In this document: positions 1 through 64,000 of the stretch, in pieces
How the letters are laid out: each line of letters opens with the position of its first letter
Position numbering within the stretch: the first letter of the stretch is position 1
Assembly: GCA_902593285.1 (NCBI GenBank)
Contig: CACJHW010000002.1
Span: forward strand, 124,001-188,000
Source: an uncultured Pelagibacteraceae bacterium
Lineage (GTDB): Bacteria; Pseudomonadota; Alphaproteobacteria; Pelagibacterales; Pelagibacteraceae
Direction: 5' to 3'
Length of the DNA: 64,000 nucleotides
Notes under the pieces: model-generated
Seen by the model: only the letters and a program-made list of their open reading frames with translations
The model's database searches: none
Told to the model about the DNA's origin: nothing
Position numbers and translations under genes: made by a program

Positions 1-118
1 CTCTTGGCTCAATGATTGCTAACGTTTTATCTTTTAATTTTTCATAAAATTCCAGTTCATATGCTAATGAAAGACCAGCGCAACCTCCACCTATAATTAT
101 GTAATCAAATTCTTTCAT
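1..118 (-). CDS. crtY: Lycopene beta-cyclase, N-terminal fragment (runs off the window)
   Basis: Only the first 39 codons lie in the window; the gene continues past base 1. The translation opens MKEFDYIIIGGGCAGLSLAY, a dinucleotide-binding motif (GGGCAG) of the form typical of lycopene cyclases. Lycopene cyclase closes both ends of lycopene to give beta-carotene, the precursor of retinal. Its ATG at 116-118 lies inside the 3' end of crtB (14 bp overlap), so the two are probably translationally coupled. The name rests on the motif plus the crtI-crtB context; a different FAD/NAD-linked carotenoid enzyme is possible but less likely. Confidence 0.75.
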   Translation of the reverse strand, partial: MKEFDYIIIGGGCAGLSLAYELEFYEKLKDKTLAIIEPR

Positions 119-956
119 TTAAATTTATTTCTTCATTAATTAAATTATGATCATGATTAATATTATCATCGTTTTTACTTATAAGTGATAACTTAATTAA
201 GTCAAAAATAGATAAAAAAGTTTCAATAATTTTTTCAATATTTGAAACATAAATTTTTCCTGACTTTTTATAATTTTCTATATTCTGTTTATTTAAAATT
301 TTATATCCTATTTTTCTATAAACCCTTCTTGCAACTAAAATAGAAAATCTGAAACTTAATGGTATTTCTTTTATTGAATAAAATGAGTTTTCATAAAACT
401 TTTCTGAAAGCTCGATTGTAGTCTTTATGTCCTCAAAACTTTCATTTATATAAAATCTATTATTTTTTTTATCTTCAATAACATCCCTAGAAATATTTGT
501 TAATTGCATAGCAATCCCAAGATCAATTGCTGATTTTAGAGATTGTTCTTTGTGAACATTCAATATTTTAGCCATCATCAATCCAACTGTTCCAGCCACC
601 CTATAGGAATAAATTAATAATTCTTTTTTTGAATTAATTTTAACATTTTCTTTTATATCAGAATTAATACCCTCAAATAAATCGTCTACAATTTTAGTTG
701 AAATACTAAATTCATTAATAAGATCCCACATGTTTTTAATAACTGGATCGTCATAATTTTTATTAACAAAATTATTCCTAAATTTGATAAAATTATCCTT
801 TTTTAATTCAATCTTATTTGCATCATCAGCAATATTATCTGCTTCTCTACAAAAATCATAAAGTGCAGAGCATTTTTCATAGGTTTTTTTTGGTAAAAAA
901 AAACCTGCCCAATTAAAAGATTTTGCGTAAATAGCTAAATAATTCTTTGTTAACAT
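105..956 (-). CDS. crtB: Phytoene synthase
   Basis: Predicted to condense two geranylgeranyl diphosphates into phytoene, the first committed step of carotenoid synthesis. The 283-residue protein has both aspartate-rich substrate/Mg2+ motifs of the squalene/phytoene synthase family: READNIADD at residues 37-45, and NISRDVIED at about 155-163, followed by the usual R-F-Y-I stretch. Length is normal to slightly short for the family. The start is an ATG sharing a base with the crtI stop (TAATG), and the 3' end overlaps crtY, so crtI-crtB-crtY form a tightly coupled operon. In this lineage such genes usually supply retinal for proteorhodopsin; neither the rhodopsin nor the carotenoid-cleaving oxygenase is in the window. 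Confidence 0.93.
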   Translation of the reverse strand: MLTKNYLAIYAKSFNWAGFFLPKKTYEKCSALYDFCREADNIADDANKIELKKDNFIKFRNNFVNKNYDDPVIKNMWDLINEFSISTKIVDDLFEGINSDIKENVKINSKKELLIYSYRVAGTVGLMMAKILNVHKEQSLKSAIDLGIAMQLTNISRDVIEDKKNNRFYINESFEDIKTTIELSEKFYENSFYSIKEIPLSFRFSILVARRVYRKIGYKILNKQNIENYKKSGKIYVSNIEKIIETFLSIFDLIKLSLISKNDDNINHDHNLINEEINLNERI

Positions 957-2416
957 TAAAATAATTTATCTAAAACCTTCGCTGAAGATAGAACACCTGG
1001 AACACCGGCCCCTGGATGTGTGCCCGCACCAACAAAGTATAAACCATCATATATTTCTGATTTATTATGAAACCTAAAGTATGCGGATTGTGTAAATTTA
1101 GGTTGAATTGAAAACCCAGATCCAAATTTTGTATTTAATTCCCTTTCAAAGTAATCAGGTGTTAAATAAAAATCCTCAACTATATTATTCTTAAGATCCG
1201 GCATTAAGTCTTTTTCCATTTTTTCAATTACAAGATTTTTCATTATCTCACCTTCAGTTTCCCAATTTATTTTTGACTGATTGTTAGGAACAGGCACTAA
1301 TACATAAAAACAATCATTCCCTTCTGGGGCCATAGTTTTATCAGTTGCAGTAGGTCTGTGAAGGTAATAGCTAATATCATTATTTAATTTTTTCTTATCA
1401 AATATGTCATCAAGATGTTCTTGATACTTGTTTCCAAACTTTATCGTATGATGTTCAACATTCTCATAAATTTTTTTTGTTCCAAAATAATAAACAAATA
1501 AACCCATAGAATATTCCATTCGATTTTTTTTCCAATTAAACAACATGGAATTCTTGTTGCTTTTGCTTAACATTTTTTCATAAAATGCAGGTGGATCAGC
1601 ATTACAAACAACATTATCTGCAACAATTTCATTTCTATTATTTAATTTTACACCACTTATTTTATTATTTTTTGTTATAATTTCGGTTACTTCACTGTTT
1701 TTTATTATTTCAATACCAACCTCATTCATTAACTTTTCAAAACCTTTAATTATATTTCCTGTTCCTCCAACCGAATAATGTATTCCCCATTTTTTTTCTA
1801 AATAAAGAATTAATCCATAAATAGAAGTGGTGGTAAAAGGATTTCCCCCAACTAGTAAAGGATGCATGCTAAGCATTCTTCTTAATTTCTCATTTTTAAT
1901 ATAAGATGAAACAAGTGAGTAAACTGATTTATAACTTTTAAGTTTTAAAAGAGCAGGCAATTGTTGCATCATTACAAAAGGTTTATCAAATGGTACATCT
2001 GCAAGTTCTAAAAAACCTTTATCAAATATCTTTTTTGTAAAATTAACTAATTTTTCATATCCATTTACATCTTCTTTATTTAGCTTCTCAATTTGGTTTT
2101 TCATCTCTATTTCGTCACCTGAATAATTAAATTTAGTTTTATCCTCAAATATAAATTGGTACCAAATTTTAAGTGGGGTTAGTTCTATATAATTTTTGGG
2201 ATCTTTATTGAATAACTCAAACAATTCATTAATTAAATAGGGAGCGGTAATTACTGTTGGTCCAGCATCATATATAAATCCATTTCTTTTAAAAACCCTA
2301 GCTCTACCTCCTAGGTCTGGATGTTTTTCTATTAATTTAATTTTGTGTCCTTTTGCCCTAAGTCTTAGTGCTGCTGCTATCCCACCAAATCCTGATCCAA
2401 TGACTATAGAGTTCAT
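956..2416 (-). CDS. crtI: Phytoene desaturase
   Basis: FAD-dependent enzyme expected to introduce the double bonds that turn phytoene into lycopene. The 486-residue protein has an N-terminal Rossmann motif (GSGFGGIAAALRLRAKGH, from about residue 8) with the acidic FAD-ribose residue in LIEKHPDLGGRA. Near the C-terminus it has the CrtI-type block GAGTHPGAGVPGVLSSAK. Length agrees with bacterial CrtI (about 490-510). It starts 39 bp after the atpF stop on the same strand with no obvious terminator between them, so it could be transcribed by read-through from the F0 ATP synthase genes. Its stop overlaps the crtB start by one base. Confidence 0.94.
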   Translation of the reverse strand: MNSIVIGSGFGGIAAALRLRAKGHKIKLIEKHPDLGGRARVFKRNGFIYDAGPTVITAPYLINELFELFNKDPKNYIELTPLKIWYQFIFEDKTKFNYSGDEIEMKNQIEKLNKEDVNGYEKLVNFTKKIFDKGFLELADVPFDKPFVMMQQLPALLKLKSYKSVYSLVSSYIKNEKLRRMLSMHPLLVGGNPFTTTSIYGLILYLEKKWGIHYSVGGTGNIIKGFEKLMNEVGIEIIKNSEVTEIITKNNKISGVKLNNRNEIVADNVVCNADPPAFYEKMLSKSNKNSMLFNWKKNRMEYSMGLFVYYFGTKKIYENVEHHTIKFGNKYQEHLDDIFDKKKLNNDISYYLHRPTATDKTMAPEGNDCFYVLVPVPNNQSKINWETEGEIMKNLVIEKMEKDLMPDLKNNIVEDFYLTPDYFERELNTKFGSGFSIQPKFTQSAYFRFHNKSEIYDGLYFVGAGTHPGAGVPGVLSSAKVLDKLF

Positions 2417-2455
2417 TTTAATAATTTATAGCTTTTTTGAAAAAATGTAAGTTTA

Positions 2456-2953
2456 TTATGAGTTAATTTTCTTTAACTCTTCTTTAGTTTCATCTAAATT
2501 TTTTTGAAACACAGCGTCTAATTTTGATTTGTCTACAGATGTAGTTATTACTTTTTTAACCGAGTCTACAGCAATCTTAATTGATGCATCCTTAATTTCT
2601 TTTAATGCTGCCTCTTTCATCTGACTTATTTTATCTTCAGTTAAATTTTTTTTGATTTCTGAAGATTTATGAAACTTATCATTCATTTCAATGATCAATC
2701 TATCAGCATCATTTTTGGCGTTTTCAAGAATTTCATTGCTAACAGACTGAGCTGAATCTAATTTTTTTTGTGAGCTATCTAAAAGTGTACTTGCCTCAGT
2801 TCTTAATTTTTCACTTTCATCAATTTCATTTTTAATATCAGATATCATTTTATCTAACATTTTTGAAATTTTTTGAGGAATTTTTAGATAAATTAATGCT
2901 CCAAAAAAAATAATAAATGATACGGCTACCCAAAAAGTTGCATCAATTGCCAT
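2456..2953 (-). CDS. atpF: F0F1 ATP synthase subunit b
   Basis: Membrane-anchored peripheral stalk subunit. The start at 2951-2953 gives MAIDATFWVAVSFIIFFGAL: an N-terminal membrane helix followed by a long charged, mostly coiled helix, 165 residues in all, as expected for subunit b. An upstream in-frame start 13 codons earlier would add a charged leader and overlap atpF' more, so the shorter start is preferred. The start overlaps the end of the b' gene by 11 bp. It is last in the atpI-B-E-F'-F set. The F1 genes (atpHAGDC) are not in the window, which matches the alphaproteobacterial habit of keeping F0 and F1 operons apart. Confidence 0.9.
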   Translation of the reverse strand: MAIDATFWVAVSFIIFFGALIYLKIPQKISKMLDKMISDIKNEIDESEKLRTEASTLLDSSQKKLDSAQSVSNEILENAKNDADRLIIEMNDKFHKSSEIKKNLTEDKISQMKEAALKEIKDASIKIAVDSVKKVITTSVDKSKLDAVFQKNLDETKEELKKINS

Positions 2954-3533
2954 AGTATTTATCTCCATTTCTTTTAGATAGATCTTCAACAATTGCAGAT
3001 ATGCTACTATTATTTACTTCAGCTCCAATAAGTTTATGTAATAACCCAGATGAAGTCTCAATAGCTATTTTATTTATTTTATCTGGTGCATTTTTTCTTA
3101 ATGAATCTATTTCTTTTTCTGCCTCTGCAATTTCGTTGTCAATTTGCTTATCAAGAACTTCCCTTTTTGCATCAATATCTTTTAGTGCCTTTTCCCTTGC
3201 TTGATTGAAAATAGTTTTAGCCTCAAGTTTGCTTTTAGATATAATTTCATCGTATTCTTTTAGTTTCGCATCACTATCTTTTCTTTGTTTCTCAGCAGCC
3301 TCAATATTTTCTAATATTTGAGATTTTCTCGACTCCAAGTTGTTGCTAATTTTCGGTAGTATTAGTTTAGATAAAACTAAATACATAATTCCAAAAGTAA
3401 GTATTAACCAAAAAATTTGAGAAATCCAAAACTCTGGATTTAATTGAGGCATACCTCCACTTTCAGCTGCAAAAGCTTCTTTAATAAAAAAGAAGCTAAA
3501 AAATATTGACTGAAAATATATTTTTTTAACCAT
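2943..3533 (-). CDS. atpF': F0F1 ATP synthase subunit b'
   Basis: Second, diverged copy of the b stalk subunit, as in alphaproteobacteria and phototrophs. Starting at the ATG 3531-3533 (MVKKIYFQSIFF) the protein has a hydrophobic N-terminal stretch resembling a signal, then PQLNPEFWISQIFWLILTFGIMYLVL, the anchoring helix, then about 140 residues of charged coiled coil with many Glu/Lys. A TTG start five codons upstream is open but would run into atpE; the ATG leaves a 4-nt gap after the atpE stop. It is expected to pair with AtpF in the peripheral stalk. Confidence 0.88.
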   Translation of the reverse strand: MVKKIYFQSIFFSFFFIKEAFAAESGGMPQLNPEFWISQIFWLILTFGIMYLVLSKLILPKISNNLESRKSQILENIEAAEKQRKDSDAKLKEYDEIISKSKLEAKTIFNQAREKALKDIDAKREVLDKQIDNEIAEAEKEIDSLRKNAPDKINKIAIETSSGLLHKLIGAEVNNSSISAIVEDLSKRNGDKYYGN

Positions 3534-3537
3534 CAAT

Positions 3538-3765
3538 TTAAAACGCAAAGAGAATGATTAACGCAACTACCAATCCGAATAATCCTGTAGCTTCTGCAAG
3601 TGCAAAACCTAAAAGTAAGTTAGGAAATTGTTTTTGTGCTGCAGATGGATTTCTCATTGCACCAGACAAATAATTTCCAAAAATTATTCCAATGCCAACA
3701 CCGGCTCCAGCTAAAGCAATTGCTGCTAAACCTGCTCCGATCATTTTTGCTGCTTCTAATTCCAT
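3538..3765 (-). CDS. atpE: F0F1 ATP synthase subunit c (proteolipid)
   Basis: Ring-forming proton-carrying subunit, 75 residues, with two hydrophobic hairpin helices. The first has the glycine-rich helix-packing pattern (AGAGVGIGIIFG), the polar loop has R38-N39-P40, and the second carries the ion-binding carboxylate E58 in FALAEATGLFG. The residues around E58 look like the proton type rather than the sodium type, though this is a judgement from the motif. It is preceded by a strong Shine-Dalgarno sequence, annotated separately, which suits a protein needed in many copies per complex. Confidence 0.97.
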   Translation of the reverse strand: MELEAAKMIGAGLAAIALAGAGVGIGIIFGNYLSGAMRNPSAAQKQFPNLLLGFALAEATGLFGLVVALIILFAF

Positions 3766-3770
3766 TATAT

Positions 3771-3776
3771 CCTCCT
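3771..3776 (-). promoter_or_regulatory. Strong Shine-Dalgarno sequence of atpE
   Basis: On the minus strand the bases read AGGAGG, 5 nt before the atpE ATG, within AGAGGAGGATATA. This is a full match to the anti-SD. Most other starts inspected in this window have no clear SD, or a start sitting on the previous gene's stop. It fits the known need to make about ten c subunits for each a subunit from one transcript. Confidence 0.85.
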
Positions 3777-3782
3777 CTGTTA

Positions 3783-4517
3783 TTAATGGTGTAAATTTAA
3801 TGCATCATTTAAATAGATGCAGGTTAAGATTGCAAAAACATAAGCTTGAAGAAAAGCAACTAAGATCTCCAAACCAGTTAACGCAACCGAAAAACTTAGT
3901 GGAAGCCACCCACCAACTATTCCAAGGCTAATTACAAAGCCTCCGAAAACTTTCATCATTGTATGACCAGCCATCATATTCGCAAATAATCTAACTGATA
4001 AACTTATAGGTCTACTTAAATAAGAAATAATTTCTATAACAACAATTAAAGGGAGTAATACTGCAGGCACTCCACTTGGAACAAATAATTTTAAATACCC
4101 AAATCCATGTCTAATAAACCCAATTACAGTCACTCCAATAAATATAAATGCTGCGAGCACAAATGTTACAATGATATGACTGGTTACAGTAAAAGTATAA
4201 GGTATCATTCCAAACATGTTACAAAATAAAACAAACATGAATAGAGAAAATATAAATGCGAAATATGGTTTAGCTTTTGATCCAGCTGTATCGCTAATCA
4301 TTTTAGATACAAAGGTATAGCTAAGTTCTGCTAATAATTGAATTTTGTTTGGTAGTATTGAATTTTTTTTTGATCCTAAATTAAAGATTAACAAAATAGA
4401 TACAGTACTTAAAATCATAAACAAACTTGCGTTCGTAAATGATATGTCAAATGCTCCAACTTTAATTTCAGGTCCAATTCTATAAACGTCGAATTGGGAC
4501 ATAGGATTTGCTGCCAT
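3783..4517 (-). CDS. atpB: F0F1 ATP synthase subunit a
   Basis: Stator subunit that forms the proton half-channels against the c ring. The 244-residue protein has five to six hydrophobic segments and the essential arginine R176 in SLSVRLFANMMAGH, the family signature. It also has the conserved NMFGMIPYTFT stretch at about 100-110. Length and motif agree with alphaproteobacterial AtpB. It lies 9 nt after atpI and 17 nt before atpE on the same strand. Confidence 0.96.
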   Translation of the reverse strand: MAANPMSQFDVYRIGPEIKVGAFDISFTNASLFMILSTVSILLIFNLGSKKNSILPNKIQLLAELSYTFVSKMISDTAGSKAKPYFAFIFSLFMFVLFCNMFGMIPYTFTVTSHIIVTFVLAAFIFIGVTVIGFIRHGFGYLKLFVPSGVPAVLLPLIVVIEIISYLSRPISLSVRLFANMMAGHTMMKVFGGFVISLGIVGGWLPLSFSVALTGLEILVAFLQAYVFAILTCIYLNDALNLHH

Positions 4518-4526
4518 AATACTTAT

Positions 4527-4802
4527 TTATTTTTGCATTTTTTTTGCAGATCTAATCACATTGGTTATTCCAGCAACTACACCAACAAAAAAAAATATTA
4601 ATATAAACCAGGGTTTAGTACCAAAGGTCTTGTCAAAAATAAACCCAATAATTGTCCCCACAGCCACTGCAGAAACAAGTTCTGTGCTCAATTTGAATGC
4701 AGTTCCTATTGGTGATGGGTCATTCTTCTTATTGTAGAGATTTTTCTTTGAAATCTTGCTTTTTGCAATCTCTAAGCGAGTTTTGAAAGGGTCTTTTGGC
4801 AT
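4527..4802 (-). CDS. atpI: ATP synthase assembly protein I
   Basis: Small membrane protein thought to help assemble the c ring. The 91 residues have a basic N-terminal half and two membrane helices, with the family pattern GxIIGFIFDKTFGTKPWFxLIFFFxGxxAG in the C-terminal half. Position as the first gene of the F0 set supports the name. It starts 9 nt after the smc stop, so smc and the F0 genes are probably co-transcribed. Confidence 0.87.
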   Translation of the reverse strand: MPKDPFKTRLEIAKSKISKKNLYNKKNDPSPIGTAFKLSTELVSAVAVGTIIGFIFDKTFGTKPWFILIFFFVGVVAGITNVIRSAKKMQK

Positions 4803-4811
4803 TTATATAGT

Positions 4812-7385
4812 TTAAGCAACCATACTCTCTGCTTTTTGTAAATCAACAGCCACAAGCTGACTAATTCCTTTTTGAGGCATAGTTACCCCATATAGTCTGT
4901 TCATTTTTGACATAGTTAATGCATGATGAGTTACAATTATGAATTTGGTATTTGTTATTTTTATTAATTCCTCAAGTAGATTACAAAATCTTGTTACATT
5001 AGCATCGTCAAGCGGTGCATCAACCTCATCTAATACACATATAGGTGAAGGGTTTGTTAAAAATACCGCAAAGATTAAAGAGAGTGCAGTCAATGCTTGT
5101 TCACCTCCAGATAATAAAGTTATAGATTGAAGTCTTTTTCCTGGAGGACTAACTAACATTTCTAAACCTGCTTCAAGTGGATCATCAGAGTCCACTAATT
5201 CTAATTTGGCATTTCCACCATTGAAAAGTTTAGTATAAACCTCATTAAATTTTCTATTAACTTTTTCAAAAGCTTCAATCAATCTTTTCCTTCCTTTTTG
5301 ATTAAGTTCATTGATGCTATCTTTCAGTTTCACGATAGCGGTAACAAGATCAGCACGATCCTGTTCCATTTTTTTTATCTCTTCTTCATATTTACTTGTT
5401 TCTTCATCTGCTTTTAAATTTACTGATCCTAATTTTTCTCTTTCTTGTTTTTTCTTGTCCAGAGCATCTTCTTGATCAACTGGGTTTGGAAGCTCTTCTA
5501 CTCCGTTTAAATTTGAATTTTCCAAAATATTATCTTCATTCAAATTTAACTCAGAACTAATTCTATCAAGGAGGTCACTTTTTCTTTTTTGCAGGCCTTC
5601 AATTGTAGCTCCTGAGCTTGCTTTTCTTTCTCTGATTTGAATCGATTGTTCTTGAATTTCATTTAATTGCGTTCTTAACATTTCAATTTTTTGGTCTGTT
5701 TCATCTATTATCGCTTCATTTTCGATTTTTTCTTTATCTGAAATTCTTAAATTTTCTGAAATTTGACCTTTTCTTTCAGCCTGTACTCTAGGTTGATTTT
5801 CTAAATCACTTAATTGTTTTGATAATTTTTCTTTTCTTTGTGTTAGTTCATTAACCATTTTTTCTGAGTTAATTAGTAAATTTTTCCAACTTTCAATTTC
5901 TGTTTCAATGGTTTTAATTCTCTCATTTCTTTTTAGAGACTCATTTTTAATTGATTGATTTTTACTATATGCATCAGCATATTTTTCTTGAAGTAATTTT
6001 ATATTTTTTGATTTTTCACTAACTCCTAATAATTCACTTCTAGATCTTTCATTTTTTAAATCATTTAAAAAACTATCTAGCTCCATATTACATCTATCTA
6101 GGAGTGTTACTGCTTGATTTATTTCATTACTATCTATTAATTCTTTTACCTTTGATATAGTATTTTTTACATTTCTTATTGGACCAACACTTATATTTAC
6201 ACTTTCTTCAGCTAAATTGTTTACAACTTCATCAACAGCTTTTTGTTCTTCTTTAAGTTTATTTTTTGCATTTTCTAACTCTTCATTAGATAATTTTTCT
6301 GTTTCAAAATATTTCGAATCTGTCTCAATTAATTCATTTTTTTCTTCCTTCAATCTTTTTTCATTTGAGTTAGCGTCTATAATAATCCCTTTTTCTCTCG
6401 TGATATCATCATCAAGTGTTTGAATTGATTTTTTGATGCTTTCTATCTCATCTTGAATTCTTGTATTTTCCTCATCTAAACTTTGAAGTTCTAGATTAAG
6501 TCTCTGTATCCTTGATAAATTTTCTATATTTTTCTCTCTCAATGGATTTACTTTTTCTGTAAAAGTTTTAATTGAATTTTCTAATTCAGATATTTTGTTA
6601 TTAAATCCTTCTACTTCTACTTCTGCCTCAGTATTAATTTCATTTTCTATTCTAATTTCTTTGTCTATTTCTAATAATTTTAAATAATATAAACCTGCTT
6701 CAATTTTTTTAATTTGATCTGAAATTAGTTTGTATTTTGTTGCCTCTTCAGCTTGTTTTTGAAGATTTGCTAATTGTTTTTCTTGCTGTTTTCTTAATTC
6801 ATCTGCTCTTTTTAAATTATTCTCAGCTGCACCTAATCTTAATTCGGCCTCATGTCTTCTAACATGTAAACCAGATATACCTGCAGCTTCCTCTAAAATA
6901 GCCCTTCTATCTGTTGGTTTCGCAGTTACTAATGCACCTATTCTTCCTTGGCTAATCATAGATGGAGAGTGTGCACCAGTCGAAAGATCTGCAAAAAACA
7001 TTTGTGCATCTCTTGCTCTTACTTCTTTATCATTAATGTAAAATTTAGATCCTTTATCTTTTTCTATTTTTCTTCTAATTTGTATTTGCTCCAATTCACG
7101 GTATTGGATCTGACCTTCCTTATTTTTGTTTTCAACTTCGATTGATACTTCTGCAATATTTTTTGATGCTTTATTAGATGTTCCTGAAAATATAACGTCT
7201 TCCATACCAGATCCACGCATACTTTTTGCCGAGGTCTCTCCCATTACCCATCTTAAAGATTCTACAATGTTAGATTTTCCACAGCCATTAGGACCCACTA
7301 TACCAGTAAGACCATCTTCAATTAAGAAGTTGGTTTTTTCAGCAAAAGATTTGAATCCGTTTAATTGGATTTTTTTAAACTCCAT
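4812..7385 (-). CDS. smc: SMC-type chromosome segregation ATPase, short and without a visible hinge
   Basis: Chromosome condensation ATPase. The N-terminal head has Walker A GPNGCGKSN at residues 31-39. The C-terminal head has the ABC signature LLSGGEQALTALSLIF and Walker B VLDEVDAPLDDAN at about 755-790, followed by the H-loop region (IVTHHALTMSKMNRL). Between them is coiled coil rich in Glu/Lys/Gln. The protein is 857 residues; bacterial SMC is usually 1,150-1,190. The glycine-rich hinge normally found halfway is not recognisable: the only break in the coil is a stretch of about 60 residues near 395-455 with no GxxG pattern. SbcC and RecN are less likely because head and coil motifs match SMC. 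ScpA/ScpB partners are not in the window. Confidence 0.88.
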   Translation of the reverse strand: MEFKKIQLNGFKSFAEKTNFLIEDGLTGIVGPNGCGKSNIVESLRWVMGETSAKSMRGSGMEDVIFSGTSNKASKNIAEVSIEVENKNKEGQIQYRELEQIQIRRKIEKDKGSKFYINDKEVRARDAQMFFADLSTGAHSPSMISQGRIGALVTAKPTDRRAILEEAAGISGLHVRRHEAELRLGAAENNLKRADELRKQQEKQLANLQKQAEEATKYKLISDQIKKIEAGLYYLKLLEIDKEIRIENEINTEAEVEVEGFNNKISELENSIKTFTEKVNPLREKNIENLSRIQRLNLELQSLDEENTRIQDEIESIKKSIQTLDDDITREKGIIIDANSNEKRLKEEKNELIETDSKYFETEKLSNEELENAKNKLKEEQKAVDEVVNNLAEESVNISVGPIRNVKNTISKVKELIDSNEINQAVTLLDRCNMELDSFLNDLKNERSRSELLGVSEKSKNIKLLQEKYADAYSKNQSIKNESLKRNERIKTIETEIESWKNLLINSEKMVNELTQRKEKLSKQLSDLENQPRVQAERKGQISENLRISDKEKIENEAIIDETDQKIEMLRTQLNEIQEQSIQIRERKASSGATIEGLQKRKSDLLDRISSELNLNEDNILENSNLNGVEELPNPVDQEDALDKKKQEREKLGSVNLKADEETSKYEEEIKKMEQDRADLVTAIVKLKDSINELNQKGRKRLIEAFEKVNRKFNEVYTKLFNGGNAKLELVDSDDPLEAGLEMLVSPPGKRLQSITLLSGGEQALTALSLIFAVFLTNPSPICVLDEVDAPLDDANVTRFCNLLEELIKITNTKFIIVTHHALTMSKMNRLYGVTMPQKGISQLVAVDLQKAESMVA

Positions 7386-7393
7386 GCACTAAC

Positions 7394-7972
7394 TTATATC
7401 AGTTTTTCTAGCGCTTTTTTTAAATTTTTATAATTTAAGGGTTTTTCAAATTTTTTGTTGTTAATAATTATCGTAGGAGTTGCGTTAACTTTGAAGTTTT
7501 TTGCACCATCGATTCGATCGTTTAATACAAAATCTTCAATTTCTTTATTGTTTACACATGAATTAAAATCAATTGTAAATCCTTCGTTTTTTAAAAATTT
7601 TTGTAGGTTTTCATTTGCTTCCTCTATTGAACTTCCTTTAACCCATTTTTGTTGATTAGCGTATAAACTTTCAAGGATATCTGTATTACCGTCATTCTTA
7701 CATTGAGAAACTTTTGATGCATTAAAAGCAGCTATGTCTAATGGAAAATGTCTAAATTCAATTTTTGCAATTCCTTTATCAAGAAATTCTTCTTTTAATT
7801 GAGGGTAAACATTTTTATGAAAATTAGCGCAGTGACTACATGTTAAAGACTCAAATGCTATGATAGTTATCTTCGCATCTTTGTTTCCAACTGATATTCT
7901 TTTAATTTCTTTAGCTTGTACATTTAAGACCGTAGTAAAAAATATTAATAATAAGAATATAATCTTTCTCAT
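7394..7972 (-). CDS. DsbA-family thiol-disulfide oxidoreductase, secreted
   Basis: Predicted periplasmic thioredoxin-fold protein. An N-terminal signal peptide of about 20 residues ends near NVQA. The active-site motif is C45-S-H-C48 in ESLTCSHCANFHKNVYP, of the CxxC type used by DsbA/DsbG-like proteins. The cis-proline loop is likely NATPTIIIN near the C-terminus. Total length 192 matches single-domain DsbA-like proteins of alphaproteobacteria. The start overlaps the dciA stop (ATGA) and the stop is 8 nt before smc. Whether it oxidises or isomerises disulfides cannot be told; no DsbB is visible. Confidence 0.83.
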   Translation of the reverse strand: MRKIIFLLLIFFTTVLNVQAKEIKRISVGNKDAKITIIAFESLTCSHCANFHKNVYPQLKEEFLDKGIAKIEFRHFPLDIAAFNASKVSQCKNDGNTDILESLYANQQKWVKGSSIEEANENLQKFLKNEGFTIDFNSCVNNKEIEDFVLNDRIDGAKNFKVNATPTIIINNKKFEKPLNYKNLKKALEKLI

Positions 7973-8457
7973 TTCTCTTTAAAAACCTTTGTTAATTCTG
8001 TTAACGATTTTTTAATTTTCTCGTTCTTAACATCTTTAATTTTATCTTGATATTTACTAATTGCCACATTTTTAACTTTTGTTTCACCTGAGCCCGTCAT
8101 TTCATGTTCATCATCAAAACTTATGAATTTAAGCTTTTCAACAACAGAATATCCAAAAAAATTATTCATTTTATCTAAAATATCTTTTTTAGAATATTCT
8201 ACGTCAACTTCATGTCCTCGCTTGACCATAACCACTAAGGTACTTACACCAAATTTATTTGAATTTTTAAATGTTTTTGGATAGCAAATTTTAAATAATT
8301 CGCTTCCAACTAAATATTTCCAATTACTCAGCGTTTCTGAATATACATGACCTTTTTTATTTATTATTTTTTTGACATTTTTTGGCAAAGTGTCTTTGAA
8401 AGATCTTAATCCTTGAATGCTAGCGTTTCTCTGCTTAGTATTATTTTTAGATTGCAT
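7969..8457 (-). CDS. dciA: DciA-like protein (DUF721), probable replicative helicase loader/operator
   Basis: The 162-residue protein has the DUF721 pattern: an N-terminal alpha-helical region with LSNWKYLVGSELFKICYPKTF, then a beta-rich KH-like part with TLVVMVKRGHEVDVEYSKKDILDKMNNFFGYSVVEKLKF. DciA proteins work with DnaB helicase in bacteria lacking DnaC/DnaI; this is family knowledge, the role here is inferred. Its ATG (8455-8457) directly abuts the ATG of the divergent mutY gene, so its promoter must lie inside mutY or the transcript is nearly leaderless. Confidence 0.75.
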   Translation of the reverse strand: MQSKNNTKQRNASIQGLRSFKDTLPKNVKKIINKKGHVYSETLSNWKYLVGSELFKICYPKTFKNSNKFGVSTLVVMVKRGHEVDVEYSKKDILDKMNNFFGYSVVEKLKFISFDDEHEMTGSGETKVKNVAISKYQDKIKDVKNEKIKKSLTELTKVFKEK

Positions 8458-9444
8458 ATGAAAGATCTAATAATAACAAATAAAATTCTTAATTGGTATG
8501 ATTTAAATAAAAGATCTTTACCTTGGAGAAAGAATGTTTCTCAAACAAAAAAGCAATACCACACTTTAATAAGTGAATTTATGTTGCAGCAAACCCAGGT
8601 TGCAACGGTAATACCTTACTTTAACAGATTTATAAAAAATATTCCCACAATAGAAAAATTATCTAAATATGATGATAGAAAATTAATTAAACTTTGGGAG
8701 GGTCTTGGATACTATTCAAGAGTAAGAAATTTAAAAAAAACAGCTCAAATAATTGTTAAAAACTTTAATAAAAAAATACCTAGAAATTTTGTAGATTTAA
8801 AGTCTCTTCCAGGAATTGGAGATTATACAGCAAGTGCAATTTCTGCAATTGCATACAATGAACCAATAATTCCTCTAGATGGTAATATTGAAAGAGTACT
8901 AAAGAGATACTTATTTTTAAAAAAACAAGATCAAATAAAAAAAGAAAATTTACACGAGAAGAAAAAAATTTTTGGAACATCTATCAAAAGGTCTAGTGAT
9001 TATGCTCAAGCTTTAATGGAATTAGGGGCACTAATTTGTAAACCTGTTAGTCCTAATTGTAAGAACTGTCCATTAGTAAAAAAATGTAAATCATTTAAAA
9101 ATAAAAATTTTGATTTAGTAAAATTTAAAAAAAAAGATAAGGAAACTTTTTACAAGCTAAATGTTTATAAAAAAAATAATCATTATTTATTAATCAAAAA
9201 TAATAAATTTAATTTTTTGAAAAATTTTAATATCTTCCCGATGGAGGAAGTAAATAATCCTAAAAATTTTGATAAAGATTTGAATTTTAAAATGTCTAAT
9301 ATGAGTATGAATATTAAAATTGAATTTAGAAATAAATATAATTTAAATAAAAATAATTATTGGATTGATCCAACAAAGCTCCAAAATTATACACTGCCAA
9401 CATTTACAAAAAAGATAGTTAAATTTCTAGAAAGTCATAAATGA
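8458..9444 (+). CDS. mutY: A/G-specific adenine DNA glycosylase
   Basis: Removes adenine mispaired with 8-oxoguanine. Counting from the ATG at 8458 (328 residues), the HhH-GPD glycosylase domain shows SEFMLQQTQV with catalytic E40, the helix-hairpin-helix LPGIGDYTASAISAIAYN, and catalytic D141 in PLDGNIERV. The 4Fe-4S cluster ligands are C194, C201, C204 and C210 (C-X6-C-X2-C-X5-C). The C-terminal NUDIX-like recognition domain is short and divergent. An upstream start would intrude into dciA and add a non-homologous leader, so 8458 is chosen. The stop overlaps the start of the next gene (ATGA). Confidence 0.93.
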   Translation: MKDLIITNKILNWYDLNKRSLPWRKNVSQTKKQYHTLISEFMLQQTQVATVIPYFNRFIKNIPTIEKLSKYDDRKLIKLWEGLGYYSRVRNLKKTAQIIVKNFNKKIPRNFVDLKSLPGIGDYTASAISAIAYNEPIIPLDGNIERVLKRYLFLKKQDQIKKENLHEKKKIFGTSIKRSSDYAQALMELGALICKPVSPNCKNCPLVKKCKSFKNKNFDLVKFKKKDKETFYKLNVYKKNNHYLLIKNNKFNFLKNFNIFPMEEVNNPKNFDKDLNFKMSNMSMNIKIEFRNKYNLNKNNYWIDPTKLQNYTLPTFTKKIVKFLESHK

Positions 9445-10583
9445 AAAAAATTGCAATAATTGGTGCTGGAATTTCTGGTCTGTATATTGCCAATTTATTC
9501 AAAGATCATAAGGATTATCAGGTTACGATTTATGAAAAAAAGAATTCAATAGAAATGGAAGAAGGCTATGGAATTCAGTTGTCGGTAAATAGTGTAAAGC
9601 TTTTAAATAAAATAGGCTTCACTTCTTTCACTGATGAAGAAAAATTTAATCCAAAAAAAATTGATTTTTATGAAATTAAAAATTCAAAAAAAATTTGTGA
9701 CTTAGACATTTCAAAATTTAATTCTGAAGATTGTAAATACACAACATTGAAAAGATCAAAATTGCTACAATTTTTAAAAAAAGAAATAAACGAAGATATA
9801 ATTAAGTATAACCATAGTATAGAACAGATTGTTTACGATAAAGATTCAATAAAATTAATATTTGATAAAAATAATATAACTTGTGATTACTTAATTATTT
9901 CAGACGGTGTTTTTTCTAAAGGGAAGTTATTAATTTCAAACTATAAATCAAAACCAATTTACAATGATACGATTGCTATTAGGGGCACTATATCGAGAGA
10001 AAATTTTCAAAATATAAATGAAGAAAATATTTCTTTGTTTTTAGGACCGAATTTTCATTATGTTGTTTATCCAATTAATAATGATAAAAAATTAAATTTT
10101 ATTGGCATTTTAAAACATAAATTAAATTCAAATGAGCAAAAGAACTATAATCTTTTTAACGAAAGTCCTTTTATAAAAAATATTAAATTTATATTATCTC
10201 AAAAAGTCTCCCAAAGTTTTTTGGAAAGTCTTCAAAATATTAAATTATTTCCAATATTTGTAAGTAAAAATTTATACAATCCTCCAAAAAATATATTCCT
10301 TATAGGAGATGCATTTTTTGCTTTTTCTCCTTCATTTGCGCAGGGAGCTTCCCAATCAATTGAGGGGGCTAATGAATTATATAAATGTTTAATAAATAAT
10401 AATAATTTTTATGATATCAGATTAAAGAGAGTAAAAATGATTAACAGTAGATCTAATTTCAATCAATTTGCCTTCCATTTATCAAATCCAATTATGATCA
10501 TATTTAGAAATATTTTTTTAAAACTTTTAACGAAAAATAAAAAATTTTTAGAAAGTTATTTGGGTAAAATTTATAAAAGTTAA
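9441..10583 (+). CDS. FAD-dependent aromatic hydroxylase-like monooxygenase
   Basis: Flavoprotein monooxygenase of the UbiH/PHBH superfamily. It has an N-terminal FAD Rossmann motif IIGAGISGLYIANLF with the acidic residue in TIYEKK, and the second FAD motif GDAFFAFSPSFAQGASQSIEGA near residue 290. In between, ISDGVFSKGK resembles the DG motif that contacts FAD and NADPH. At 380 residues the length is normal. It overlaps mutY by 4 bp and shares interlocked stop codons with ccrM at 10580-10583. A ubiquinone-ring hydroxylase is a reasonable guess, but aromatic or other hydroxylases of the same fold cannot be excluded. Confidence 0.72.
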   Translation: MKKIAIIGAGISGLYIANLFKDHKDYQVTIYEKKNSIEMEEGYGIQLSVNSVKLLNKIGFTSFTDEEKFNPKKIDFYEIKNSKKICDLDISKFNSEDCKYTTLKRSKLLQFLKKEINEDIIKYNHSIEQIVYDKDSIKLIFDKNNITCDYLIISDGVFSKGKLLISNYKSKPIYNDTIAIRGTISRENFQNINEENISLFLGPNFHYVVYPINNDKKLNFIGILKHKLNSNEQKNYNLFNESPFIKNIKFILSQKVSQSFLESLQNIKLFPIFVSKNLYNPPKNIFLIGDAFFAFSPSFAQGASQSIEGANELYKCLINNNNFYDIRLKRVKMINSRSNFNQFAFHLSNPIMIIFRNIFLKLLTKNKKFLESYLGKIYKS

Positions 10584-11650
10584 TTTTTAGAAATTAATCT
10601 TTGTCTTAGATAATCTATAGGATAAGTTCGTCCATTTATATCACAGTGCCAAAAAGTCCATCCGTTGCAACTTTCAGCTCCTAAAATAGTAGCCGCAACT
10701 TTGTGTATAGAACCCTCTGCTTGATTATGTTTTATACTGCCATCAGCCATAATTCTGGCCGTTATTTTTTTCTTATTATCAAAAATATTAGTTCCAGGTT
10801 TAATTATTCCAAGCTCAACTAATGAACCAAAAGGAATTCTTGGTTTTGATCTATTATTTTTTAGCGTATCTAATAAATCGTCTTCAATAGGCTTTGTAGT
10901 TTTTATACGTTGCTCAGCAGCTTTAAAATAATTTTTTTCTTTTTCTATTCCGAAATAATTTCTCCCTAGTTTTTTTGCTACTGTAGCTGTTGTTCCTGAT
11001 CCTAAAAAAGGATCAAGTATCAGGTCATTTTTATTTGATGTAGCTAGTAAAATTCTATGTAATAGTGCTTCTGGTTTTTGTGTTGAGTGAATTTTTTTTC
11101 CATCCTTTTTAAGTCTTTCAGAACCGTTGCATATTGGAAGATCCCAATTAGATCTCATTTGAAGATCATCATTTAAACATTTTAAAGATTGATAATTAAA
11201 TGTGTATTTTGATTTCTCACTTTTAGAAGCCCATATTAAAGTTTCATGAGCGTTAGTAAATCGTGTACCTCTAAAGTTTGGCATTGGATTATTTTTATTC
11301 CAAATAACATCATTTAAAATCCAGAAACCTAGATTTTGTACTGCTGTGCCAACTCTAAAAATATTATGGTAGCTTCCTATTACCCAAATAGCTCCATCTT
11401 TTTTTAAAATTCTTTTACATTCACTAAGCCATTCATAGGTGAAATCATCATATTTTTTAAAATTTTCAAATTGATCCCACTTATCATTTACCGCACTAAC
11501 CTTTGATCTGTCGGGTCTAGTTAATTCACTTTTTAATTGTAAGTTGTAAGGAGGATCAGCAAAAATTAAATCAAAAGTTTCACGTGGAATTTTTTTTAAT
11601 TCTTCGAGACTATCTCCATTAATTATTTTATTTTTGAAATCAGTTTTCAT
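10580..11650 (-). CDS. ccrM: CcrM-type adenine-N6 DNA methyltransferase (GANTC)
   Basis: Orphan, cell-cycle DNA methyltransferase predicted to methylate adenine in GANTC. The 356 residues show the beta-class order: catalytic DPPY at residues 32-35 near the N-terminus, then the AdoMet motif LDPFLGSGTTATVAK at about 218. The C-terminal extension typical of CcrM is present (GSLVELGIIKPGT, then ITARIMADGSIKH, and GAESCNGWTFWHCD). No restriction endonuclease is adjacent, which fits a regulatory rather than defence role. The 104-bp gap upstream contains three GANTC sites. In Caulobacter ccrM is regulated by methylation of its own promoter, and the same could hold here. Confidence 0.93.
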   Translation of the reverse strand: MKTDFKNKIINGDSLEELKKIPRETFDLIFADPPYNLQLKSELTRPDRSKVSAVNDKWDQFENFKKYDDFTYEWLSECKRILKKDGAIWVIGSYHNIFRVGTAVQNLGFWILNDVIWNKNNPMPNFRGTRFTNAHETLIWASKSEKSKYTFNYQSLKCLNDDLQMRSNWDLPICNGSERLKKDGKKIHSTQKPEALLHRILLATSNKNDLILDPFLGSGTTATVAKKLGRNYFGIEKEKNYFKAAEQRIKTTKPIEDDLLDTLKNNRSKPRIPFGSLVELGIIKPGTNIFDNKKKITARIMADGSIKHNQAEGSIHKVAATILGAESCNGWTFWHCDINGRTYPIDYLRQRLISKN

Positions 11651-11754
11651 TTGTAAATATTAATTAGACTCCAAATGGATTCTTCGGTCAACCTGAGATT
11701 GAAAAATTTGGATTCGATTAGTGTTTCTAAATTACAAGGTAACTAGATGTAGTG
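11651..11754 (-). promoter_or_regulatory. ccrM upstream region with three GANTC sites
   Basis: GANTC occurs at 11667-11671 (GACTC), 11678-11682 (GATTC) and 11711-11715 (GATTC), all in the 104 bp between rnhB and ccrM. At the base composition of this DNA one site is expected roughly every 350-400 bp, so three within 49 bp is a clear cluster. This is probably the ccrM promoter with methylation-sensitive control. No clear terminator hairpin for rnhB was found in the gap. Confidence 0.6.
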
Positions 11755-12315
11755 TTAATTTATTTTAGATATAGGTGAAAAAGTTTTTCTGTGATGTTTA
11801 GTAAAACCTAATTTTTTCAAAGCTTTTAAGTGCTGTTTTGTTCCGTACCCAAAGTTTTTATCCCAATCATAGCCTTTATTTTTTTTTGATAAGGTGGTTA
11901 TAAATTTATCTCTTGATACTTTTGCAATTATAGAAGCTGCCGAAATAGAGGCGATTTTTTTATCTCCTTTAATAACTGATTTTAAATTATAATTTTCTAA
12001 CTCTGGAGTTTTGTTTCCATCTATCAGAACGTGTGTTGGTTTTCTCTTAAGTTTTTTGATGGCTCTTTTCATAGCCAGCAAACTTGCTTGAAGTATATTC
12101 AGCTTTTCTATTTCTTTGACAGAAGCTTTGCCTATGGACCAAGTAGAATTTTTTTTTATATATGTACATAGATATTCTCTCTCTTTTTTACTTAATGATT
12201 TTGAATCTTTTAATAATTTTTGATTAATTGATTTTTTTAAAATTACTGCTGAAGCATAAACAGGCCCAATTAAACTTCCTCTACCAACCTCATCAACCCC
12301 AGCAATTATTTTCAT
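11755..12315 (-). CDS. rnhB: Ribonuclease HII
   Basis: Removes ribonucleotides and RNA primers from DNA-RNA hybrids. From the ATG at 12313-12315 (186 residues) the motif GVDEVGRGSLIGPVYASAV supplies catalytic D8 and E9. D99 lies in VLIDGNKTP, and a further acidic residue lies in AKVSRDKFI near 133. The C-terminal KQHLKALKKLGFTKHHRKTF is typical. A TTG one codon earlier is in frame but the ATG is preferred. The ATG shares a base with the stop of the uracil-DNA glycosylase gene (TGATG), so the two are coupled. Confidence 0.94.
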   Translation of the reverse strand: MKIIAGVDEVGRGSLIGPVYASAVILKKSINQKLLKDSKSLSKKEREYLCTYIKKNSTWSIGKASVKEIEKLNILQASLLAMKRAIKKLKRKPTHVLIDGNKTPELENYNLKSVIKGDKKIASISAASIIAKVSRDKFITTLSKKNKGYDWDKNFGYGTKQHLKALKKLGFTKHHRKTFSPISKIN

Positions 12316-13034
12316 CAAATTTTTAACTTAAGATCTTTGATTTTGTTTCTAATTTTCTTTAAATCTTCCCATGAGTGTTTTTTGTTTTCTGGAAAACGAA
12401 TTAAATAAGATGGATTAAAAGTTATCATTAAAGGGAATGTTTTGTTTTTTAAAATCACTTCCTTCCAATGTCCTCTTTCAGTGGTTATTTTTTCATTTAT
12501 TCCTGTTACAGCTTCCATTGCCGAACTACCCATCAAAACAATAATCTTTGGGTTTATAATTGATATATGACTCTTCAAAAATACTGAGTATCTTTTAATT
12601 TCAGTTGAGGTTGGTTTTCTGTCATCAGGTGGTCTAAAATTGATTGCATAAGTAGTGTAAATATTTTGTCTCTTTATATTGATGGCTAAAAGCATTTTGT
12701 TAAGAAGTTCGCCAACTTCACCTCTAAACGGGACACCCAATTTTTCTTCTTCAGCCCCTGGAGACTCTCCAATTAACATTAAAGAGCTATTTATATTTCC
12801 CTCACCTAAAATGATTTTGTTTGAATTTTCTTTCAATTTACAATTTTCAATTGAATTTATTTGATCTTTTAAATTTTTTAGTAATTCTTCTTTATTAATT
12901 TGCAGGGTGTCATTGCTAGTTTCTAAAATATTAAATCTATTTATTGGCTTATTAGCGAATATAAATTTTGGCTCAATAGTATTAATTAGTTCTTGGTTTA
13001 ATTTGGTATTTTGATTTATCATTTTTTTAGTCAT
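12315..13034 (-). CDS. Uracil-DNA glycosylase, family 4-like, lacking Fe-S cysteines
   Basis: Predicted to excise uracil from DNA. The 239-residue protein has the catalytic loop LIGESPGAEEEKLGVPFRG at about 88-105, then INFRPPDDRKPT, and a C-terminal FNPSYLIRFP loop in place of the usual HPS/HPA motif. Family 4 enzymes usually bind a 4Fe-4S cluster through four cysteines; this protein has only one cysteine (C65), so it cannot bind the cluster in the usual way. The first 70 residues look poorly conserved. It is divergent from the next gene with only 11 bp between the start codons. Confidence 0.8.
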   Translation of the reverse strand: MTKKMINQNTKLNQELINTIEPKFIFANKPINRFNILETSNDTLQINKEELLKNLKDQINSIENCKLKENSNKIILGEGNINSSLMLIGESPGAEEEKLGVPFRGEVGELLNKMLLAINIKRQNIYTTYAINFRPPDDRKPTSTEIKRYSVFLKSHISIINPKIIVLMGSSAMEAVTGINEKITTERGHWKEVILKNKTFPLMITFNPSYLIRFPENKKHSWEDLKKIRNKIKDLKLKI

Positions 13035-13045
13035 AGTATGTTCAC

Positions 13046-14731
13046 ATGTTCCAAAAATTTCTAAAATTAGTACTATTAATATTCATATCTTATCAGACAC
13101 CTTTGTATTCTAAAAGTGCTACTTTTAATGATTTCAACTCAAGAGATTTATCAAATTATTTTTCTGGAATTGTTGCATTTGAAAATCGAGATAATTCTGA
13201 AGCTTTAAAATTTTTTAACTTAACCAAAGTATTAATTAACAAACATGATAGTTATTTAAAAAGATATGTTAACTCTTTAGTTTTAGATAACAAAGTACCT
13301 CAAGCAATTAATGTATTAAATAACAATGCTAACAAATCTAACTCAGATTTTTATGATGCGTATATAATTTTAATAATTGACAGTTTAAAAAAAAATAACT
13401 TTAAAAAGGCTGACGAATATTTAACACAAAGTTTGAAATTCCAAGATGAAGATAGGATAAACCTAGTTATATTTGAAACTCTAAAACAGTATATTTATAC
13501 ATTTAAAAATAAAAAAATATTAGATAACAAAAAAAATTTTGGCAACTTATCTCTTATAGCTGAGACATTCCAAAGATGTTATATTGAGGACAAAAGAACT
13601 TCGTCATTTTTTCTTAATTTAATAAATAATCAACAAGGCGACTATTCAAGATACATTTTCTTTTATCTTAATCATTTAATTGATAACAATAAATTAAATG
13701 AAGCAAGATTAGTTGTTGAACAAATTGATTATATAAATTCAACACTTTTACTTTCACAAAGTAAAAGTTGGGTAGATAAAGAAAAATTCGATGATTTCGG
13801 AAAAATTTTTTCATGCAAAGATCATAATGATCTTGTAAGTGAGTTTTTATTTTTAATCTCTAATCTTTATTCTTCTCAGGATAATTTTGAGAAATCAAAT
13901 TTTTACTTAAATTTGTCAAACTATTTAAATCCCAAGTTTGAATTTAATTTGTCATTGGTTGCAGAAAATTTTTATTTTAATGATGAATTTGATAAAGTAC
14001 AAAGGATCCTAAAAAACTTTAAAAAAGAAGATGAATTTTATTATTGGTTTAGATTAAAAAAAGAAGCTCAAATATTAATTCAACAGCAGGATTATGAAAA
14101 TGGGATTAAATATATAGATTCAAAATTTAATAAAATTGAAAATCCAAATATAAAAATGATTTTTGATTTAGCTAATTTTTATAAGAATTCTAAAAATTAT
14201 GAAAAGGCAATAGATCGTTATACAGAAATTATTTTAACACTGGATGACAATTCACTTATTAAATCAGATGTATTGTATCGTAGAGGTGGTAGCTATGAAA
14301 GAATGGGCAATTATGAAAAGTCAGATGAAGATTTATTGCAAGCGCTTAAAATTGATCCTGGTGATGCATATATTTTAAATTACCTTGCTTACTCTTGGTT
14401 AGAGCGTGATTATAAAATTAATGAAGCAATGGATATGTTGAAAACAGCATATGATTTAAAAAGCAACGATCCATATATTATTGATTCAATTGGATGGGCT
14501 TATTTTTTAATAGAGGATTATGTAGAAGCAGAAAAGTATTTAAAAAGAGCTGTAGAATTAATGCCAGATGACCCAATCGTTAATGATCATTATGGAGACA
14601 TTTTATGGAAATTAAATCGAAAAATTCAAGCAAGATATTTTTGGAACAACGTATTAACTTTTGATGACACCGAAGATGATATGATAAAAAAAATCAATAT
14701 TAAAGTAATTGAGGGTCTTAAAAATTCCTAA
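13046..14731 (+). CDS. Secreted TPR-repeat protein
   Basis: 561 residues with an N-terminal signal peptide (hydrophobic LVLLIFISY, cleavage near LYSKSA) and a helical body. Clear tetratricopeptide repeats occupy the C-terminal third. Examples are NYEKAIDRYTEIILTLDD, then ALKIDPGDAYILNYLAYSWLE, then DPYIIDSIGWAYFLIEDYVEAEKYLKRAVELMPDDP. The N-terminal half has weaker helical repeats. Probably a periplasmic or outer-membrane-associated scaffold; proteins of this type next to ispE are common in alphaproteobacteria but their role is not known to me. It ends directly against the ispE start. Confidence 0.8.
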   Translation: MFQKFLKLVLLIFISYQTPLYSKSATFNDFNSRDLSNYFSGIVAFENRDNSEALKFFNLTKVLINKHDSYLKRYVNSLVLDNKVPQAINVLNNNANKSNSDFYDAYIILIIDSLKKNNFKKADEYLTQSLKFQDEDRINLVIFETLKQYIYTFKNKKILDNKKNFGNLSLIAETFQRCYIEDKRTSSFFLNLINNQQGDYSRYIFFYLNHLIDNNKLNEARLVVEQIDYINSTLLLSQSKSWVDKEKFDDFGKIFSCKDHNDLVSEFLFLISNLYSSQDNFEKSNFYLNLSNYLNPKFEFNLSLVAENFYFNDEFDKVQRILKNFKKEDEFYYWFRLKKEAQILIQQQDYENGIKYIDSKFNKIENPNIKMIFDLANFYKNSKNYEKAIDRYTEIILTLDDNSLIKSDVLYRRGGSYERMGNYEKSDEDLLQALKIDPGDAYILNYLAYSWLERDYKINEAMDMLKTAYDLKSNDPYIIDSIGWAYFLIEDYVEAEKYLKRAVELMPDDPIVNDHYGDILWKLNRKIQARYFWNNVLTFDDTEDDMIKKINIKVIEGLKNS

Positions 14732-15577
14732 ATGAAAATTAATAAAATTAAATCTAATGCAAAGTTAAATTTAGCACTAAATATCACTGGGAAAAAAAAG
14801 GTTTTACATAAAATTGAAAGTATAATTGGTTTCATAGATTTATATGATGTTATTTCGATAAATCAACATAATGGAAAAAAACACCACATTTCTTTTTATG
14901 GAAAGTTTTCTAAAAATATTGGAAAAAAAAATACTGTTCAAAGATTATTTCAAATACTAGATAAAGAAAATTTATTAAAAAATAAAAAATTCAAAGTTAA
15001 AATTAAAAAATTAATCCCTCAAGAAGCTGGGTTGGGTGGGGGATCGATGAACGCAGCTAGTGTTTTTAATTATCTGGTTAAAAAAAAAATTATTAATCCT
15101 AATCATCAAAAAACTCGAAGTATCTGTGACTTGGTTGGTTCCGATGTTATTCTGGGAACCATTTCATCCAGCTGTGTATTGTCATCAGTTGGTAGAATTA
15201 AAAAGATTTATGATGCTCCAAAATATTACTCTACTTTAGTAAAGCCTGATTTTGGGTGCTCAACTAAAAAAATATACTCTTCTGTTCGAAACTATACAAA
15301 ACCAAAATATAACAAACCTAAAAAAAACATGTTTGAAGCAAAATATTTGATTGATCAACAAAATGCCCTTGAAACAATAGCACTCAAAAAATATCCAAAA
15401 CTTAAAAAAATAAAGTTGTTCTTAGAAAGTATAAATAATCCATTATTTGTAAGAATGACTGGTTCAGGATCAACAATTGTTGCCTATTATAATTCATTAA
15501 AGAGTTGTAAATTGGCAAAAGCTAAATTTAAAAGAAAATATAAAAATTATTGGTGTGTTACAGCAAAAACTATATGA
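14732..15577 (+). CDS. ispE: 4-diphosphocytidyl-2-C-methyl-D-erythritol kinase
   Basis: GHMP kinase of the non-mevalonate (MEP) isoprenoid pathway, upstream of carotenoid and ubiquinone synthesis. The 281 residues have the N-terminal AKLNLALNI with the conserved lysine, the ATP loop GLGGGSMNAAS at residues 100-110 preceded by IPQEA, and the C-terminal MTGSGSTIVAYY motif. Length is normal. The start codon immediately follows the stop of the TPR gene. There is a 33-bp gap before the tRNA-Gln gene. Confidence 0.92.
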   Translation: MKINKIKSNAKLNLALNITGKKKVLHKIESIIGFIDLYDVISINQHNGKKHHISFYGKFSKNIGKKNTVQRLFQILDKENLLKNKKFKVKIKKLIPQEAGLGGGSMNAASVFNYLVKKKIINPNHQKTRSICDLVGSDVILGTISSSCVLSSVGRIKKIYDAPKYYSTLVKPDFGCSTKKIYSSVRNYTKPKYNKPKKNMFEAKYLIDQQNALETIALKKYPKLKKIKLFLESINNPLFVRMTGSGSTIVAYYNSLKSCKLAKAKFKRKYKNYWCVTAKTI

Positions 15578-15610
15578 ATTTTATATTTTTATGTTATAGG
15601 AAGCTAGTAT

Positions 15611-15684
15611 TGGGGCGTAGCCAAGCGGTAAGGCACGGGTTTTTGGTACCTGCATCCTAGGTTCGAATCCTAGCGCCCCAGCCA
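15611..15684 (+). tRNA. tRNA-Gln (anticodon TTG)
   Basis: Complete cloverleaf: acceptor TGGGGCG pairs with CGCCCCA. D-arm is GCC...GGC. The anticodon stem is CGGGT/ACCTG with loop TTTTGGT (anticodon TTG). The T-arm has the canonical TTCGAAT loop. Discriminator G and an encoded CCA end at 15684. The unusual U1-A72 pair is standard for glutamine tRNA. The next gene's ATG begins only 3 nt after the CCA, so 3' processing of this tRNA would set the 5' end of that mRNA if they are co-transcribed. Confidence 0.95.
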
Positions 15685-15687
15685 TTT

Positions 15688-16962
15688 ATGAAAAATTTTT
15701 TAGATAAATTTTTTTCCCGATCAAAAAATCTTGATTATATCAGTCAAAATTTAAAACAAATTACTTTAACAACACCAGCAAATAAAATTTTTGAAGCAAT
15801 TAATAATTTTTCAGAGAAAAGTGAAATCAGATATGTGGGTGGGTGTGTAAGAAAAGTGATCAAAAAAGAAAATGTTGATGATATTGACTTAGCAACAAAT
15901 TTAACTCCCCTGGAAGTTTGTGAAGCTCTTAAAAACAAACAAATAAGTTATTACGAAACAGGAGTTGAACACGGAACTATAACAGCAATTATTGATGAAT
16001 ATAAATATGAAATTACTTCTTTAAGGAAAGACGTCTCAACTGATGGAAGGCATGCGATAGTAGAGTTTTCTTTAGATTGGAAGGAAGATGCCTCTAGAAG
16101 GGATTTTACTATTAATTCAATTTATGCAGATGGTGATGGTAATTTATTTGATCCATTTAACGGAAAAAAAGATTTGGAGGAGGGTTATATTAATTTTATT
16201 GGCAATGCGGAAAAAAGAATTCAAGAGGATTATTTGCGTATTTTAAGATATTTAAGATTTTATTTGAATTATTCAAATCATAAGCATCAATCAGAAATAA
16301 TAAAAAATATAAAAAAAAATATCGATGGAATTTCAAATATATCACCTGAAAGGTTAATCGATGAACTAAAAAAAATAACGGGTTCAAATGGATTTTTAAA
16401 ACTATTTAAAGACAAAGAAAGTTTAGAGCTAATAGAAATAATTTTCCCTCAATTAAAGAATGTTAAAAATTTTAAAAAACAAAATTCTTATGCTGCAGAG
16501 AATTTTTTAAAAATTGACTTTATATTTTTAATTGCGCTTTTAGTGATTGATGGGACTGATAATGCTGATTATTTTCTTTATAAATTTAAAATATCTAACA
16601 AAGATAAGAAAAGACTAAAATTGATAGATCTTTTTTATAGAGAAAAAGTAGCTTTAAACAACTTTACAGAGAAAAATTTGAATAAATTTTTTTATTTTAA
16701 TGGGCGACAAGCTGTAATAGATATAATTAATTTTAAAATTTTTACCTCAAACAAAGTAGAGAAAAAACTAATTAAACTATTAGATACTTATAGAGAGAAA
16801 GTAATTCCAACTTTGCCAATAGGAGCTGATCTACTAATGTCTAAATTTCAAATTCCTGAGGGTAAAACTTTAGGTAATAAATTAAAAAAAATCGAAGAAA
16901 CTTGGGTTCAAAATGGATTTCAAATTTCAGATAAGCAAGTACAACAAATTGTTAAAAGTTAG
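15688..16962 (+). CDS. cca: tRNA nucleotidyltransferase / poly(A) polymerase family (CCA-adding type)
   Basis: Class II nucleotidyltransferase. The 424 residues show the GGCVR loop (51-55) followed by the metal-binding D65-x-D67 in VDDIDLAT, then EITSLRKDV and [16 protein letters not shown], and the helix region [12 protein letters not shown]. These fit either a CCA-adding enzyme or poly(A) polymerase; alphaproteobacterial genes of this length are usually annotated as CCA-adding. The start is 3 nt after the CCA end of tRNA-Gln, with no room for a ribosome-binding site except inside the tRNA. No other methionine precedes the catalytic loop. The stop interlocks with the greA stop. Confidence 0.87.
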
Positions 16963-17435
16963 ATATATTTTACGTCTTTAATTTCAAAATTTTTTACACC
17001 AGAGGGTGTATTTATTTCAACTAAATCACTTTTATTTTTTCCAATCAAACCTTTGCCAATTGGTGATTGAAAGAAAATTAGTTTTTGTTTTAAATCTGCC
17101 TCATCTCTTCCAACAATTTTATAATTAATTTTTTCACCATTATCTAAATCTTCTAAATAAACTGTAGATCCAAAAATTACTTTTCCTTCATTGTTTAGTT
17201 TTGTAACGTCAATAACATTTGCTCTTGCAATAATGTCGTTAATTTCGGTTATTCTTCCCTCGTTATGAGATTGTTCTTCTTTAGCTGCATGATATTCAGC
17301 ATTTTCTTTAAGGTCTCCATGGGATCTTGCTTCAGCAATTGCAGCTACTATTTCAGGTCTTTTTTTTTCTTTTAAAAAAACTAATTCTTCTTTTAGTTTA
17401 TTTAATCCGTTTAATGTTATTGGCTCTTTATCCAT
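16959..17435 (-). CDS. greA: Transcription elongation factor GreA
   Basis: Rescues backtracked RNA polymerase by stimulating transcript cleavage. The 158-residue protein has the N-terminal coiled-coil finger with the acidic tip ([18 protein letters not shown]) and a C-terminal FKBP-like domain ([28 protein letters not shown]). Length matches the family. The stop codon shares bases with the stop of the convergent cca gene. It starts 6 nt downstream of hemF on the same strand. Confidence 0.96.
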
Positions 17436-17441
17436 TTGTTT

Positions 17442-18269
17442 TTATTTCCATTTTGCAATCGGAGGTAATGACATTAAAATTCCTTCAACATTACCACCAG
17501 TTTGTAGTCCAAATTTTGTTCCTCTATCATAGAGTAAATTAAATTCTGCGTATCGACCTCTTTTAATATACTGAAACTCTTTATCTTTTAAAGTCCATTT
17601 TCTTTTTATTTTTTTTTTAATTATTTCATTAAATAGCATTTGAAATGTAACACCAACATCTCTGACAAATTTAAAGTCATTTTCAAAATTATCATTTTTA
17701 TAATCAAAAAAGATTCCACCTATACCTCTTGCCTCTTTTCTGTGAGGTAGATAAAAATATTCATCACAGTACTTTTTATATTTTTTATAATAATTCTTAT
17801 TATGTCTATCGCACATTGCTTTTAATATTTTATGAAAGTTTTTCCTCTCTTTTTCATCTTTTATTGCTGGGGTTACATCCATTCCTCCACCAAACCAATT
17901 CTTTGTTGTACAAATAAATCTGGTATTAAAATGCATTGCAGGAATATATGGATTTTGCATGTGCATAACTATTGATATTCCTGATGCCCAAAATCTAGGA
18001 TCTTTACTTGCGCCTGGTATATTCTTTTGAAATTGCTTAGGAAATTTTCCATAAACTTTTGAAAAATTTACTCCTACTTTTTCAAAAATTTTTCCATTTT
18101 TAAGAATTCTATATTCGCCACCACCCTCATCTTTTGTATTGCTTCTTTTCCAAGAGGTTGATTGAAAATTTACTTTATTTTTTTCAATTTTTAAAATGTC
18201 GTCGCATATTGCATTTTGTAATAACTTAAACCAATTACTCGCTAAGTCTTTTTTGATTGAAATATCCAT
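17442..18269 (-). CDS. hemF: Oxygen-dependent coproporphyrinogen III oxidase
   Basis: Converts coproporphyrinogen III to protoporphyrinogen IX in haem synthesis, using O2. The 275 residues contain the family blocks: WFGGGMDVTPAI, CDRHNKNYYKKYKKYCDEYFYLPHRKEARGIGGIFFDY, and the C-terminal RGRYAEFNLLYDRGTKFGLQ followed by VEGILMSLPP. Length is close to the usual 280-300. The O2-dependent enzyme fits an aerobic life. It sits 1 nt after trmL on the same strand. Confidence 0.96.
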   Translation of the reverse strand: MDISIKKDLASNWFKLLQNAICDDILKIEKNKVNFQSTSWKRSNTKDEGGGEYRILKNGKIFEKVGVNFSKVYGKFPKQFQKNIPGASKDPRFWASGISIVMHMQNPYIPAMHFNTRFICTTKNWFGGGMDVTPAIKDEKERKNFHKILKAMCDRHNKNYYKKYKKYCDEYFYLPHRKEARGIGGIFFDYKNDNFENDFKFVRDVGVTFQMLFNEIIKKKIKRKWTLKDKEFQYIKRGRYAEFNLLYDRGTKFGLQTGGNVEGILMSLPPIAKWK

Positions 18270-18270
18270 T

Positions 18271-18744
18271 TTATATTAATTCTATTTGACGAAAACTTTC
18301 TGCCAAAACAATGGCAACAGACGATGCAATATTGAGAGATCTTGCTTGGTTATTCATTGGTATTTTTAAACGATTTTTAATAATTTTATGAACCTCTTCG
18401 GGTACCCCGGCACTTTCTCTTCCAAACAAAATAGTATCATTAGGCTTAAATTTAAATTTAGTATAATTTATTGAACCCTTAGTTGTCATCAATACAATTC
18501 TCTGTTTCTTCTTTGCCTCAAAAAATTTTTCAGAACTTTGATAAAACTCTATTTGACTATAGTCCATATAGTCCATAACCACTCTTTTAAATCGTTTATC
18601 TGATAATAGAAAGCCACATGGTTCAATTATTTCTAGTTTAGCACCCAAACAAGCACAGGTTCTTATGATTGCTGCAGTATTCTGAGGTATATCAGGCTCA
18701 TACAAAGCTATTTTGGGTCGTAAAATTGTTGAATTCTGTGTCAT
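18271..18744 (-). CDS. trmL: tRNA (cytidine/uridine-34-2'-O)-methyltransferase
   Basis: SPOUT-fold RNA methyltransferase that modifies the wobble ribose of certain leucine tRNAs. The 157 residues have the TrmL/CspR pattern: LYEPDIPQNTAAIIRTCACLGAKLEIIEPCGF at the N-terminus, the AdoMet knot region LFGRESAGVPEEV, and the C-terminal IPMNNQARSLNIASSVAIVLAE. Length is typical of the family. Its start lies 92 bp from the divergent petA start; this gap probably holds both promoters. Confidence 0.9.
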   Translation of the reverse strand: MTQNSTILRPKIALYEPDIPQNTAAIIRTCACLGAKLEIIEPCGFLLSDKRFKRVVMDYMDYSQIEFYQSSEKFFEAKKKQRIVLMTTKGSINYTKFKFKPNDTILFGRESAGVPEEVHKIIKNRLKIPMNNQARSLNIASSVAIVLAESFRQIELI

Positions 18745-18836
18745 TCTTTCAGTAGTAAAATAATTATTTTATATTATATGAATTCGTATATTAACTATTT
18801 TAAATCAAAAAGAGATATTAATAAAAGCTACTAAAA

Positions 18837-19346
18837 GTGTCTGAAAAAAAAACAAAAAGAAGAGATTTTTTATTTACAGCTACCACAGCAGTAGGAGCTG
18901 TTGGTGCAGCTGCAGTAGTGTGGCCAATGATAGATCAAATGAATCCAGACGCTTCTGTTAAAGCATTAGCTAGTACAGAAGTTGATGTAAGTGAATTAAC
19001 ACCAGGAAATACATTAACTGTTTTGTGGAGAGGTAAACCAGTATTTATAAGAAGAAGAACACAAGAAGAAATTGATGAAGCAAGAGCCGTAAAGATGGAG
19101 GATTTAATTCATCCTGAAAAAGATGAAGATAGAGCAAAAAACCCTGAGTGGCTTGTTATGTTAGGTGTATGTACCCACCTTGGATGTGTACCGCTAAATG
19201 ATAAAGGTGATTATAATGGTTGGTTCTGTCCATGTCATGGATCTCATTATGATACATCTGGAAGAATAAGAAAAGGACCAGCACCTTGGAATATGGAAGT
19301 ACCAAAATACGAATTTGTTGATGCTAATACAATTAAAATTGGATAA
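18837..19346 (+). CDS. petA: Ubiquinol-cytochrome c reductase, Rieske iron-sulfur subunit
   Basis: First gene of the bc1 operon. A GTG start gives [13 protein letters not shown], a twin-arginine leader followed by a membrane anchor (about residues 13-31). The 2Fe-2S ligands are C112 and H114 in VCTHLGC, and C131 and H134 in CPCHGSH, with C117 and C133 expected to form the disulfide. Length of 169 is normal. The protein passes electrons from ubiquinol to cytochrome c1 on the periplasmic side. It is followed after 6 nt by petB. Confidence 0.97.
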
Positions 19347-19352
19347 AGAAAA

Positions 19353-20615
19353 ATGAGTGACCACGATTACAGACCAAAATCGAAAGTAGGACAATGGTTC
19401 AATGACCGATTGCCACTATTAACTCTTGCAAATCATTTAACAGATTACCCAACTCCTAAAAATTTAAACTATTGGTGGACCTTTGGTGGAATTTTAACTT
19501 TTTGTTTAATAACTCAAATTGTAACAGGATTAACACTCGCAATGCATTATATTGCTCATGCTGATATGGCTTTTGAAAGTGTAGAGCACATCATGCGTGA
19601 TGTTAATTATGGATGGTTAATTAGATATATTCATGCAAATGGTGCATCTATGTTTTTCTTAGCAGTCTACATTCATATCTTTAGGTCATTATTTTATGGT
19701 TCTTACAAATCACCAAGAGAAATAATATGGATTTTAGGAATAATAATTTATTTATTAATGATGGCTGCAGCCTTTATGGGTTATGTGTTGCCATGGGGTC
19801 AAATGAGTTTTTGGGGCGCAACAGTTATTACAAATTTATTTAGCGCTATTCCTTTAGTAGGAGAGGGAATAGTTACTTGGTTATGGGGTGGTTATTCAGT
19901 TGACAACCCTACGTTGACTAGGTTTTTTACTTTACATTATTTAATTCCGTTTTTAATTTTAGGATTAGTTGTCTTACATATATGGGCTTTACATGTTCCT
20001 GGTAACAACAATCCAGTCGGAATAGATATAAAAAAACCATCTAAAGACACTGTGCCTTTTCATCCTTACATAGTAATTAAAGATGGTTTTGCTTTATTAA
20101 TGTTCATGATTGTGTTTGCTTTCTTTGTATTCTACGCACCAAATATATTAGGACATGCAGACAATTATATAGAGGCTAACCCAATGGTAACACCAGCACA
20201 TATTGTTCCAGAATGGTATCTGTTACCTTTTTATGCGATATTAAGATCAGTTCCTGATAAATTACTAGGTGTTGTGGCTATGTTATCTGCAATATTAATC
20301 TTAGCAGTTTTACCTTGGTTAGATACGTCAAAAATAAGATCTGCAGTATTTAGACCTTTATATAAACAATTTTACTGGATACTAGTTGCTGATGTTTTGA
20401 TACTTGGTTATGTGGGTGCGATGCCAGCTGAAGGACTTTACTTGTTGATAGCAAGAGTTGCAACAGCATATTACTTTTTGCATTTTTTAGTTATTCTTCC
20501 TGTTTTAGGGTTTAAAGAAAAAACTTTACCAGTGCCTCTAAGTATTACTGAGCCTGTTCTAGGCGGTTCACCAAACCTAGCTGGCGCCAGAAATAAAGAG
20601 AGTAAAATAGAATAA
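19353..20615 (+). CDS. petB: Ubiquinol-cytochrome c reductase, cytochrome b
   Basis: Integral membrane diheme subunit that oxidises ubiquinol. The 420 residues form about eight membrane helices with haem histidines in LAMHYIAH and [11 protein letters not shown] on one helix pair and TLHYLIPF and [11 protein letters not shown] on another. The Q-site PEWY motif is seen in [17 protein letters not shown]. Length is right for alphaproteobacterial cytochrome b. It is followed after one base by petC. Confidence 0.97.
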
Positions 20616-20616
20616 G

Positions 20617-21396
20617 GTGAAAAATTTATTTAAATTATTTTCGATAATAATCTTAATTATTACTTCACATTCATATTCTTTTGCTGCTGAAAAAGTAGAA
20701 TATCTAAAAACTGACTGGAGTTTTAAGGGTCTATTTGGAAAATTTGATAGAGCTTCTCTTCAAAGAGGTTATCAAGTTTATACTGAAGTATGTGCCTCAT
20801 GTCATTCGATGAAGTATTTAAGTTATAGAAATTTAGCAGAGCCAGGAGGGCCAGAATTCTCTGAAGCCCAAGCTAAAGCTATAGCAGCTTCATTTGAAGT
20901 AACTGATGGTCCAAATTCTGATGGTGAAATGTTTACAAGACCAGGTAAATTATCTGATAAATTTGTAATGCCATATGACAATGTAAAAGCTGCCCAAGCG
21001 GCAAATGGTGGTGCTTATCCTCCTGACATGTCTGTTTTGGTTAAAGCTAGAGGAGGTGGAGTTGACTATATTTATTCCTTATTACAAGGATATGAAGAAG
21101 CTCCTAGCAACGTATCTTTAGATGATGGAGTTTACTACAACAAATATATGTATGGTAATAAAATTAGAATGGCTGCTCCATTATCAGATGGATTAGTAGA
21201 GTATGGTGATGGAACAAATGCAACAGTAGAACAGATGTCAAAAGACGTAACGACCTTCTTAATGTGGTCAGCTGAACCTCATTTAGAATCTCGACATCAG
21301 ATGGGCTTTAAAGCGATTGTTTATTTAATTATTTTAACTGTTTTAGTTTATTTTAGCATGAAAAGAATTTGGTCACGTGTTGAATCTGAAGTTTAA
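20617..21396 (+). CDS. petC: Ubiquinol-cytochrome c reductase, cytochrome c1
   Basis: Periplasmic haem c subunit anchored by one C-terminal helix. GTG start; signal peptide to about residue 23 (HSYSFAA). The haem-binding motif is C59-A-S-C62-H63, with the likely axial methionine in IRMAAPLSDG. Near the C-terminus lie RHQMGFKAIVYLIILTVLVYFSM, the membrane anchor, and a short basic tail. The last 24 bp overlap the 3' end of ychF on the opposite strand. Confidence 0.96.
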   Translation: MKNLFKLFSIIILIITSHSYSFAAEKVEYLKTDWSFKGLFGKFDRASLQRGYQVYTEVCASCHSMKYLSYRNLAEPGGPEFSEAQAKAIAASFEVTDGPNSDGEMFTRPGKLSDKFVMPYDNVKAAQAANGGAYPPDMSVLVKARGGGVDYIYSLLQGYEEAPSNVSLDDGVYYNKYMYGNKIRMAAPLSDGLVEYGDGTNATVEQMSKDVTTFLMWSAEPHLESRHQMGFKAIVYLIILTVLVYFSMKRIWSRVESEV

Positions 21397-22446
21397 TACA
21401 TCTCCATCTTTAACAATATAGTCTTTACCCTCTAATCTCATTTTTCCGTTAGCCTTAGAATTTACCCATCCATCATTAGCAACGAAATCTTCATAAGATA
21501 TAGTTTCAGCTCTAATGAAACCTTTTTCAAAATCTGTATGAATTTCTCCTGCAGCTTTAGGAGCAGTACAGTTTTTTTGTATAGTCCAAGCTCTTGTTTC
21601 TTCAGGTCCAGAAGTAAAATAAGTGTCGAGTTGTAATATTTTATAGCCCTTTTGAATTAACATACTTAGACCTGTATCTTTTAAACCAATCATATCCATA
21701 TAATTTTTTTTTTCATCATCTGCTAATTCGTTTATTTGGTTTTCTATGTCTGCAGAAACAATCAGAGTGTTATCTTTTCCAAATTTTTCAATAAAGCTTT
21801 TAGTATATTTATTTCCATCCTGTACGCTTTGCTCATCTACATTACAAACAAAGATCTTTGGTTTTATTGATAAAAGACCACTTTGATTAAGTTGTTTTGT
21901 ATCAAATTGGGAATTTAATATTGATATATCTTTATCATTATTAATGCAGTCTAATGCAATCTCCAAAATCTTAAGTTGATCTTCGTCTACATTTTTCTTA
22001 TTATTTTTTTCAAGTCTTTTTTGGATAGATTCTAGGTCAGCCAACATCATTTCAGTTTCAATGATTTCAATATCTCTTATTGGGTCAACGTTTGGATTAA
22101 CATTTTGAATATCGTCTGAGTCAAAGCATCTTATCATATGAATAACTGCATCAACTTCCCTTATGTGGGACAGAAACTTATTGCCTAATCCTTCACCTTT
22201 AGACGCTCCTTGTACAAGACCAGCTATATCGACAAATGAAATAGTTGTATTTATTGTTTTTTTTGATTTTGAAACTTCTGATAATCTGTTCAATCTTTTA
22301 TCTGGAACAGGGACAACTCCCACATTGGGATCTATCGTACAAAATGGAAAATTTGCAGCTTGAGCTTTGCTTGAGTTTGTTAGAGCATTGAAGAGTGTAG
22401 ATTTACCCACATTAGGTAAACCAACAATTCCACATTTAAAACTCAT
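21373..22446 (-). CDS. ychF: Ribosome-associated ATPase/GTPase YchF (OLA1 family)
   Basis: Obg-like P-loop NTPase. The 357 residues have G1 GLPNVGKSTLFNAL at the start, G2/G3 region FVDIAGLVQGASKGEGLGN, and a C-terminal TGS domain (AWTIQKNCTAPKAAGEIHTDFEKGFIRAE). Family members bind ATP rather than GTP. It follows pth directly (one-base overlap), the common pth-ychF order. The final codons overlap the end of petC antisense by 24 bp, so transcripts of both genes must cross each other. Confidence 0.95.
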   Translation of the reverse strand: MSFKCGIVGLPNVGKSTLFNALTNSSKAQAANFPFCTIDPNVGVVPVPDKRLNRLSEVSKSKKTINTTISFVDIAGLVQGASKGEGLGNKFLSHIREVDAVIHMIRCFDSDDIQNVNPNVDPIRDIEIIETEMMLADLESIQKRLEKNNKKNVDEDQLKILEIALDCINNDKDISILNSQFDTKQLNQSGLLSIKPKIFVCNVDEQSVQDGNKYTKSFIEKFGKDNTLIVSADIENQINELADDEKKNYMDMIGLKDTGLSMLIQKGYKILQLDTYFTSGPEETRAWTIQKNCTAPKAAGEIHTDFEKGFIRAETISYEDFVANDGWVNSKANGKMRLEGKDYIVKDGDVLNFRFNT

Positions 22447-23006
22447 TATTTATTATTTACAGTGCTAGAGAATAAATCTAATTTCTTTTCGATAAGTATT
22501 GAAATAGAATCTGTGATGTTATTTGTAATTTTTTCCAATCCAAGTATTTCATCCTCATCAAAATTTTGAAGAACAAAATCACTAACTTCCATTTTATCTT
22601 TTGGTTTACCAATTCCTATTCGCACTCTTGAATAATCTTTACCAATAAATTTATCTATTGATGCAATTCCGTTATGTCCTGCATCAGATCCACCAAATTT
22701 TGCTTTTATTTTTCCAAATTCTACATCTAGATCGTCATGAAAAACAATAACATCCTCAGCATCTATTTTGAAATATTCAATTAATTCTCTAATACAAATC
22801 CCAGAATTATTCATAAATGTTAAAGGTTTAATAGCGTAAATTTTTTGGTCTCCTACATTGCCAGTTGTAAGAAGTCCTTTAAATTTTGGTTTTTGTTTTG
22901 AAAGTCCAAATTTTTTATTTATTGCATCTATAATTTTGAAACCAATATTGTGTCTATTGTTTTCACTGTCTGGAGTTGGATTGCCTAATCCTACAAGTAG
23001 AAGCAT
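22446..23006 (-). CDS. pth: Peptidyl-tRNA hydrolase
   Basis: Releases tRNA from peptidyl-tRNA that has dropped off the ribosome. The 186 residues have GLGNPTPDSENNRHNIGF with catalytic H19, and VFHDDLDVEFGKIKAKFGGSDAGHNGI containing the conserved aspartate, and end with the usual helical region. Length is normal. It lies between rplY and ychF in the well-known prs-rplY-pth-ychF order, with a 41-bp gap after rplY. Confidence 0.96.
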   Translation of the reverse strand: MLLLVGLGNPTPDSENNRHNIGFKIIDAINKKFGLSKQKPKFKGLLTTGNVGDQKIYAIKPLTFMNNSGICIRELIEYFKIDAEDVIVFHDDLDVEFGKIKAKFGGSDAGHNGIASIDKFIGKDYSRVRIGIGKPKDKMEVSDFVLQNFDEDEILGLEKITNNITDSISILIEKKLDLFSSTVNNK

Positions 23007-23047
23007 AAAATATTAATATTGGAGGATAAAATTCAATTTTAATTAAC

Positions 23048-23761
23048 TTATTTTTTTTCTTCAGCAGGTTTTTTATCTTCACCTTCTTTTTTATCACCTT
23101 CAGCTGCTGGCTTATCTCCACCTTCAGCTGCCGCCGCTTCTGCTCCTTCAGCACCTTCACCCTCAGCCGCCTCAGCTTCTGCAGGTTTTTCAGGCTCTTT
23201 CATAACAGTCGGAGCTGCTAGAGTTGCAATTACGAAATCTCTTCCTTGAATCGTAGGAGTAACATCACTGTCGAGATTTATAGAAGAAATCTTAAAACTT
23301 TCTCCAATATCAACCCCATCAAGATCTATCACAAGATTTTCAGGAATTTTTTCGCTTGGACATTTTAGCTCAACTTTTCTTCTTACAATGTTTAAAACCC
23401 CGCCTCTTTTCAAACCAGGGGATTTTTCATGATTTAAAAATTTTACTGGAACTTCAATTCTAACTTTTATTCCTGCAACTATTCTTAGAAAGTCTACATG
23501 AATTGGTTCATCTGAAATAATGTCATATTTTATTTCTCTTGGAAGAGCTTTTTGAGCTTTGCCATCAACATTTAAAGTTATGATACTTGATAAAAAATTT
23601 TCTTTTTCAATTAGTGATTTAAGTACCTTTTTAGATATAGAAATCTTTTCATTTTGAGCTTCACCACCATAAATTATTGCAGGTACATTACCGTTATCCC
23701 TAAGTGAACTTAGCTCACCTTTAGTTTTTGTAGTTCTGATGTTAGCGTCTAATGAATTCAT
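23048..23761 (-). CDS. rplY: 50S ribosomal protein L25 (CTC/TL5 form) with Ala/Glu-rich tail
   Basis: Binds 5S rRNA. The protein has the L25 domain (residues 1-90, with LRDNGNVPAIIYGG), the CTC beta domain (FLRIVAGIKVRIEVPVKFLNHEKSPGLKRGGVLNIV), and then a low-complexity tail of about 55 residues made of Ala, Glu, Gly and Lys ending EDKKPAEEKK. Such tails are common on alphaproteobacterial L25, though this one is long. The tail coding region is visibly more GC-rich than its surroundings. It lies 45 bp after prs. Confidence 0.94.
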   Translation of the reverse strand: MNSLDANIRTTKTKGELSSLRDNGNVPAIIYGGEAQNEKISISKKVLKSLIEKENFLSSIITLNVDGKAQKALPREIKYDIISDEPIHVDFLRIVAGIKVRIEVPVKFLNHEKSPGLKRGGVLNIVRRKVELKCPSEKIPENLVIDLDGVDIGESFKISSINLDSDVTPTIQGRDFVIATLAAPTVMKEPEKPAEAEAAEGEGAEGAEAAAAEGGDKPAAEGDKKEGEDKKPAEEKK

Positions 23762-23806
23762 AAAAACAAGGGTTTTTAGCTTAAGTTCCTTAATAACTCA
23801 AGGTAT

Positions 23807-24739
23807 TTATTTAAATAAATCTGATACTGAGGTTGAATTAGATATTCTTTTAATTGCTTCACCCATTAGGCTAGAAATTGACAGAACCTCAATGTTTTTG
23901 GCACCCTTAACCCTATTCATATTATCAATTGTGTCAGTTATTACTAAATTTTTAATTACAGAATTTTTAATTTTATTTACAGCTTCTCCACTAAGCACAC
24001 CGTGAGTTATGTAAACATAAACTTCTTTAGCACCTCGATCTTTAAGAGCTTTAGCTGCGTTTACTATTGTTCCGCCAGAGTCGATGATATCATCGACAAG
24101 AATACAAGTTTTTCCTTTCACATCTCCAATAATATTCATTACTTGAGATTGACCTGGCTTTGGTCTTCTTTTATCGACAATAGCTAAACCAACATTTAAA
24201 AGTTTTCCAAGTGCTCTGGCTCGTTCAGTTCCACCTACATCTGGTGCAACACAAATTAGATTTTTACTTTTTATCTTTTTTTTCACATGTCTTGCAAATA
24301 TTGGCGTTGCAAATAAGTTATCCACTGGAATATCAAAAAATCCTTGAATCTGTCCTGCATGTAAATCAACAGTAACAACTCTGTCTGCTCCTGCTTTAGT
24401 AATTAGATTCGAGACAAGTTTTGCTGATATTGACGTTCTTGGTGCAACTTTTCTATCTTGTCTTGCATATCCAAAATATGGAATTACTGCAGTTATATTT
24501 TTTGCAGAAGATCTTTTTAGTGCATCAATACACAACAAAAGTTCCATCAAATTATCATTAGCAGGTGAAGATACAGATTGAATTAAAAAAATACTATTTC
24601 CTCTAATATTTTCATTAATTTCCACATAGATTTCCCCATCAGAAAAATTTCTAATGCTAGAATTGACTAATTTAGATTTTAGAAATTTAGCAATATTTTT
24701 GCTTAATGGTTTGTTGCTATTTCCGGATAATAATTTCAT
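23807..24739 (-). CDS. prs: Ribose-phosphate pyrophosphokinase
   Basis: Makes PRPP from ribose 5-phosphate and ATP for purine, pyrimidine, histidine and tryptophan synthesis. The 310 residues contain the ATP loop [21 protein letters not shown], the [23 protein letters not shown] flag region, and the PRPP-binding [14 protein letters not shown] motif at about 214-227. Length matches class I enzymes. It lies 9 nt after pgeF and heads the prs-rplY-pth-ychF block. Confidence 0.97.
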
Positions 24740-24748
24740 TAAAAAAAC

Positions 24749-25507
24749 CTAATAAAGCACAATTATTGAAATATTTCTACCATAATCATCATGATTTAGA
24801 CTTAACGCTCTCCTTGCACTAAAAAAATTATTATTAATATCAAATGTATCAATATTTAAAGACTCAATATTTTTAATTTTATTCTTTAAAAGACATGATT
24901 TTACATATTTAGGTAAATCAAAATAAAGCTTTTTGTACTTAATTTTAAAAAATTTATTATTTTTTTTATCCTTTTTAATAAATTTTCTTTTAAAATCTTG
25001 TTTGACTTCATAATTTTTAGCTGAGATAGCAGGTCCGATAGCTGCAGTAATATTTTTAGGATTAGATCCTTTTTTGATCATAAATTGGATTACTTTGCTA
25101 ATTATATCTTTGTATGCACCTTTCCATCCTGCATGAATTGCTGCAACTAATTTTGTTCTTTCATCACAGATTAAAATTGGCACACAGTCAGCGGTTAAAA
25201 CACCAATTGGTATGTTTTTTTGGTTTGTAATTACTGCGTCTGCTTTTGGTTTTGATCTAAATTTATTTTTTTTATCAATATAAACAAACTTATTACTATG
25301 TATTTGATGAAGTAAAAAAATATTTTTAGCGGTACTTTTTATTTTTTTTTTAACTATTTGTAAATTTTTTTTAACATCTGAGGGATTATCTTTAGAACCA
25401 GGACCACAGTTTAAACTTTTATAAATTTTTTTTGATTTACCACCAGTTTTATTAAAAAAACCATGTTTAATTATTTTTATTTTCGAAAGTTTTTTTGATT
25501 TTATCAA
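24749..25507 (-). CDS. pgeF: PgeF/YfiH-family protein (purine nucleoside phosphorylase / 'laccase-domain')
   Basis: 252 residues with the metal-binding motifs of the family: FLLHQIHSNKF, GVLTADCVPILICDE, and VAAIHAGWKGAYK. Members were first called multicopper polyphenol oxidases; later work showed purine nucleoside activity and a link to peptidoglycan editing. Which applies here cannot be read from sequence. No ATG lies at the N-terminus: the likely start is TTG at 25505-25507, overlapping the stop of the upstream methyltransferase gene (TTGA), a sign of translational coupling. Confidence 0.85.
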   Translation of the reverse strand: MIKSKKLSKIKIIKHGFFNKTGGKSKKIYKSLNCGPGSKDNPSDVKKNLQIVKKKIKSTAKNIFLLHQIHSNKFVYIDKKNKFRSKPKADAVITNQKNIPIGVLTADCVPILICDERTKLVAAIHAGWKGAYKDIISKVIQFMIKKGSNPKNITAAIGPAISAKNYEVKQDFKRKFIKKDKKNNKFFKIKYKKLYFDLPKYVKSCLLKNKIKNIESLNIDTFDINNNFFSARRALSLNHDDYGRNISIIVLY

Positions 25508-26556
25508 TTTTGAAAACCTGTCTTAAAATTGTTTCTCTTATTTTTTACAAGCATGACTTTGAACAATTCACCCATTTGATTTTCATCTATTAAACGTCTT
25601 ACTCGATAAAATAAATCTGCTTTTTTAGAAAATGCTATATTTTTGCTGATTATTTCTGCTCTTTGAAGAATACCCATATTTATTAAAAATTTTTTTTGAT
25701 TTGTAAAAATTGAATTAATTTCTTTAAACTGATTTATAAATTTTTCAAAGCAATGAAAGTTTATATTGTAAGTAATATCAGAGTCTCCAATATTTTCTAA
25801 AACGTTAGAATATTTGTGATTATTTACTGCCTGAAGAGTTTCGTGCATTTTGCTATGTGCATAACCATAATCAATAACTAACATTCCTCCATTATTTTTT
25901 TGTATTAATTCACAAATTGTTCTTAAATATTTAAATGTATCTGGGGAATATTCTATAACGCTCTGATCTTTTGATATTTCGAAATTAAGATGTTTTTCAA
26001 TTGTTTCTATATCAATTTTTTCTTCTTTAAATTCAGCTTTGTTTGGATCACTCATATTCACAAATCTTTCAAACCAACTATTTTTTTTTTTAAAAAATTG
26101 TTTGATCGGTATGGCATCAAAAAATTCATTAGCTAAAAAAATTGTTGGATTTGAGTTTATTTTTTCAATGTTTCTTAACCATGAAAATCTTTTAGAGTTT
26201 AAATTTTTTTTTTGTTCATTTAATAAAAAATCACTTTTTTCATGAATTACAAAACTGCAGGCATTGTAACACTCGGGAAAATTTATAAGTGTCTCGTCTA
26301 TGACTTTCATCATTTCACCATTTCCAGCTCCAAGTTCTAGCAAATTAAATTTTTTCGGAGAGCCAATGCTTTTCCAAAAAGTGATCGTCCAAATTGCGAT
26401 AATCTCTGAAAATAATCTTGTGACGTTGGGAGCAGTAATAAAGTCTCCATTTTCACCAAAAGGATTTTTTTTCATATAAAAACCTTTGTCCTTATCGTAA
26501 AGAGCAAAATTTATAAATTGATCTAATGGTAAATTATTTGTTTTAGCGAGTTTCAT
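25504..26556 (-). CDS. MidA/NDUFAF7-family SAM-dependent methyltransferase
   Basis: 350 residues of the DUF185 family. Motifs are GDFITAPNVTRLFSEIIAIW near residue 38, NLLELGAGNGEMMKVI (AdoMet binding), FLANEFFDAIPIKQF, and MLVIDYGYAHSKMHETLQAV. The mitochondrial relative NDUFAF7 methylates an arginine in a complex I subunit during assembly. A similar role in this bacterium is inference only. It overlaps the end of lgt by 14 bp and is coupled to pgeF, an order common in alphaproteobacteria. Confidence 0.85.
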   Translation of the reverse strand: MKLAKTNNLPLDQFINFALYDKDKGFYMKKNPFGENGDFITAPNVTRLFSEIIAIWTITFWKSIGSPKKFNLLELGAGNGEMMKVIDETLINFPECYNACSFVIHEKSDFLLNEQKKNLNSKRFSWLRNIEKINSNPTIFLANEFFDAIPIKQFFKKKNSWFERFVNMSDPNKAEFKEEKIDIETIEKHLNFEISKDQSVIEYSPDTFKYLRTICELIQKNNGGMLVIDYGYAHSKMHETLQAVNNHKYSNVLENIGDSDITYNINFHCFEKFINQFKEINSIFTNQKKFLINMGILQRAEIISKNIAFSKKADLFYRVRRLIDENQMGELFKVMLVKNKRNNFKTGFQN

Positions 26557-27313
26557 ATTTTAAATAAAATAAGATTACTCCTGATATTATAAATATTAAA
26601 CTTACTACTTGCCCCATTGTTAAGTTTAAAAGTATATAACCAAGCTGTTCATCTGGTACTCTATAGAATTCTATAATAAATCTGAAAATTGAGTAAATTA
26701 TTAAAAATAATCCTGAAATCACACCAGGTTTGTTTGAAAATTTATTTTTAAAATAAATTAATAATAAAAATAAAAATAAACCTTCTAATAGTGCTTCATA
26801 CAATTGTGAGGGATGCCTAGGAATATTATCTACCTGAACAAATGTTACTGCCCAGGGTACATTAGTTATAGTTCCATATAACTCTGAATTTATAAAGTTT
26901 GCTATTCGTCCAAAAAATAATCCGACTGGAGCTACTAAAGCGACAATATCCATATATAAAAATGGGTTTTGATTATTTTTTTTAGCAAAAAATATAGATG
27001 CCAAAATAACTCCAATTAAACCACCATGGAAGGACATCCCACCTTGCCAAATTTTAAATATATCTAATGGATTATTTATATAAAAACTTAAATTATAAAT
27101 AAAAATATAACCAAGTCTTCCTCCTAAAATTATACCTATAATTAAATAAGTTAAATAATCATCAAATTTATTTTTAACTTCTACGTCTTGGATAAATAAT
27201 TTTTTAGCGAGTATCCAGCCTAATATAATTCCAAATATATAAGCTAAAGAATACCACCTAATTTCTAAAGAAAATATTTCTAAGGCTACTGGGTCAAAAT
27301 TATTAATGAACAT
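26543..27313 (-). CDS. lgt: Phosphatidylglycerol-prolipoprotein diacylglyceryl transferase
   Basis: Inner-membrane enzyme for the first step of lipoprotein maturation. The 256 residues form about seven membrane helices, with the catalytic-region motif GGMSFHGGLIG near residue 90 and the signature GRIANFINSELYGTITNVPWAV, then PRHPSQLYEALLEG. Length is normal. It diverges from ubiK with 32 bp between start codons. Confidence 0.96.
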   Translation of the reverse strand: MFINNFDPVALEIFSLEIRWYSLAYIFGIILGWILAKKLFIQDVEVKNKFDDYLTYLIIGIILGGRLGYIFIYNLSFYINNPLDIFKIWQGGMSFHGGLIGVILASIFFAKKNNQNPFLYMDIVALVAPVGLFFGRIANFINSELYGTITNVPWAVTFVQVDNIPRHPSQLYEALLEGLFLFLLLIYFKNKFSNKPGVISGLFLIIYSIFRFIIEFYRVPDEQLGYILLNLTMGQVVSLIFIISGVILFYLKYETR

Positions 27314-27345
27314 TTTTAATAATACTTATAATGTATATCTTAAAT

Positions 27346-27597
27346 ATGAAAAATTCTAAATTTATAATTGATAAGTTTGCTAAATTAATAGAGCAGGGAC
27401 TAGTATCTTCAAAAGACTTGACTACTGAATTATTTAATATCTTAAAATCTAAAAGAGATGAGTTTGTTTTTAAAATGAAACTTACAAGTAAAGATGAGTT
27501 TGAAGTACTCTCAAAACGTGTTGAGAGTCTTGAAAATAAAATCAATAAACTTGAGAAAAAAAAAAATAAAAAAGTTAAACAGGCAAGAAAATCTTAA
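27346..27597 (+). CDS. ubiK: UbiK-like ubiquinone accessory factor (BMFP/YqiC family)
   Basis: 83 residues from the ATG at 27346 (MKNSKFIIDKFAKLIEQ); a start five codons earlier is also open. The N-terminal amphipathic region is followed by a coiled coil (FEVLSKRVESLENKINKLEKKKNKK), the BMFP pattern. Family proteins help ubiquinone assembly in aerobic proteobacteria. The last 23 bp overlap the 3' end of the convergent histidine kinase gene. The short length makes the name less than certain. Confidence 0.72.
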   Translation: MKNSKFIIDKFAKLIEQGLVSSKDLTTELFNILKSKRDEFVFKMKLTSKDEFEVLSKRVESLENKINKLEKKKNKKVKQARKS

Positions 27598-28894
27598 CTC
27601 TTAGACCATCCATTTTTGATTTTTCTAACATTATATTTCCTCCATGAGATTTGATAATGTCTGATGAAATTGACAAGCCAAGACCAACACTTGATTTAGA
27701 GTCTGCTCGACCCTTATCTATTTTATAGAAAGGTTTAAATACATTTTCGTACTCATTTTTTGGTATTCCAGGTCCATCATCATCAATAATAATGAATAAG
27801 TTTGTATTTTTTTTACTTAAACTAATGTCAACTTTATTTGCATATTTCAGTGAATTATCAATTAGGTTATTTAGACACCTATTAATTAAATTTTTCCTAC
27901 CATTAAAGTAAATTCTTGGTGTTAAGTTTTGTGAAATATTTTCATTATTATATTTTTCAACAACGTCTAAAATTAATTCAGATAGATTAAACATTTCATC
28001 TTTTTCAACATATGATGAGCTGGTGAATTGCAAATATTCATTTAACATTTTCTCCATTTCATTGATGTCTTCAGTCAATTTATAAACAGTTTCTTTATCT
28101 TTTATAAAAGCTAATTGCAGTTTCATCCTTGTTAAGGGTGTTCTTAAATCATGACTTATTCCAGATAACATTTCTGTTCTTTGATTTATGTGTCTTTCAA
28201 TTCTCTTTCTCATTTTATCAAATTCATGTCCTGCTTGTCTTATTTCAAGGGCTCCGGAAGGTTTGAATTCTTCAATATTTTCTCCTTTACCAAACCTTTC
28301 AGCCGCACGAGCTAGATTTGTGATTGGTCTAGTTTGATTTTTTAAAAAGATTAGAGAAATGATTACCATTATTATTGCAGGTACTGTGATCCAAAGTGCA
28401 AATATTCTTGCTGAAGAACTTGCTACTCTATCTTTAGGAACCAAAAATTTAAAATAACTATCTTCATATTTAATTCTTAAATCAATTAATTCTTTATAAC
28501 TTGTTGTATCAAACCAGTATTCATTTAATCTAAATTTAGATTTAAGTTCCCTTCTTAAAGTTCTATCTATAGGACTAAACCATCTTTCATTATCCGTATT
28601 TTGTAATTTTTCATTTTTGGTGAATTCAATATTTAAATCTAAAAATATAGAAAAAAGATCTAGCAACTCTTGTTTATTTTCTTGCTCACTTCCATAGGCT
28701 TCAATAAATGTACTAATTTCATTTACCAAGGTTCTTGTCATACCTTTGTTTGTTTTGATCCAAAGGCTATCAAAAAAAACAATTGTAATTACTAGTTGCA
28801 AAACCAAAACAGGAATAGCAACTATGAGAAGCGCTCTATAAAATAATCTTTTTGGTAATATTTTTTTTAAGTAATTACTCAATCCAGAGAACAT
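27575..28894 (-). CDS. envZ: EnvZ-like sensor histidine kinase
   Basis: Membrane sensor of a two-component pair. Starting at the ATG 28892-28894 (439 residues; a GTG three codons earlier is open), it has a membrane helix at about 18-42, a periplasmic loop of about 115 residues, a second helix at 165-185, and a HAMP domain. The phosphoacceptor is H248 in LSGISHDLRTPLTRMKLQL, an EnvZ-type H-box. The N-box NRCLNNLIDNSLKYAN and ATP loops IIDDDGPGIPKNEY and GLGLSIS complete the catalytic domain. It overlaps the regulator gene by 20 bp. The stimulus is not evident. Confidence 0.9.
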   Translation of the reverse strand: MFSGLSNYLKKILPKRLFYRALLIVAIPVLVLQLVITIVFFDSLWIKTNKGMTRTLVNEISTFIEAYGSEQENKQELLDLFSIFLDLNIEFTKNEKLQNTDNERWFSPIDRTLRRELKSKFRLNEYWFDTTSYKELIDLRIKYEDSYFKFLVPKDRVASSSARIFALWITVPAIIMVIISLIFLKNQTRPITNLARAAERFGKGENIEEFKPSGALEIRQAGHEFDKMRKRIERHINQRTEMLSGISHDLRTPLTRMKLQLAFIKDKETVYKLTEDINEMEKMLNEYLQFTSSSYVEKDEMFNLSELILDVVEKYNNENISQNLTPRIYFNGRKNLINRCLNNLIDNSLKYANKVDISLSKKNTNLFIIIDDDGPGIPKNEYENVFKPFYKIDKGRADSKSSVGLGLSISSDIIKSHGGNIMLEKSKMDGLRVKIFLPV

Positions 28895-29552
28895 ATCCCG
28901 CACCTCTTATTGTCTGTAAAAATTTTGGATTTTTTGGATCAATTTCAATCTTTTTTCTAAGACGAGTGATAATAACATCTATTGATCTTTCTTTATCAAG
29001 ATTAATTAATTGACCAATACCTTCCCTAGAAAATGTTTTGCCTGGGTTATTAATCATTTTTTCTAAAATAGTTTTTTCGGTTGCATTAATCTTAAATTCT
29101 TTATCACTTTTAAATATTAAAAGTTTATTCAAATCAATTTTCACATTTGAAAATTCTATAACCCTTTTCTGATCTGTTTTGATAGTTTTATTTAATATGT
29201 TTTGAATTCTTAGAGTTAATTCTTTTGGTTCAAATGGTTTCGGTAAATAATCATCGGCACCAATCTCTAACCCTTCAACCCTTTCACTTGCTTCACCTTT
29301 GGCAGTCAGAAGTATAACTGGTGTATCTAATTTTTTCTTATTTTCTTTTAAAAATTCAAGCCCACTTTTACCAGGCATCATGATATCCAAAACTATTAAA
29401 TCAAACTTAATTATTTTTACTTTCTCTAATGCATTTTCAGCATTTTCAGCAGTAGTGACTAAAAATTTATTTTCATTTAAATACTTTTTTACAAGAGATC
29501 TAATTCCATCATCATCGTCAACCACTAATATATGTGCAATAAAATTATTCAT
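28875..29552 (-). CDS. ompR: OmpR-like response regulator
   Basis: 225 residues. The receiver domain has acidic DDDD at 12-15, phospho-acceptor D56 in LIVLDIMMPG, and K in LLTAKGE. The C-terminal winged helix DNA-binding domain ends RTIRGAGYVLWIE, the OmpR/PhoB pattern. It is partner to the overlapping EnvZ-like kinase and overlaps the MarR-family gene upstream by 8 bp, so all three regulators are probably made from one transcript. Confidence 0.92.
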   Translation of the reverse strand: MNNFIAHILVVDDDDGIRSLVKKYLNENKFLVTTAENAENALEKVKIIKFDLIVLDIMMPGKSGLEFLKENKKKLDTPVILLTAKGEASERVEGLEIGADDYLPKPFEPKELTLRIQNILNKTIKTDQKRVIEFSNVKIDLNKLLIFKSDKEFKINATEKTILEKMINNPGKTFSREGIGQLINLDKERSIDVIITRLRKKIEIDPKNPKFLQTIRGAGYVLWIE

Positions 29553-29982
29553 TTATTATTTTACTTAGTACATTATCAAAATTTATAACTTCTTCAGAAC
29601 TTGAATTTAGCAAAGCATTATAAATTCTCTTTTTTTGTAAATTGAAAATTTCATTAAAAATTTTTTTACCTTTATCATTAAGAAAAACATGCTTTACTCT
29701 AGTATCTTGGTCATCTTTTTTAAAAATGACGATTTCAAGTTTAATTAAATCTTTAAGAACACGATTTAAGCTTTGTTTTGTGACTTTTAATCTCTTAAGC
29801 AGCTCAGAAATGGAGATACCTTCATACATTGACAATAAGTGAATTACTTTATGGTGTGCTAAACCAATTGAATATCTATCTAATATTTCTTTAGAGTCAG
29901 AAAAGGTTTCTCTGTAGCTTACAAATAGTTTTTCAATTAGATCTTTAAGCTGGTCATCTTTTAAATACAAAAGTTCTTTCAT
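29545..29982 (-). CDS. MarR-family transcriptional regulator
   Basis: 145 residues from the ATG at 29980-29982 (MKELLYLKDDQLKDLIEKLF). The winged helix is visible: LAHHKVIHLLSMYEGISISELLKRLKVTKQSLNRVLKDLIKLEIV, then the wing KKDDQDTRVKHVFLNDKG. A longer reading to 30057 is open but adds a hydrophobic, unlike-MarR leader and would collide with the ilvE start. The shorter start leaves a 73-bp divergent promoter region with ilvE. The adjacent two-component genes suggest a combined regulatory unit. The ligand is unknown. Confidence 0.82.
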   Translation of the reverse strand: MKELLYLKDDQLKDLIEKLFVSYRETFSDSKEILDRYSIGLAHHKVIHLLSMYEGISISELLKRLKVTKQSLNRVLKDLIKLEIVIFKKDDQDTRVKHVFLNDKGKKIFNEIFNLQKKRIYNALLNSSSEEVINFDNVLSKIINE

Positions 29983-30055
29983 AATAGGTAAGTTATATTG
30001 ACATATTAAAGATACAAAGATATTTTTCAGATATAAATTAAAAAAATTTTCACTC

Positions 30056-30937
30056 ATGATACCTTACGACAAGAGATCTGGAAAAATATGGTACAATAAC
30101 GAATTAGTTGATTGGGCTGATGTTAAACTGCATGTATTAAGCCATGGTATGCACTATGCTAGTTGTGTATTTGAAGGTGAGAGAGTTTATGATGGTTCAA
30201 TTTTCAAATTAGAAGAGCACACAGCTAGATTTTTTTATTCTGCAAAAAGAATGGGTTTTGAAATCCCATATACCGAGGAGGAAATAAACATTGCATCAAA
30301 TAAAATTATAGCAACCCAAAAAGTAGAAAATGGTTATGTGAGACCTGTTGCTTGGAGAGGAAGTGAGATGATGGCAATTTCTGCGCAGCATACAAAAATT
30401 CATGTTGCAATAGCAACTTGGGAGTGGGGATCATATTTTGATCCTAAACTTAAAGTTGAAGGAATAAGATTAAACATTTCAAATTGGAGAAGACCAGCTC
30501 CTAACACAATACCGTGGGATACAAAGGCATCAGGACTTTACATGATTTGTACTCTTTCAAAACATGAAGCAGAAAAGCAAGGATACACTGACGCTTTAAT
30601 GCTTGATCATGAAGGAAATATTGCTGAGGCAACTGGAGCAAATATTTTTTTTAAAGATAAAAATGGAGAAATTCATACTCCAATACCAGACTCTTTTTTA
30701 GATGGCATCACGAGAAGAACTGTTATTGGAATAGCAAAATCTAAAAATATAAAAGTTCATGAAAGAAAAATTAGTCCGACCGAACTTCCAAATTTCGTTG
30801 GTTGTTTTTTAACAGGAACTGCAGCAGAGGTAACTCCTGTATCATGTATTGCAGAAAATCAATTTAAAGTTTGTGATACTATTATTGATTTAAATGAAAG
30901 CTATCAAAAATTAGTTAGGAAAAAAAAAGCAGCTTAA
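30056..30937 (+). CDS. ilvE: Branched-chain amino acid aminotransferase
   Basis: PLP enzyme for the last step of leucine, isoleucine and valine synthesis. The 293 residues have the fold type IV pattern: LHVLSHGMHYASCVFEGERVYDG, RPVAWRGSEM, and the PLP lysine in WDTKASGLYMI (about residue 161). They also have EATGANIFF and the C-terminal FLTGTAAEVTPV. Length is normal. The stop interlocks with the stop of the convergent pgsA gene. Confidence 0.95.
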   Translation: MIPYDKRSGKIWYNNELVDWADVKLHVLSHGMHYASCVFEGERVYDGSIFKLEEHTARFFYSAKRMGFEIPYTEEEINIASNKIIATQKVENGYVRPVAWRGSEMMAISAQHTKIHVAIATWEWGSYFDPKLKVEGIRLNISNWRRPAPNTIPWDTKASGLYMICTLSKHEAEKQGYTDALMLDHEGNIAEATGANIFFKDKNGEIHTPIPDSFLDGITRRTVIGIAKSKNIKVHERKISPTELPNFVGCFLTGTAAEVTPVSCIAENQFKVCDTIIDLNESYQKLVRKKKAA

Positions 30938-31518
30938 TCTTTACTGTCCTCAGACATTGCATGATCAATACCTTTTCGCATATAATCATATGCAGTAAAA
31001 AGTGTTAAACCAGCGGATAACCACAAAAGAATTATACCTATAGTTTGTGCGTTATAATCTTGAAAATTAATTATTTTATTTCCAGTATCTCCAGACAATA
31101 AAAGTGCAATTGATACCATTTGTAATACTGTTTTAAGTTTAGCAAGGTTTGAAACAGGAAGTTTTATTTTTCCCTTTGCTAAAAATTCTCTTAAACCTGA
31201 AATTAAAATTTCTCTTGTAAGAATTATTATTGCTGCAATTACCTCATAATTTCTTATTGTTCCATCCATAACCAGAAGTATTAATGCTGTAGCAACAATG
31301 ATTTTATCAGCTATTGGATCTAATAATTCACCCAGTTTTGACTCTACACCAAACATTCTAGCCAACATACCATCTAAAAAGTCTGTAAAAGACGCAATAA
31401 TAAATAATATTAAAGCAGTAAGATCTCCATAAAATCCTGGAAGATAAAAAGCTAAAACAAAAAAGGGAACAATTATTATTCGTCCTATCGTTAATATGTT
31501 TGGAATTTTTTTTAGCAT
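30934..31518 (-). CDS. pgsA: CDP-diacylglycerol-glycerol-3-phosphate 3-phosphatidyltransferase
   Basis: Makes phosphatidylglycerophosphate, precursor of phosphatidylglycerol. The 194 residues have four to five membrane helices and the full CDP-alcohol phosphotransferase motif in TDFLDGMLARMFGVESKLGELLDPIADK (positions of D, D, G, A, R, G, D and D all kept). The N-terminal IPNILTIGRIIIVPFF is typical. It starts 2 nt downstream of uvrC, a common bacterial order (uvrC-pgsA). Confidence 0.95.
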   Translation of the reverse strand: MLKKIPNILTIGRIIIVPFFVLAFYLPGFYGDLTALILFIIASFTDFLDGMLARMFGVESKLGELLDPIADKIIVATALILLVMDGTIRNYEVIAAIIILTREILISGLREFLAKGKIKLPVSNLAKLKTVLQMVSIALLLSGDTGNKIINFQDYNAQTIGIILLWLSAGLTLFTAYDYMRKGIDHAMSEDSKD

Positions 31519-31520
31519 AA

Positions 31521-33356
31521 TTATTCGTGAAAAAAGTTATATATCTTTTTTGCTACTTTTTCTTCAACACCTTCTACGGATTTTATTTCTTCTAAGCTAG
31601 CTGACTCAACAGATCTTGCAGATCCAAAATGGTTCAATAATGCTCTTTTTCTTATGGCCCCAATGCCCTCTATTTGATCTAAGAGAGATTTGCTGATACC
31701 TTTTTTTCTCTTTGCTCTGTGAGCGCTTACGGCAAATCTATGCGATTCATCTCTTATTCTTTGAAGAAAAAATAGGGTAGGGTCATTTCTAGTGAATTTA
31801 TATTCTTTGCCATTGTGAAAAAAAGTTTCATTTCCACTATTTCTAAATTTACCTTTTGCTATTGCAATAATTGGAATATCATGAAGTCCTAATTCATTAA
31901 GGCTTTCTCTAGCTACTGAATATTGACCTTTTCCCCCATCTACTAGAACCAAATCAGGAAAATCAAGGTAGTTATCTTTTCCTTGAACTGCTCTTTTGAA
32001 TCTTCTATTTAACACTTCTCTCATCATTCCATAGTCGTCTTGCTTATTTTTTTTGTGTTTAATATTAAATTTTCTATATCTTTTTTTAATAAATCCTTCA
32101 TCACCGTAGGCTATTAAAGCACCAACACTATTTGTGCCTTGAATATGACTATTATCATAAACCTCAATTAAATTTATACTTGTTTCTAAATTAAATTTCT
32201 TTGCCACTGTATCGAACAATTCTTTATTATTCTGACTTTCATAAAGTTTTCTATTAAGACTATCTTTTGCATTTTTTATTGCTTGATTAATAACCTTTAG
32301 TTTTGATCCTTTTTTCACAACTGTAATATTTATCTGTTTACCCTCTTTTTGAGTCAGTGTTTTTTCAATTAATACTTTTTCCTTTATTTCTTCTGAAAGA
32401 ATAACTGAGGAAGGAACACTTTTATTTTCATAAAATTGAGAAACAAATGAATTAAGGATTTCACTAAACTTTTCATCTGGATCATGTTTTGGGAAAAAAG
32501 CTTGATTACCCCAATTTTGTTTTGATCTATAAAAAAATACTTGAATACAAGTTTTTCCAGATTCTTTATACCCAGCAATAACATCTGCCTCAACAAAGTT
32601 TGCTTCATTTATTCTTTGTGAAGATTGAATTATGTTCAGTGCTTTAATTCTATCCCTTAAAATTACAGCTTTTTCAAAATCAAGATCCTCACTTGCCTTT
32701 TCCATTTGGTTAGAAAGATTTTTTTGAATTTTCCTAGACTTGCCTGAAACAAACTCAATAGCATCTTCTACTGTTTGATTGTATTCCTCTTTTTTTACAT
32801 ATCCTACACAAGGTCCAGAACATCTTTTTATTTGATATAAAATACAGGGTCTTTCTCTGTTTTTGAAAACAGTATCATCACATACTCTTAAATGAAAAAT
32901 TTTTTGGATCATTTTGATTGTCCAATTAGCTGAACCTGCAGAGGCAAAAGGTCCAAAGTAAAAACCTTCTTTTATTTTCTTTCCTCTATGTCTTTTTATT
33001 TGAGGCCACTTATCTTTGTTACCAATAAATATAAAAGGAAATGACTTATCATCACGTAAAAGGATATTAAATTTTGGTTTATGCTTTTTAATTAAATTTG
33101 CTTCTAGAAGTAATGCCTCACTTTCATTAGATGTTGTTGTTATCTCTAATTTCCTTGTTTGAGATAACATCCGCTCAGTTCTAATTATATGATTTTTTTC
33201 TGCAATATAACTCTTTAATCTATTTGGTAAATTTTTGGCTTTACCTACATAAAGAATTTCATTCTTTTCATTAAGCATCCTGTATACGCCTGGGAGTTTT
33301 GGAACTAGAGAAAGCTCTTTTTTAATTACTTCTTTTCCTATTTCAGAGCTTATCAT
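31521..33356 (-). CDS. uvrC: Excinuclease ABC subunit C
   Basis: Makes the two incisions in nucleotide excision repair. From the ATG at 33354-33356 the protein is 611 residues. It has an N-terminal GIY-YIG nuclease ([23 protein letters not shown]), the UvrB-binding UVR motif ([23 protein letters not shown] pattern), and the RNase H-like nuclease with [17 protein letters not shown]-type motif. C-terminal helix-hairpin-helix pairs follow ([22 protein letters not shown]). A TTG ten codons upstream is open but less likely. The chosen start overlaps folB by 14 bp. Confidence 0.95.
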
Positions 33357-33768
33357 GGCTTCTCTTTTTGGTAATTTGAATACCAACAGATGAACACTGT
33401 TTTAAGATTTCTAATTTTTCAATTTTTAACATTATTTTAGCAATTCTTTTGTCTTTAAATAATTCATCAAAAACAGCTTCTGCTAAGGTTTCTAAAAAAT
33501 TATAATGTTTCTTTTTTACAAGTTTAGTAATTAATTTTACAATTGTTCCATAATTTACAATAGATTTTATATCTTTATCGCTAGAAGGTTTTTTATCCTC
33601 ATAATCTATTTCAAGACTAAATTTTACTTTTTGTGATTTTTCTTTTTCAGAATCGTAATAACCAAGTTTTAAATCTAAAATTAATTCATTGATTAGTATT
33701 TTTTTTTCATAATTAAATAAAGTTTTATTTTTATCTATTTTGACAATTTTTAAATTATTTTTTCTCAT
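33343..33768 (-). CDS. folB: Dihydroneopterin aldolase family protein
   Basis: Folate pathway enzyme forming 6-hydroxymethyl-dihydropterin. The 141 residues have the tunnelling-fold pattern: [56 protein letters not shown], and a C-terminal [12 protein letters not shown] where a lysine/valine-glycine motif is usual. The N-terminal 25 residues look like an extension. The start shares a base with the stop of a small upstream gene (TAATG), and the SDR gene two places upstream may act in the same pathway. Confidence 0.82.
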
Positions 33769-33914
33769 TATTTAGTTCCAAAAATAGTAAGATTCCAACA
33801 TGCATTCCCATCCTCAATACGAACATAGCAACCAAAAAACGACATTATTTTAAATGCAAAAAAACCACCAATCAAAATTATTGCTGCTGCAAGAAAAGGA
33901 TTAATTTTTTTCAT
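33768..33914 (-). CDS. Small hypothetical membrane protein, 48 residues
   Basis: A short reading frame between the hydrolase and folB genes: MKKINPFLAAAIILIGGFFA followed by FKIMSFFGCYVRIEDGNACW and a short tail. It has one N-terminal hydrophobic helix (about 6-25) and two cysteines (C29, C39) that would face the periplasm. Evidence that it is real: the ATG follows the upstream stop by one base (TAATATG), its own stop overlaps the folB ATG (TAATG), and it fills an otherwise empty 147-bp gap in a tightly packed operon. No function is proposed. Confidence 0.65.
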   Translation of the reverse strand: MKKINPFLAAAIILIGGFFAFKIMSFFGCYVRIEDGNACWNLTIFGTK

Positions 33915-33915
33915 A

Positions 33916-34848
33916 TTATTTAATTCTTGAGGCAATATAATCTAAAATTACTGGATTATAGTACTGAAAACAAAGTCCCTGATTCATTTCATGACCACCA
34001 TTTTTTCTTTCAGATACTTTTTCTTCCCAGTCAATTCCTTTCATGACACAGTTTTTTCCATTTATTTTGAAATCCTCTGAAATCACAATTCTTTTAACAC
34101 CTGGAACTTCTTCTAACCAATCAGATAAAAGACCTTCATACTTATCTTTTGGATGTGTAAAAGCAAGAACAGGCACATCATTTGATTTTTTAATATTATC
34201 AATCTGTCTTTGTCTTAGCTTAGCGCCCCCTGGGTATTTTTTTGCAAATTTTGCTAGTGCCTCCTCAGAACCAACTTTTTTTACTTTATAATTTTTGGAG
34301 AGTTTGCCATAACATGCTTGCATATATGATATACCTCCACCCACTTTTTCAGGATGAGCGGCCAATAACATTAAAGTTAATAGACCCCCACAAGAGTGAC
34401 CTGATATAATAATTTGATTTCTAGGTACACCTATTTCTACAAATTTATCTACTAATTCTAAATTTTTTTGAATTCTTTTATCTAATTTATGTATACCTTC
34501 ATAAGGTTCTTTAAACTTCCAGTATTTTTTCGGTGACATGTCTCCAGCTAAATGGTTAGTACAAAAGTTATAAACCATAATTTTTTTGCTATTAATTTCC
34601 AAATCTACCAGTGAAGCTTTATTTCTTATTTGACTAACCCAAATGCATTCATTCTTTATTCCTTTATCATTTTTATTTTGCCCATGATTATAAATAATTA
34701 TAATTTTATTTTTTGGATCGTTAATGTTCATGCCCTCATCTACGGAGGCAGATTTGGTAATAAAGCCACTTTTTAAAATTTTTCCATTCGCAAAGGCATT
34801 GCCACATTGTATCAAGCTAAAAATTACAACTATAAAAATTTTTTTCAC
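33916..34848 (-). CDS. Secreted alpha/beta-hydrolase-like protein
   Basis: 310 residues, GTG start overlapping the SDR stop (GTGA). A signal peptide ends near NAFA (about residue 20). The hydrolase core shows IIIYNHGQN (oxyanion region), the nucleophile elbow GHSCGG at about 147-152, an acidic residue candidate in FTHPKDKYEG, and a histidine candidate in NGGHEMN. Four to five other cysteines could form disulfides. Substrate unknown; esterase or peptidase of the dienelactone hydrolase/PHB-depolymerase type would fit. Confidence 0.65.
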   Translation of the reverse strand: MKKIFIVVIFSLIQCGNAFANGKILKSGFITKSASVDEGMNINDPKNKIIIIYNHGQNKNDKGIKNECIWVSQIRNKASLVDLEINSKKIMVYNFCTNHLAGDMSPKKYWKFKEPYEGIHKLDKRIQKNLELVDKFVEIGVPRNQIIISGHSCGGLLTLMLLAAHPEKVGGGISYMQACYGKLSKNYKVKKVGSEEALAKFAKKYPGGAKLRQRQIDNIKKSNDVPVLAFTHPKDKYEGLLSDWLEEVPGVKRIVISEDFKINGKNCVMKGIDWEEKVSERKNGGHEMNQGLCFQYYNPVILDYIASRIK

Positions 34849-35581
34849 TCTTTCCCTCCCATTATATCTGGTGTTTGCCAGTTTAAATTCTGCCCACTGT
34901 CAATTGCTAATACCTGGCCAGTAATAGATCTATTTTTTATAAAAAAGTCAACAGCGTTGCATATTTGCTCTACATCAACTTGTCTTTTTAAAGGGGTTGA
35001 TAAATATTGTTTTTTGAAGTGTTTTTCAGACTGTCTTTGATTTTTAATAGTAGGCCCTGGTGCTATTCCGTTGACCCTTATGTTTGGAGATAAGCTCATA
35101 GCACTTGTTTTTGTAAGAGTATAAAGGCCAGTTTTACTTATAGTGTATGAAAAAAAGTAAGGAGTAAGTTTAAAGACTCTTTGATCAATTATATTTATTA
35201 TGTTGTTATCTTTTCCTTTTATATTTTTAGCAAATTCTTTAGATAATAAAGCAGGTGTTCTTAAATTCGTTCTCAAGTGTTTACCCCAACTATCTGTTGA
35301 GAAGTTTTCTATTTTGTCATTTTCAAATAAAGAAGCATTGTTAATTAAACAATCAAAATATTTTAATTTTAATTTGGCATATTTAACAATTTTATTAACG
35401 TCTTTTTCTTTACTCAAATCACCTTTTACAAGGTAAACCTGAGTACCATTACCCTCTAATTCTTTTTTTAATTTTTCAGCTTTTAATTTTGATTTATTGA
35501 AATGAATTAATATTTCTTTATTTGTGCCAGATAATTTTTTTGCAATTGCAGCTCCAATTCTGGTTGCCCCACCAGTAATAA

Positions 35582-35600
<19 letters not shown>
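34845..35600 (-). CDS. Short-chain dehydrogenase, possibly FolM/pteridine reductase-like
   Basis: 251-residue SDR with the nucleotide motif [15 protein letters not shown] (residues 9-23), NNAS, and the catalytic Y-x-x-x-K in [13 protein letters not shown]. The G-x-R variation of the glycine motif (GGATRIG) and the C-terminal [15 protein letters not shown] resemble the pteridine reductase/FolM branch. Nearby folB supports a pterin substrate. Other SDR substrates remain possible. It starts inside the 3' end of uvrB (19-bp overlap). Confidence 0.7.
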
Positions 35601-38991
<3,391 letters not shown>

Positions 38992-38992
<1 letters not shown>

Positions 38993-39648
38993 TGAAAACA
39001 GCCTTAGTCTTTGGTTCAACAGGTTTAGTTGGTGGTCATCTTCTTGATCAATTAATAAAAAATGAAAACTATAATAAAATTAAACTTTTTGTACGTTCAG
39101 AAATTATTATTAATGACCTTAAAGTTGAGATTGTTAAAACTGATTTTAATAATATAGAAAATCATAAAGAAGAGATGACAGGTGACCACTGTTATTTTTG
39201 TATTGGTACTACAAAGCAAAATTCACCTGATAAAGATGAATATAGAAGAGTTGAACTTAATTTACCAAAACAAATCGCACAAATAACAAAATCTAACTCA
39301 GTAAATTCATTCGTTTTTGTCTCTTCAGGCTATGCAGATCCTAATAGTTCAGGAGATTATTTAAAATTTAAAGGATTAGTAGAGGAAGAGTTAAAAAGAT
39401 TGAGTTTTAATAAACTTGGAATAATGAGACCTTCTTTTTTAATAGGAGATAGAAAAGAAAAAAGATTAGGAGAGAAATTAGGTATTTTTGTATTTAAATT
39501 ATTATCACCTTTATTTTTAGGTCCATTAAAAAAAATGAAACCAATTCAATCTGAAAAAGTTGCAAAAGCAATGATTAAAATTTCTAATGGTGACTTTAGA
39601 CAACAAGTATTCGAATCTAATGAAATAGTGGAAATTAGTAATAATTAA
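38992..39648 (+). CDS. NAD(P)-binding protein, HTATIP2/TIP30-like atypical SDR
   Basis: 218 residues with the Rossmann motif ALVFGSTGLVGGHLLDQLI at the N-terminus, then FCIGTTKQNSPDKDEYRRVELN, VFVSSGYADPNSSGDYLKFKGLVEEEL (S and Y-x-x-x-K-like residues), and IMRPSFLIGDRKEKR. This matches small oxidoreductase-like proteins of the TIP30 group. Substrate unknown. Its ATG overlaps the aspC stop, and it ends 3 bp from the convergent membrane-protein gene. Confidence 0.72.
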
Positions 39649-39651
39649 TTT

Positions 39652-40065
39652 TTAAAATTTAAAATATTCTTTTATGTCTTTTTGAAACAATAAGTAAATA
39701 CAAGAAATCTGAAATAATGTATTCAAACTTAAAATAAATCTTACAACCAATTCATTAAATCCTATTTCTGGTATAGGTCCATAAGGAGCAGCAAAACTTA
39801 CATTTATTGCCCCAATTAAATCTAACAAACCAATCACATTCCAAGAAAGCAAAAGACCCCATACTATAGTACTTGGTTTTTTTATAATGTGGTAAACTAA
39901 AAATAAAGCAGTTATCCCAATAAAAAAGTCACCCACAAAAGGAATTATCCATTCGGTTGGTGCTGAACGTTCATTTTCGGTAAAAATCCAAAACAAAAAC
40001 AAACCTGACCCAACTGCTCTGAATGACATCCATCCAGTTACAAAAATAATCCAATTTAATTTCAT
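39652..40065 (-). CDS. Hypothetical membrane protein
   Basis: 137 residues with four predicted membrane helices, at about 5-26 (IIFVTGWMSFRAVGSGLFLF), 40-62, 66-88 and 105-127. A polar loop with ENERSAPTEW follows the first helix. I do not recognise the family. It starts 3 nt after the trxB stop on the same strand, so it is probably co-transcribed with thioredoxin reductase. Confidence 0.6.
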   Translation of the reverse strand: MKLNWIIFVTGWMSFRAVGSGLFLFWIFTENERSAPTEWIIPFVGDFFIGITALFLVYHIIKKPSTIVWGLLLSWNVIGLLDLIGAINVSFAAPYGPIPEIGFNELVVRFILSLNTLFQISCIYLLFQKDIKEYFKF

Positions 40066-40068
40066 TTT

Positions 40069-41013
40069 TTAGTGAGATAAAAATTTTTCTGCCTCAAGTG
40101 CAGCCATACATCCCATACCTGCAGCGGTTACAGCTTGTCTAAATGTTTTGTCTTTTACATCTCCAGCTGCATAAACACCAGGAACATTTGTCTCTGTAGA
40201 ATCTGGTTTAGTAACTAAATAACCCTCATTGTCCATTTCCAACTGATCTTTAAAAAGTTTAGTTGCAGGATCGTGACCAATTGCAATGAAAACACCATCT
40301 AGTTTTAATTCTTCTACATTATTTGTCTTTACATTTTTAATTTTTAAACCTTTAACATTTTTAGGATCTTTATCACCAATTACATCTTCAACTACTGAAT
40401 CCCAAATAATTTCTATTTTTTTATTTTCCATTAATTTTTTTTGAAGCATCTTTTCAGCCCTTAGACTATCTCTTCTGTGAATTAATTTTACTTTTGAAGC
40501 AAACTTTGTAAGAAACATTGCTTCCTCTACAGCAGCATTTCCTCCACCGACTACAGCAACTTCTTTATCTTTAAAAAAGAAACCATCGCATGTAGCACAT
40601 GCTGAAACTCCAAAACCTCTAAATTCTTGTTCTGATTTTATATTTAACCATCTAGCTTGTGCCCCAGTAGATATAATAATACTATCAGCAGTGTATTTCT
40701 GACCACTATCTCCAATTGCTTCAAATGGTGAACTTTTTAAATTTACTGATCCAATATGGTCTTCAATCATTTCAGTTCCGACTGCTTTTGCTTGTTCTTT
40801 CATTTGATCCATTAACCATGGCCCCTGAATAACTTCAGAAAATCCTGGATAATTTTCAACATCAGTTGTCGTTGTTAATTGTCCTCCTGGCTCAGATCCA
40901 TAAACTAAAATAGGATTTAACATTGCGCGAGCAGCATAAACTGCTGCAGTGTATCCAGCTGGACCTGATCCAATTATTAACACTTTTGTGTGTTTAGTTG
41001 GATTTTGACTCAT
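40069..41013 (-). CDS. trxB: Thioredoxin reductase
   Basis: Flavoprotein that reduces thioredoxin with NADPH. The 314 residues have FAD motif IIGSGPAGYTAAVYAARA, the redox-active C-A-T-C in VSACATCDGFFF (about 136-139), the NADPH motif VAVVGGGNAAVEEAMFL, and the C-terminal GVYAAGDVKDKTFRQAVTAAGMGC. Length is normal. It diverges from the ELM1-family gene with only 21 bp between start codons. Confidence 0.97.
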   Translation of the reverse strand: MSQNPTKHTKVLIIGSGPAGYTAAVYAARAMLNPILVYGSEPGGQLTTTTDVENYPGFSEVIQGPWLMDQMKEQAKAVGTEMIEDHIGSVNLKSSPFEAIGDSGQKYTADSIIISTGAQARWLNIKSEQEFRGFGVSACATCDGFFFKDKEVAVVGGGNAAVEEAMFLTKFASKVKLIHRRDSLRAEKMLQKKLMENKKIEIIWDSVVEDVIGDKDPKNVKGLKIKNVKTNNVEELKLDGVFIAIGHDPATKLFKDQLEMDNEGYLVTKPDSTETNVPGVYAAGDVKDKTFRQAVTAAGMGCMAALEAEKFLSH

Positions 41014-41034
41014 ATGAAAGCTATATAGTGATTA

Positions 41035-41979
41035 ATGACTAAATTAAAAGGTATTTTATTAACTCAAGGTATGCATGGCATGATAAGCCAGGTAGAAGGT
41101 TTAGCAAAAGCCTTAGATATTGATTTTACTCACCACAAGGTTGAACTAAATAATTTTTGGAAAATTGTTCCACCAAGATTAACGCCAATATCACAAAATG
41201 TTTATAAAAAAATAAACGAGTTTGATTTTGATGTAATTATTTCATGTGGAAGAAAAAGCGTGATTCCCTCAATCCACTTAAAAAGTATCTCAAAAAAAAA
41301 AGTTTCAAATATTCATATTCAAGATCCAAAGGTAGATTTTAATCATTTTGATTTTATTGTTGCTCCTGAACATGATGGGATAAGCGGTACAAATGTAATT
41401 AAAACAAAAGGTGCAATTCACTATTTAACGGAAAATGAAATTGAAGAAAATAGAAGTTATTTAAATTCATATATCAAACAGGATAATAGAAAAGTTTGGT
41501 GTTTGATAATGGGTGGTCCTACAAAATATTATGACTACTCAACAAAAAATATGAAGCATATCTTCTCAATTTTTTACAAACTATTGAAAAAACATGATTT
41601 TCAACTTGTGGTGATACCTTCAATGAGAACACCGTTAAATACTATACATTATGCAAAAGAGTTTTTTGGAGAAAATCACACAGTGATTATGAATGTTGAT
41701 AAAAAAGCTTATCTTTCAGCTTTGGCTATTTCGGAAAATATAGTTGTTACATGTGATTCTAGCTCAATGATATCTGAAGCTGCTTTGACTGGAAAACCAA
41801 TTTATGTTGCAAATATTTTACCAAAAAGAAAAGATTTCAGATTTCAGAATTTTAGAAATTTATTCAGAGAATTAAATATTACTAGAAACTTAGGTGAAGA
41901 AATTGAAAATTGGAACTATCAAAAATTAGATGAAACGAATAGAGTAGCAAAAATTATTAAAGAAAAAATTCAATCATAA
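41035..41979 (+). CDS. ELM1/DUF1022-family GT-B-like protein
   Basis: 314 residues related to the family named after plant ELM1, a mitochondrial fission factor. The bacterial proteins look like GT-B glycosyltransferases. Motifs: ISCGRKSVIPSI, NIHIQDPKVDFNHFDFIVAPEHDGISGTNVI, LIMGGPTKYYDY, and the C-terminal TCDSSSMISEAALTGKPIYV, which resembles a nucleotide-sugar site. Function in bacteria is not established to my knowledge. It overlaps the next gene by one base (TAATG). Confidence 0.75.
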   Translation: MTKLKGILLTQGMHGMISQVEGLAKALDIDFTHHKVELNNFWKIVPPRLTPISQNVYKKINEFDFDVIISCGRKSVIPSIHLKSISKKKVSNIHIQDPKVDFNHFDFIVAPEHDGISGTNVIKTKGAIHYLTENEIEENRSYLNSYIKQDNRKVWCLIMGGPTKYYDYSTKNMKHIFSIFYKLLKKHDFQLVVIPSMRTPLNTIHYAKEFFGENHTVIMNVDKKAYLSALAISENIVVTCDSSSMISEAALTGKPIYVANILPKRKDFRFQNFRNLFRELNITRNLGEEIENWNYQKLDETNRVAKIIKEKIQS

Positions 41980-42644
41980 TGTCATTTTTAAATTCAATTA
42001 AAAATAATTCAAAACAACATCATTTTCCTTTTGATCACTGGGAGTATAGTGATGCTTTGTCAGAAGATGCTATTGATGAAATAGTCAAAGCTGACATTCC
42101 TGATGTCAGTAAACACAATCTTAATTATGATGGAACAAGAGCAATAGATGGCGGAGCTGCAGAATTTAGAAAAGGTATAGCTTCAGGTGGACAAGCAATA
42201 AAGTTTAGATGTTTTATTAATAAAAAAAACTCATCTCAATTTCCAAATTTAGTAAAATTTATAAATGAACTTCAGTCTAAAGAAACATATGAAACAATTT
42301 CTAAAATGATAAATAAAGATTTATCAAATTCCTATGTTAGGGTCGAGGTTATATGTGACCGAGAAGGTTTTTGGTTAAAACCTCATTGTGACATAAAAGA
42401 AAAACTTATGTCAGGCTTAATATTTGTTAACAAAACAAATGAATCAGAAGATTTAGGAACTGATTTTTACAATGAAAAATTAGAAAAGGTTAAGACTCTT
42501 CCCTACAAACATAATTATGGTTATCTTTTTACCAGTGGACCAAACACATGGCATGGTATGGAGAAGAAAAAGATCCTTAAAGAAAGAAGATGTATTCAAG
42601 TAAATTATGTTACTTTTGAAACTGATTGGAAAGTAAATTCTTAA
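41979..42644 (+). CDS. 2-oxoglutarate/Fe(II)-dependent oxygenase-like protein
   Basis: 221 residues. The double-stranded beta-helix core shows the iron ligands H-x-D in [12 protein letters not shown], and a distal H in NTWHGMEKK followed by [11 protein letters not shown], where the arginine would bind 2-oxoglutarate. Prolyl-hydroxylase-like members act on proteins or small molecules; the substrate here is unknown. It is coupled to the ELM1-family gene, so both may act on the same cell-surface or lipid substrate. The stop interlocks with carB's stop. Confidence 0.72.
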
Positions 42645-45600
42645 ACTTCCTGAAGAGAAGTTACTTCTAATTTTTTTGTTTTTAGCGATCTAATTGCTTC
42701 TAAACATGCTTGTGCTGTTGACATATTAGTACAATAAGGAACTTTATTTTTAAGTGTTGCTCTTCTTAATGCTATAGCATCGCTTAATCTGTGTTCACTA
42801 TTTCCTCCTCCAGTATTTATTACTAATGCAATTTTTTTAGAGTCTAAAACATCTACTATATGAGGTGAGCCAGTGCTTACTTTATTTATAATTTTACATT
42901 TCATTCCATGTTTTCTAATATATTCTGCAGTTCCTCTAGTTGCGCATAATGTAAACTTAAGTTTAAGAAGTTCTTTTGCTAAATCTATTCCTTCATCTTT
43001 GTGACTATCTTTGAGTGATATAAAAGCCAATCCATTTTTTGGCAATGAGTTAGATGCTGCGATCTGACTTTTTGCAAAAGCCATTCCAAAATTTTTATCA
43101 AATCCCATAACTTCTCCAGTTGATTTCATTTCAGGTCCTAGTAATAAGTCACTATTTGGAAATTTATTAAATGGGAACACAGCTTCTTTAACTGCATACA
43201 TTCCTTTAGATTTATCTTTTAAATTAAATTTAGATAACTTTTCTCCAGCCATTACTCTTGATGCAATTTTAGCTAGGGGCAGACCTTTCGCTTTTGATAC
43301 AAAAGGAACTGTTCGACTTGCTCTAGGATTTACTTCAATTACATAAATTTCATCTTTTTTAATTGCAAACTGTATGTTCATGAAACCTTTTACATTTAAA
43401 GCTATAGCAAGTTTTTTAGTTTGATTTTCTATTTCTTTAAGAAGATATGGTTTAATAGAGACAGGAGGTAAGCTGCATGCCGAATCTCCAGAATGAATTC
43501 CAGCCTCTTCAATATGTTGCATAATTCCTGCAACGTGAACTTGTTTTCCGTCTGATATGGCATCCACATCTACTTCCATTGCATGATCAATAAATTTATC
43601 AATCAAAATTGGATTTTCCTCAGCAGCTTTAAATGCTTCCTCAACAAATTTTTTAAGTTGATTTTTTTCATGAACAATTTCCATTGCTCTTCCACCTAAA
43701 ACATACGAAGGTCTTACCATTAATGGCAATCCTATTTTATCTGCAATTTTTATTGCTTGATTAAATGTCTTTGCAATTCCACTCTCTGCCTGCTTAAGTT
43801 TTAATTTATTTAACAAACTTCTAAATCGGTCTCTATCTTCTGCTAAATCTATAGAAGTATATTGAGTTCCTAAAATTGGAAGTTTGTTGTCATGTAAAAA
43901 TTTAGCAAGTTTAATTGGAGTTTGACCACCAAACTGAGCTATCACCCCTATTAGGTTTCCTTTTTCTTGTTCTTTTTTAATTACGTTAAAAACGTATTCC
44001 TCTTTTAAAGGTTCAAAGTATAATCGATCACTCGTATCATAGTCTGTTGATACTGTTTCAGGGTTACAATTAACCATTATAGTCTCAAAACCTGCGTCTT
44101 TTAATGAAAAACTTGCCTGACAACAGCAATAATCAAACTCAATTCCTTGACCAATTCTATTTGGTCCTCCTCCAAGAATAATTATTTTTTTCTTATTAGA
44201 TGGATCAGCTTCACATTCTGAGTTAATTGAAAAATTTCTTTGGTAAGTTGAGTACATATAAGGAGTGAAAGACTTGAATTCAGCTGCACAAGTATCTACT
44301 TTTTTATAAACCGGAAGTATTTTAAGTGCTGATCTTTTTCTTCTAACAATTTCTTCAGAAGTTTTAGTTAATTCTGAAAGTTTTTTATCTGAAAATCCTA
44401 TCGATTTTATTCTATTAAATTCTGAAAAATCCCTTGGAAGTCCTTTAGTTTTTAACTGTGTTTCACAATCAACTATCTCTTTAATTTGTTCTAAAAACCA
44501 AGGATCAATTTTAGATAAATTATATATTTTCTTTAAGTCTATTTTTTTTCTAATTGCTTCAGCGACTAGCAATATTTTATTTGGAATAGTTTCTTTAAGT
44601 TTCTTTTCAATTTGCTTCTTATTTAAATCAAAAATTCTATCTAAACCTGAAAAACCAGTTTCAAGAGATACTAGTGCCTTCTGTAAAGATTCTTTAAAGT
44701 TTCTTCCAATAGCCATTGCTTCACCTACTGATTTCATTGATGTCCCTAAAGTTGCAGGAGAAGTAGAAAATTTTTCAAATGTAAATCTTGGAATTTTAGT
44801 CACTACATAATCTATACTTGGTTCAAATGATGCAGGAGTAACTTTAGTTATTTCATTTTTTAATTCATCCAGAGTATAACCAACCGCTAATTTTGCAGCT
44901 ACTTTGGCAATTGGAAATCCAGTTGCTTTTGATGCAAGTGCTGATGATCTTGATACACGAGGATTCATTTCAATTACAACCATTCGACCATTTTTAGGAT
45001 TGATAGCAAACTGAACATTTGATCCTCCAGTTTCAACTCCAATTTTTCTTAAACACGCAATAGATGCATTTCTCATTACCTGGTATTCTTTATCTGTAAG
45101 TGTAAGAGCCGGTGCAATTGTTACCGAGTCACCAGTATGAATTCCCATTGGATCTATATTTTCAATTGAGCAAATAATGATACAGTTATCCTTTTTGTCT
45201 CTTACTACCTCCATCTCAAATTCTTTCCAGCCCTCTAAGCACTCTTCAACAAGGACCTGGCTTACAGGAGATTCGTGCAACCCATTTTTAACAATCTTAA
45301 AGTAATCTTTTTTATTTTTAGCTATTCCTCCGCCGAGTCCTCCAAGTGTAAATGCAGGTCTTATAATTGCAGGTAAACCAATTTTTTTTAATACTTTTGA
45401 TGCTTGGTTGTTGCTATTAACAATTTCAGATTTTGGTAAATCTAAACCAATATCAATCATATTTTTTCTAAATTTCTTTCTGTCCTCAGCGTTAGAAATT
45501 GCTTTTGAATTTGCTCCTATCAATTCTATTTTGTACTTTTTTAAAACTCCTTTTTTTTCAGCTTCCATTGCAAGATTAAGAGCAGTTTGACCCCCCATAG

Positions 45601-45865
45601 TTGGTAGAATTGCGTCTGGCTTTTCTTTTTTGAGGATTTTTTCTAGTACGCCAAGTGTAATTGGCTCAATGTAAGTTTTATCCGCAACATCTGGATCTGT
45701 CATAATTGTTGCTGGATTTGAATTTATTAGGACTACTTTATAACCTTCATCTTTTAGAGCTTTACATGCTTGTGTACCTGAATAGTCAAATTCACATGCT
45801 TGCCCTATAATTATTGGACCAGCGCCCACTACTAAAATTTTTTTAATATCTTTTCTTTTTGGCAT
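42641..45865 (-). CDS. carB: Carbamoyl-phosphate synthase, large subunit
   Basis: Makes carbamoyl phosphate for arginine and pyrimidines. The 1,074-residue protein has the duplicated ATP-grasp architecture. The first half starts [23 protein letters not shown] with [12 protein letters not shown], and the second starts [21 protein letters not shown] with [17 protein letters not shown]-terminal MGS-like allosteric domain contains [13 protein letters not shown] and INTGGG. Length is normal. Its ATG overlaps carA by 23 bp. Confidence 0.98.
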
Positions 45866-47039
45866 TTTTCTTCATGTTGTTAATAAATTCTTGAAACAAA
45901 TAAACACTATCTTGGGGTCCAGGATTAGATTCTGGATGATATTGGACTGAAAATATTGGTTTATTTTTAAGTTTTATTCCTTCAATAGTATTATCAAAAA
46001 GAGATTTATGAGTTACTTCAATTTTTTTTGGCAAAGTTTCTTCAACTACTACAAAACCATGATTTTGACTGGTAATTTCAACTTTGTCATGAACTAAATT
46101 TTTAACAGGATGGTTTGCACCTCTATGTCCCAACTTCATTTTTTTTGTTTTGCCACCTAAAGCTAATGCCAAAATCTGATGACCTAAACATATACCAAAT
46201 ATAGGTAAATTATTTTTTATAAGTTCATTAATTATAGAGATTGAATATTTTCCAGTTGCAGCTGGGTCTCCAGGACCATTTGATAAAAAAATTCCATTTG
46301 GTTTCAAGCTCAGTATTTTTTGTGCATTTGTTTTGCAAGAAACAACAGTAACTTTACAATTAAAGTCAGAGAAATATCTTAAGATATTTTTTTTTATTCC
46401 ATAATCAATCGCAACAACATGAAATGAATTTTTATTATTTTTTTTATATCCAAGTCCTTTTTTCCAGGTTTTAAAACCTTTCCAAATATAATTTTTTTGA
46501 GTGGAAACTACTTCTGCTAGATCAAGGTTTTTTAATCCACCCCATTTGATGGTAGAATTAGTCAATTTATTAATATTAAACTTTCCATTTTTTAAATTAG
46601 ATATTGTTCCCTTAGGTGCCCCTTTATCTCTTATAAAGTTTGTAAGGCTTCTGGTGTCTAAGCCAGTAATACCAACAATTTTGTTTTTCTTTAGCCAAGC
46701 ATCTAAATGTAGAAAAGATCTATAGTTTGAGGGTGAAGTTATTTCTGAGTTAATTATAACTCCTCTGGCCCATATTTTATCAGACTCATGATCTTCTTTA
46801 TTGGTCCCAACATTTCCTATATGAGGAAAGGTAAAGTTGATAATTTGGCCCGCATATGAAGGATCAGAGATAATTTCTTGATAGCCAGTTAAAGATGTAT
46901 TAAAGCAAACTTCGCCTGTGGCTTCTCCTTGGTATCCAATTCCAATTCCTTTAAATACCTTTTTATTTTCAAGAACTAAAACGCCTGTATTAATTTGAGA
47001 TTTTATTTTTGAGTTAGTTTTTTTTGCTTTTTTGATCAA
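45843..47039 (-). CDS. carA: Carbamoyl-phosphate synthase, small (glutaminase) subunit
   Basis: Supplies ammonia from glutamine to CarB. The 398 residues have the N-terminal CPSase domain ([31 protein letters not shown]) and a class I glutaminase with catalytic cysteine in [17 protein letters not shown] and the H-P-E triad part in [13 protein letters not shown]. No ATG occurs before the conserved LVLENKKVF, so the start is probably the TTG at 47037-47039. Confidence 0.96.
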
Positions 47040-47165
47040 TTACAACTCATGAGTTAAAGGTTAATACAATAATTGCTTTATTATCGCAACAGAGATGTAA
47101 TATAAAATTGTAAAAAAACAATTTTTCTTTTGAAGAATTTTTTCTTTAAAGTAGATTAAAAAACT
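47040..47165. promoter_or_regulatory. Divergent promoter region carA / yqeY-dnaG-rpoD
   Basis: This 126-bp AT-rich gap separates carA from the yqeY-dnaG-rpoD run, so it should contain promoters for both directions. Several -10-like hexamers can be read, but in such AT-rich DNA none is convincing. No riboswitch, attenuator or leader peptide for carAB was recognised. Confidence 0.4.
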
Positions 47166-47627
47166 ATGTCATTAAAACAGACAATCGAAAATGAATATAA
47201 AAATGCTTTAAAATCTAAAGATAAAAATAAAATATCAACCTATAGGTTAATATTATCTTCCATTAAGGATTTAGACATAGTTAACAGATCGGGTCCTAAC
47301 AAAAAAGTAACTGATGATGGGGATATTAAGAAACTTTTAAAAAAAATGGTTAAACAGCGAGCCGAATCGATCGATATTTATAAAAAAAATAATAGAACAG
47401 ATCTTTTAGAAGTTGAGCAAAATGAATATGATATTTTAACAAGTTTTCTACCAAAGCAGCTTAGCGAAGAGGAAACAAAAAAAATTTGCTCAGATATTAT
47501 TTCAAAACTTGGGGCAAATTCAATTAAAGACATGGGAAAAGTTATGGGTGAACTTAAAAAAACTCATGAAGACGAAATTGACTTTTCCAAAGCAGGATCA
47601 TTGATAAAAGAATTGTTGAACAAATAA
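47166..47627 (+). CDS. yqeY: GatB/YqeY-domain protein
   Basis: 153-residue helical protein with the YqeY pattern: an N-terminal ALKSKDKNKISTYRLILSSIKDLDI, RAESIDIYKKNNRTDLLEVEQNEYDILTSFLPKQLSEEE, and MGKVMGELKK near the C-terminus. The domain is the tRNA-binding tail of GatB, but free-standing members have no settled role. It precedes dnaG and rpoD, an order common in alphaproteobacteria, and its stop overlaps the dnaG start (TAATG). Confidence 0.88.
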   Translation: MSLKQTIENEYKNALKSKDKNKISTYRLILSSIKDLDIVNRSGPNKKVTDDGDIKKLLKKMVKQRAESIDIYKKNNRTDLLEVEQNEYDILTSFLPKQLSEEETKKICSDIISKLGANSIKDMGKVMGELKKTHEDEIDFSKAGSLIKELLNK

Positions 47628-49402
47628 TGAAATATCCGAAAGAGTATATTGATGAAATTAAAAACAGGTTAAAAGTTTCAACGGTGGTATCAAAAACTGT
47701 CTCCTTAAAAAAAAGAGGTAAAGAATTTGTAGGTTTATCACCTTTCAAAAATGAAAAAACACCCTCTTTTACTGTGAATGATGAAAAAGAATTTTATCAT
47801 TGTTTTGCTACTTCAGAACACGGTAATATTTTTGATTTTGTGATGAAAACTCAAAATTTAAAATTTGGCGAAGCAGTTAAATATTTAGCTCAATTAGCAG
47901 GTATGCAGCCATATATGTTTTCAAAACAAGATGAAGAAAGAGAGAAAAAATGGAATGAGTATAAATCTATTTTTAGTAATTACGTAGATTTTTATCACAA
48001 TGAACTTTTAAAAAAAGAAAACTATTCAATTGCTAGAGATTATCTAAAAAATAGATCATTAGGTAAAGATGAAGTAAAAAAATTTAAAATAGGATACATA
48101 GAAAAAAATCCAAATTTTTTCGAAAAATTAAAAAAAGATTATAGTGAACAAACTTTGGTAGAAACAGGTTTATTTTATTTAGATGAGAAAAAAAAAATTT
48201 ATGTTGAAAGATTTAGAGGTCGATTAATATTTCCAATTAATAATATTTCAGGTCAACCAATTGCCCTGGGTGGAAGAATAATTGAAAATTTAGATTATCT
48301 AGCGAAATATATAAATTCACCTGAAACAAATTTTTTTAAAAAAGGATCAAATTTATATAATTTAGATTTAGCAAGAAAATTTTCTAATAAAATAGATCAT
48401 ATTTATCTGGTTGAAGGATACATGGATGTAGTAGGTTTAAGTAAAAATGGAATTGATAATGTAGTAGCAAATCTTGGTACATCTTTAACTGACAAGCAAA
48501 TTTTAACTTTAAATCAATTTTTTGATGATATCATAATTTGTTTTGATGGTGATGAAAGTGGATATAAAGCTGCTGTTAGAGCAGCAGAAAATTCAATAAA
48601 AGAACTTAAACCAGAAAAACAAATTTCATTTTTATTTTTGCCTGATAAAGAGGATCCTGACAGCTATGTAAATAAAAAAGGTAAATCTAATTTTATAGAA
48701 TTTACAAAGAAGACTAAATTATCAATTCATCAATTTATCTTTAGCCACTATAAAAAACAAACGAATAATAATCCATCATCTATGGCAATTTTCGAAAAAA
48801 AACTTAGAAGTATCGCAAACACAATTAAAGATGACTTTATAAAAAAATATGTTTTAGAATACTTCTTAGAAAAAATTAATGAGTTAACCCCACATTCTAA
48901 TCAAAATAAAAAAAAATTTTATTTTAAAAAGACAAAATCTTTAGAGAGTACAAAAAAACACTTTGAGGAAAGCCAGTCATTGACCGGTGTTGAGCTAAAA
49001 GAGTTTTCTCTATTATATTTGGTGATAAATCACTTAGATTTGTTACAATCAAATATTCATTTAATTGAAAATATTAAATTATTTACTGAGCTTAATAAAA
49101 AAATATTTGAAATGATAATTGATAAATTAAAATCTCAGAGTCAAATTACATTTCAAGATCTAAATTTAGATTTTCAACTTATTGAAAAAATAAACAAATT
49201 TGCCTCAATTAAACATATTCTGAAAAATCAATCTAACGACGACCAAAAAATTATTGAGATACTAGAGGATATTTCTAGAGATTTGATGAATTACGACCTT
49301 GAGTTTAGAATTCAGGAATTAGAATCGAAGTTTTCTGTTGATATGAGTGAGAGCACGTTTAATGAGTTAAAAGAGTTGAAAAAAAAGCAGAATCTCAATT
49401 AA
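47627..49402 (+). CDS. dnaG: DNA primase with degenerate zinc-binding site
   Basis: Makes RNA primers for replication. The 591 residues have the N-terminal domain (GLSPFKNEKTPSFTV, EKEFYHCFATSEHGN), the RNA polymerase/TOPRIM core (AKYINSPETNFFKKG, IYLVEGYMDVVGL, IICFDGDESGYKAA) and a C-terminal helicase-binding helical domain. Of the usual zinc ligands in C-P-F-H and Y-x-C-F-x-C, only C59 remains: S38 replaces Cys, K41 replaces His and T62 replaces Cys. So the fold is kept but zinc binding is probably lost. Length is close to normal. Confidence 0.94.
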   Translation: MKYPKEYIDEIKNRLKVSTVVSKTVSLKKRGKEFVGLSPFKNEKTPSFTVNDEKEFYHCFATSEHGNIFDFVMKTQNLKFGEAVKYLAQLAGMQPYMFSKQDEEREKKWNEYKSIFSNYVDFYHNELLKKENYSIARDYLKNRSLGKDEVKKFKIGYIEKNPNFFEKLKKDYSEQTLVETGLFYLDEKKKIYVERFRGRLIFPINNISGQPIALGGRIIENLDYLAKYINSPETNFFKKGSNLYNLDLARKFSNKIDHIYLVEGYMDVVGLSKNGIDNVVANLGTSLTDKQILTLNQFFDDIIICFDGDESGYKAAVRAAENSIKELKPEKQISFLFLPDKEDPDSYVNKKGKSNFIEFTKKTKLSIHQFIFSHYKKQTNNNPSSMAIFEKKLRSIANTIKDDFIKKYVLEYFLEKINELTPHSNQNKKKFYFKKTKSLESTKKHFEESQSLTGVELKEFSLLYLVINHLDLLQSNIHLIENIKLFTELNKKIFEMIIDKLKSQSQITFQDLNLDFQLIEKINKFASIKHILKNQSNDDQKIIEILEDISRDLMNYDLEFRIQELESKFSVDMSESTFNELKELKKKQNLN

Positions 49403-49469
49403 ACTGACTAAATTAATAATGGATTTTTATATAATTCACATTATATAAGACTTCCAAACTCAAATTGCT

Positions 49470-51290
49470 GTGGAAAGAATAATTACAAAATCATTTGCCA
49501 GATTGATGGGTAGAGGCACCCATAGAGGTTTTATTACCTATGAGGAGCTTAATAAGTCTCTAGGAAAAAGAAATTTATCTGATGAAAATTTAGCTCAGGC
49601 CTTTATTCATATTCTAGATGAAAATATTACTTTAGTAGAAAAAAAATCTGATTTTAAAGTTTTACGTAAAAAAGAAAACTCAAATAAAGAGGAAGGCAAA
49701 ACAATAGAGAAAAGCGATGATCCGATCAGGATGTATTTACGTGAAATGGGTGGTGTTGAATTACTATCTAGAGAAGGCGAAATAGCAATAGCAAAAAGGA
49801 TAGAGGCAGGTAAAGATGTAATGCTAATTGCATTATCTCAAAGTCCAATAACAGCTCAACAATTTTTTGAATGGAATGAAAAGTTACAAAAGGATGAAAT
49901 TCTAGTTAGAGAAATAATTGATATTGATACAAATTACATGGAGGATGAGACAACTGGTCCTAGCGCAAAACAAAAAAATTCTGGTGAACCAGATAAAGAT
50001 GAAAATTCAGCAGATGATGATGATTTTAATCCTACTTTAGCTGCCATGGAAACAGAAATTAAACCTAAAGTTTTGAAAACAATAAATAATCTGACTAAGG
50101 ATTATATTAAATTAATAAAATATCAAAAAGAAAAGCTTGATTGTGTTTTGAATTCTAGAACATTTTCAAACACAAAAGAGAGAAGTTATGAAAAAATTGT
50201 TAATGAAATTTTAGAAAATATTAAATCCTTACAACTATCCCCTTCAGTTTTAGAGGAGTTGGTTCAAAAACATTATGTAGAGAATAAAAAAATAATATCA
50301 TTGGAAGGAAATCTTTTAAGACTTGCAATGGATCATAAAATACAAAGAAACGAATTTATAAAATTTTATATTGGAAATGAAATAAATCCAAACTTAAAAA
50401 AATTTTTAGATACAAATACCATATGGAAACAATTTTTTATAAAAAATAAAGAAGAGTTTAAAAATATAAGAGAGAGATTAGTTGAAATAAGTCATAAATT
50501 AGGAATTTCAGTAACCGATTTTAAAAAATTAGTAAGTAGAGTCCAAAAAGGAGAAAAAGAATCTAGAATTGCAAAAAAAGAGATGGTAGAAGCCAATTTA
50601 AGGTTAGTTATTTCAATAGCTAAAAAATACACAAATAGGGGTCTTCAGTTTCTAGATTTAATTCAAGAAGGAAATATTGGTTTAATGAAAGCTGTAGATA
50701 AATTTGAGTATAGAAGAGGATATAAATTTTCTACTTACGCAACTTGGTGGATCAGACAAGCAATTACTAGATCAATAGCTGACCAGGCAAGAACAATTCG
50801 TATACCTGTTCACATGATAGAAACTATAAATAAAATAGTTAGAACTCAAAGATTAATACTAAGTGAATTTGGAAGAGAGGCAACTCCTGAAGAGTTAGCT
50901 AAAAAACTCAGAATGCCATTAGATAAAGTAAGGAAGGTACTCAAAATTTCAAAAGAACCAGTTTCATTAGAAAAACCAGTCGGAGATGAGGAAGATAGTA
51001 GTTTAGGTGATTTTATAGAAGATACGAAAGCATTAGCACCTTTAGAACAAGCAATAAAATCTAATTTAGGTGAAGCTACTACAAAAATTTTGTCTACATT
51101 AACTCCTCGTGAAGAAAGAGTCTTAAGAATGCGGTTTGGCGTCGGAATGAATACTGATCACACCTTAGAAGAGGTTGGTTTGCAGTTTTCAGTAACTCGT
51201 GAAAGAATACGTCAAATAGAGGCAAAAGCACTAAGAAAACTAAAACATCCTAGTAGATCTAAACAGCTAAAAAGTTTCTTGGAAAATTAA
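49470..51290 (+). CDS. rpoD: RNA polymerase primary sigma factor (sigma-70)
   Basis: 606 residues. Region 1.1 ([19 protein letters not shown]) is followed by region 1.2 ([21 protein letters not shown]), a long non-conserved insert, then regions 2.1-2.4 ([27 protein letters not shown] to [22 protein letters not shown]), 3 ([14 protein letters not shown]), and 4.2 ([27 protein letters not shown]). A GTG start at 49470 is used here; the first ATG is 12 codons later. The 67-bp upstream gap contains TATAAT-like sequence near 49430-49435, not distinguishable from background. Confidence 0.96.
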
Positions 51291-51293
51291 ATA

Positions 51294-51626
51294 ATGAAAA
51301 ATTACAAAGATTTTTTTGTAAAAACTTTCATTGTCACAATTGCAATTTTAATAATTTTACAAGTTACATTATCCCCTTTAAAAAAATCTATTAGGCTAGG
51401 CGAGACGCTTTTAAATAAAATTGAAATCTATGAGAGAAAACTTAAAGATAGTGAATTTTTAGTTATATATCATCAAATTTTATTAGGTAATTTAAAAGAA
51501 TTAATTTATTTCTTAGCAGAGTCTGAAGGAGTGAGTGATGAGGAAAGGCTTAAAATTCAAAAATCAATTATTAAAATTATTGAAAGAGACATAAATCCAA
51601 TTTTAGAAAATATTGATACTAATTGA
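51294..51626 (+). CDS. Hypothetical single-pass membrane protein downstream of rpoD
   Basis: 110 residues, starting 3 nt after the rpoD stop, so probably co-transcribed. An N-terminal membrane helix (FFVKTFIVTIAILIILQVTL, about 7-26) is followed by a charged helical region of about 80 residues (ETLLNKIEIYERKLKDSEFL, then KIQKSIIKIIERDI). I do not recognise the family. Its last 8 bp overlap the convergent membrane-protein gene. Confidence 0.55.
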   Translation: MKNYKDFFVKTFIVTIAILIILQVTLSPLKKSIRLGETLLNKIEIYERKLKDSEFLVIYHQILLGNLKELIYFLAESEGVSDEERLKIQKSIIKIIERDINPILENIDTN

Positions 51627-53676
51627 ATATTATTAAAAATTTAGCATTTTCTATTAGCTGATTTACATACCAATTTCCTTCATCAGTAAAATTCATAAAA
51701 AAAGGTAAAATAATTTTCAATGATAATATTAAATAAATTACTCTTAAATGATTAACATTATTTAAATATTTTGAAAGTATAATTATAAAAACAACAAATA
51801 TTAATCCAGTTGCAATTTCTAAAAACCTGGATCTTGCAGCTACAAAATAATCACCAGCTATCATATCGTTAAAAAATAAAGAAAAAATAAAAATGAAAAG
51901 GCTAATTGAATATAAAAACAAAATATATTTATCAGATGCATTTTTATTATTTTTTAAATTTATTTTATTAATGAAATAAGAATTAAACGCTAAAACTACA
52001 AAAATAAAACCCAAACCTAATATTAAACGTTTTAAACCACCAGAACAATGATAAGTTGGAATGCCGGTGATAGAGTGTTGAATTTCTGCCCTTTGAGTAC
52101 AAATATTTTTTAATTCATAAACATTCTTCTCCTCAAAATGAATTAATTCACGATAAATGTATATACCCTGAGTTAATAATTTATTTACATAAGAGAAATT
52201 AGATAAAATTTTTTCATTTATAACTATAAATAAATCGATATTGTTTATTGAAGTTGGTATTAAAAATTTAAATGAAAATATATTTCCAAAAAAAATTAAA
52301 ATAATTAAAAAACAAAATGTAATTAAGCATAACTTAAAAAAATTATTTTGATTGAAAGATTTTACAGAGTAATTAATTGAGTAAATATTTACTACGCTTA
52401 AAATGAGTGGAATTATTAAAATATATGGTGCTAATTCAAATAATTCTATATTCTCACCAATTAATGCGTAGGTTATAAAAATTAAAATTATGCACAAAAT
52501 AATATTTATATTAAATCCATATTGCAGAATTTTTTGAAATTTTTTAAGTATCTTAATTGAACCTATTTCATTATTTAATATAAAAATAGCAAAAAGCATG
52601 TATAAAAATATATGTTGAATCCCAAGCGAAGCAGTTCCAATTAAAAAAAATGTTACAGAAATATTATTTATTATAAGGTTTTTTTTATCTGATCTGAAGA
52701 AGTAACAAATAGTTATAAATATAAATAAAATTAAACCTGACGATCTATAGGCGTGTATCGAAAGTATAGAAGGGTTACCAGCAGCATAAAGAAGTGGATT
52801 AAAAAAGTAATGTGCAGATAAATTTGTAGTAAAAATTATTAAAGTATAAAATATACATTTAGTTTTTGAATTTTCAAAAAATCTAAAACAAATGTATATT
52901 AAACATATTGAACTTAATTTTGTAAAAGCCTGAAAACACCACATTACCTGAAATGATGTTTTTTCAATATTTGTAGTGTAAAAAAAATCTTGCAAAAAAT
53001 ATATAAGTGGGAAAATAAATAACTCCTCAAAATAATGCGTGCCTATTATTGGAACATATTCATAAATTAATATATTTTTGATAATTTTTTGATAGCCATA
53101 TGAATAAAAAGCATCACCAACAATATGATGTCCACCTAGATATACTTGTAACAATAATAAAATAAATAATATCGATATTAATGATAAATTTAATTTTGTA
53201 TTGGAGAAAAAATAAAAATAGATTTTGGAAATATTATAAAAATAAAAAAAAATAAAAAAAACAATATATGTAGAAAAGAGTATATTTAAATTTTCAATAG
53301 ATAAATTTAATGATAGAAATCTATAGACTCCTACAAATATAATACAACCAATTGTAAAAGCTCCTAAATATAATAATATATTTCTTTCGTAACCTTCAAA
53401 TTTATTAATTACAAATTGAATTGGTGAATACTTTAAACAAATCTCTCCCAATGAACAAATTGTAAAAAAAAAAAAGATAGATAAAATTATATTTACATAA
53501 GATATATTTTGTAAAACAATATGAAGTATCCCTGTATGTTTTAACTCGTTTAAACCTATTTCATTAAAATTTCTTATTTCAGTTGCAAAACTAGATCCCT
53601 CAAAAGAAGTAAAACTTATTATTACAAAGAAAATATTTATAGCAACGAATGAATAAAGGATAATATTATTTTTCAT
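51619..53676 (-). CDS. Large multi-pass membrane protein, unknown function
   Basis: 685 residues with a dozen or more hydrophobic helices and an N-terminal signal-anchor-like segment. No catalytic motif was recognised. The polytopic layout with a large loop near residues 490-560 (with several cysteines: NICTQRAEIQ, TYHCSGG) would fit a GT-C type glycosyltransferase or polysaccharide polymerase, and the gene begins an island of glycan genes, but this is inference. It is very AT-rich, with long A/T runs (12 A's at 53464-53475). Confidence 0.5.
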   Translation of the reverse strand: MKNNIILYSFVAINIFFVIISFTSFEGSSFATEIRNFNEIGLNELKHTGILHIVLQNISYVNIILSIFFFFTICSLGEICLKYSPIQFVINKFEGYERNILLYLGAFTIGCIIFVGVYRFLSLNLSIENLNILFSTYIVFFIFFYFYNISKIYFYFFSNTKLNLSLISILFILLLLQVYLGGHHIVGDAFYSYGYQKIIKNILIYEYVPIIGTHYFEELFIFPLIYFLQDFFYTTNIEKTSFQVMWCFQAFTKLSSICLIYICFRFFENSKTKCIFYTLIIFTTNLSAHYFFNPLLYAAGNPSILSIHAYRSSGLILFIFITICYFFRSDKKNLIINNISVTFFLIGTASLGIQHIFLYMLFAIFILNNEIGSIKILKKFQKILQYGFNINIILCIILIFITYALIGENIELFELAPYILIIPLILSVVNIYSINYSVKSFNQNNFFKLCLITFCFLIILIFFGNIFSFKFLIPTSINNIDLFIVINEKILSNFSYVNKLLTQGIYIYRELIHFEEKNVYELKNICTQRAEIQHSITGIPTYHCSGGLKRLILGLGFIFVVLAFNSYFINKINLKNNKNASDKYILFLYSISLFIFIFSLFFNDMIAGDYFVAARSRFLEIATGLIFVVFIIILSKYLNNVNHLRVIYLILSLKIILPFFMNFTDEGNWYVNQLIENAKFLIIFN

Positions 53677-53698
53677 TCCAATTAATTAAAAATTTAGA

Positions 53699-54688
53699 TC
53701 ATTTCAGTTTTCTATTAATTACCTCAACTAAATATTTAACAATAAAAAAGTTAAAATTATAATGTTGATTAATTTTTTTAATTAAATTCTCGTATTCTTT
53801 TGTTTTATAATGATAATGAGCAGCTAATTTAAATTTTAAGTCTTTACTTGAATTTGCATTTGACCAACGCCTCCATTTTCCTTTTTTTATCACTAGGTTT
53901 GCGAACATATTAATTTCCTTGATATACTTATATTTTCTAGAGATATTTAAAAGCAACATATTCTCTAGGTAACTTAATTCAGGGGCTATATTGAAATTTT
54001 TAATTCCCAAACTTATTTTTTTTTTTAAATTATGTTCAGATAAAAAATCACAATTATGATCTTTAATCTCTAATCCATAACTTTTTGTTTTTTTTGTTAT
54101 AAACTCATAGTCTTTTTTATTAAACTTAATATAATTTTTTCCATTATTAATGAAAGATTTGGTATAACTTACAATATATTTTTTATTTTTTTCAAATTTT
54201 GAAAAAAATTCAAGATCATTTAAATATTTTTTTTTATCTAGATTCATCATTTTTTTTTCTTCCCCAAACTCTATCATAATTTTTTTATTAGCAGATATTA
54301 TGCTGTTAATAAAATGTTCAGAGTCTTTGTATCGATATTTGAAATTTTCAGGATCAAGATGAATTATATTGAAAAGCAGTTCTGCGTCTTCATTAAGACT
54401 TTCTAAGGAATTCGAATAAGCTTTTTTATAAGATAGTTTTTTTTCTGTATTATTTTTATATATTCCACCGTGATCTCTGCATATCAGAATTTTTTTATTA
54501 TTCTTTTTTATATAATTTATAAATTTTTTTTTATTATTATATAAATATGAATTTCCAAATCTTTTATTTTCAACTTGATCTCTAGATACAATAATACCTA
54601 ATTTGTTTGGGTGAAATTTATCGTATGTTAGAATTGCGTCCAAAACATTTTTTGTTTGTGGTCCTATAAATAGTTTGAAATTAGACAT
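53699..54688 (-). CDS. TIM-barrel sugar-phosphate protein, distantly GatZ/KbaZ-like
   Basis: 329 residues. The order of motifs recalls the tagatose-bisphosphate aldolase accessory family: ICRDHGG (about 68), LLFNIIHLDPEN, IMIEFGEE, LEIKDHNCDFLSEHNLKKK, and LGIKNFNIAPELSYLEN near the end of the barrel. The protein is shorter than GatZ (about 420) and Lys-rich. A role in modifying sugars for the surrounding glycan cluster is inferred. It lies 22 bp from the membrane-protein gene and 47 bp from the tRNA-like gene. Confidence 0.45.
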   Translation of the reverse strand: MSNFKLFIGPQTKNVLDAILTYDKFHPNKLGIIVSRDQVENKRFGNSYLYNNKKKFINYIKKNNKKILICRDHGGIYKNNTEKKLSYKKAYSNSLESLNEDAELLFNIIHLDPENFKYRYKDSEHFINSIISANKKIMIEFGEEKKMMNLDKKKYLNDLEFFSKFEKNKKYIVSYTKSFINNGKNYIKFNKKDYEFITKKTKSYGLEIKDHNCDFLSEHNLKKKISLGIKNFNIAPELSYLENMLLLNISRKYKYIKEINMFANLVIKKGKWRRWSNANSSKDLKFKLAAHYHYKTKEYENLIKKINQHYNFNFFIVKYLVEVINRKLK

Positions 54689-54735
54689 TAAAAATTTATA
54701 GTTTATGCTATATAAAAATCAATAAAATTCAAAAC

Positions 54736-54810
54736 GGGAGCTTAGCTCAATAGTAGAGTGCTCGATTGACATTCGAGAGGTAGATGGAGCGTAACCATCA
54801 GTTCCCACCA
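54736..54810 (+). tRNA. tRNA-Val (GAC)-like gene with aberrant D- and T-loops
   Basis: 75 nt. Acceptor GGGAGCT/AGTTCCC pairs with one G-U, and discriminator A plus encoded CCA follow. Anticodon stem CTCGA/TCGAG is perfect with loop TTGACAT (GAC, valine). D-stem GCTC/GAGT holds a 7-nt loop AATAGTA with a single G, where GG is usual. T-stem GATGG/CCATC is perfect but its loop is AGCGTAA instead of the near-universal TTCRANY. Stems intact with loops altered suggest selection for structure rather than simple decay. It is either a divergent functional tRNA or a tRNA-like element. It lies between minus-strand glycan genes. Confidence 0.7.
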
Positions 54811-54836
54811 TTAAATGAAATTAAAAGTTTAAATTT

Positions 54837-55625
54837 TTAAAAGTTATATTCCTTAAATCGAAATTTATTATTTTTTTCTATAAAAAAATTTTGATTTAAA
54901 GAAAATTTAAATAAGGAAATTAAAAATATGAAAACATATGAAATTGGTTTTAAATGTGATTTAACATTGCCTTCTTTCCAATAAATTGGAATTTCATCAT
55001 AGTTTAAATTTAGTTTAAATATTTTAATATTAAAAAAATGTGGAAAGTGTGAACCGTTTGTTAAATTGTTTATTCTAAGTTTTTTAAACTTTTTAATAAT
55101 TTTTTTTTTTATTATGTAAGTACTTTGTCCAGGATCAGAAAAGTATGTTTTTGTAATTATTTTTGTTATTTTTATAAACAATTTATTAAAGAGAACCCTA
55201 AGTTTACTGTATTTTAAGGTAGAATTTTTCATCAAAAAACGTGAAAAAAGGTAGTAATCTTTTCTTGAAACTATATTTTTCTTAACATCATTAAGAACAC
55301 TCTTTACATTATATCTTCCTGAAGTTCCCAAATTTAGAAGATAATCAAATTTTTCGTTTTTTAATAAAGAGAATAAAATTTTTTGACTACCACCAAAACC
55401 ATAGTTTTGATTGTTAATAATAAGTTTTAATTTTATTTTACTTAAATATTTTATTTTTTTAATTATTGCTAATTTTTGTTTAATTGAATTTTCTGAATTA
55501 TTATCAATAATTATTATTTTTATTATATTTAATTTTGAATTATTTATATCAGAAATAATTTTATTTAAATTTTTAAAAGAATTATAAACAGATAGATTAA
55601 CAACAATTTTTGGTTTTTTATTCAT
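54837..55625 (-). CDS. Family 2-like glycosyltransferase
   Basis: 262 residues with a GT-A start VVNLSVYNSFKNLNKIISDI, IIIIDNNSEN, and NNQNYGFGGSQK. Where GT2 enzymes usually have a D-x-D-like metal motif the sequence reads LLNLGTSGRYNVKSV, so the metal site is changed or absent. A later GQSTYIIKK and a C-terminal hydrophobic helix (SYVFIFLISLFKFSLN) resemble polyprenyl-phosphate sugar transferases. Very Lys/Asn/Ile-rich; 11 consecutive A's on the coding strand lie near 55100-55110. It diverges from the methyltransferase gene by 45 bp. Confidence 0.65.
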   Translation of the reverse strand: MNKKPKIVVNLSVYNSFKNLNKIISDINNSKLNIIKIIIIDNNSENSIKQKLAIIKKIKYLSKIKLKLIINNQNYGFGGSQKILFSLLKNEKFDYLLNLGTSGRYNVKSVLNDVKKNIVSRKDYYLFSRFLMKNSTLKYSKLRVLFNKLFIKITKIITKTYFSDPGQSTYIIKKKIIKKFKKLRINNLTNGSHFPHFFNIKIFKLNLNYDEIPIYWKEGNVKSHLKPISYVFIFLISLFKFSLNQNFFIEKNNKFRFKEYNF

Positions 55626-55670
55626 TTAAAAATATTATATTAAATTAATAACTAAATTAAGTATTTATTC

Positions 55671-56819
55671 ATGATAGATATAGATAAAAAATTAATTTGT
55701 CCGCTAACTAATTCTAAAGAGTTTATAAAAATTTTTTCAATAAAAAAATTTCCAATTTTTATGGGTGTAGTTGGAAAAAATTATGAACCCGAATTTAAGG
55801 ATATGAATTTTATGATAAACAAAAAATCAGGTTCAGTTCAAATATATCCAAGAGTTCCACTTAAAAAATTATATTTTAAATCTCATGGTTCAGGAAAAGT
55901 CGGCAAAGTTTGGAGCGATCACCATAAAAATTTTTTTATTTTTGCAAAAAAATATTTAAACAAAAATATTTTAGAAATAGGAGGAGGTCACAATTCAATA
56001 TCAAATATGTTTAATAATTTAAAACAAAAAAATAAAAGTATAGATTTAATGTCATTTGATCCCAATGGAAAAAGATTAAAAAATATTAAGCACAAGTTGT
56101 TTAATGATTTTTTTAATATTAAAAATATTAAAAAGTATAATGTGAAGTCTGATAAAAATTTAATTCTTCATTCTCATTTGATTGAGCATGTTTATTCACC
56201 CAAAAAATTTTTATTGTTGGTAAATAGTCTTTTAGATAAAAATGGGTACCATATATTTAGTGTACCCAATCTAAATAAAATGATTTTAAATGGTTTTTCA
56301 AATGCAGTTAATTTTGAACACCCTTTTTTTTTAGATGAAACAGCCATAGATATCCTATTAAAAGAGACTGGATTTAAGATAATTAAAAAAAAGTATTTTA
56401 AATCAAGTCATTCAATTTTCTACCTTACAAAAAAAAGTACTAAAAAAATAAAAAAAAAATACAATTTTTTTTCAAGAAATAAAAAAATTTTTTTAAACCT
56501 AAAGAAAAAGTGGCAGAATGACGTAAAGGTTTTAAATAATAAGATTAAAAATAAAAAAAATATTTTTATATTTGGTGCACATATTTTTTCTCAAAATTTA
56601 ATTTTTAATGGATTAAATTTAGAAAAGATAAAATTTATCATAGATAACGATATTGATAAAAGAAATAGGTACTTATATGGTACAAGTCTTCAAGTCAAGA
56701 GTCCAAGCATATTAAGAAATTTTAAAAAGCCAATCGTTATATTACGAGCAGGGGCTTATAATAATGAAATTAAAAATAGTATTCTTAAAAATATTAATAA
56801 GAGTACTGTCTTTTTATAA
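55671..56819 (+). CDS. SAM-dependent methyltransferase of the sugar C-methyltransferase type
   Basis: 382 residues; the only plus-strand gene in the glycan island. A central class I methyltransferase domain has NILEIGGGHNSISNMF, LILHSHLIEHVYSPKKFL, and GYHIFSVPNL. A C-terminal Rossmann-like domain (NIFIFGAHIFSQNL, IKFIIDNDIDKRNRYLYGTSLQV) is the layout of TylCIII/NovU-type C-methyltransferases. The N-terminal zinc-type region is only suggested by LICPLTNSKEF, with too few cysteines for a full site. Probably methylates an NDP-sugar. Confidence 0.68.
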   Translation: MIDIDKKLICPLTNSKEFIKIFSIKKFPIFMGVVGKNYEPEFKDMNFMINKKSGSVQIYPRVPLKKLYFKSHGSGKVGKVWSDHHKNFFIFAKKYLNKNILEIGGGHNSISNMFNNLKQKNKSIDLMSFDPNGKRLKNIKHKLFNDFFNIKNIKKYNVKSDKNLILHSHLIEHVYSPKKFLLLVNSLLDKNGYHIFSVPNLNKMILNGFSNAVNFEHPFFLDETAIDILLKETGFKIIKKKYFKSSHSIFYLTKKSTKKIKKKYNFFSRNKKIFLNLKKKWQNDVKVLNNKIKNKKNIFIFGAHIFSQNLIFNGLNLEKIKFIIDNDIDKRNRYLYGTSLQVKSPSILRNFKKPIVILRAGAYNNEIKNSILKNINKSTVFL

Positions 56820-56841
56820 AATATAGTGTTTGAAGTAATAA

Positions 56842-57354
56842 TTATTTTATAAATTTTTTTGATTTAATAAATTTTAATAAATTTTTTTCTTTGAACATAA
56901 ATCCTTTAATGCCTGATTTTTTTGCAAATAACATATCTGTATATTGATCTCCAATCATAAATGATTTTTTTTTATCTACTTTCCATTTGGAATTAATTAT
57001 TTTGAACATACCGTTATTTGGTTTTCTTAGAACACTGATTTTTTTATACTTTTTAACTTTGCCATCTTTATGGAAAGGACAAAAGAGTATTTTATCTAAT
57101 TTACTATCTTTTTTTTTTAATAAATCTTGAAGATATTTATGTAATTTGTTCACATCACTTATTTTAAAATATCCTCTAGCAACTCCAGACTGATTGCTTA
57201 CTAATACCACTTTAAAATTGAGAGATTTTAAATATACAATTGCTTTTAAAGAGCCTGGCAGTAACTTAAAATCTTTAATTTTGCCAATATATCCATTGTT
57301 AAGATTATTTTTATTAATTACCCCATCTCTATCTAAAAAAGCGACTTTAAACAT
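56842..57354 (-). CDS. gmhB: HAD phosphatase, GmhB/histidinol-phosphatase-like
   Basis: 170 residues. The HAD nucleophile motif FLDRDGVINKN has D8 and D10. Then VVLVSNQSGVARGYF (motif II), RKPNNGMF, and SFMIGDQYTDMLFAKKSGIKGFM (motifs III/IV). GmhB removes the 7-phosphate from heptose 1,7-bisphosphate. The zinc loop is partial: CPFH is present but the later C-x-C is missing. Given the neighbours, a sugar-phosphate substrate is likely. It ends 22 bp from the convergent methyltransferase gene. Confidence 0.72.
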   Translation of the reverse strand: MFKVAFLDRDGVINKNNLNNGYIGKIKDFKLLPGSLKAIVYLKSLNFKVVLVSNQSGVARGYFKISDVNKLHKYLQDLLKKKDSKLDKILFCPFHKDGKVKKYKKISVLRKPNNGMFKIINSKWKVDKKKSFMIGDQYTDMLFAKKSGIKGFMFKEKNLLKFIKSKKFIK

Positions 57355-57375
57355 ATCTGTAATAAGTTTTTTAAA

Positions 57376-58926
57376 TCATTGAGTATTTTTTTCTAACATT
57401 TTTTTTCCTAGAAAATATAAAAATAGAGAATAAGGATGGTGATGTAGTGGGGCAATATTTAAGAAAATTAAAGCAGTTATAATTCTTACTTTAATTAAAT
57501 CAAAATTATTTTCTATTAACCATTTTTCAAAATATTTTAGGCAAATTTTATGACTTTTTTTTCTTCGTATTTTTAAGAATACATTATTTTTATTTATTTT
57601 GATTTGGAAATTATTTGCATTTATTTGATTGTGATCAACAATTAAACCATGCATAAGTTTTCCTAAATCATAATACAAATCACCTTTATCCAAATTTTTT
57701 TCAAATTCTTGCCTCCAATCTAATAGCGTTATTTTTTTATCATTATTCATAATAATATTTTCAAAGTGCAGGTCACCGTGAAACCTTGAAGAAATACCAT
57801 TTGATAATTTCTGCCAATCAGTTTTCTTGAATAAAGTGCTAATACTCGGAATTTTTTTATTATTTATGGTATTGATTGTATCATTTAGTTTGTATCTTTT
57901 ATGGAGCATTTTAATTCTTAAGCGTGTTTTATCTTTATAAAATTTAATACAATCTGATCTAAATTTTATATTATTTCTTGGTTTATTTATTTTCCAAAAT
58001 TTTTTTAAAAAACTTAATAGTATTTTAAATTTTTTAAGAGAGAGATTTTTTGAAAACACATTTCCTTTTATATATTTGTAAGCATACATATTTTTTTCAA
58101 TATTAACCAATTTGGGAACAAAATTTTTTAATAATAATGATCTTTTAGCTCTTTTTTTTATAAAATTTTTATCAGAGGAAAATTTAATAACTAAATTATT
58201 GATAAACCATATAGTTTCATTACTTTTGTTTAAAATATTATGATCATTTTTTTTTGAATATTTTTTTTTAATTTTTTCGTAATTATCTGTTGATCCTGTG
58301 TCATCCCACATTAACTTTTTACAAAATACACTTTTACTTTTTATTAATTTATTTATAGCCAGTACCTCTCCTTGATTTATTGAATTATTAAAATTTTTTT
58401 TAGTCTCTTTCCAAAAAAATTTATAATCTTTAATAAATGCGACACCAATATATGTTTTTTTATTTTTAAATTTTTTACTTTTTTCGTTTATTTTTAATAA
58501 CTTTTTTTTTTTAATATCTAAAGATCTATAATTAGTTCCAGCTGATTTATTTGAATATCCAACCCAATTGTAATTTTGAGATATATTAAATTTTTTTATT
58601 AAAGCATCACATGAAATAAATAAAAAAGGATTTTGCAAAAATTTACTTGATTTTAATAGTGTTAAACCTAATCCTGATTTTTTTCCCTCGAATGGTCTGA
58701 CATTAACAAATTTTATGTTTCTGTTCTTGTGAGCTATATTCATGTATTCTTTAACAATATTTCCTTTATATCCTAACGCGATAACAAATTTTGTATTTAA
58801 AGGAAATTTCTCAATTATATGAGATATGATGGGTTTATTGTTTAAATCTAATAAAGATTTATTTAAATATTTTGTTTTGTCTTTTAATCTCTCTCCAAGT
58901 CCAGCCGTAGGAATAAAAACTATCAT
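57376..58926 (-). CDS. Bifunctional nucleotidyltransferase-kinase fusion
   Basis: 516 residues in two domains. Residues 1-230 form a sugar/choline-type nucleotidyltransferase: PTAGLGERL at 6-14, then TKYLNKSLLDLNNKPIISHII, FVIALGYKGNIVKEY, LFISCDALI, and WDDTGSTDNYEKI. Residues from about 245 form an aminoglycoside/choline-kinase-like phosphotransferase with catalytic loop FHGDLHFENIIMN (about 383-395) and LLDWRQEFEKNL. So one protein may phosphorylate and then activate a small molecule. The order suggests that the kinase product is the nucleotidyltransferase substrate. No fused partner was identified by name. Confidence 0.65.
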   Translation of the reverse strand: MIVFIPTAGLGERLKDKTKYLNKSLLDLNNKPIISHIIEKFPLNTKFVIALGYKGNIVKEYMNIAHKNRNIKFVNVRPFEGKKSGLGLTLLKSSKFLQNPFLFISCDALIKKFNISQNYNWVGYSNKSAGTNYRSLDIKKKKLLKINEKSKKFKNKKTYIGVAFIKDYKFFWKETKKNFNNSINQGEVLAINKLIKSKSVFCKKLMWDDTGSTDNYEKIKKKYSKKNDHNILNKSNETIWFINNLVIKFSSDKNFIKKRAKRSLLLKNFVPKLVNIEKNMYAYKYIKGNVFSKNLSLKKFKILLSFLKKFWKINKPRNNIKFRSDCIKFYKDKTRLRIKMLHKRYKLNDTINTINNKKIPSISTLFKKTDWQKLSNGISSRFHGDLHFENIIMNNDKKITLLDWRQEFEKNLDKGDLYYDLGKLMHGLIVDHNQINANNFQIKINKNNVFLKIRRKKSHKICLKYFEKWLIENNFDLIKVRIITALIFLNIAPLHHHPYSLFLYFLGKKMLEKNTQ

Positions 58927-58928
58927 TA

Positions 58929-59270
58929 TTATTTTCTGTAATAATCGTCTTCTATTCTAACAACATCTTTCATTTGAGGTGTGCTCGCCTCTAGATAAAA
59001 ACAATCCGAAATTGCTTCCATTCTATGAATTATTTTTGGATTAATTGTAATACTTGAGCCTTTTTTATATATTTTTGATTTAAGATTTTCTTTATTTTTA
59101 CCAGTATAAATTTTCAATTTCCCACTCAATATATATACAGTCTCTCTCTTTTTTTTGTGATATTGCAGACTGCAACGATTATTTTTTTTCATAAATAATT
59201 TTTTCAATAAATAATTTTTATTTATTTCTAAAACTTCTTCATATCCCCAAGGTTTTTTAATTTTTTTCAT
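58929..59270 (-). CDS. Mannose-6-phosphate isomerase-like cupin
   Basis: 113 residues with the type II phosphomannose isomerase cupin pattern: KKPWGYEEVLEINKNY, NNRCSLQYHKKKRETVYILSGKL (metal-ligand region Q-x-H...E), and SITINPKIIHRMEA. Only the isomerase cupin is present, without the guanylyltransferase domain, although the adjacent gene supplies a nucleotidyltransferase. It lies 2 nt upstream of that gene and is probably first in its operon. Confidence 0.75.
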   Translation of the reverse strand: MKKIKKPWGYEEVLEINKNYLLKKLFMKKNNRCSLQYHKKKRETVYILSGKLKIYTGKNKENLKSKIYKKGSSITINPKIIHRMEAISDCFYLEASTPQMKDVVRIEDDYYRK

Positions 59271-59300
59271 ATAATTTTTTAATTTTGTTAAAAATGAATT

Positions 59301-59789
59301 TTAAAAATAGTTTTTATTAAACTTTAAGTTATATAATTTATACAAGCTTTCAAAAATTGTTGAGAATAAAAATGTTGAAATTAAACTGTAACCAAAAAAA
59401 GGTAACGCTAAGATATAGCAACTTAAAATACCACCTAAGCTATACCCATAACTGCCTCCCAACCAAACTCCAAAATTAGTTATTAGAAAAAAAATTACAG
59501 CCCCAGTAAGTGCGCCTGTTAATCTAAATAAAAAAGATTTATTAAAGTATCTAGATAATAAACCGATGATTACTACACTGCCCCACGTAAATAAGATTGT
59601 AGAATGAAAACCAATAATTAAATCAGTTACAAAGAAAGCAACCAAAACACTCGGGATATACCTTGAGCCTAAAGCTGCTGGAACATAAAAACTTAATGCT
59701 ATTAAGCTGGTAAAGTTTGGAGGATGAGGAATAAATCTGGTTAAAGATAAAGCTAAAAAAATACCTACTGATATTTTTAAATAATTCAT
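59301..59789 (-). CDS. DUF6580-like membrane protein, candidate cobalamin/precursor transporter component
   Basis: 162 residues from the ATG at 59787-59789 (a TTG three codons upstream is open). Five to six membrane helices; motifs TRFIPHPPNFTSLIALSF, TDLIIGFHSTILF, and NFGVWLGG followed by a CYILALPFFGYSL helix fit the DUF6580 pattern as I recall it. It is 39 bp after the riboswitch-controlled btuB gene on the same strand, so it is likely in the B12 regulon. Size and topology resemble ECF-type substrate-binding proteins; this is inference only. Confidence 0.65.
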   Translation of the reverse strand: MNYLKISVGIFLALSLTRFIPHPPNFTSLIALSFYVPAALGSRYIPSVLVAFFVTDLIIGFHSTILFTWGSVVIIGLLSRYFNKSFLFRLTGALTGAVIFFLITNFGVWLGGSYGYSLGGILSCYILALPFFGYSLISTFLFSTIFESLYKLYNLKFNKNYF

Positions 59790-59828
59790 AACTCTCAATT
59801 ACTATATAAATGATAATAAATAACTCAA

Positions 59829-61739
59829 CTAATAAATCTTTCTTATTCCAAAATTTATGTTTCTACCCATTGAAGAATACATAAATGCCTGTTCATAATT
59901 ATTTTTAAACACATTATCTATATCCAAATAGATTTCACCATAATTTAATAAATCATATTTCAAGCTATAGTCGACAATAAAATAATCTTCTAAAATTACA
60001 TCTGAGAAGCTGTTATTTCCATTCCCATAATCTCTCACTTCTCCGTTATATTTTAAAGATAAAATGTTTTTTAAATTACTCTTTGTTTTGAGACTCAAAT
60101 TAATATTTGAAGAATGCCTTGGCACTCTAACCATTGACTCATCTATACAGCTTGTACTTCCAACATTTGGATCATCACAATCTGCTCCATCATGTGTATC
60201 AGTATAATTATAATTTAAAGAAATATTAAATTTTTCCGATTTTTTGTAAAAGGCCTCTATTTCGATACCTTTAGACTCAATTTTAGCATTAGTATTTTGA
60301 ATTTTCCAACCATTTGATTGCCATCCTTCTAAAGCATCATCATATTCAATTTTATACAAAGATATTATTATGTCAGTATTAATTCCATCTAATTTTGTCT
60401 CATATCCTATATCAAAACTTTTGCTTCTTTCAGGAGTTAAATTCTCTTTTTTAGCAACAGTTGTTCCATAGAAGTAATCATAAAGTGTAGGGTATCTTAA
60501 ACCAGTTCCATAACTTGATCTAATTTTAGAATTTCCATCTAGTTTATAAGCCATAGTTATCCTGCCAGTATTGTATGCTCCAGCAGTGGTGTGATCATCA
60601 CGTCTTAAACCAAGAGTAGTATACAAATTTTCTTTAGGTCTAAATTGTAAATCTAAAAATTGGGAATATATAGCTTCATCACTCTCCAGATAGTCTGTTG
60701 GCCAATCCTTTTGAAATTTTGCATTATCAAATTCATTTTCTAGGCCAAAAACAATTTTAGTATCTAAATCAAAATTATAATTTCCGATATAATTTATAGA
60801 GTCTCTATATCCATAATAATTTTTTGGATTATTTAAATAGCTTTTAGTTGCTCTTTCTATTGCAGTATAACTGTAGGAAAAAGTTTGGTTAAATTTATCT
60901 TTTTTCGAAGTTAAACTCAAGTTATACGATAGTTCGTCATCATCTGTTGAGTTATTAGCATCTGTTCTACCAGATGTTACTTCATCGTAATTAAGAAAAG
61001 AATCACTATATCTTAAACTTCCATTTAAAATACTATCATTATTTATTTGATATGAATAATTTGTTATTAAACTTTCATTTTTATAGCTGTCATCATCATT
61101 TGTGCTTTTCTCATCATTCATAGCTGAGATACCATCAGTGTTAAATTTATTTATTCCTATAAAATAACTATGATTTCCATAATTGTTTCCAGTTGAAAAA
61201 TCTAAGTTATTAGTTCCATTTGATCCACCGCTTACATTAATTTCTGTTTCTTTATAATTGCCTTTTTTGGTAAAAATATTAATTACTCCCCCTATTGCAC
61301 CACTTCCATATATTGAACTATTAGAACCTCTGAGTATCTCTACTTTGTCTATTGACGATGTCATGATATTTGAAAAATAAAATGAGTTATCACTTGAAGA
61401 TGGATCTGACATTTTAACTCCATCAATGTAAACTGTTGAGTATCTTTTGGGTAGACCTCTTAGTTGTACCCCAGATACAGTCCCATAGCCACCCGATCTA
61501 AAATAATTCATGCCGGGTAAATTATCATTTAAAACTTCACCCAAAAAAAATTTTCCATTTCCTTGTATCTCTTTATTATTCAAAGATGTAACAGATGTAC
61601 CTACTGTACTATATGATTGGTCTATTTTACTTGGCGCTATAACTATTATAGGAATATCTTTTGCATAAACTCTTACCGACTCAAAAGAAATTAAAAATAA
61701 TATTAGACTTAAAAATAATATTCTCACTAACAACCTCAT
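59829..61739 (-). CDS. btuB: BtuB-like TonB-dependent outer-membrane receptor
   Basis: 636 residues. The signal peptide ends near SVRVYA (about residue 26), then a TonB-box-like DIPIIVIAPSK. The plug domain includes PGMNYFRSGGYGTVSGVQLRGL, and DKVEILRGSNSSIYGSGAIGGVINIFTKKG. A long beta-barrel of alternating segments ends in an aromatic residue (NFGIRKIY), as needed for insertion. The upstream cobalamin riboswitch makes B12 or a related corrinoid the likely substrate. No BtuCDF, TonB or ExbBD gene is in the window. Confidence 0.88.
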   Translation of the reverse strand: MRLLVRILFLSLILFLISFESVRVYAKDIPIIVIAPSKIDQSYSTVGTSVTSLNNKEIQGNGKFFLGEVLNDNLPGMNYFRSGGYGTVSGVQLRGLPKRYSTVYIDGVKMSDPSSSDNSFYFSNIMTSSIDKVEILRGSNSSIYGSGAIGGVINIFTKKGNYKETEINVSGGSNGTNNLDFSTGNNYGNHSYFIGINKFNTDGISAMNDEKSTNDDDSYKNESLITNYSYQINNDSILNGSLRYSDSFLNYDEVTSGRTDANNSTDDDELSYNLSLTSKKDKFNQTFSYSYTAIERATKSYLNNPKNYYGYRDSINYIGNYNFDLDTKIVFGLENEFDNAKFQKDWPTDYLESDEAIYSQFLDLQFRPKENLYTTLGLRRDDHTTAGAYNTGRITMAYKLDGNSKIRSSYGTGLRYPTLYDYFYGTTVAKKENLTPERSKSFDIGYETKLDGINTDIIISLYKIEYDDALEGWQSNGWKIQNTNAKIESKGIEIEAFYKKSEKFNISLNYNYTDTHDGADCDDPNVGSTSCIDESMVRVPRHSSNINLSLKTKSNLKNILSLKYNGEVRDYGNGNNSFSDVILEDYFIVDYSLKYDLLNYGEIYLDIDNVFKNNYEQAFMYSSMGRNINFGIRKIY

Positions 61740-61750
61740 AATATTAATAA

Positions 61751-61773
61751 GGTTAAGAGTTTTAACTCTAACC
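61751..61773 (-). promoter_or_regulatory. Expression-platform hairpin before btuB
   Basis: On the transcript strand GGTTAGAG, a 6-nt loop region TTAAAA, and CTCTTAACC form an 8-bp stem with one bulged T. It ends 11 nt before the btuB ATG. Position just before the start suggests control of translation; the U-poor tail (TTATTAATATT) makes an intrinsic terminator less convincing but does not exclude it. Confidence 0.5.
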
Positions 61774-61802
61774 CGGTTTACTTAATGCCGCTGTTAATTT
61801 AA

Positions 61803-61935
61803 AATTGCAGAATTAGACTTTTCCTGGCCTTCATTCAACAGTGGACTCTACTGGGTGGCACTCGGACTTTACCGTTGCAGGAACAGCTAATGAATTTCAC
61901 ATTAATTCCCCACCATGTTTCAGTATAGAAATATT
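61803..61935 (-). ncRNA. Cobalamin (adenosylcobalamin-type) riboswitch
   Basis: On the minus strand the conserved core appears in order: GGTGGGGAA (61906-61914), GTGAAATTC, AGCTGTTCCTGCAACGGTAA (CCTGCAACGGTAA at 61869-61881), AGTCCGAGTGCCACCC (B12 box; GAGTGCCACCC at 61853-61863), and GGCCAGGAAAAGTC (61816-61829). This matches the cobalamin aptamer of the class I kind. It lies in the leader of btuB. When B12 is bound, such switches shut expression off. Confidence 0.9.
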
Positions 61936-62053
61936 ATATTCATATTTAAAAAATACTCTATTAAATAAGTAAATAAAATTTATAATTAAAAAACGTTATC
62001 GAATTTATTATTTTAATATCCATGATATTAGGATAAAATATAGTTTTAATTAA

Positions 62054-63676
62054 ATGAAAGTAATTAGCAAACTAGAAAACATCAAAACGCAGAACGAGAC
62101 AGAAGACTATAAAAATAAATTTCATGTTACTCTTATTAGAATACCTATAGTCTCTGCTGCTGGAAGTTTATCATTCTCCTCAATAGTTCCACCAATTACT
62201 TTAGCAATTTTGTCGGCTAATCTTAGAGCTGCAAATATTGCTGTAACAAATATTGATGGTGTAGGAGAAAATTTGAATAATATTGCTCCTGTTCCGAGAA
62301 ATCCAAAGTTTAATTATCAAGGGCTTTCAACAGATGAAATTATTAAGAGAATTCCTTTTAGTACTAATTTAATTGCAGTTTCATGTATGTTTTCAAATGA
62401 ATGGCCTTTTACCAGAGATGTTATTAAATTAATCAAAAAGGCTCGACCAGAAGTTCCAATAATTGCAGGAGGTGAACATGTTTCTGCACTTCCAGAATAT
62501 TCTTTGAAAGATTGTCCCGAACTAGAATTTATTGCAATTGGGGAAGGTGATGAAACAATTACAGAGATAGCCAATGCCTATAAATTAAAAACTCCCATAG
62601 AAAAAATTGATGGTATTGCGTATATTAAAAATAACGAGTTAATTAAAACTTCAAAAAGAAAACGTCTTCGTACTATAGATATGCTGCCTTGGCCAGCATG
62701 GGATTTAGTTCCACTAGAAAATTATTTTGAATTAAGATCTTCTCATGGTCCATATAGGGGCAGAACAATGCCAATAATTGCCAGTAGAGGATGTCCATAT
62801 GATTGTTCTTTTTGTTCTAACGCAGATATGTATGGAAGGAGTTATTTTACAAGAGATGTAAAATGTATAGTTGATGAAATAGAATTTTATATAGAGAAAT
62901 ACAATATCAAATGTATAGATTTTTTTGATTTAACAATATTTATTAATCGTAAATGGACCATAGATTTTTGTAAAGAATTGATAAAAAGGAATATTAAAAT
63001 TGTGTGGCAGGTTTCAGGAGGAACAAGGACAGAGCCAATTGATGAAGAGGTAATAAGTTATCTCAAAAAAGCTGGATGTGAATATTTGTGCTTTGCTCCA
63101 GAGACAGGATCAAAGGAAGTTTTAAAAATGATAAGAAAAAGATGTGATTTAGATCGTATGGTTTATTTATTTAAAATTGCAAAAAAATATAAATTAGACA
63201 CTAGGGCCAATTTAATAATTGGCTTTCCAAATGAAACACGAAAACAAATTTTAGAAACTATTTTTTTTCAAATTAAATTAGCATTTTTAGGTGTTTTAGA
63301 CGCACCAGTTTTTATATTTAGCCCGTACCCGGGCACAGATGATTTTAGACTATTGCAAAAAAAAGGAGTTATAGCAAAAGATGCTGATTTAAAAGATGAA
63401 TTTTTCGAAGGTCTAGGTGTAGAAGGAAAGAAAAAAAAGGAACGCGTTTGTGAAGCAGTTGGTAATTCTGAATTAAAATTCTATCAATTTTTTGGCATGA
63501 TAATGTTTTATGGAATTTATTATATAAAGCATCCACTTTTTTTATTTAAGTTTGTGAAAAATTTATTTGTAGGTAATATTTCTCATTCAGTATTTGAGCA
63601 TAGAATTATACAAGCTTTAAGAAATTTCTTTATGAAATCAGGTATAAAAAAATTGAATATTAAAGAAAATAAATAG
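62054..63676 (+). CDS. B12-binding-domain radical SAM protein
   Basis: 540 residues. The N-terminal region (about 25-175) has the B12-binding Rossmann pattern: PPITLAILSANLRAANIAVTNID, VPIIAGGEHVSALPE, FIAIGEGDETITEI. The radical SAM domain has the 4Fe-4S cluster motif C247-P-Y-D-C251-S-F-C254 in ASRGCPYDCSFCSNA, followed by CLCFAPETGS-like and NLIIGFPNET elements. The C-terminal 100 residues contain a hydrophobic region (FFGMIMFYGIYYIKHPLFLF). These enzymes methylate or rearrange unactivated carbons. The substrate is unknown; divergence from a B12 uptake operon supports B12 dependence. Confidence 0.82.
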   Translation: MKVISKLENIKTQNETEDYKNKFHVTLIRIPIVSAAGSLSFSSIVPPITLAILSANLRAANIAVTNIDGVGENLNNIAPVPRNPKFNYQGLSTDEIIKRIPFSTNLIAVSCMFSNEWPFTRDVIKLIKKARPEVPIIAGGEHVSALPEYSLKDCPELEFIAIGEGDETITEIANAYKLKTPIEKIDGIAYIKNNELIKTSKRKRLRTIDMLPWPAWDLVPLENYFELRSSHGPYRGRTMPIIASRGCPYDCSFCSNADMYGRSYFTRDVKCIVDEIEFYIEKYNIKCIDFFDLTIFINRKWTIDFCKELIKRNIKIVWQVSGGTRTEPIDEEVISYLKKAGCEYLCFAPETGSKEVLKMIRKRCDLDRMVYLFKIAKKYKLDTRANLIIGFPNETRKQILETIFFQIKLAFLGVLDAPVFIFSPYPGTDDFRLLQKKGVIAKDADLKDEFFEGLGVEGKKKKERVCEAVGNSELKFYQFFGMIMFYGIYYIKHPLFLFKFVKNLFVGNISHSVFEHRIIQALRNFFMKSGIKKLNIKENK

Positions 63677-63828
63677 AATAGACCATATTGTTATTGAATA
63701 AATAATCAATTTTAACTAAGCATTGCAAATAAGGATAGAATTAGAGAATTTAAAAATATAAAAAAATTAATTTATTTTTGTTCACTTGTAAGACATCAAA
63801 AAGTATTGTATTCACTTATAAATTTAAT
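63677..63828. other. Intergenic region before tRNA-CAT, no feature seen
   Basis: 152 bp of AT-rich sequence without an open frame of note, hairpin terminator or repeat that I could find. It presumably holds the promoter of the tRNA gene. Confidence 0.4.
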
Positions 63829-63905
63829 GGGCCTGTAGCTCAGTTGGTTAGAGCAGTACACTCATAATGTATTGGTCCCAGGTTCGAGTCCTGGCGGGCC
63901 CACCA
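63829..63905 (+). tRNA. tRNA with CAT anticodon (Ile2 or elongator Met)
   Basis: 77 nt. Acceptor GGGCCTG/CGGGCCC, D-arm GCTC...GAGC with a GTTGGTTA loop, anticodon stem GTACA/TGTAT with loop CTCATAA (anticodon CAT), T-arm CCAGG/CCTGG with loop TTCGAGT, discriminator A, encoded CCA. It is not the initiator type (no C1-A72 mismatch). Whether it is tRNA-Ile2, whose C34 is changed to lysidine, or elongator tRNA-Met cannot be settled by eye; TTGGTC after the anticodon stem leans to Ile2. Confidence 0.88.
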
Positions 63906-64000
63906 AATTTAATAAAATCAATCTTTAGAAATTACTATTTTTTAAAACTTAGTAAAAAAACACCACAAAAATTTTTTCGTTGTAGTCCACAAATAGAATC
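63906..64000. other. End of window, no feature seen
   Basis: 95 bp of AT-rich DNA after the tRNA. No start codon with a convincing downstream frame lies before the window ends. Confidence 0.4.

Follow-up and report, generated by a model that had tools for sequence, protein, structure and literature searches.

Many Gram-negative bacteria have BtuB and no BtuCDF (PMC6072759), and how the vitamin crosses the inner membrane of many that are auxotrophic for B12 is an open question. The same question is raised by a locus in the genome of a SAR11 bacterium (Pelagibacteraceae; about 1.04 Mb, 79% complete), where a gene for a small membrane protein of the DUF6580 family follows that of a BtuB-like receptor. 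The window referred to below is the whole stretch of DNA analysed, 64,000 nucleotides in length; the features of interest in it are the following.

59301..59789, minus strand: DUF6580 (PF20221) gene, an open reading frame with an ATG start and 162 codons; proposed inner-membrane corrinoid importer
59463..59477, minus strand: codons 105-109, NFGVW, at the end of helix 5; Asn105 and Trp109 near-universal
59604..59624, minus strand: codons 56-62, D56 to H62, at the end of helix 3 and in loop L3
59709..59738, minus strand: codons 18-27, RFIPHPPNFT, loop L1, near-invariant in SAR11; proposed periplasmic substrate-site motif
59829..61739, minus strand: BtuB-like TonB-dependent receptor, 636 aa; proposed outer-membrane step
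61848..61926, minus strand: AdoCbl-II (type II cobalamin) riboswitch RF01689, preceding btuB-DUF6580
62054..63676, plus strand: radical SAM enzyme with a B12-binding domain, encoded divergently from the riboswitch and operon; proposed consumer of the imported B12

A preliminary description of this DNA had taken the product of the first gene for a DUF6580-like protein of 162 residues and five to six helices, encoded downstream of btuB under the same riboswitch and with no BtuCDF nearby, and each of these points stands. The protein encoded at 59301-59789 on the minus strand (162 aa, starting MNYLKISVGIFLALSLTRFIPHPPNFTS...) matches PF20221 in a Pfam profile search with an E-value of 5e-28 and a score of 98.8 bits (curated cut-off 27); this is its sole family match in Pfam, there is no FecCD-type permease signature, and six transmembrane helices are predicted. 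The receptor gene (59829-61739, minus strand) lies upstream across a gap of 39 bp, and the best NCBIfam models for its product are TonB-B12 and BtuB, both scoring under their curated cut-offs. Ahead of the receptor, the Rfam covariance model for the AdoCbl-II riboswitch scores 94.6 bits against a gathering score of 36.5 (E 6e-23). No BtuCDF gene was found at the locus. Elsewhere in the window, at 11647-11715 on the minus strand, Rfam gives a match to the bablM sRNA (73.3 bits).

To what extent is DUF6580 tied to B12 in other SAR11 genomes? The family is present in 27 of a set of 61, which comprises 37 genomes of the window's genus (five carriers) and 24 from a second family within the order (22 carriers), the window's own genome included. 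Within the genus, where the DUF6580 proteins are 57-67% identical across genomes and conserved far beyond chance, a type-II cobalamin riboswitch was found in all five carriers versus none of the 32 non-carriers (Fisher p 2e-6), and a B12-binding domain scored over the cut-off in 5/5 carriers versus 1/32 non-carriers; in all five carriers this domain belongs to a radical SAM enzyme adjoining the operon. The five loci have differing surroundings and receptors that fall to about 25% identity, and the order riboswitch-receptor-DUF6580 is kept in each of them. The type of this radical SAM enzyme changes from locus to locus, and its neighbours are variable (window 62054-63676; L036, L037, L038 and L039). 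A further 80 SAR11 loci are those that matched the query best and hence do not represent the family at random; among the 69 with enough upstream sequence, a riboswitch lies within 2.7 kb upstream in 60 and the receptor directly ahead of DUF6580 in 66. A radical SAM gene occurs within 4.5 kb in 42 of the 54 loci of this best-matching set that have long flanks, and 51 of the 53 radical SAM enzymes tested from SAR11 loci carry a B12-binding domain.

The loci checked in the second SAR11 family have the long cobalamin riboswitch RF00174. Its genomes carry B12-binding mutases, the one checked being a methylmalonyl-CoA mutase with MeaB, and an adenosyltransferase was found in 21 of the 24; searches for adenosyltransferases of two types found neither in the window's genus. 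Riboswitch class, adenosyltransferase and B12 enzyme thus co-vary between the two SAR11 families (f1 and f2), with a type-II switch, no adenosyltransferase and a radical SAM enzyme on one side versus RF00174, an adenosyltransferase and a mutase on the other. According to a review (PMC10907184), peripheral domains set the choice of riboswitches between adenosyl- and methylcobalamin, and the structure of the metagenomic env8 switch was determined with hydroxocobalamin; consistent with these reports, the type-II switch in SAR11 may sense a non-adenosyl cobalamin.

What kind of protein DUF6580 might be was approached through structure prediction. A first model, built on 13 sequences, reached a pLDDT of 83 and had only S-components as top structural matches, BtuM being absent among the matches listed; a deeper AlphaFold model, built on 51 sequences, reached a pLDDT of 90.7 and a pTM of 0.85. 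With the latter the top 17 rows are all S-components (Z 10.3-13.6) and the next, unrelated row scores 6.6; the first of them, which appeared with the deeper alignment only, is BtuM with bound cyanocobalamin (PDB 8c7p; Z 13.6 over 153 residues, 2.9 A). We note that Foldseek E-values exceed 0.1, that the strong Z-scores come from the second aligner only and that helical bundles may score high by chance, although the gap in Z and the uniformity of the top rows argue that the match is real. DUF6580 is therefore predicted to have the six-helix fold of an ECF S-component, the comparison proposed in the preliminary description having placed BtuM first for the better of the two models. Sequence profiles of the 13 and the 51 members matched no PDB chain at E-values up to 10, BtuM being among the proteins in PDB.

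The pattern of conservation is suggestive of a binding site. R/K18, H22, N25, D56, N105, W109, Y114, P130 and F131 are universal or near-universal among DUF6580 members; in the alignment of members D56 is universal, while H62 is invariant in SAR11 and mostly His or Tyr elsewhere. Loops L1, L3 and L5, with the positions next to them, hold most of the best conserved residues and face away from the Lys/Arg-rich L2, L4 and C-terminus, which by the positive-inside rule would place the L1/L3/L5 side in the periplasm. S-components bind their substrate on the periplasmic side. R18, H22, N25, D56, H62, N105 and W109 may thus cluster in a pocket formed by these three loops, with H22 and H62 as candidate cobalt ligands. 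Divergent members in the alignment are without parts of the L1 motif.

The preliminary description had put DUF6580 forward as the candidate for the inner-membrane step provided that the genome has no BtuCDF, and had proposed that btuCDF and ECF modules be sought genome-wide. Our search in SAR11 covered FecCD/BtuC permeases and EcfT/CbiQ. No true BtuC-type (FecCD) permease was found in the 61 SAR11 genomes, whose FecCD matches are weak and partial; this is the case for the sole FecCD match of the window's own genome (79% complete), and a one-contig SAR11 carrier rated 100% complete (G365) has zero FecCD matches. The FecCD matches in SAR11 and in most gammaproteobacterial carriers resembled BtuC at first sight and were then rejected, the ones that were checked being ABC-3/ZnuB permeases. 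EcfT/CbiQ was found in none of the 61 SAR11 genomes, whereas 10 of 14 control genomes gave a match. Neither a true BtuC nor an EcfT was thus found in the window's genome or its 60 relatives. From the operon, the riboswitch, the predicted fold, the co-occurrence and the absence of BtuC and EcfT, all of them computed, we infer that the proposal, with DUF6580 as an importer of corrinoids, is very probably right for SAR11 and for the B12-linked members of the family.

Most S-components use an ECF module, and a protein with their fold might accordingly need an ATPase module, be it an unrecognised T-like protein or the shared subunits of a different ABC transporter; SAR11 genomes do encode further ABC permeases, ABC-3/ZnuB among them. 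We hold this to be unlikely given the contrast in CbiQ/EcfT between the SAR11 and control genomes, the lack of any ATPase gene seen recurring beside DUF6580 in the loci read, and the annotated phage loci that carry DUF6580 with btuB (see below). BtuM and some BioY proteins, moreover, function without a module (PMC6072759). That DUF6580 works without an ATPase seems fairly probable, if less so than its role in corrinoid import.

Outside SAR11, the family was followed in 370 gammaproteobacterial genomes, their class being inferred from the genomes' relation. DUF6580 occurs in 53 of them and a FecCD permease (E < 1e-30) in 210. The two are almost mutually exclusive: FecCD was found in a single DUF6580 carrier (G476; 1/53) versus 209 of 317 non-carriers (p 1.5e-20, in a test that ignores relatedness), and the swap recurs inside several families, e.g. 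f93, f122, f179, f184, f199, f200, f202 and f211. The FecCD family also includes siderophore permeases, so that the exclusion concerns the family as a whole and not BtuC alone. An exclusion this close to perfect argues that the permease is replaced rather than assisted, and bears in this way on another possibility, namely that DUF6580 only assists in the uptake or handling of B12 at the inner membrane (for instance as a sensor, or as a TonB or adenosylation helper) while another protein carries B12. Orphan genes for a BtuF-like protein and an adenosyltransferase in some gammaproteobacterial loci are in line with such a role, as is the occurrence of S-component-like folds in receptors (PMC11109136); even so, with the exclusion as it stands and no other inner-membrane candidate seen recurring in the SAR11 loci, we consider it improbable, and DUF6580 itself remains for us the probable carrier.

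Forty gammaproteobacterial loci from some 30 families were sampled. A cobalamin riboswitch is present in 14 of them, and a riboswitch or a B12 gene lies within about 4 kb in approximately 21, the recurrent neighbours being BtuB, cobalamin adenosyltransferase, a BtuF-like protein and TonB. In about half of the 40, no gene linked to B12 lies at a distance of up to about 4 kb, and some of the DUF6580 proteins of these loci are divergent. The adjacency to cobalamin riboswitches on which the preliminary description had asked for a count thus holds for SAR11 and for part of the gammaproteobacterial loci, about half of the latter lying outside recognisable B12 loci. The family accordingly extends beyond B12 regulons; some members outside B12 loci may do something else, and it is unlikely that every PF20221 member is a corrinoid importer. 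Divergent members with an altered L1 (PHLPN, PHVAN, PHTAN and others) were seen outside B12 loci in L204, L206, L210, L212, L230, L231, L232 and L242, and may have another substrate. Two further neighbours were noted. A ROK-family kinase gene lies between the adenosyltransferase and DUF6580 genes in several gammaproteobacterial B12 operons (L208:3233-4126, L218:3431-4330, L237:3447-4340), and a Diphthami_syn_2 (MJ0570-like) protein recurs beside DUF6580, at times together with BtuF and adenosyltransferase (L166:5252-7978, L223, L225).

DUF6580 is also found in viral sequences. IMG/VR holds at least 93 relatives; among 80 of these, several of which are near-duplicate phage contigs, btuB adjoins DUF6580 in 36 and a type-II riboswitch is present in 18, lying within about 150 nt ahead of DUF6580 itself in 16. 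The phage order is that of a two-gene unit, with the riboswitch directly before DUF6580 and btuB thereafter, which rules out that DUF6580 is a mere passenger behind btuB. In two contigs (L303:4782-7315 and L276:4797-7360) the cassette sits between the terminase large subunit or structural genes and homologues of gp32 and UvsX, and these flanks identify the contigs as genuine T4-like phages. A third phage contig (L363:9445-11833), whose receptor shares 69% identity with the one in L303, has the same DUF6580-btuB pair among different neighbours, which indicates that the cassette moves within phages. At the sensitivity used, no DUF6580 relative was found among INPHARED phages (queried with a phage member) or in a plasmid collection (queried with a gammaproteobacterial member).

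Taken together, the data are consistent with the following mechanism. Energised by TonB, the BtuB-like receptor would move B12 into the periplasm, and DUF6580, as a solitary protein of the S-component type, would bind cobalamin or a close corrinoid in its L1/L3/L5 pocket and release it into the cytoplasm with no ABC ATPase involved, in the way suggested for BtuM; the cobalamin riboswitch would turn expression off. In the SAR11 genome of the window, the likely consumer of B12 would be the adjacent B12-binding radical SAM enzyme. On balance we somewhat favour a broader reading, in which DUF6580 would be a hitherto unrecognised family of ATPase-free, single-protein B12 importers and would have taken the place of BtuCD repeatedly, both in SAR11 and in many Gammaproteobacteria. 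Together with btuB it would travel as a minimal two-gene uptake cassette, reaching variable regions of SAR11 genomes, where it would feed B12-dependent radical SAM enzymes, and also T4-like marine phages, where it would be an auxiliary metabolic module under riboswitch control. If this is correct, one small gene would account for the inner-membrane step of B12 uptake in SAR11, which are among the most abundant bacteria of the ocean, and in a sizeable share of Gammaproteobacteria. It would also suggest why some SAR11 genomes, described as devoid of MetH, import B12, their B12-binding enzyme being the radical SAM enzyme beside the uptake genes. The carriage of the same cassette by phages hints that importing B12 can be of consequence in infections at sea. 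Our literature search found no paper naming DUF6580 and, among the papers listed, none mentioning BtuN; PMC3766115 counts 26 orthologue groups of B12 transport, among which an earlier, unnamed prediction of DUF6580 is possible.

How does DUF6580 compare with known systems? With BtuCDF it would share the step performed, the transfer of B12 from periplasm to cytoplasm behind BtuB, yet the proteins are unrelated and FecCD permeases and DUF6580 almost never occur together. CbrT, FolT, RibU, ThiT and BioY, all of them ECF S-components, have the same predicted fold (Z 9.4-14.3), small size and six helices, but usually operate together with EcfT and a pair of ATPases; the EcfT partner that a complete ECF transporter would have in its genome was found in 0 of the 61 SAR11 genomes. 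The cobalt and nickel S-components CbiM and NikM likewise share the fold (Z 10.6-12.6), and cobalamin riboswitches control cobalt transporters too (PMC3766115), so that DUF6580 might import cobalt, or else cobinamide or another corrinoid precursor, in place of B12. CbiM and NikM serve metal uptake, however, whereas the partner of DUF6580 is a BtuB-like receptor, a kind of protein that takes in corrinoids. SAR11 has been described as auxotrophic for B12 (PMC9296465), and cobalt is of no use for B12 without corrin synthesis. We thus give a cobalt or precursor importer little credence and retain B12 or a close corrinoid as the probable substrate.

The closest parallel is BtuM, which was predicted from its co-localisation with btuB, has the S-component fold and needs no ECF module to function in E. 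coli (PMC6072759). DUF6580 resembles it in its predicted six-helix S-component fold, its gene beside btuB and its presence in genomes without an ECF module, and differs from it in the lack of a detectable sequence relation and in loop L3, where BtuM has an invariant cobalt-ligating Cys80 and DUF6580 has no conserved cysteine, but H62 or a Tyr. C124, located where helix 6 begins, was considered as a BtuM-like cobalt ligand and rejected, since 9 of the 24 gammaproteobacterial members linked to B12 have Ala at this position. Since context and fold agree with BtuM while sequence and the invariant cysteine do not, DUF6580 should not be filed as BtuM and is best filed as a new family that would work like it.
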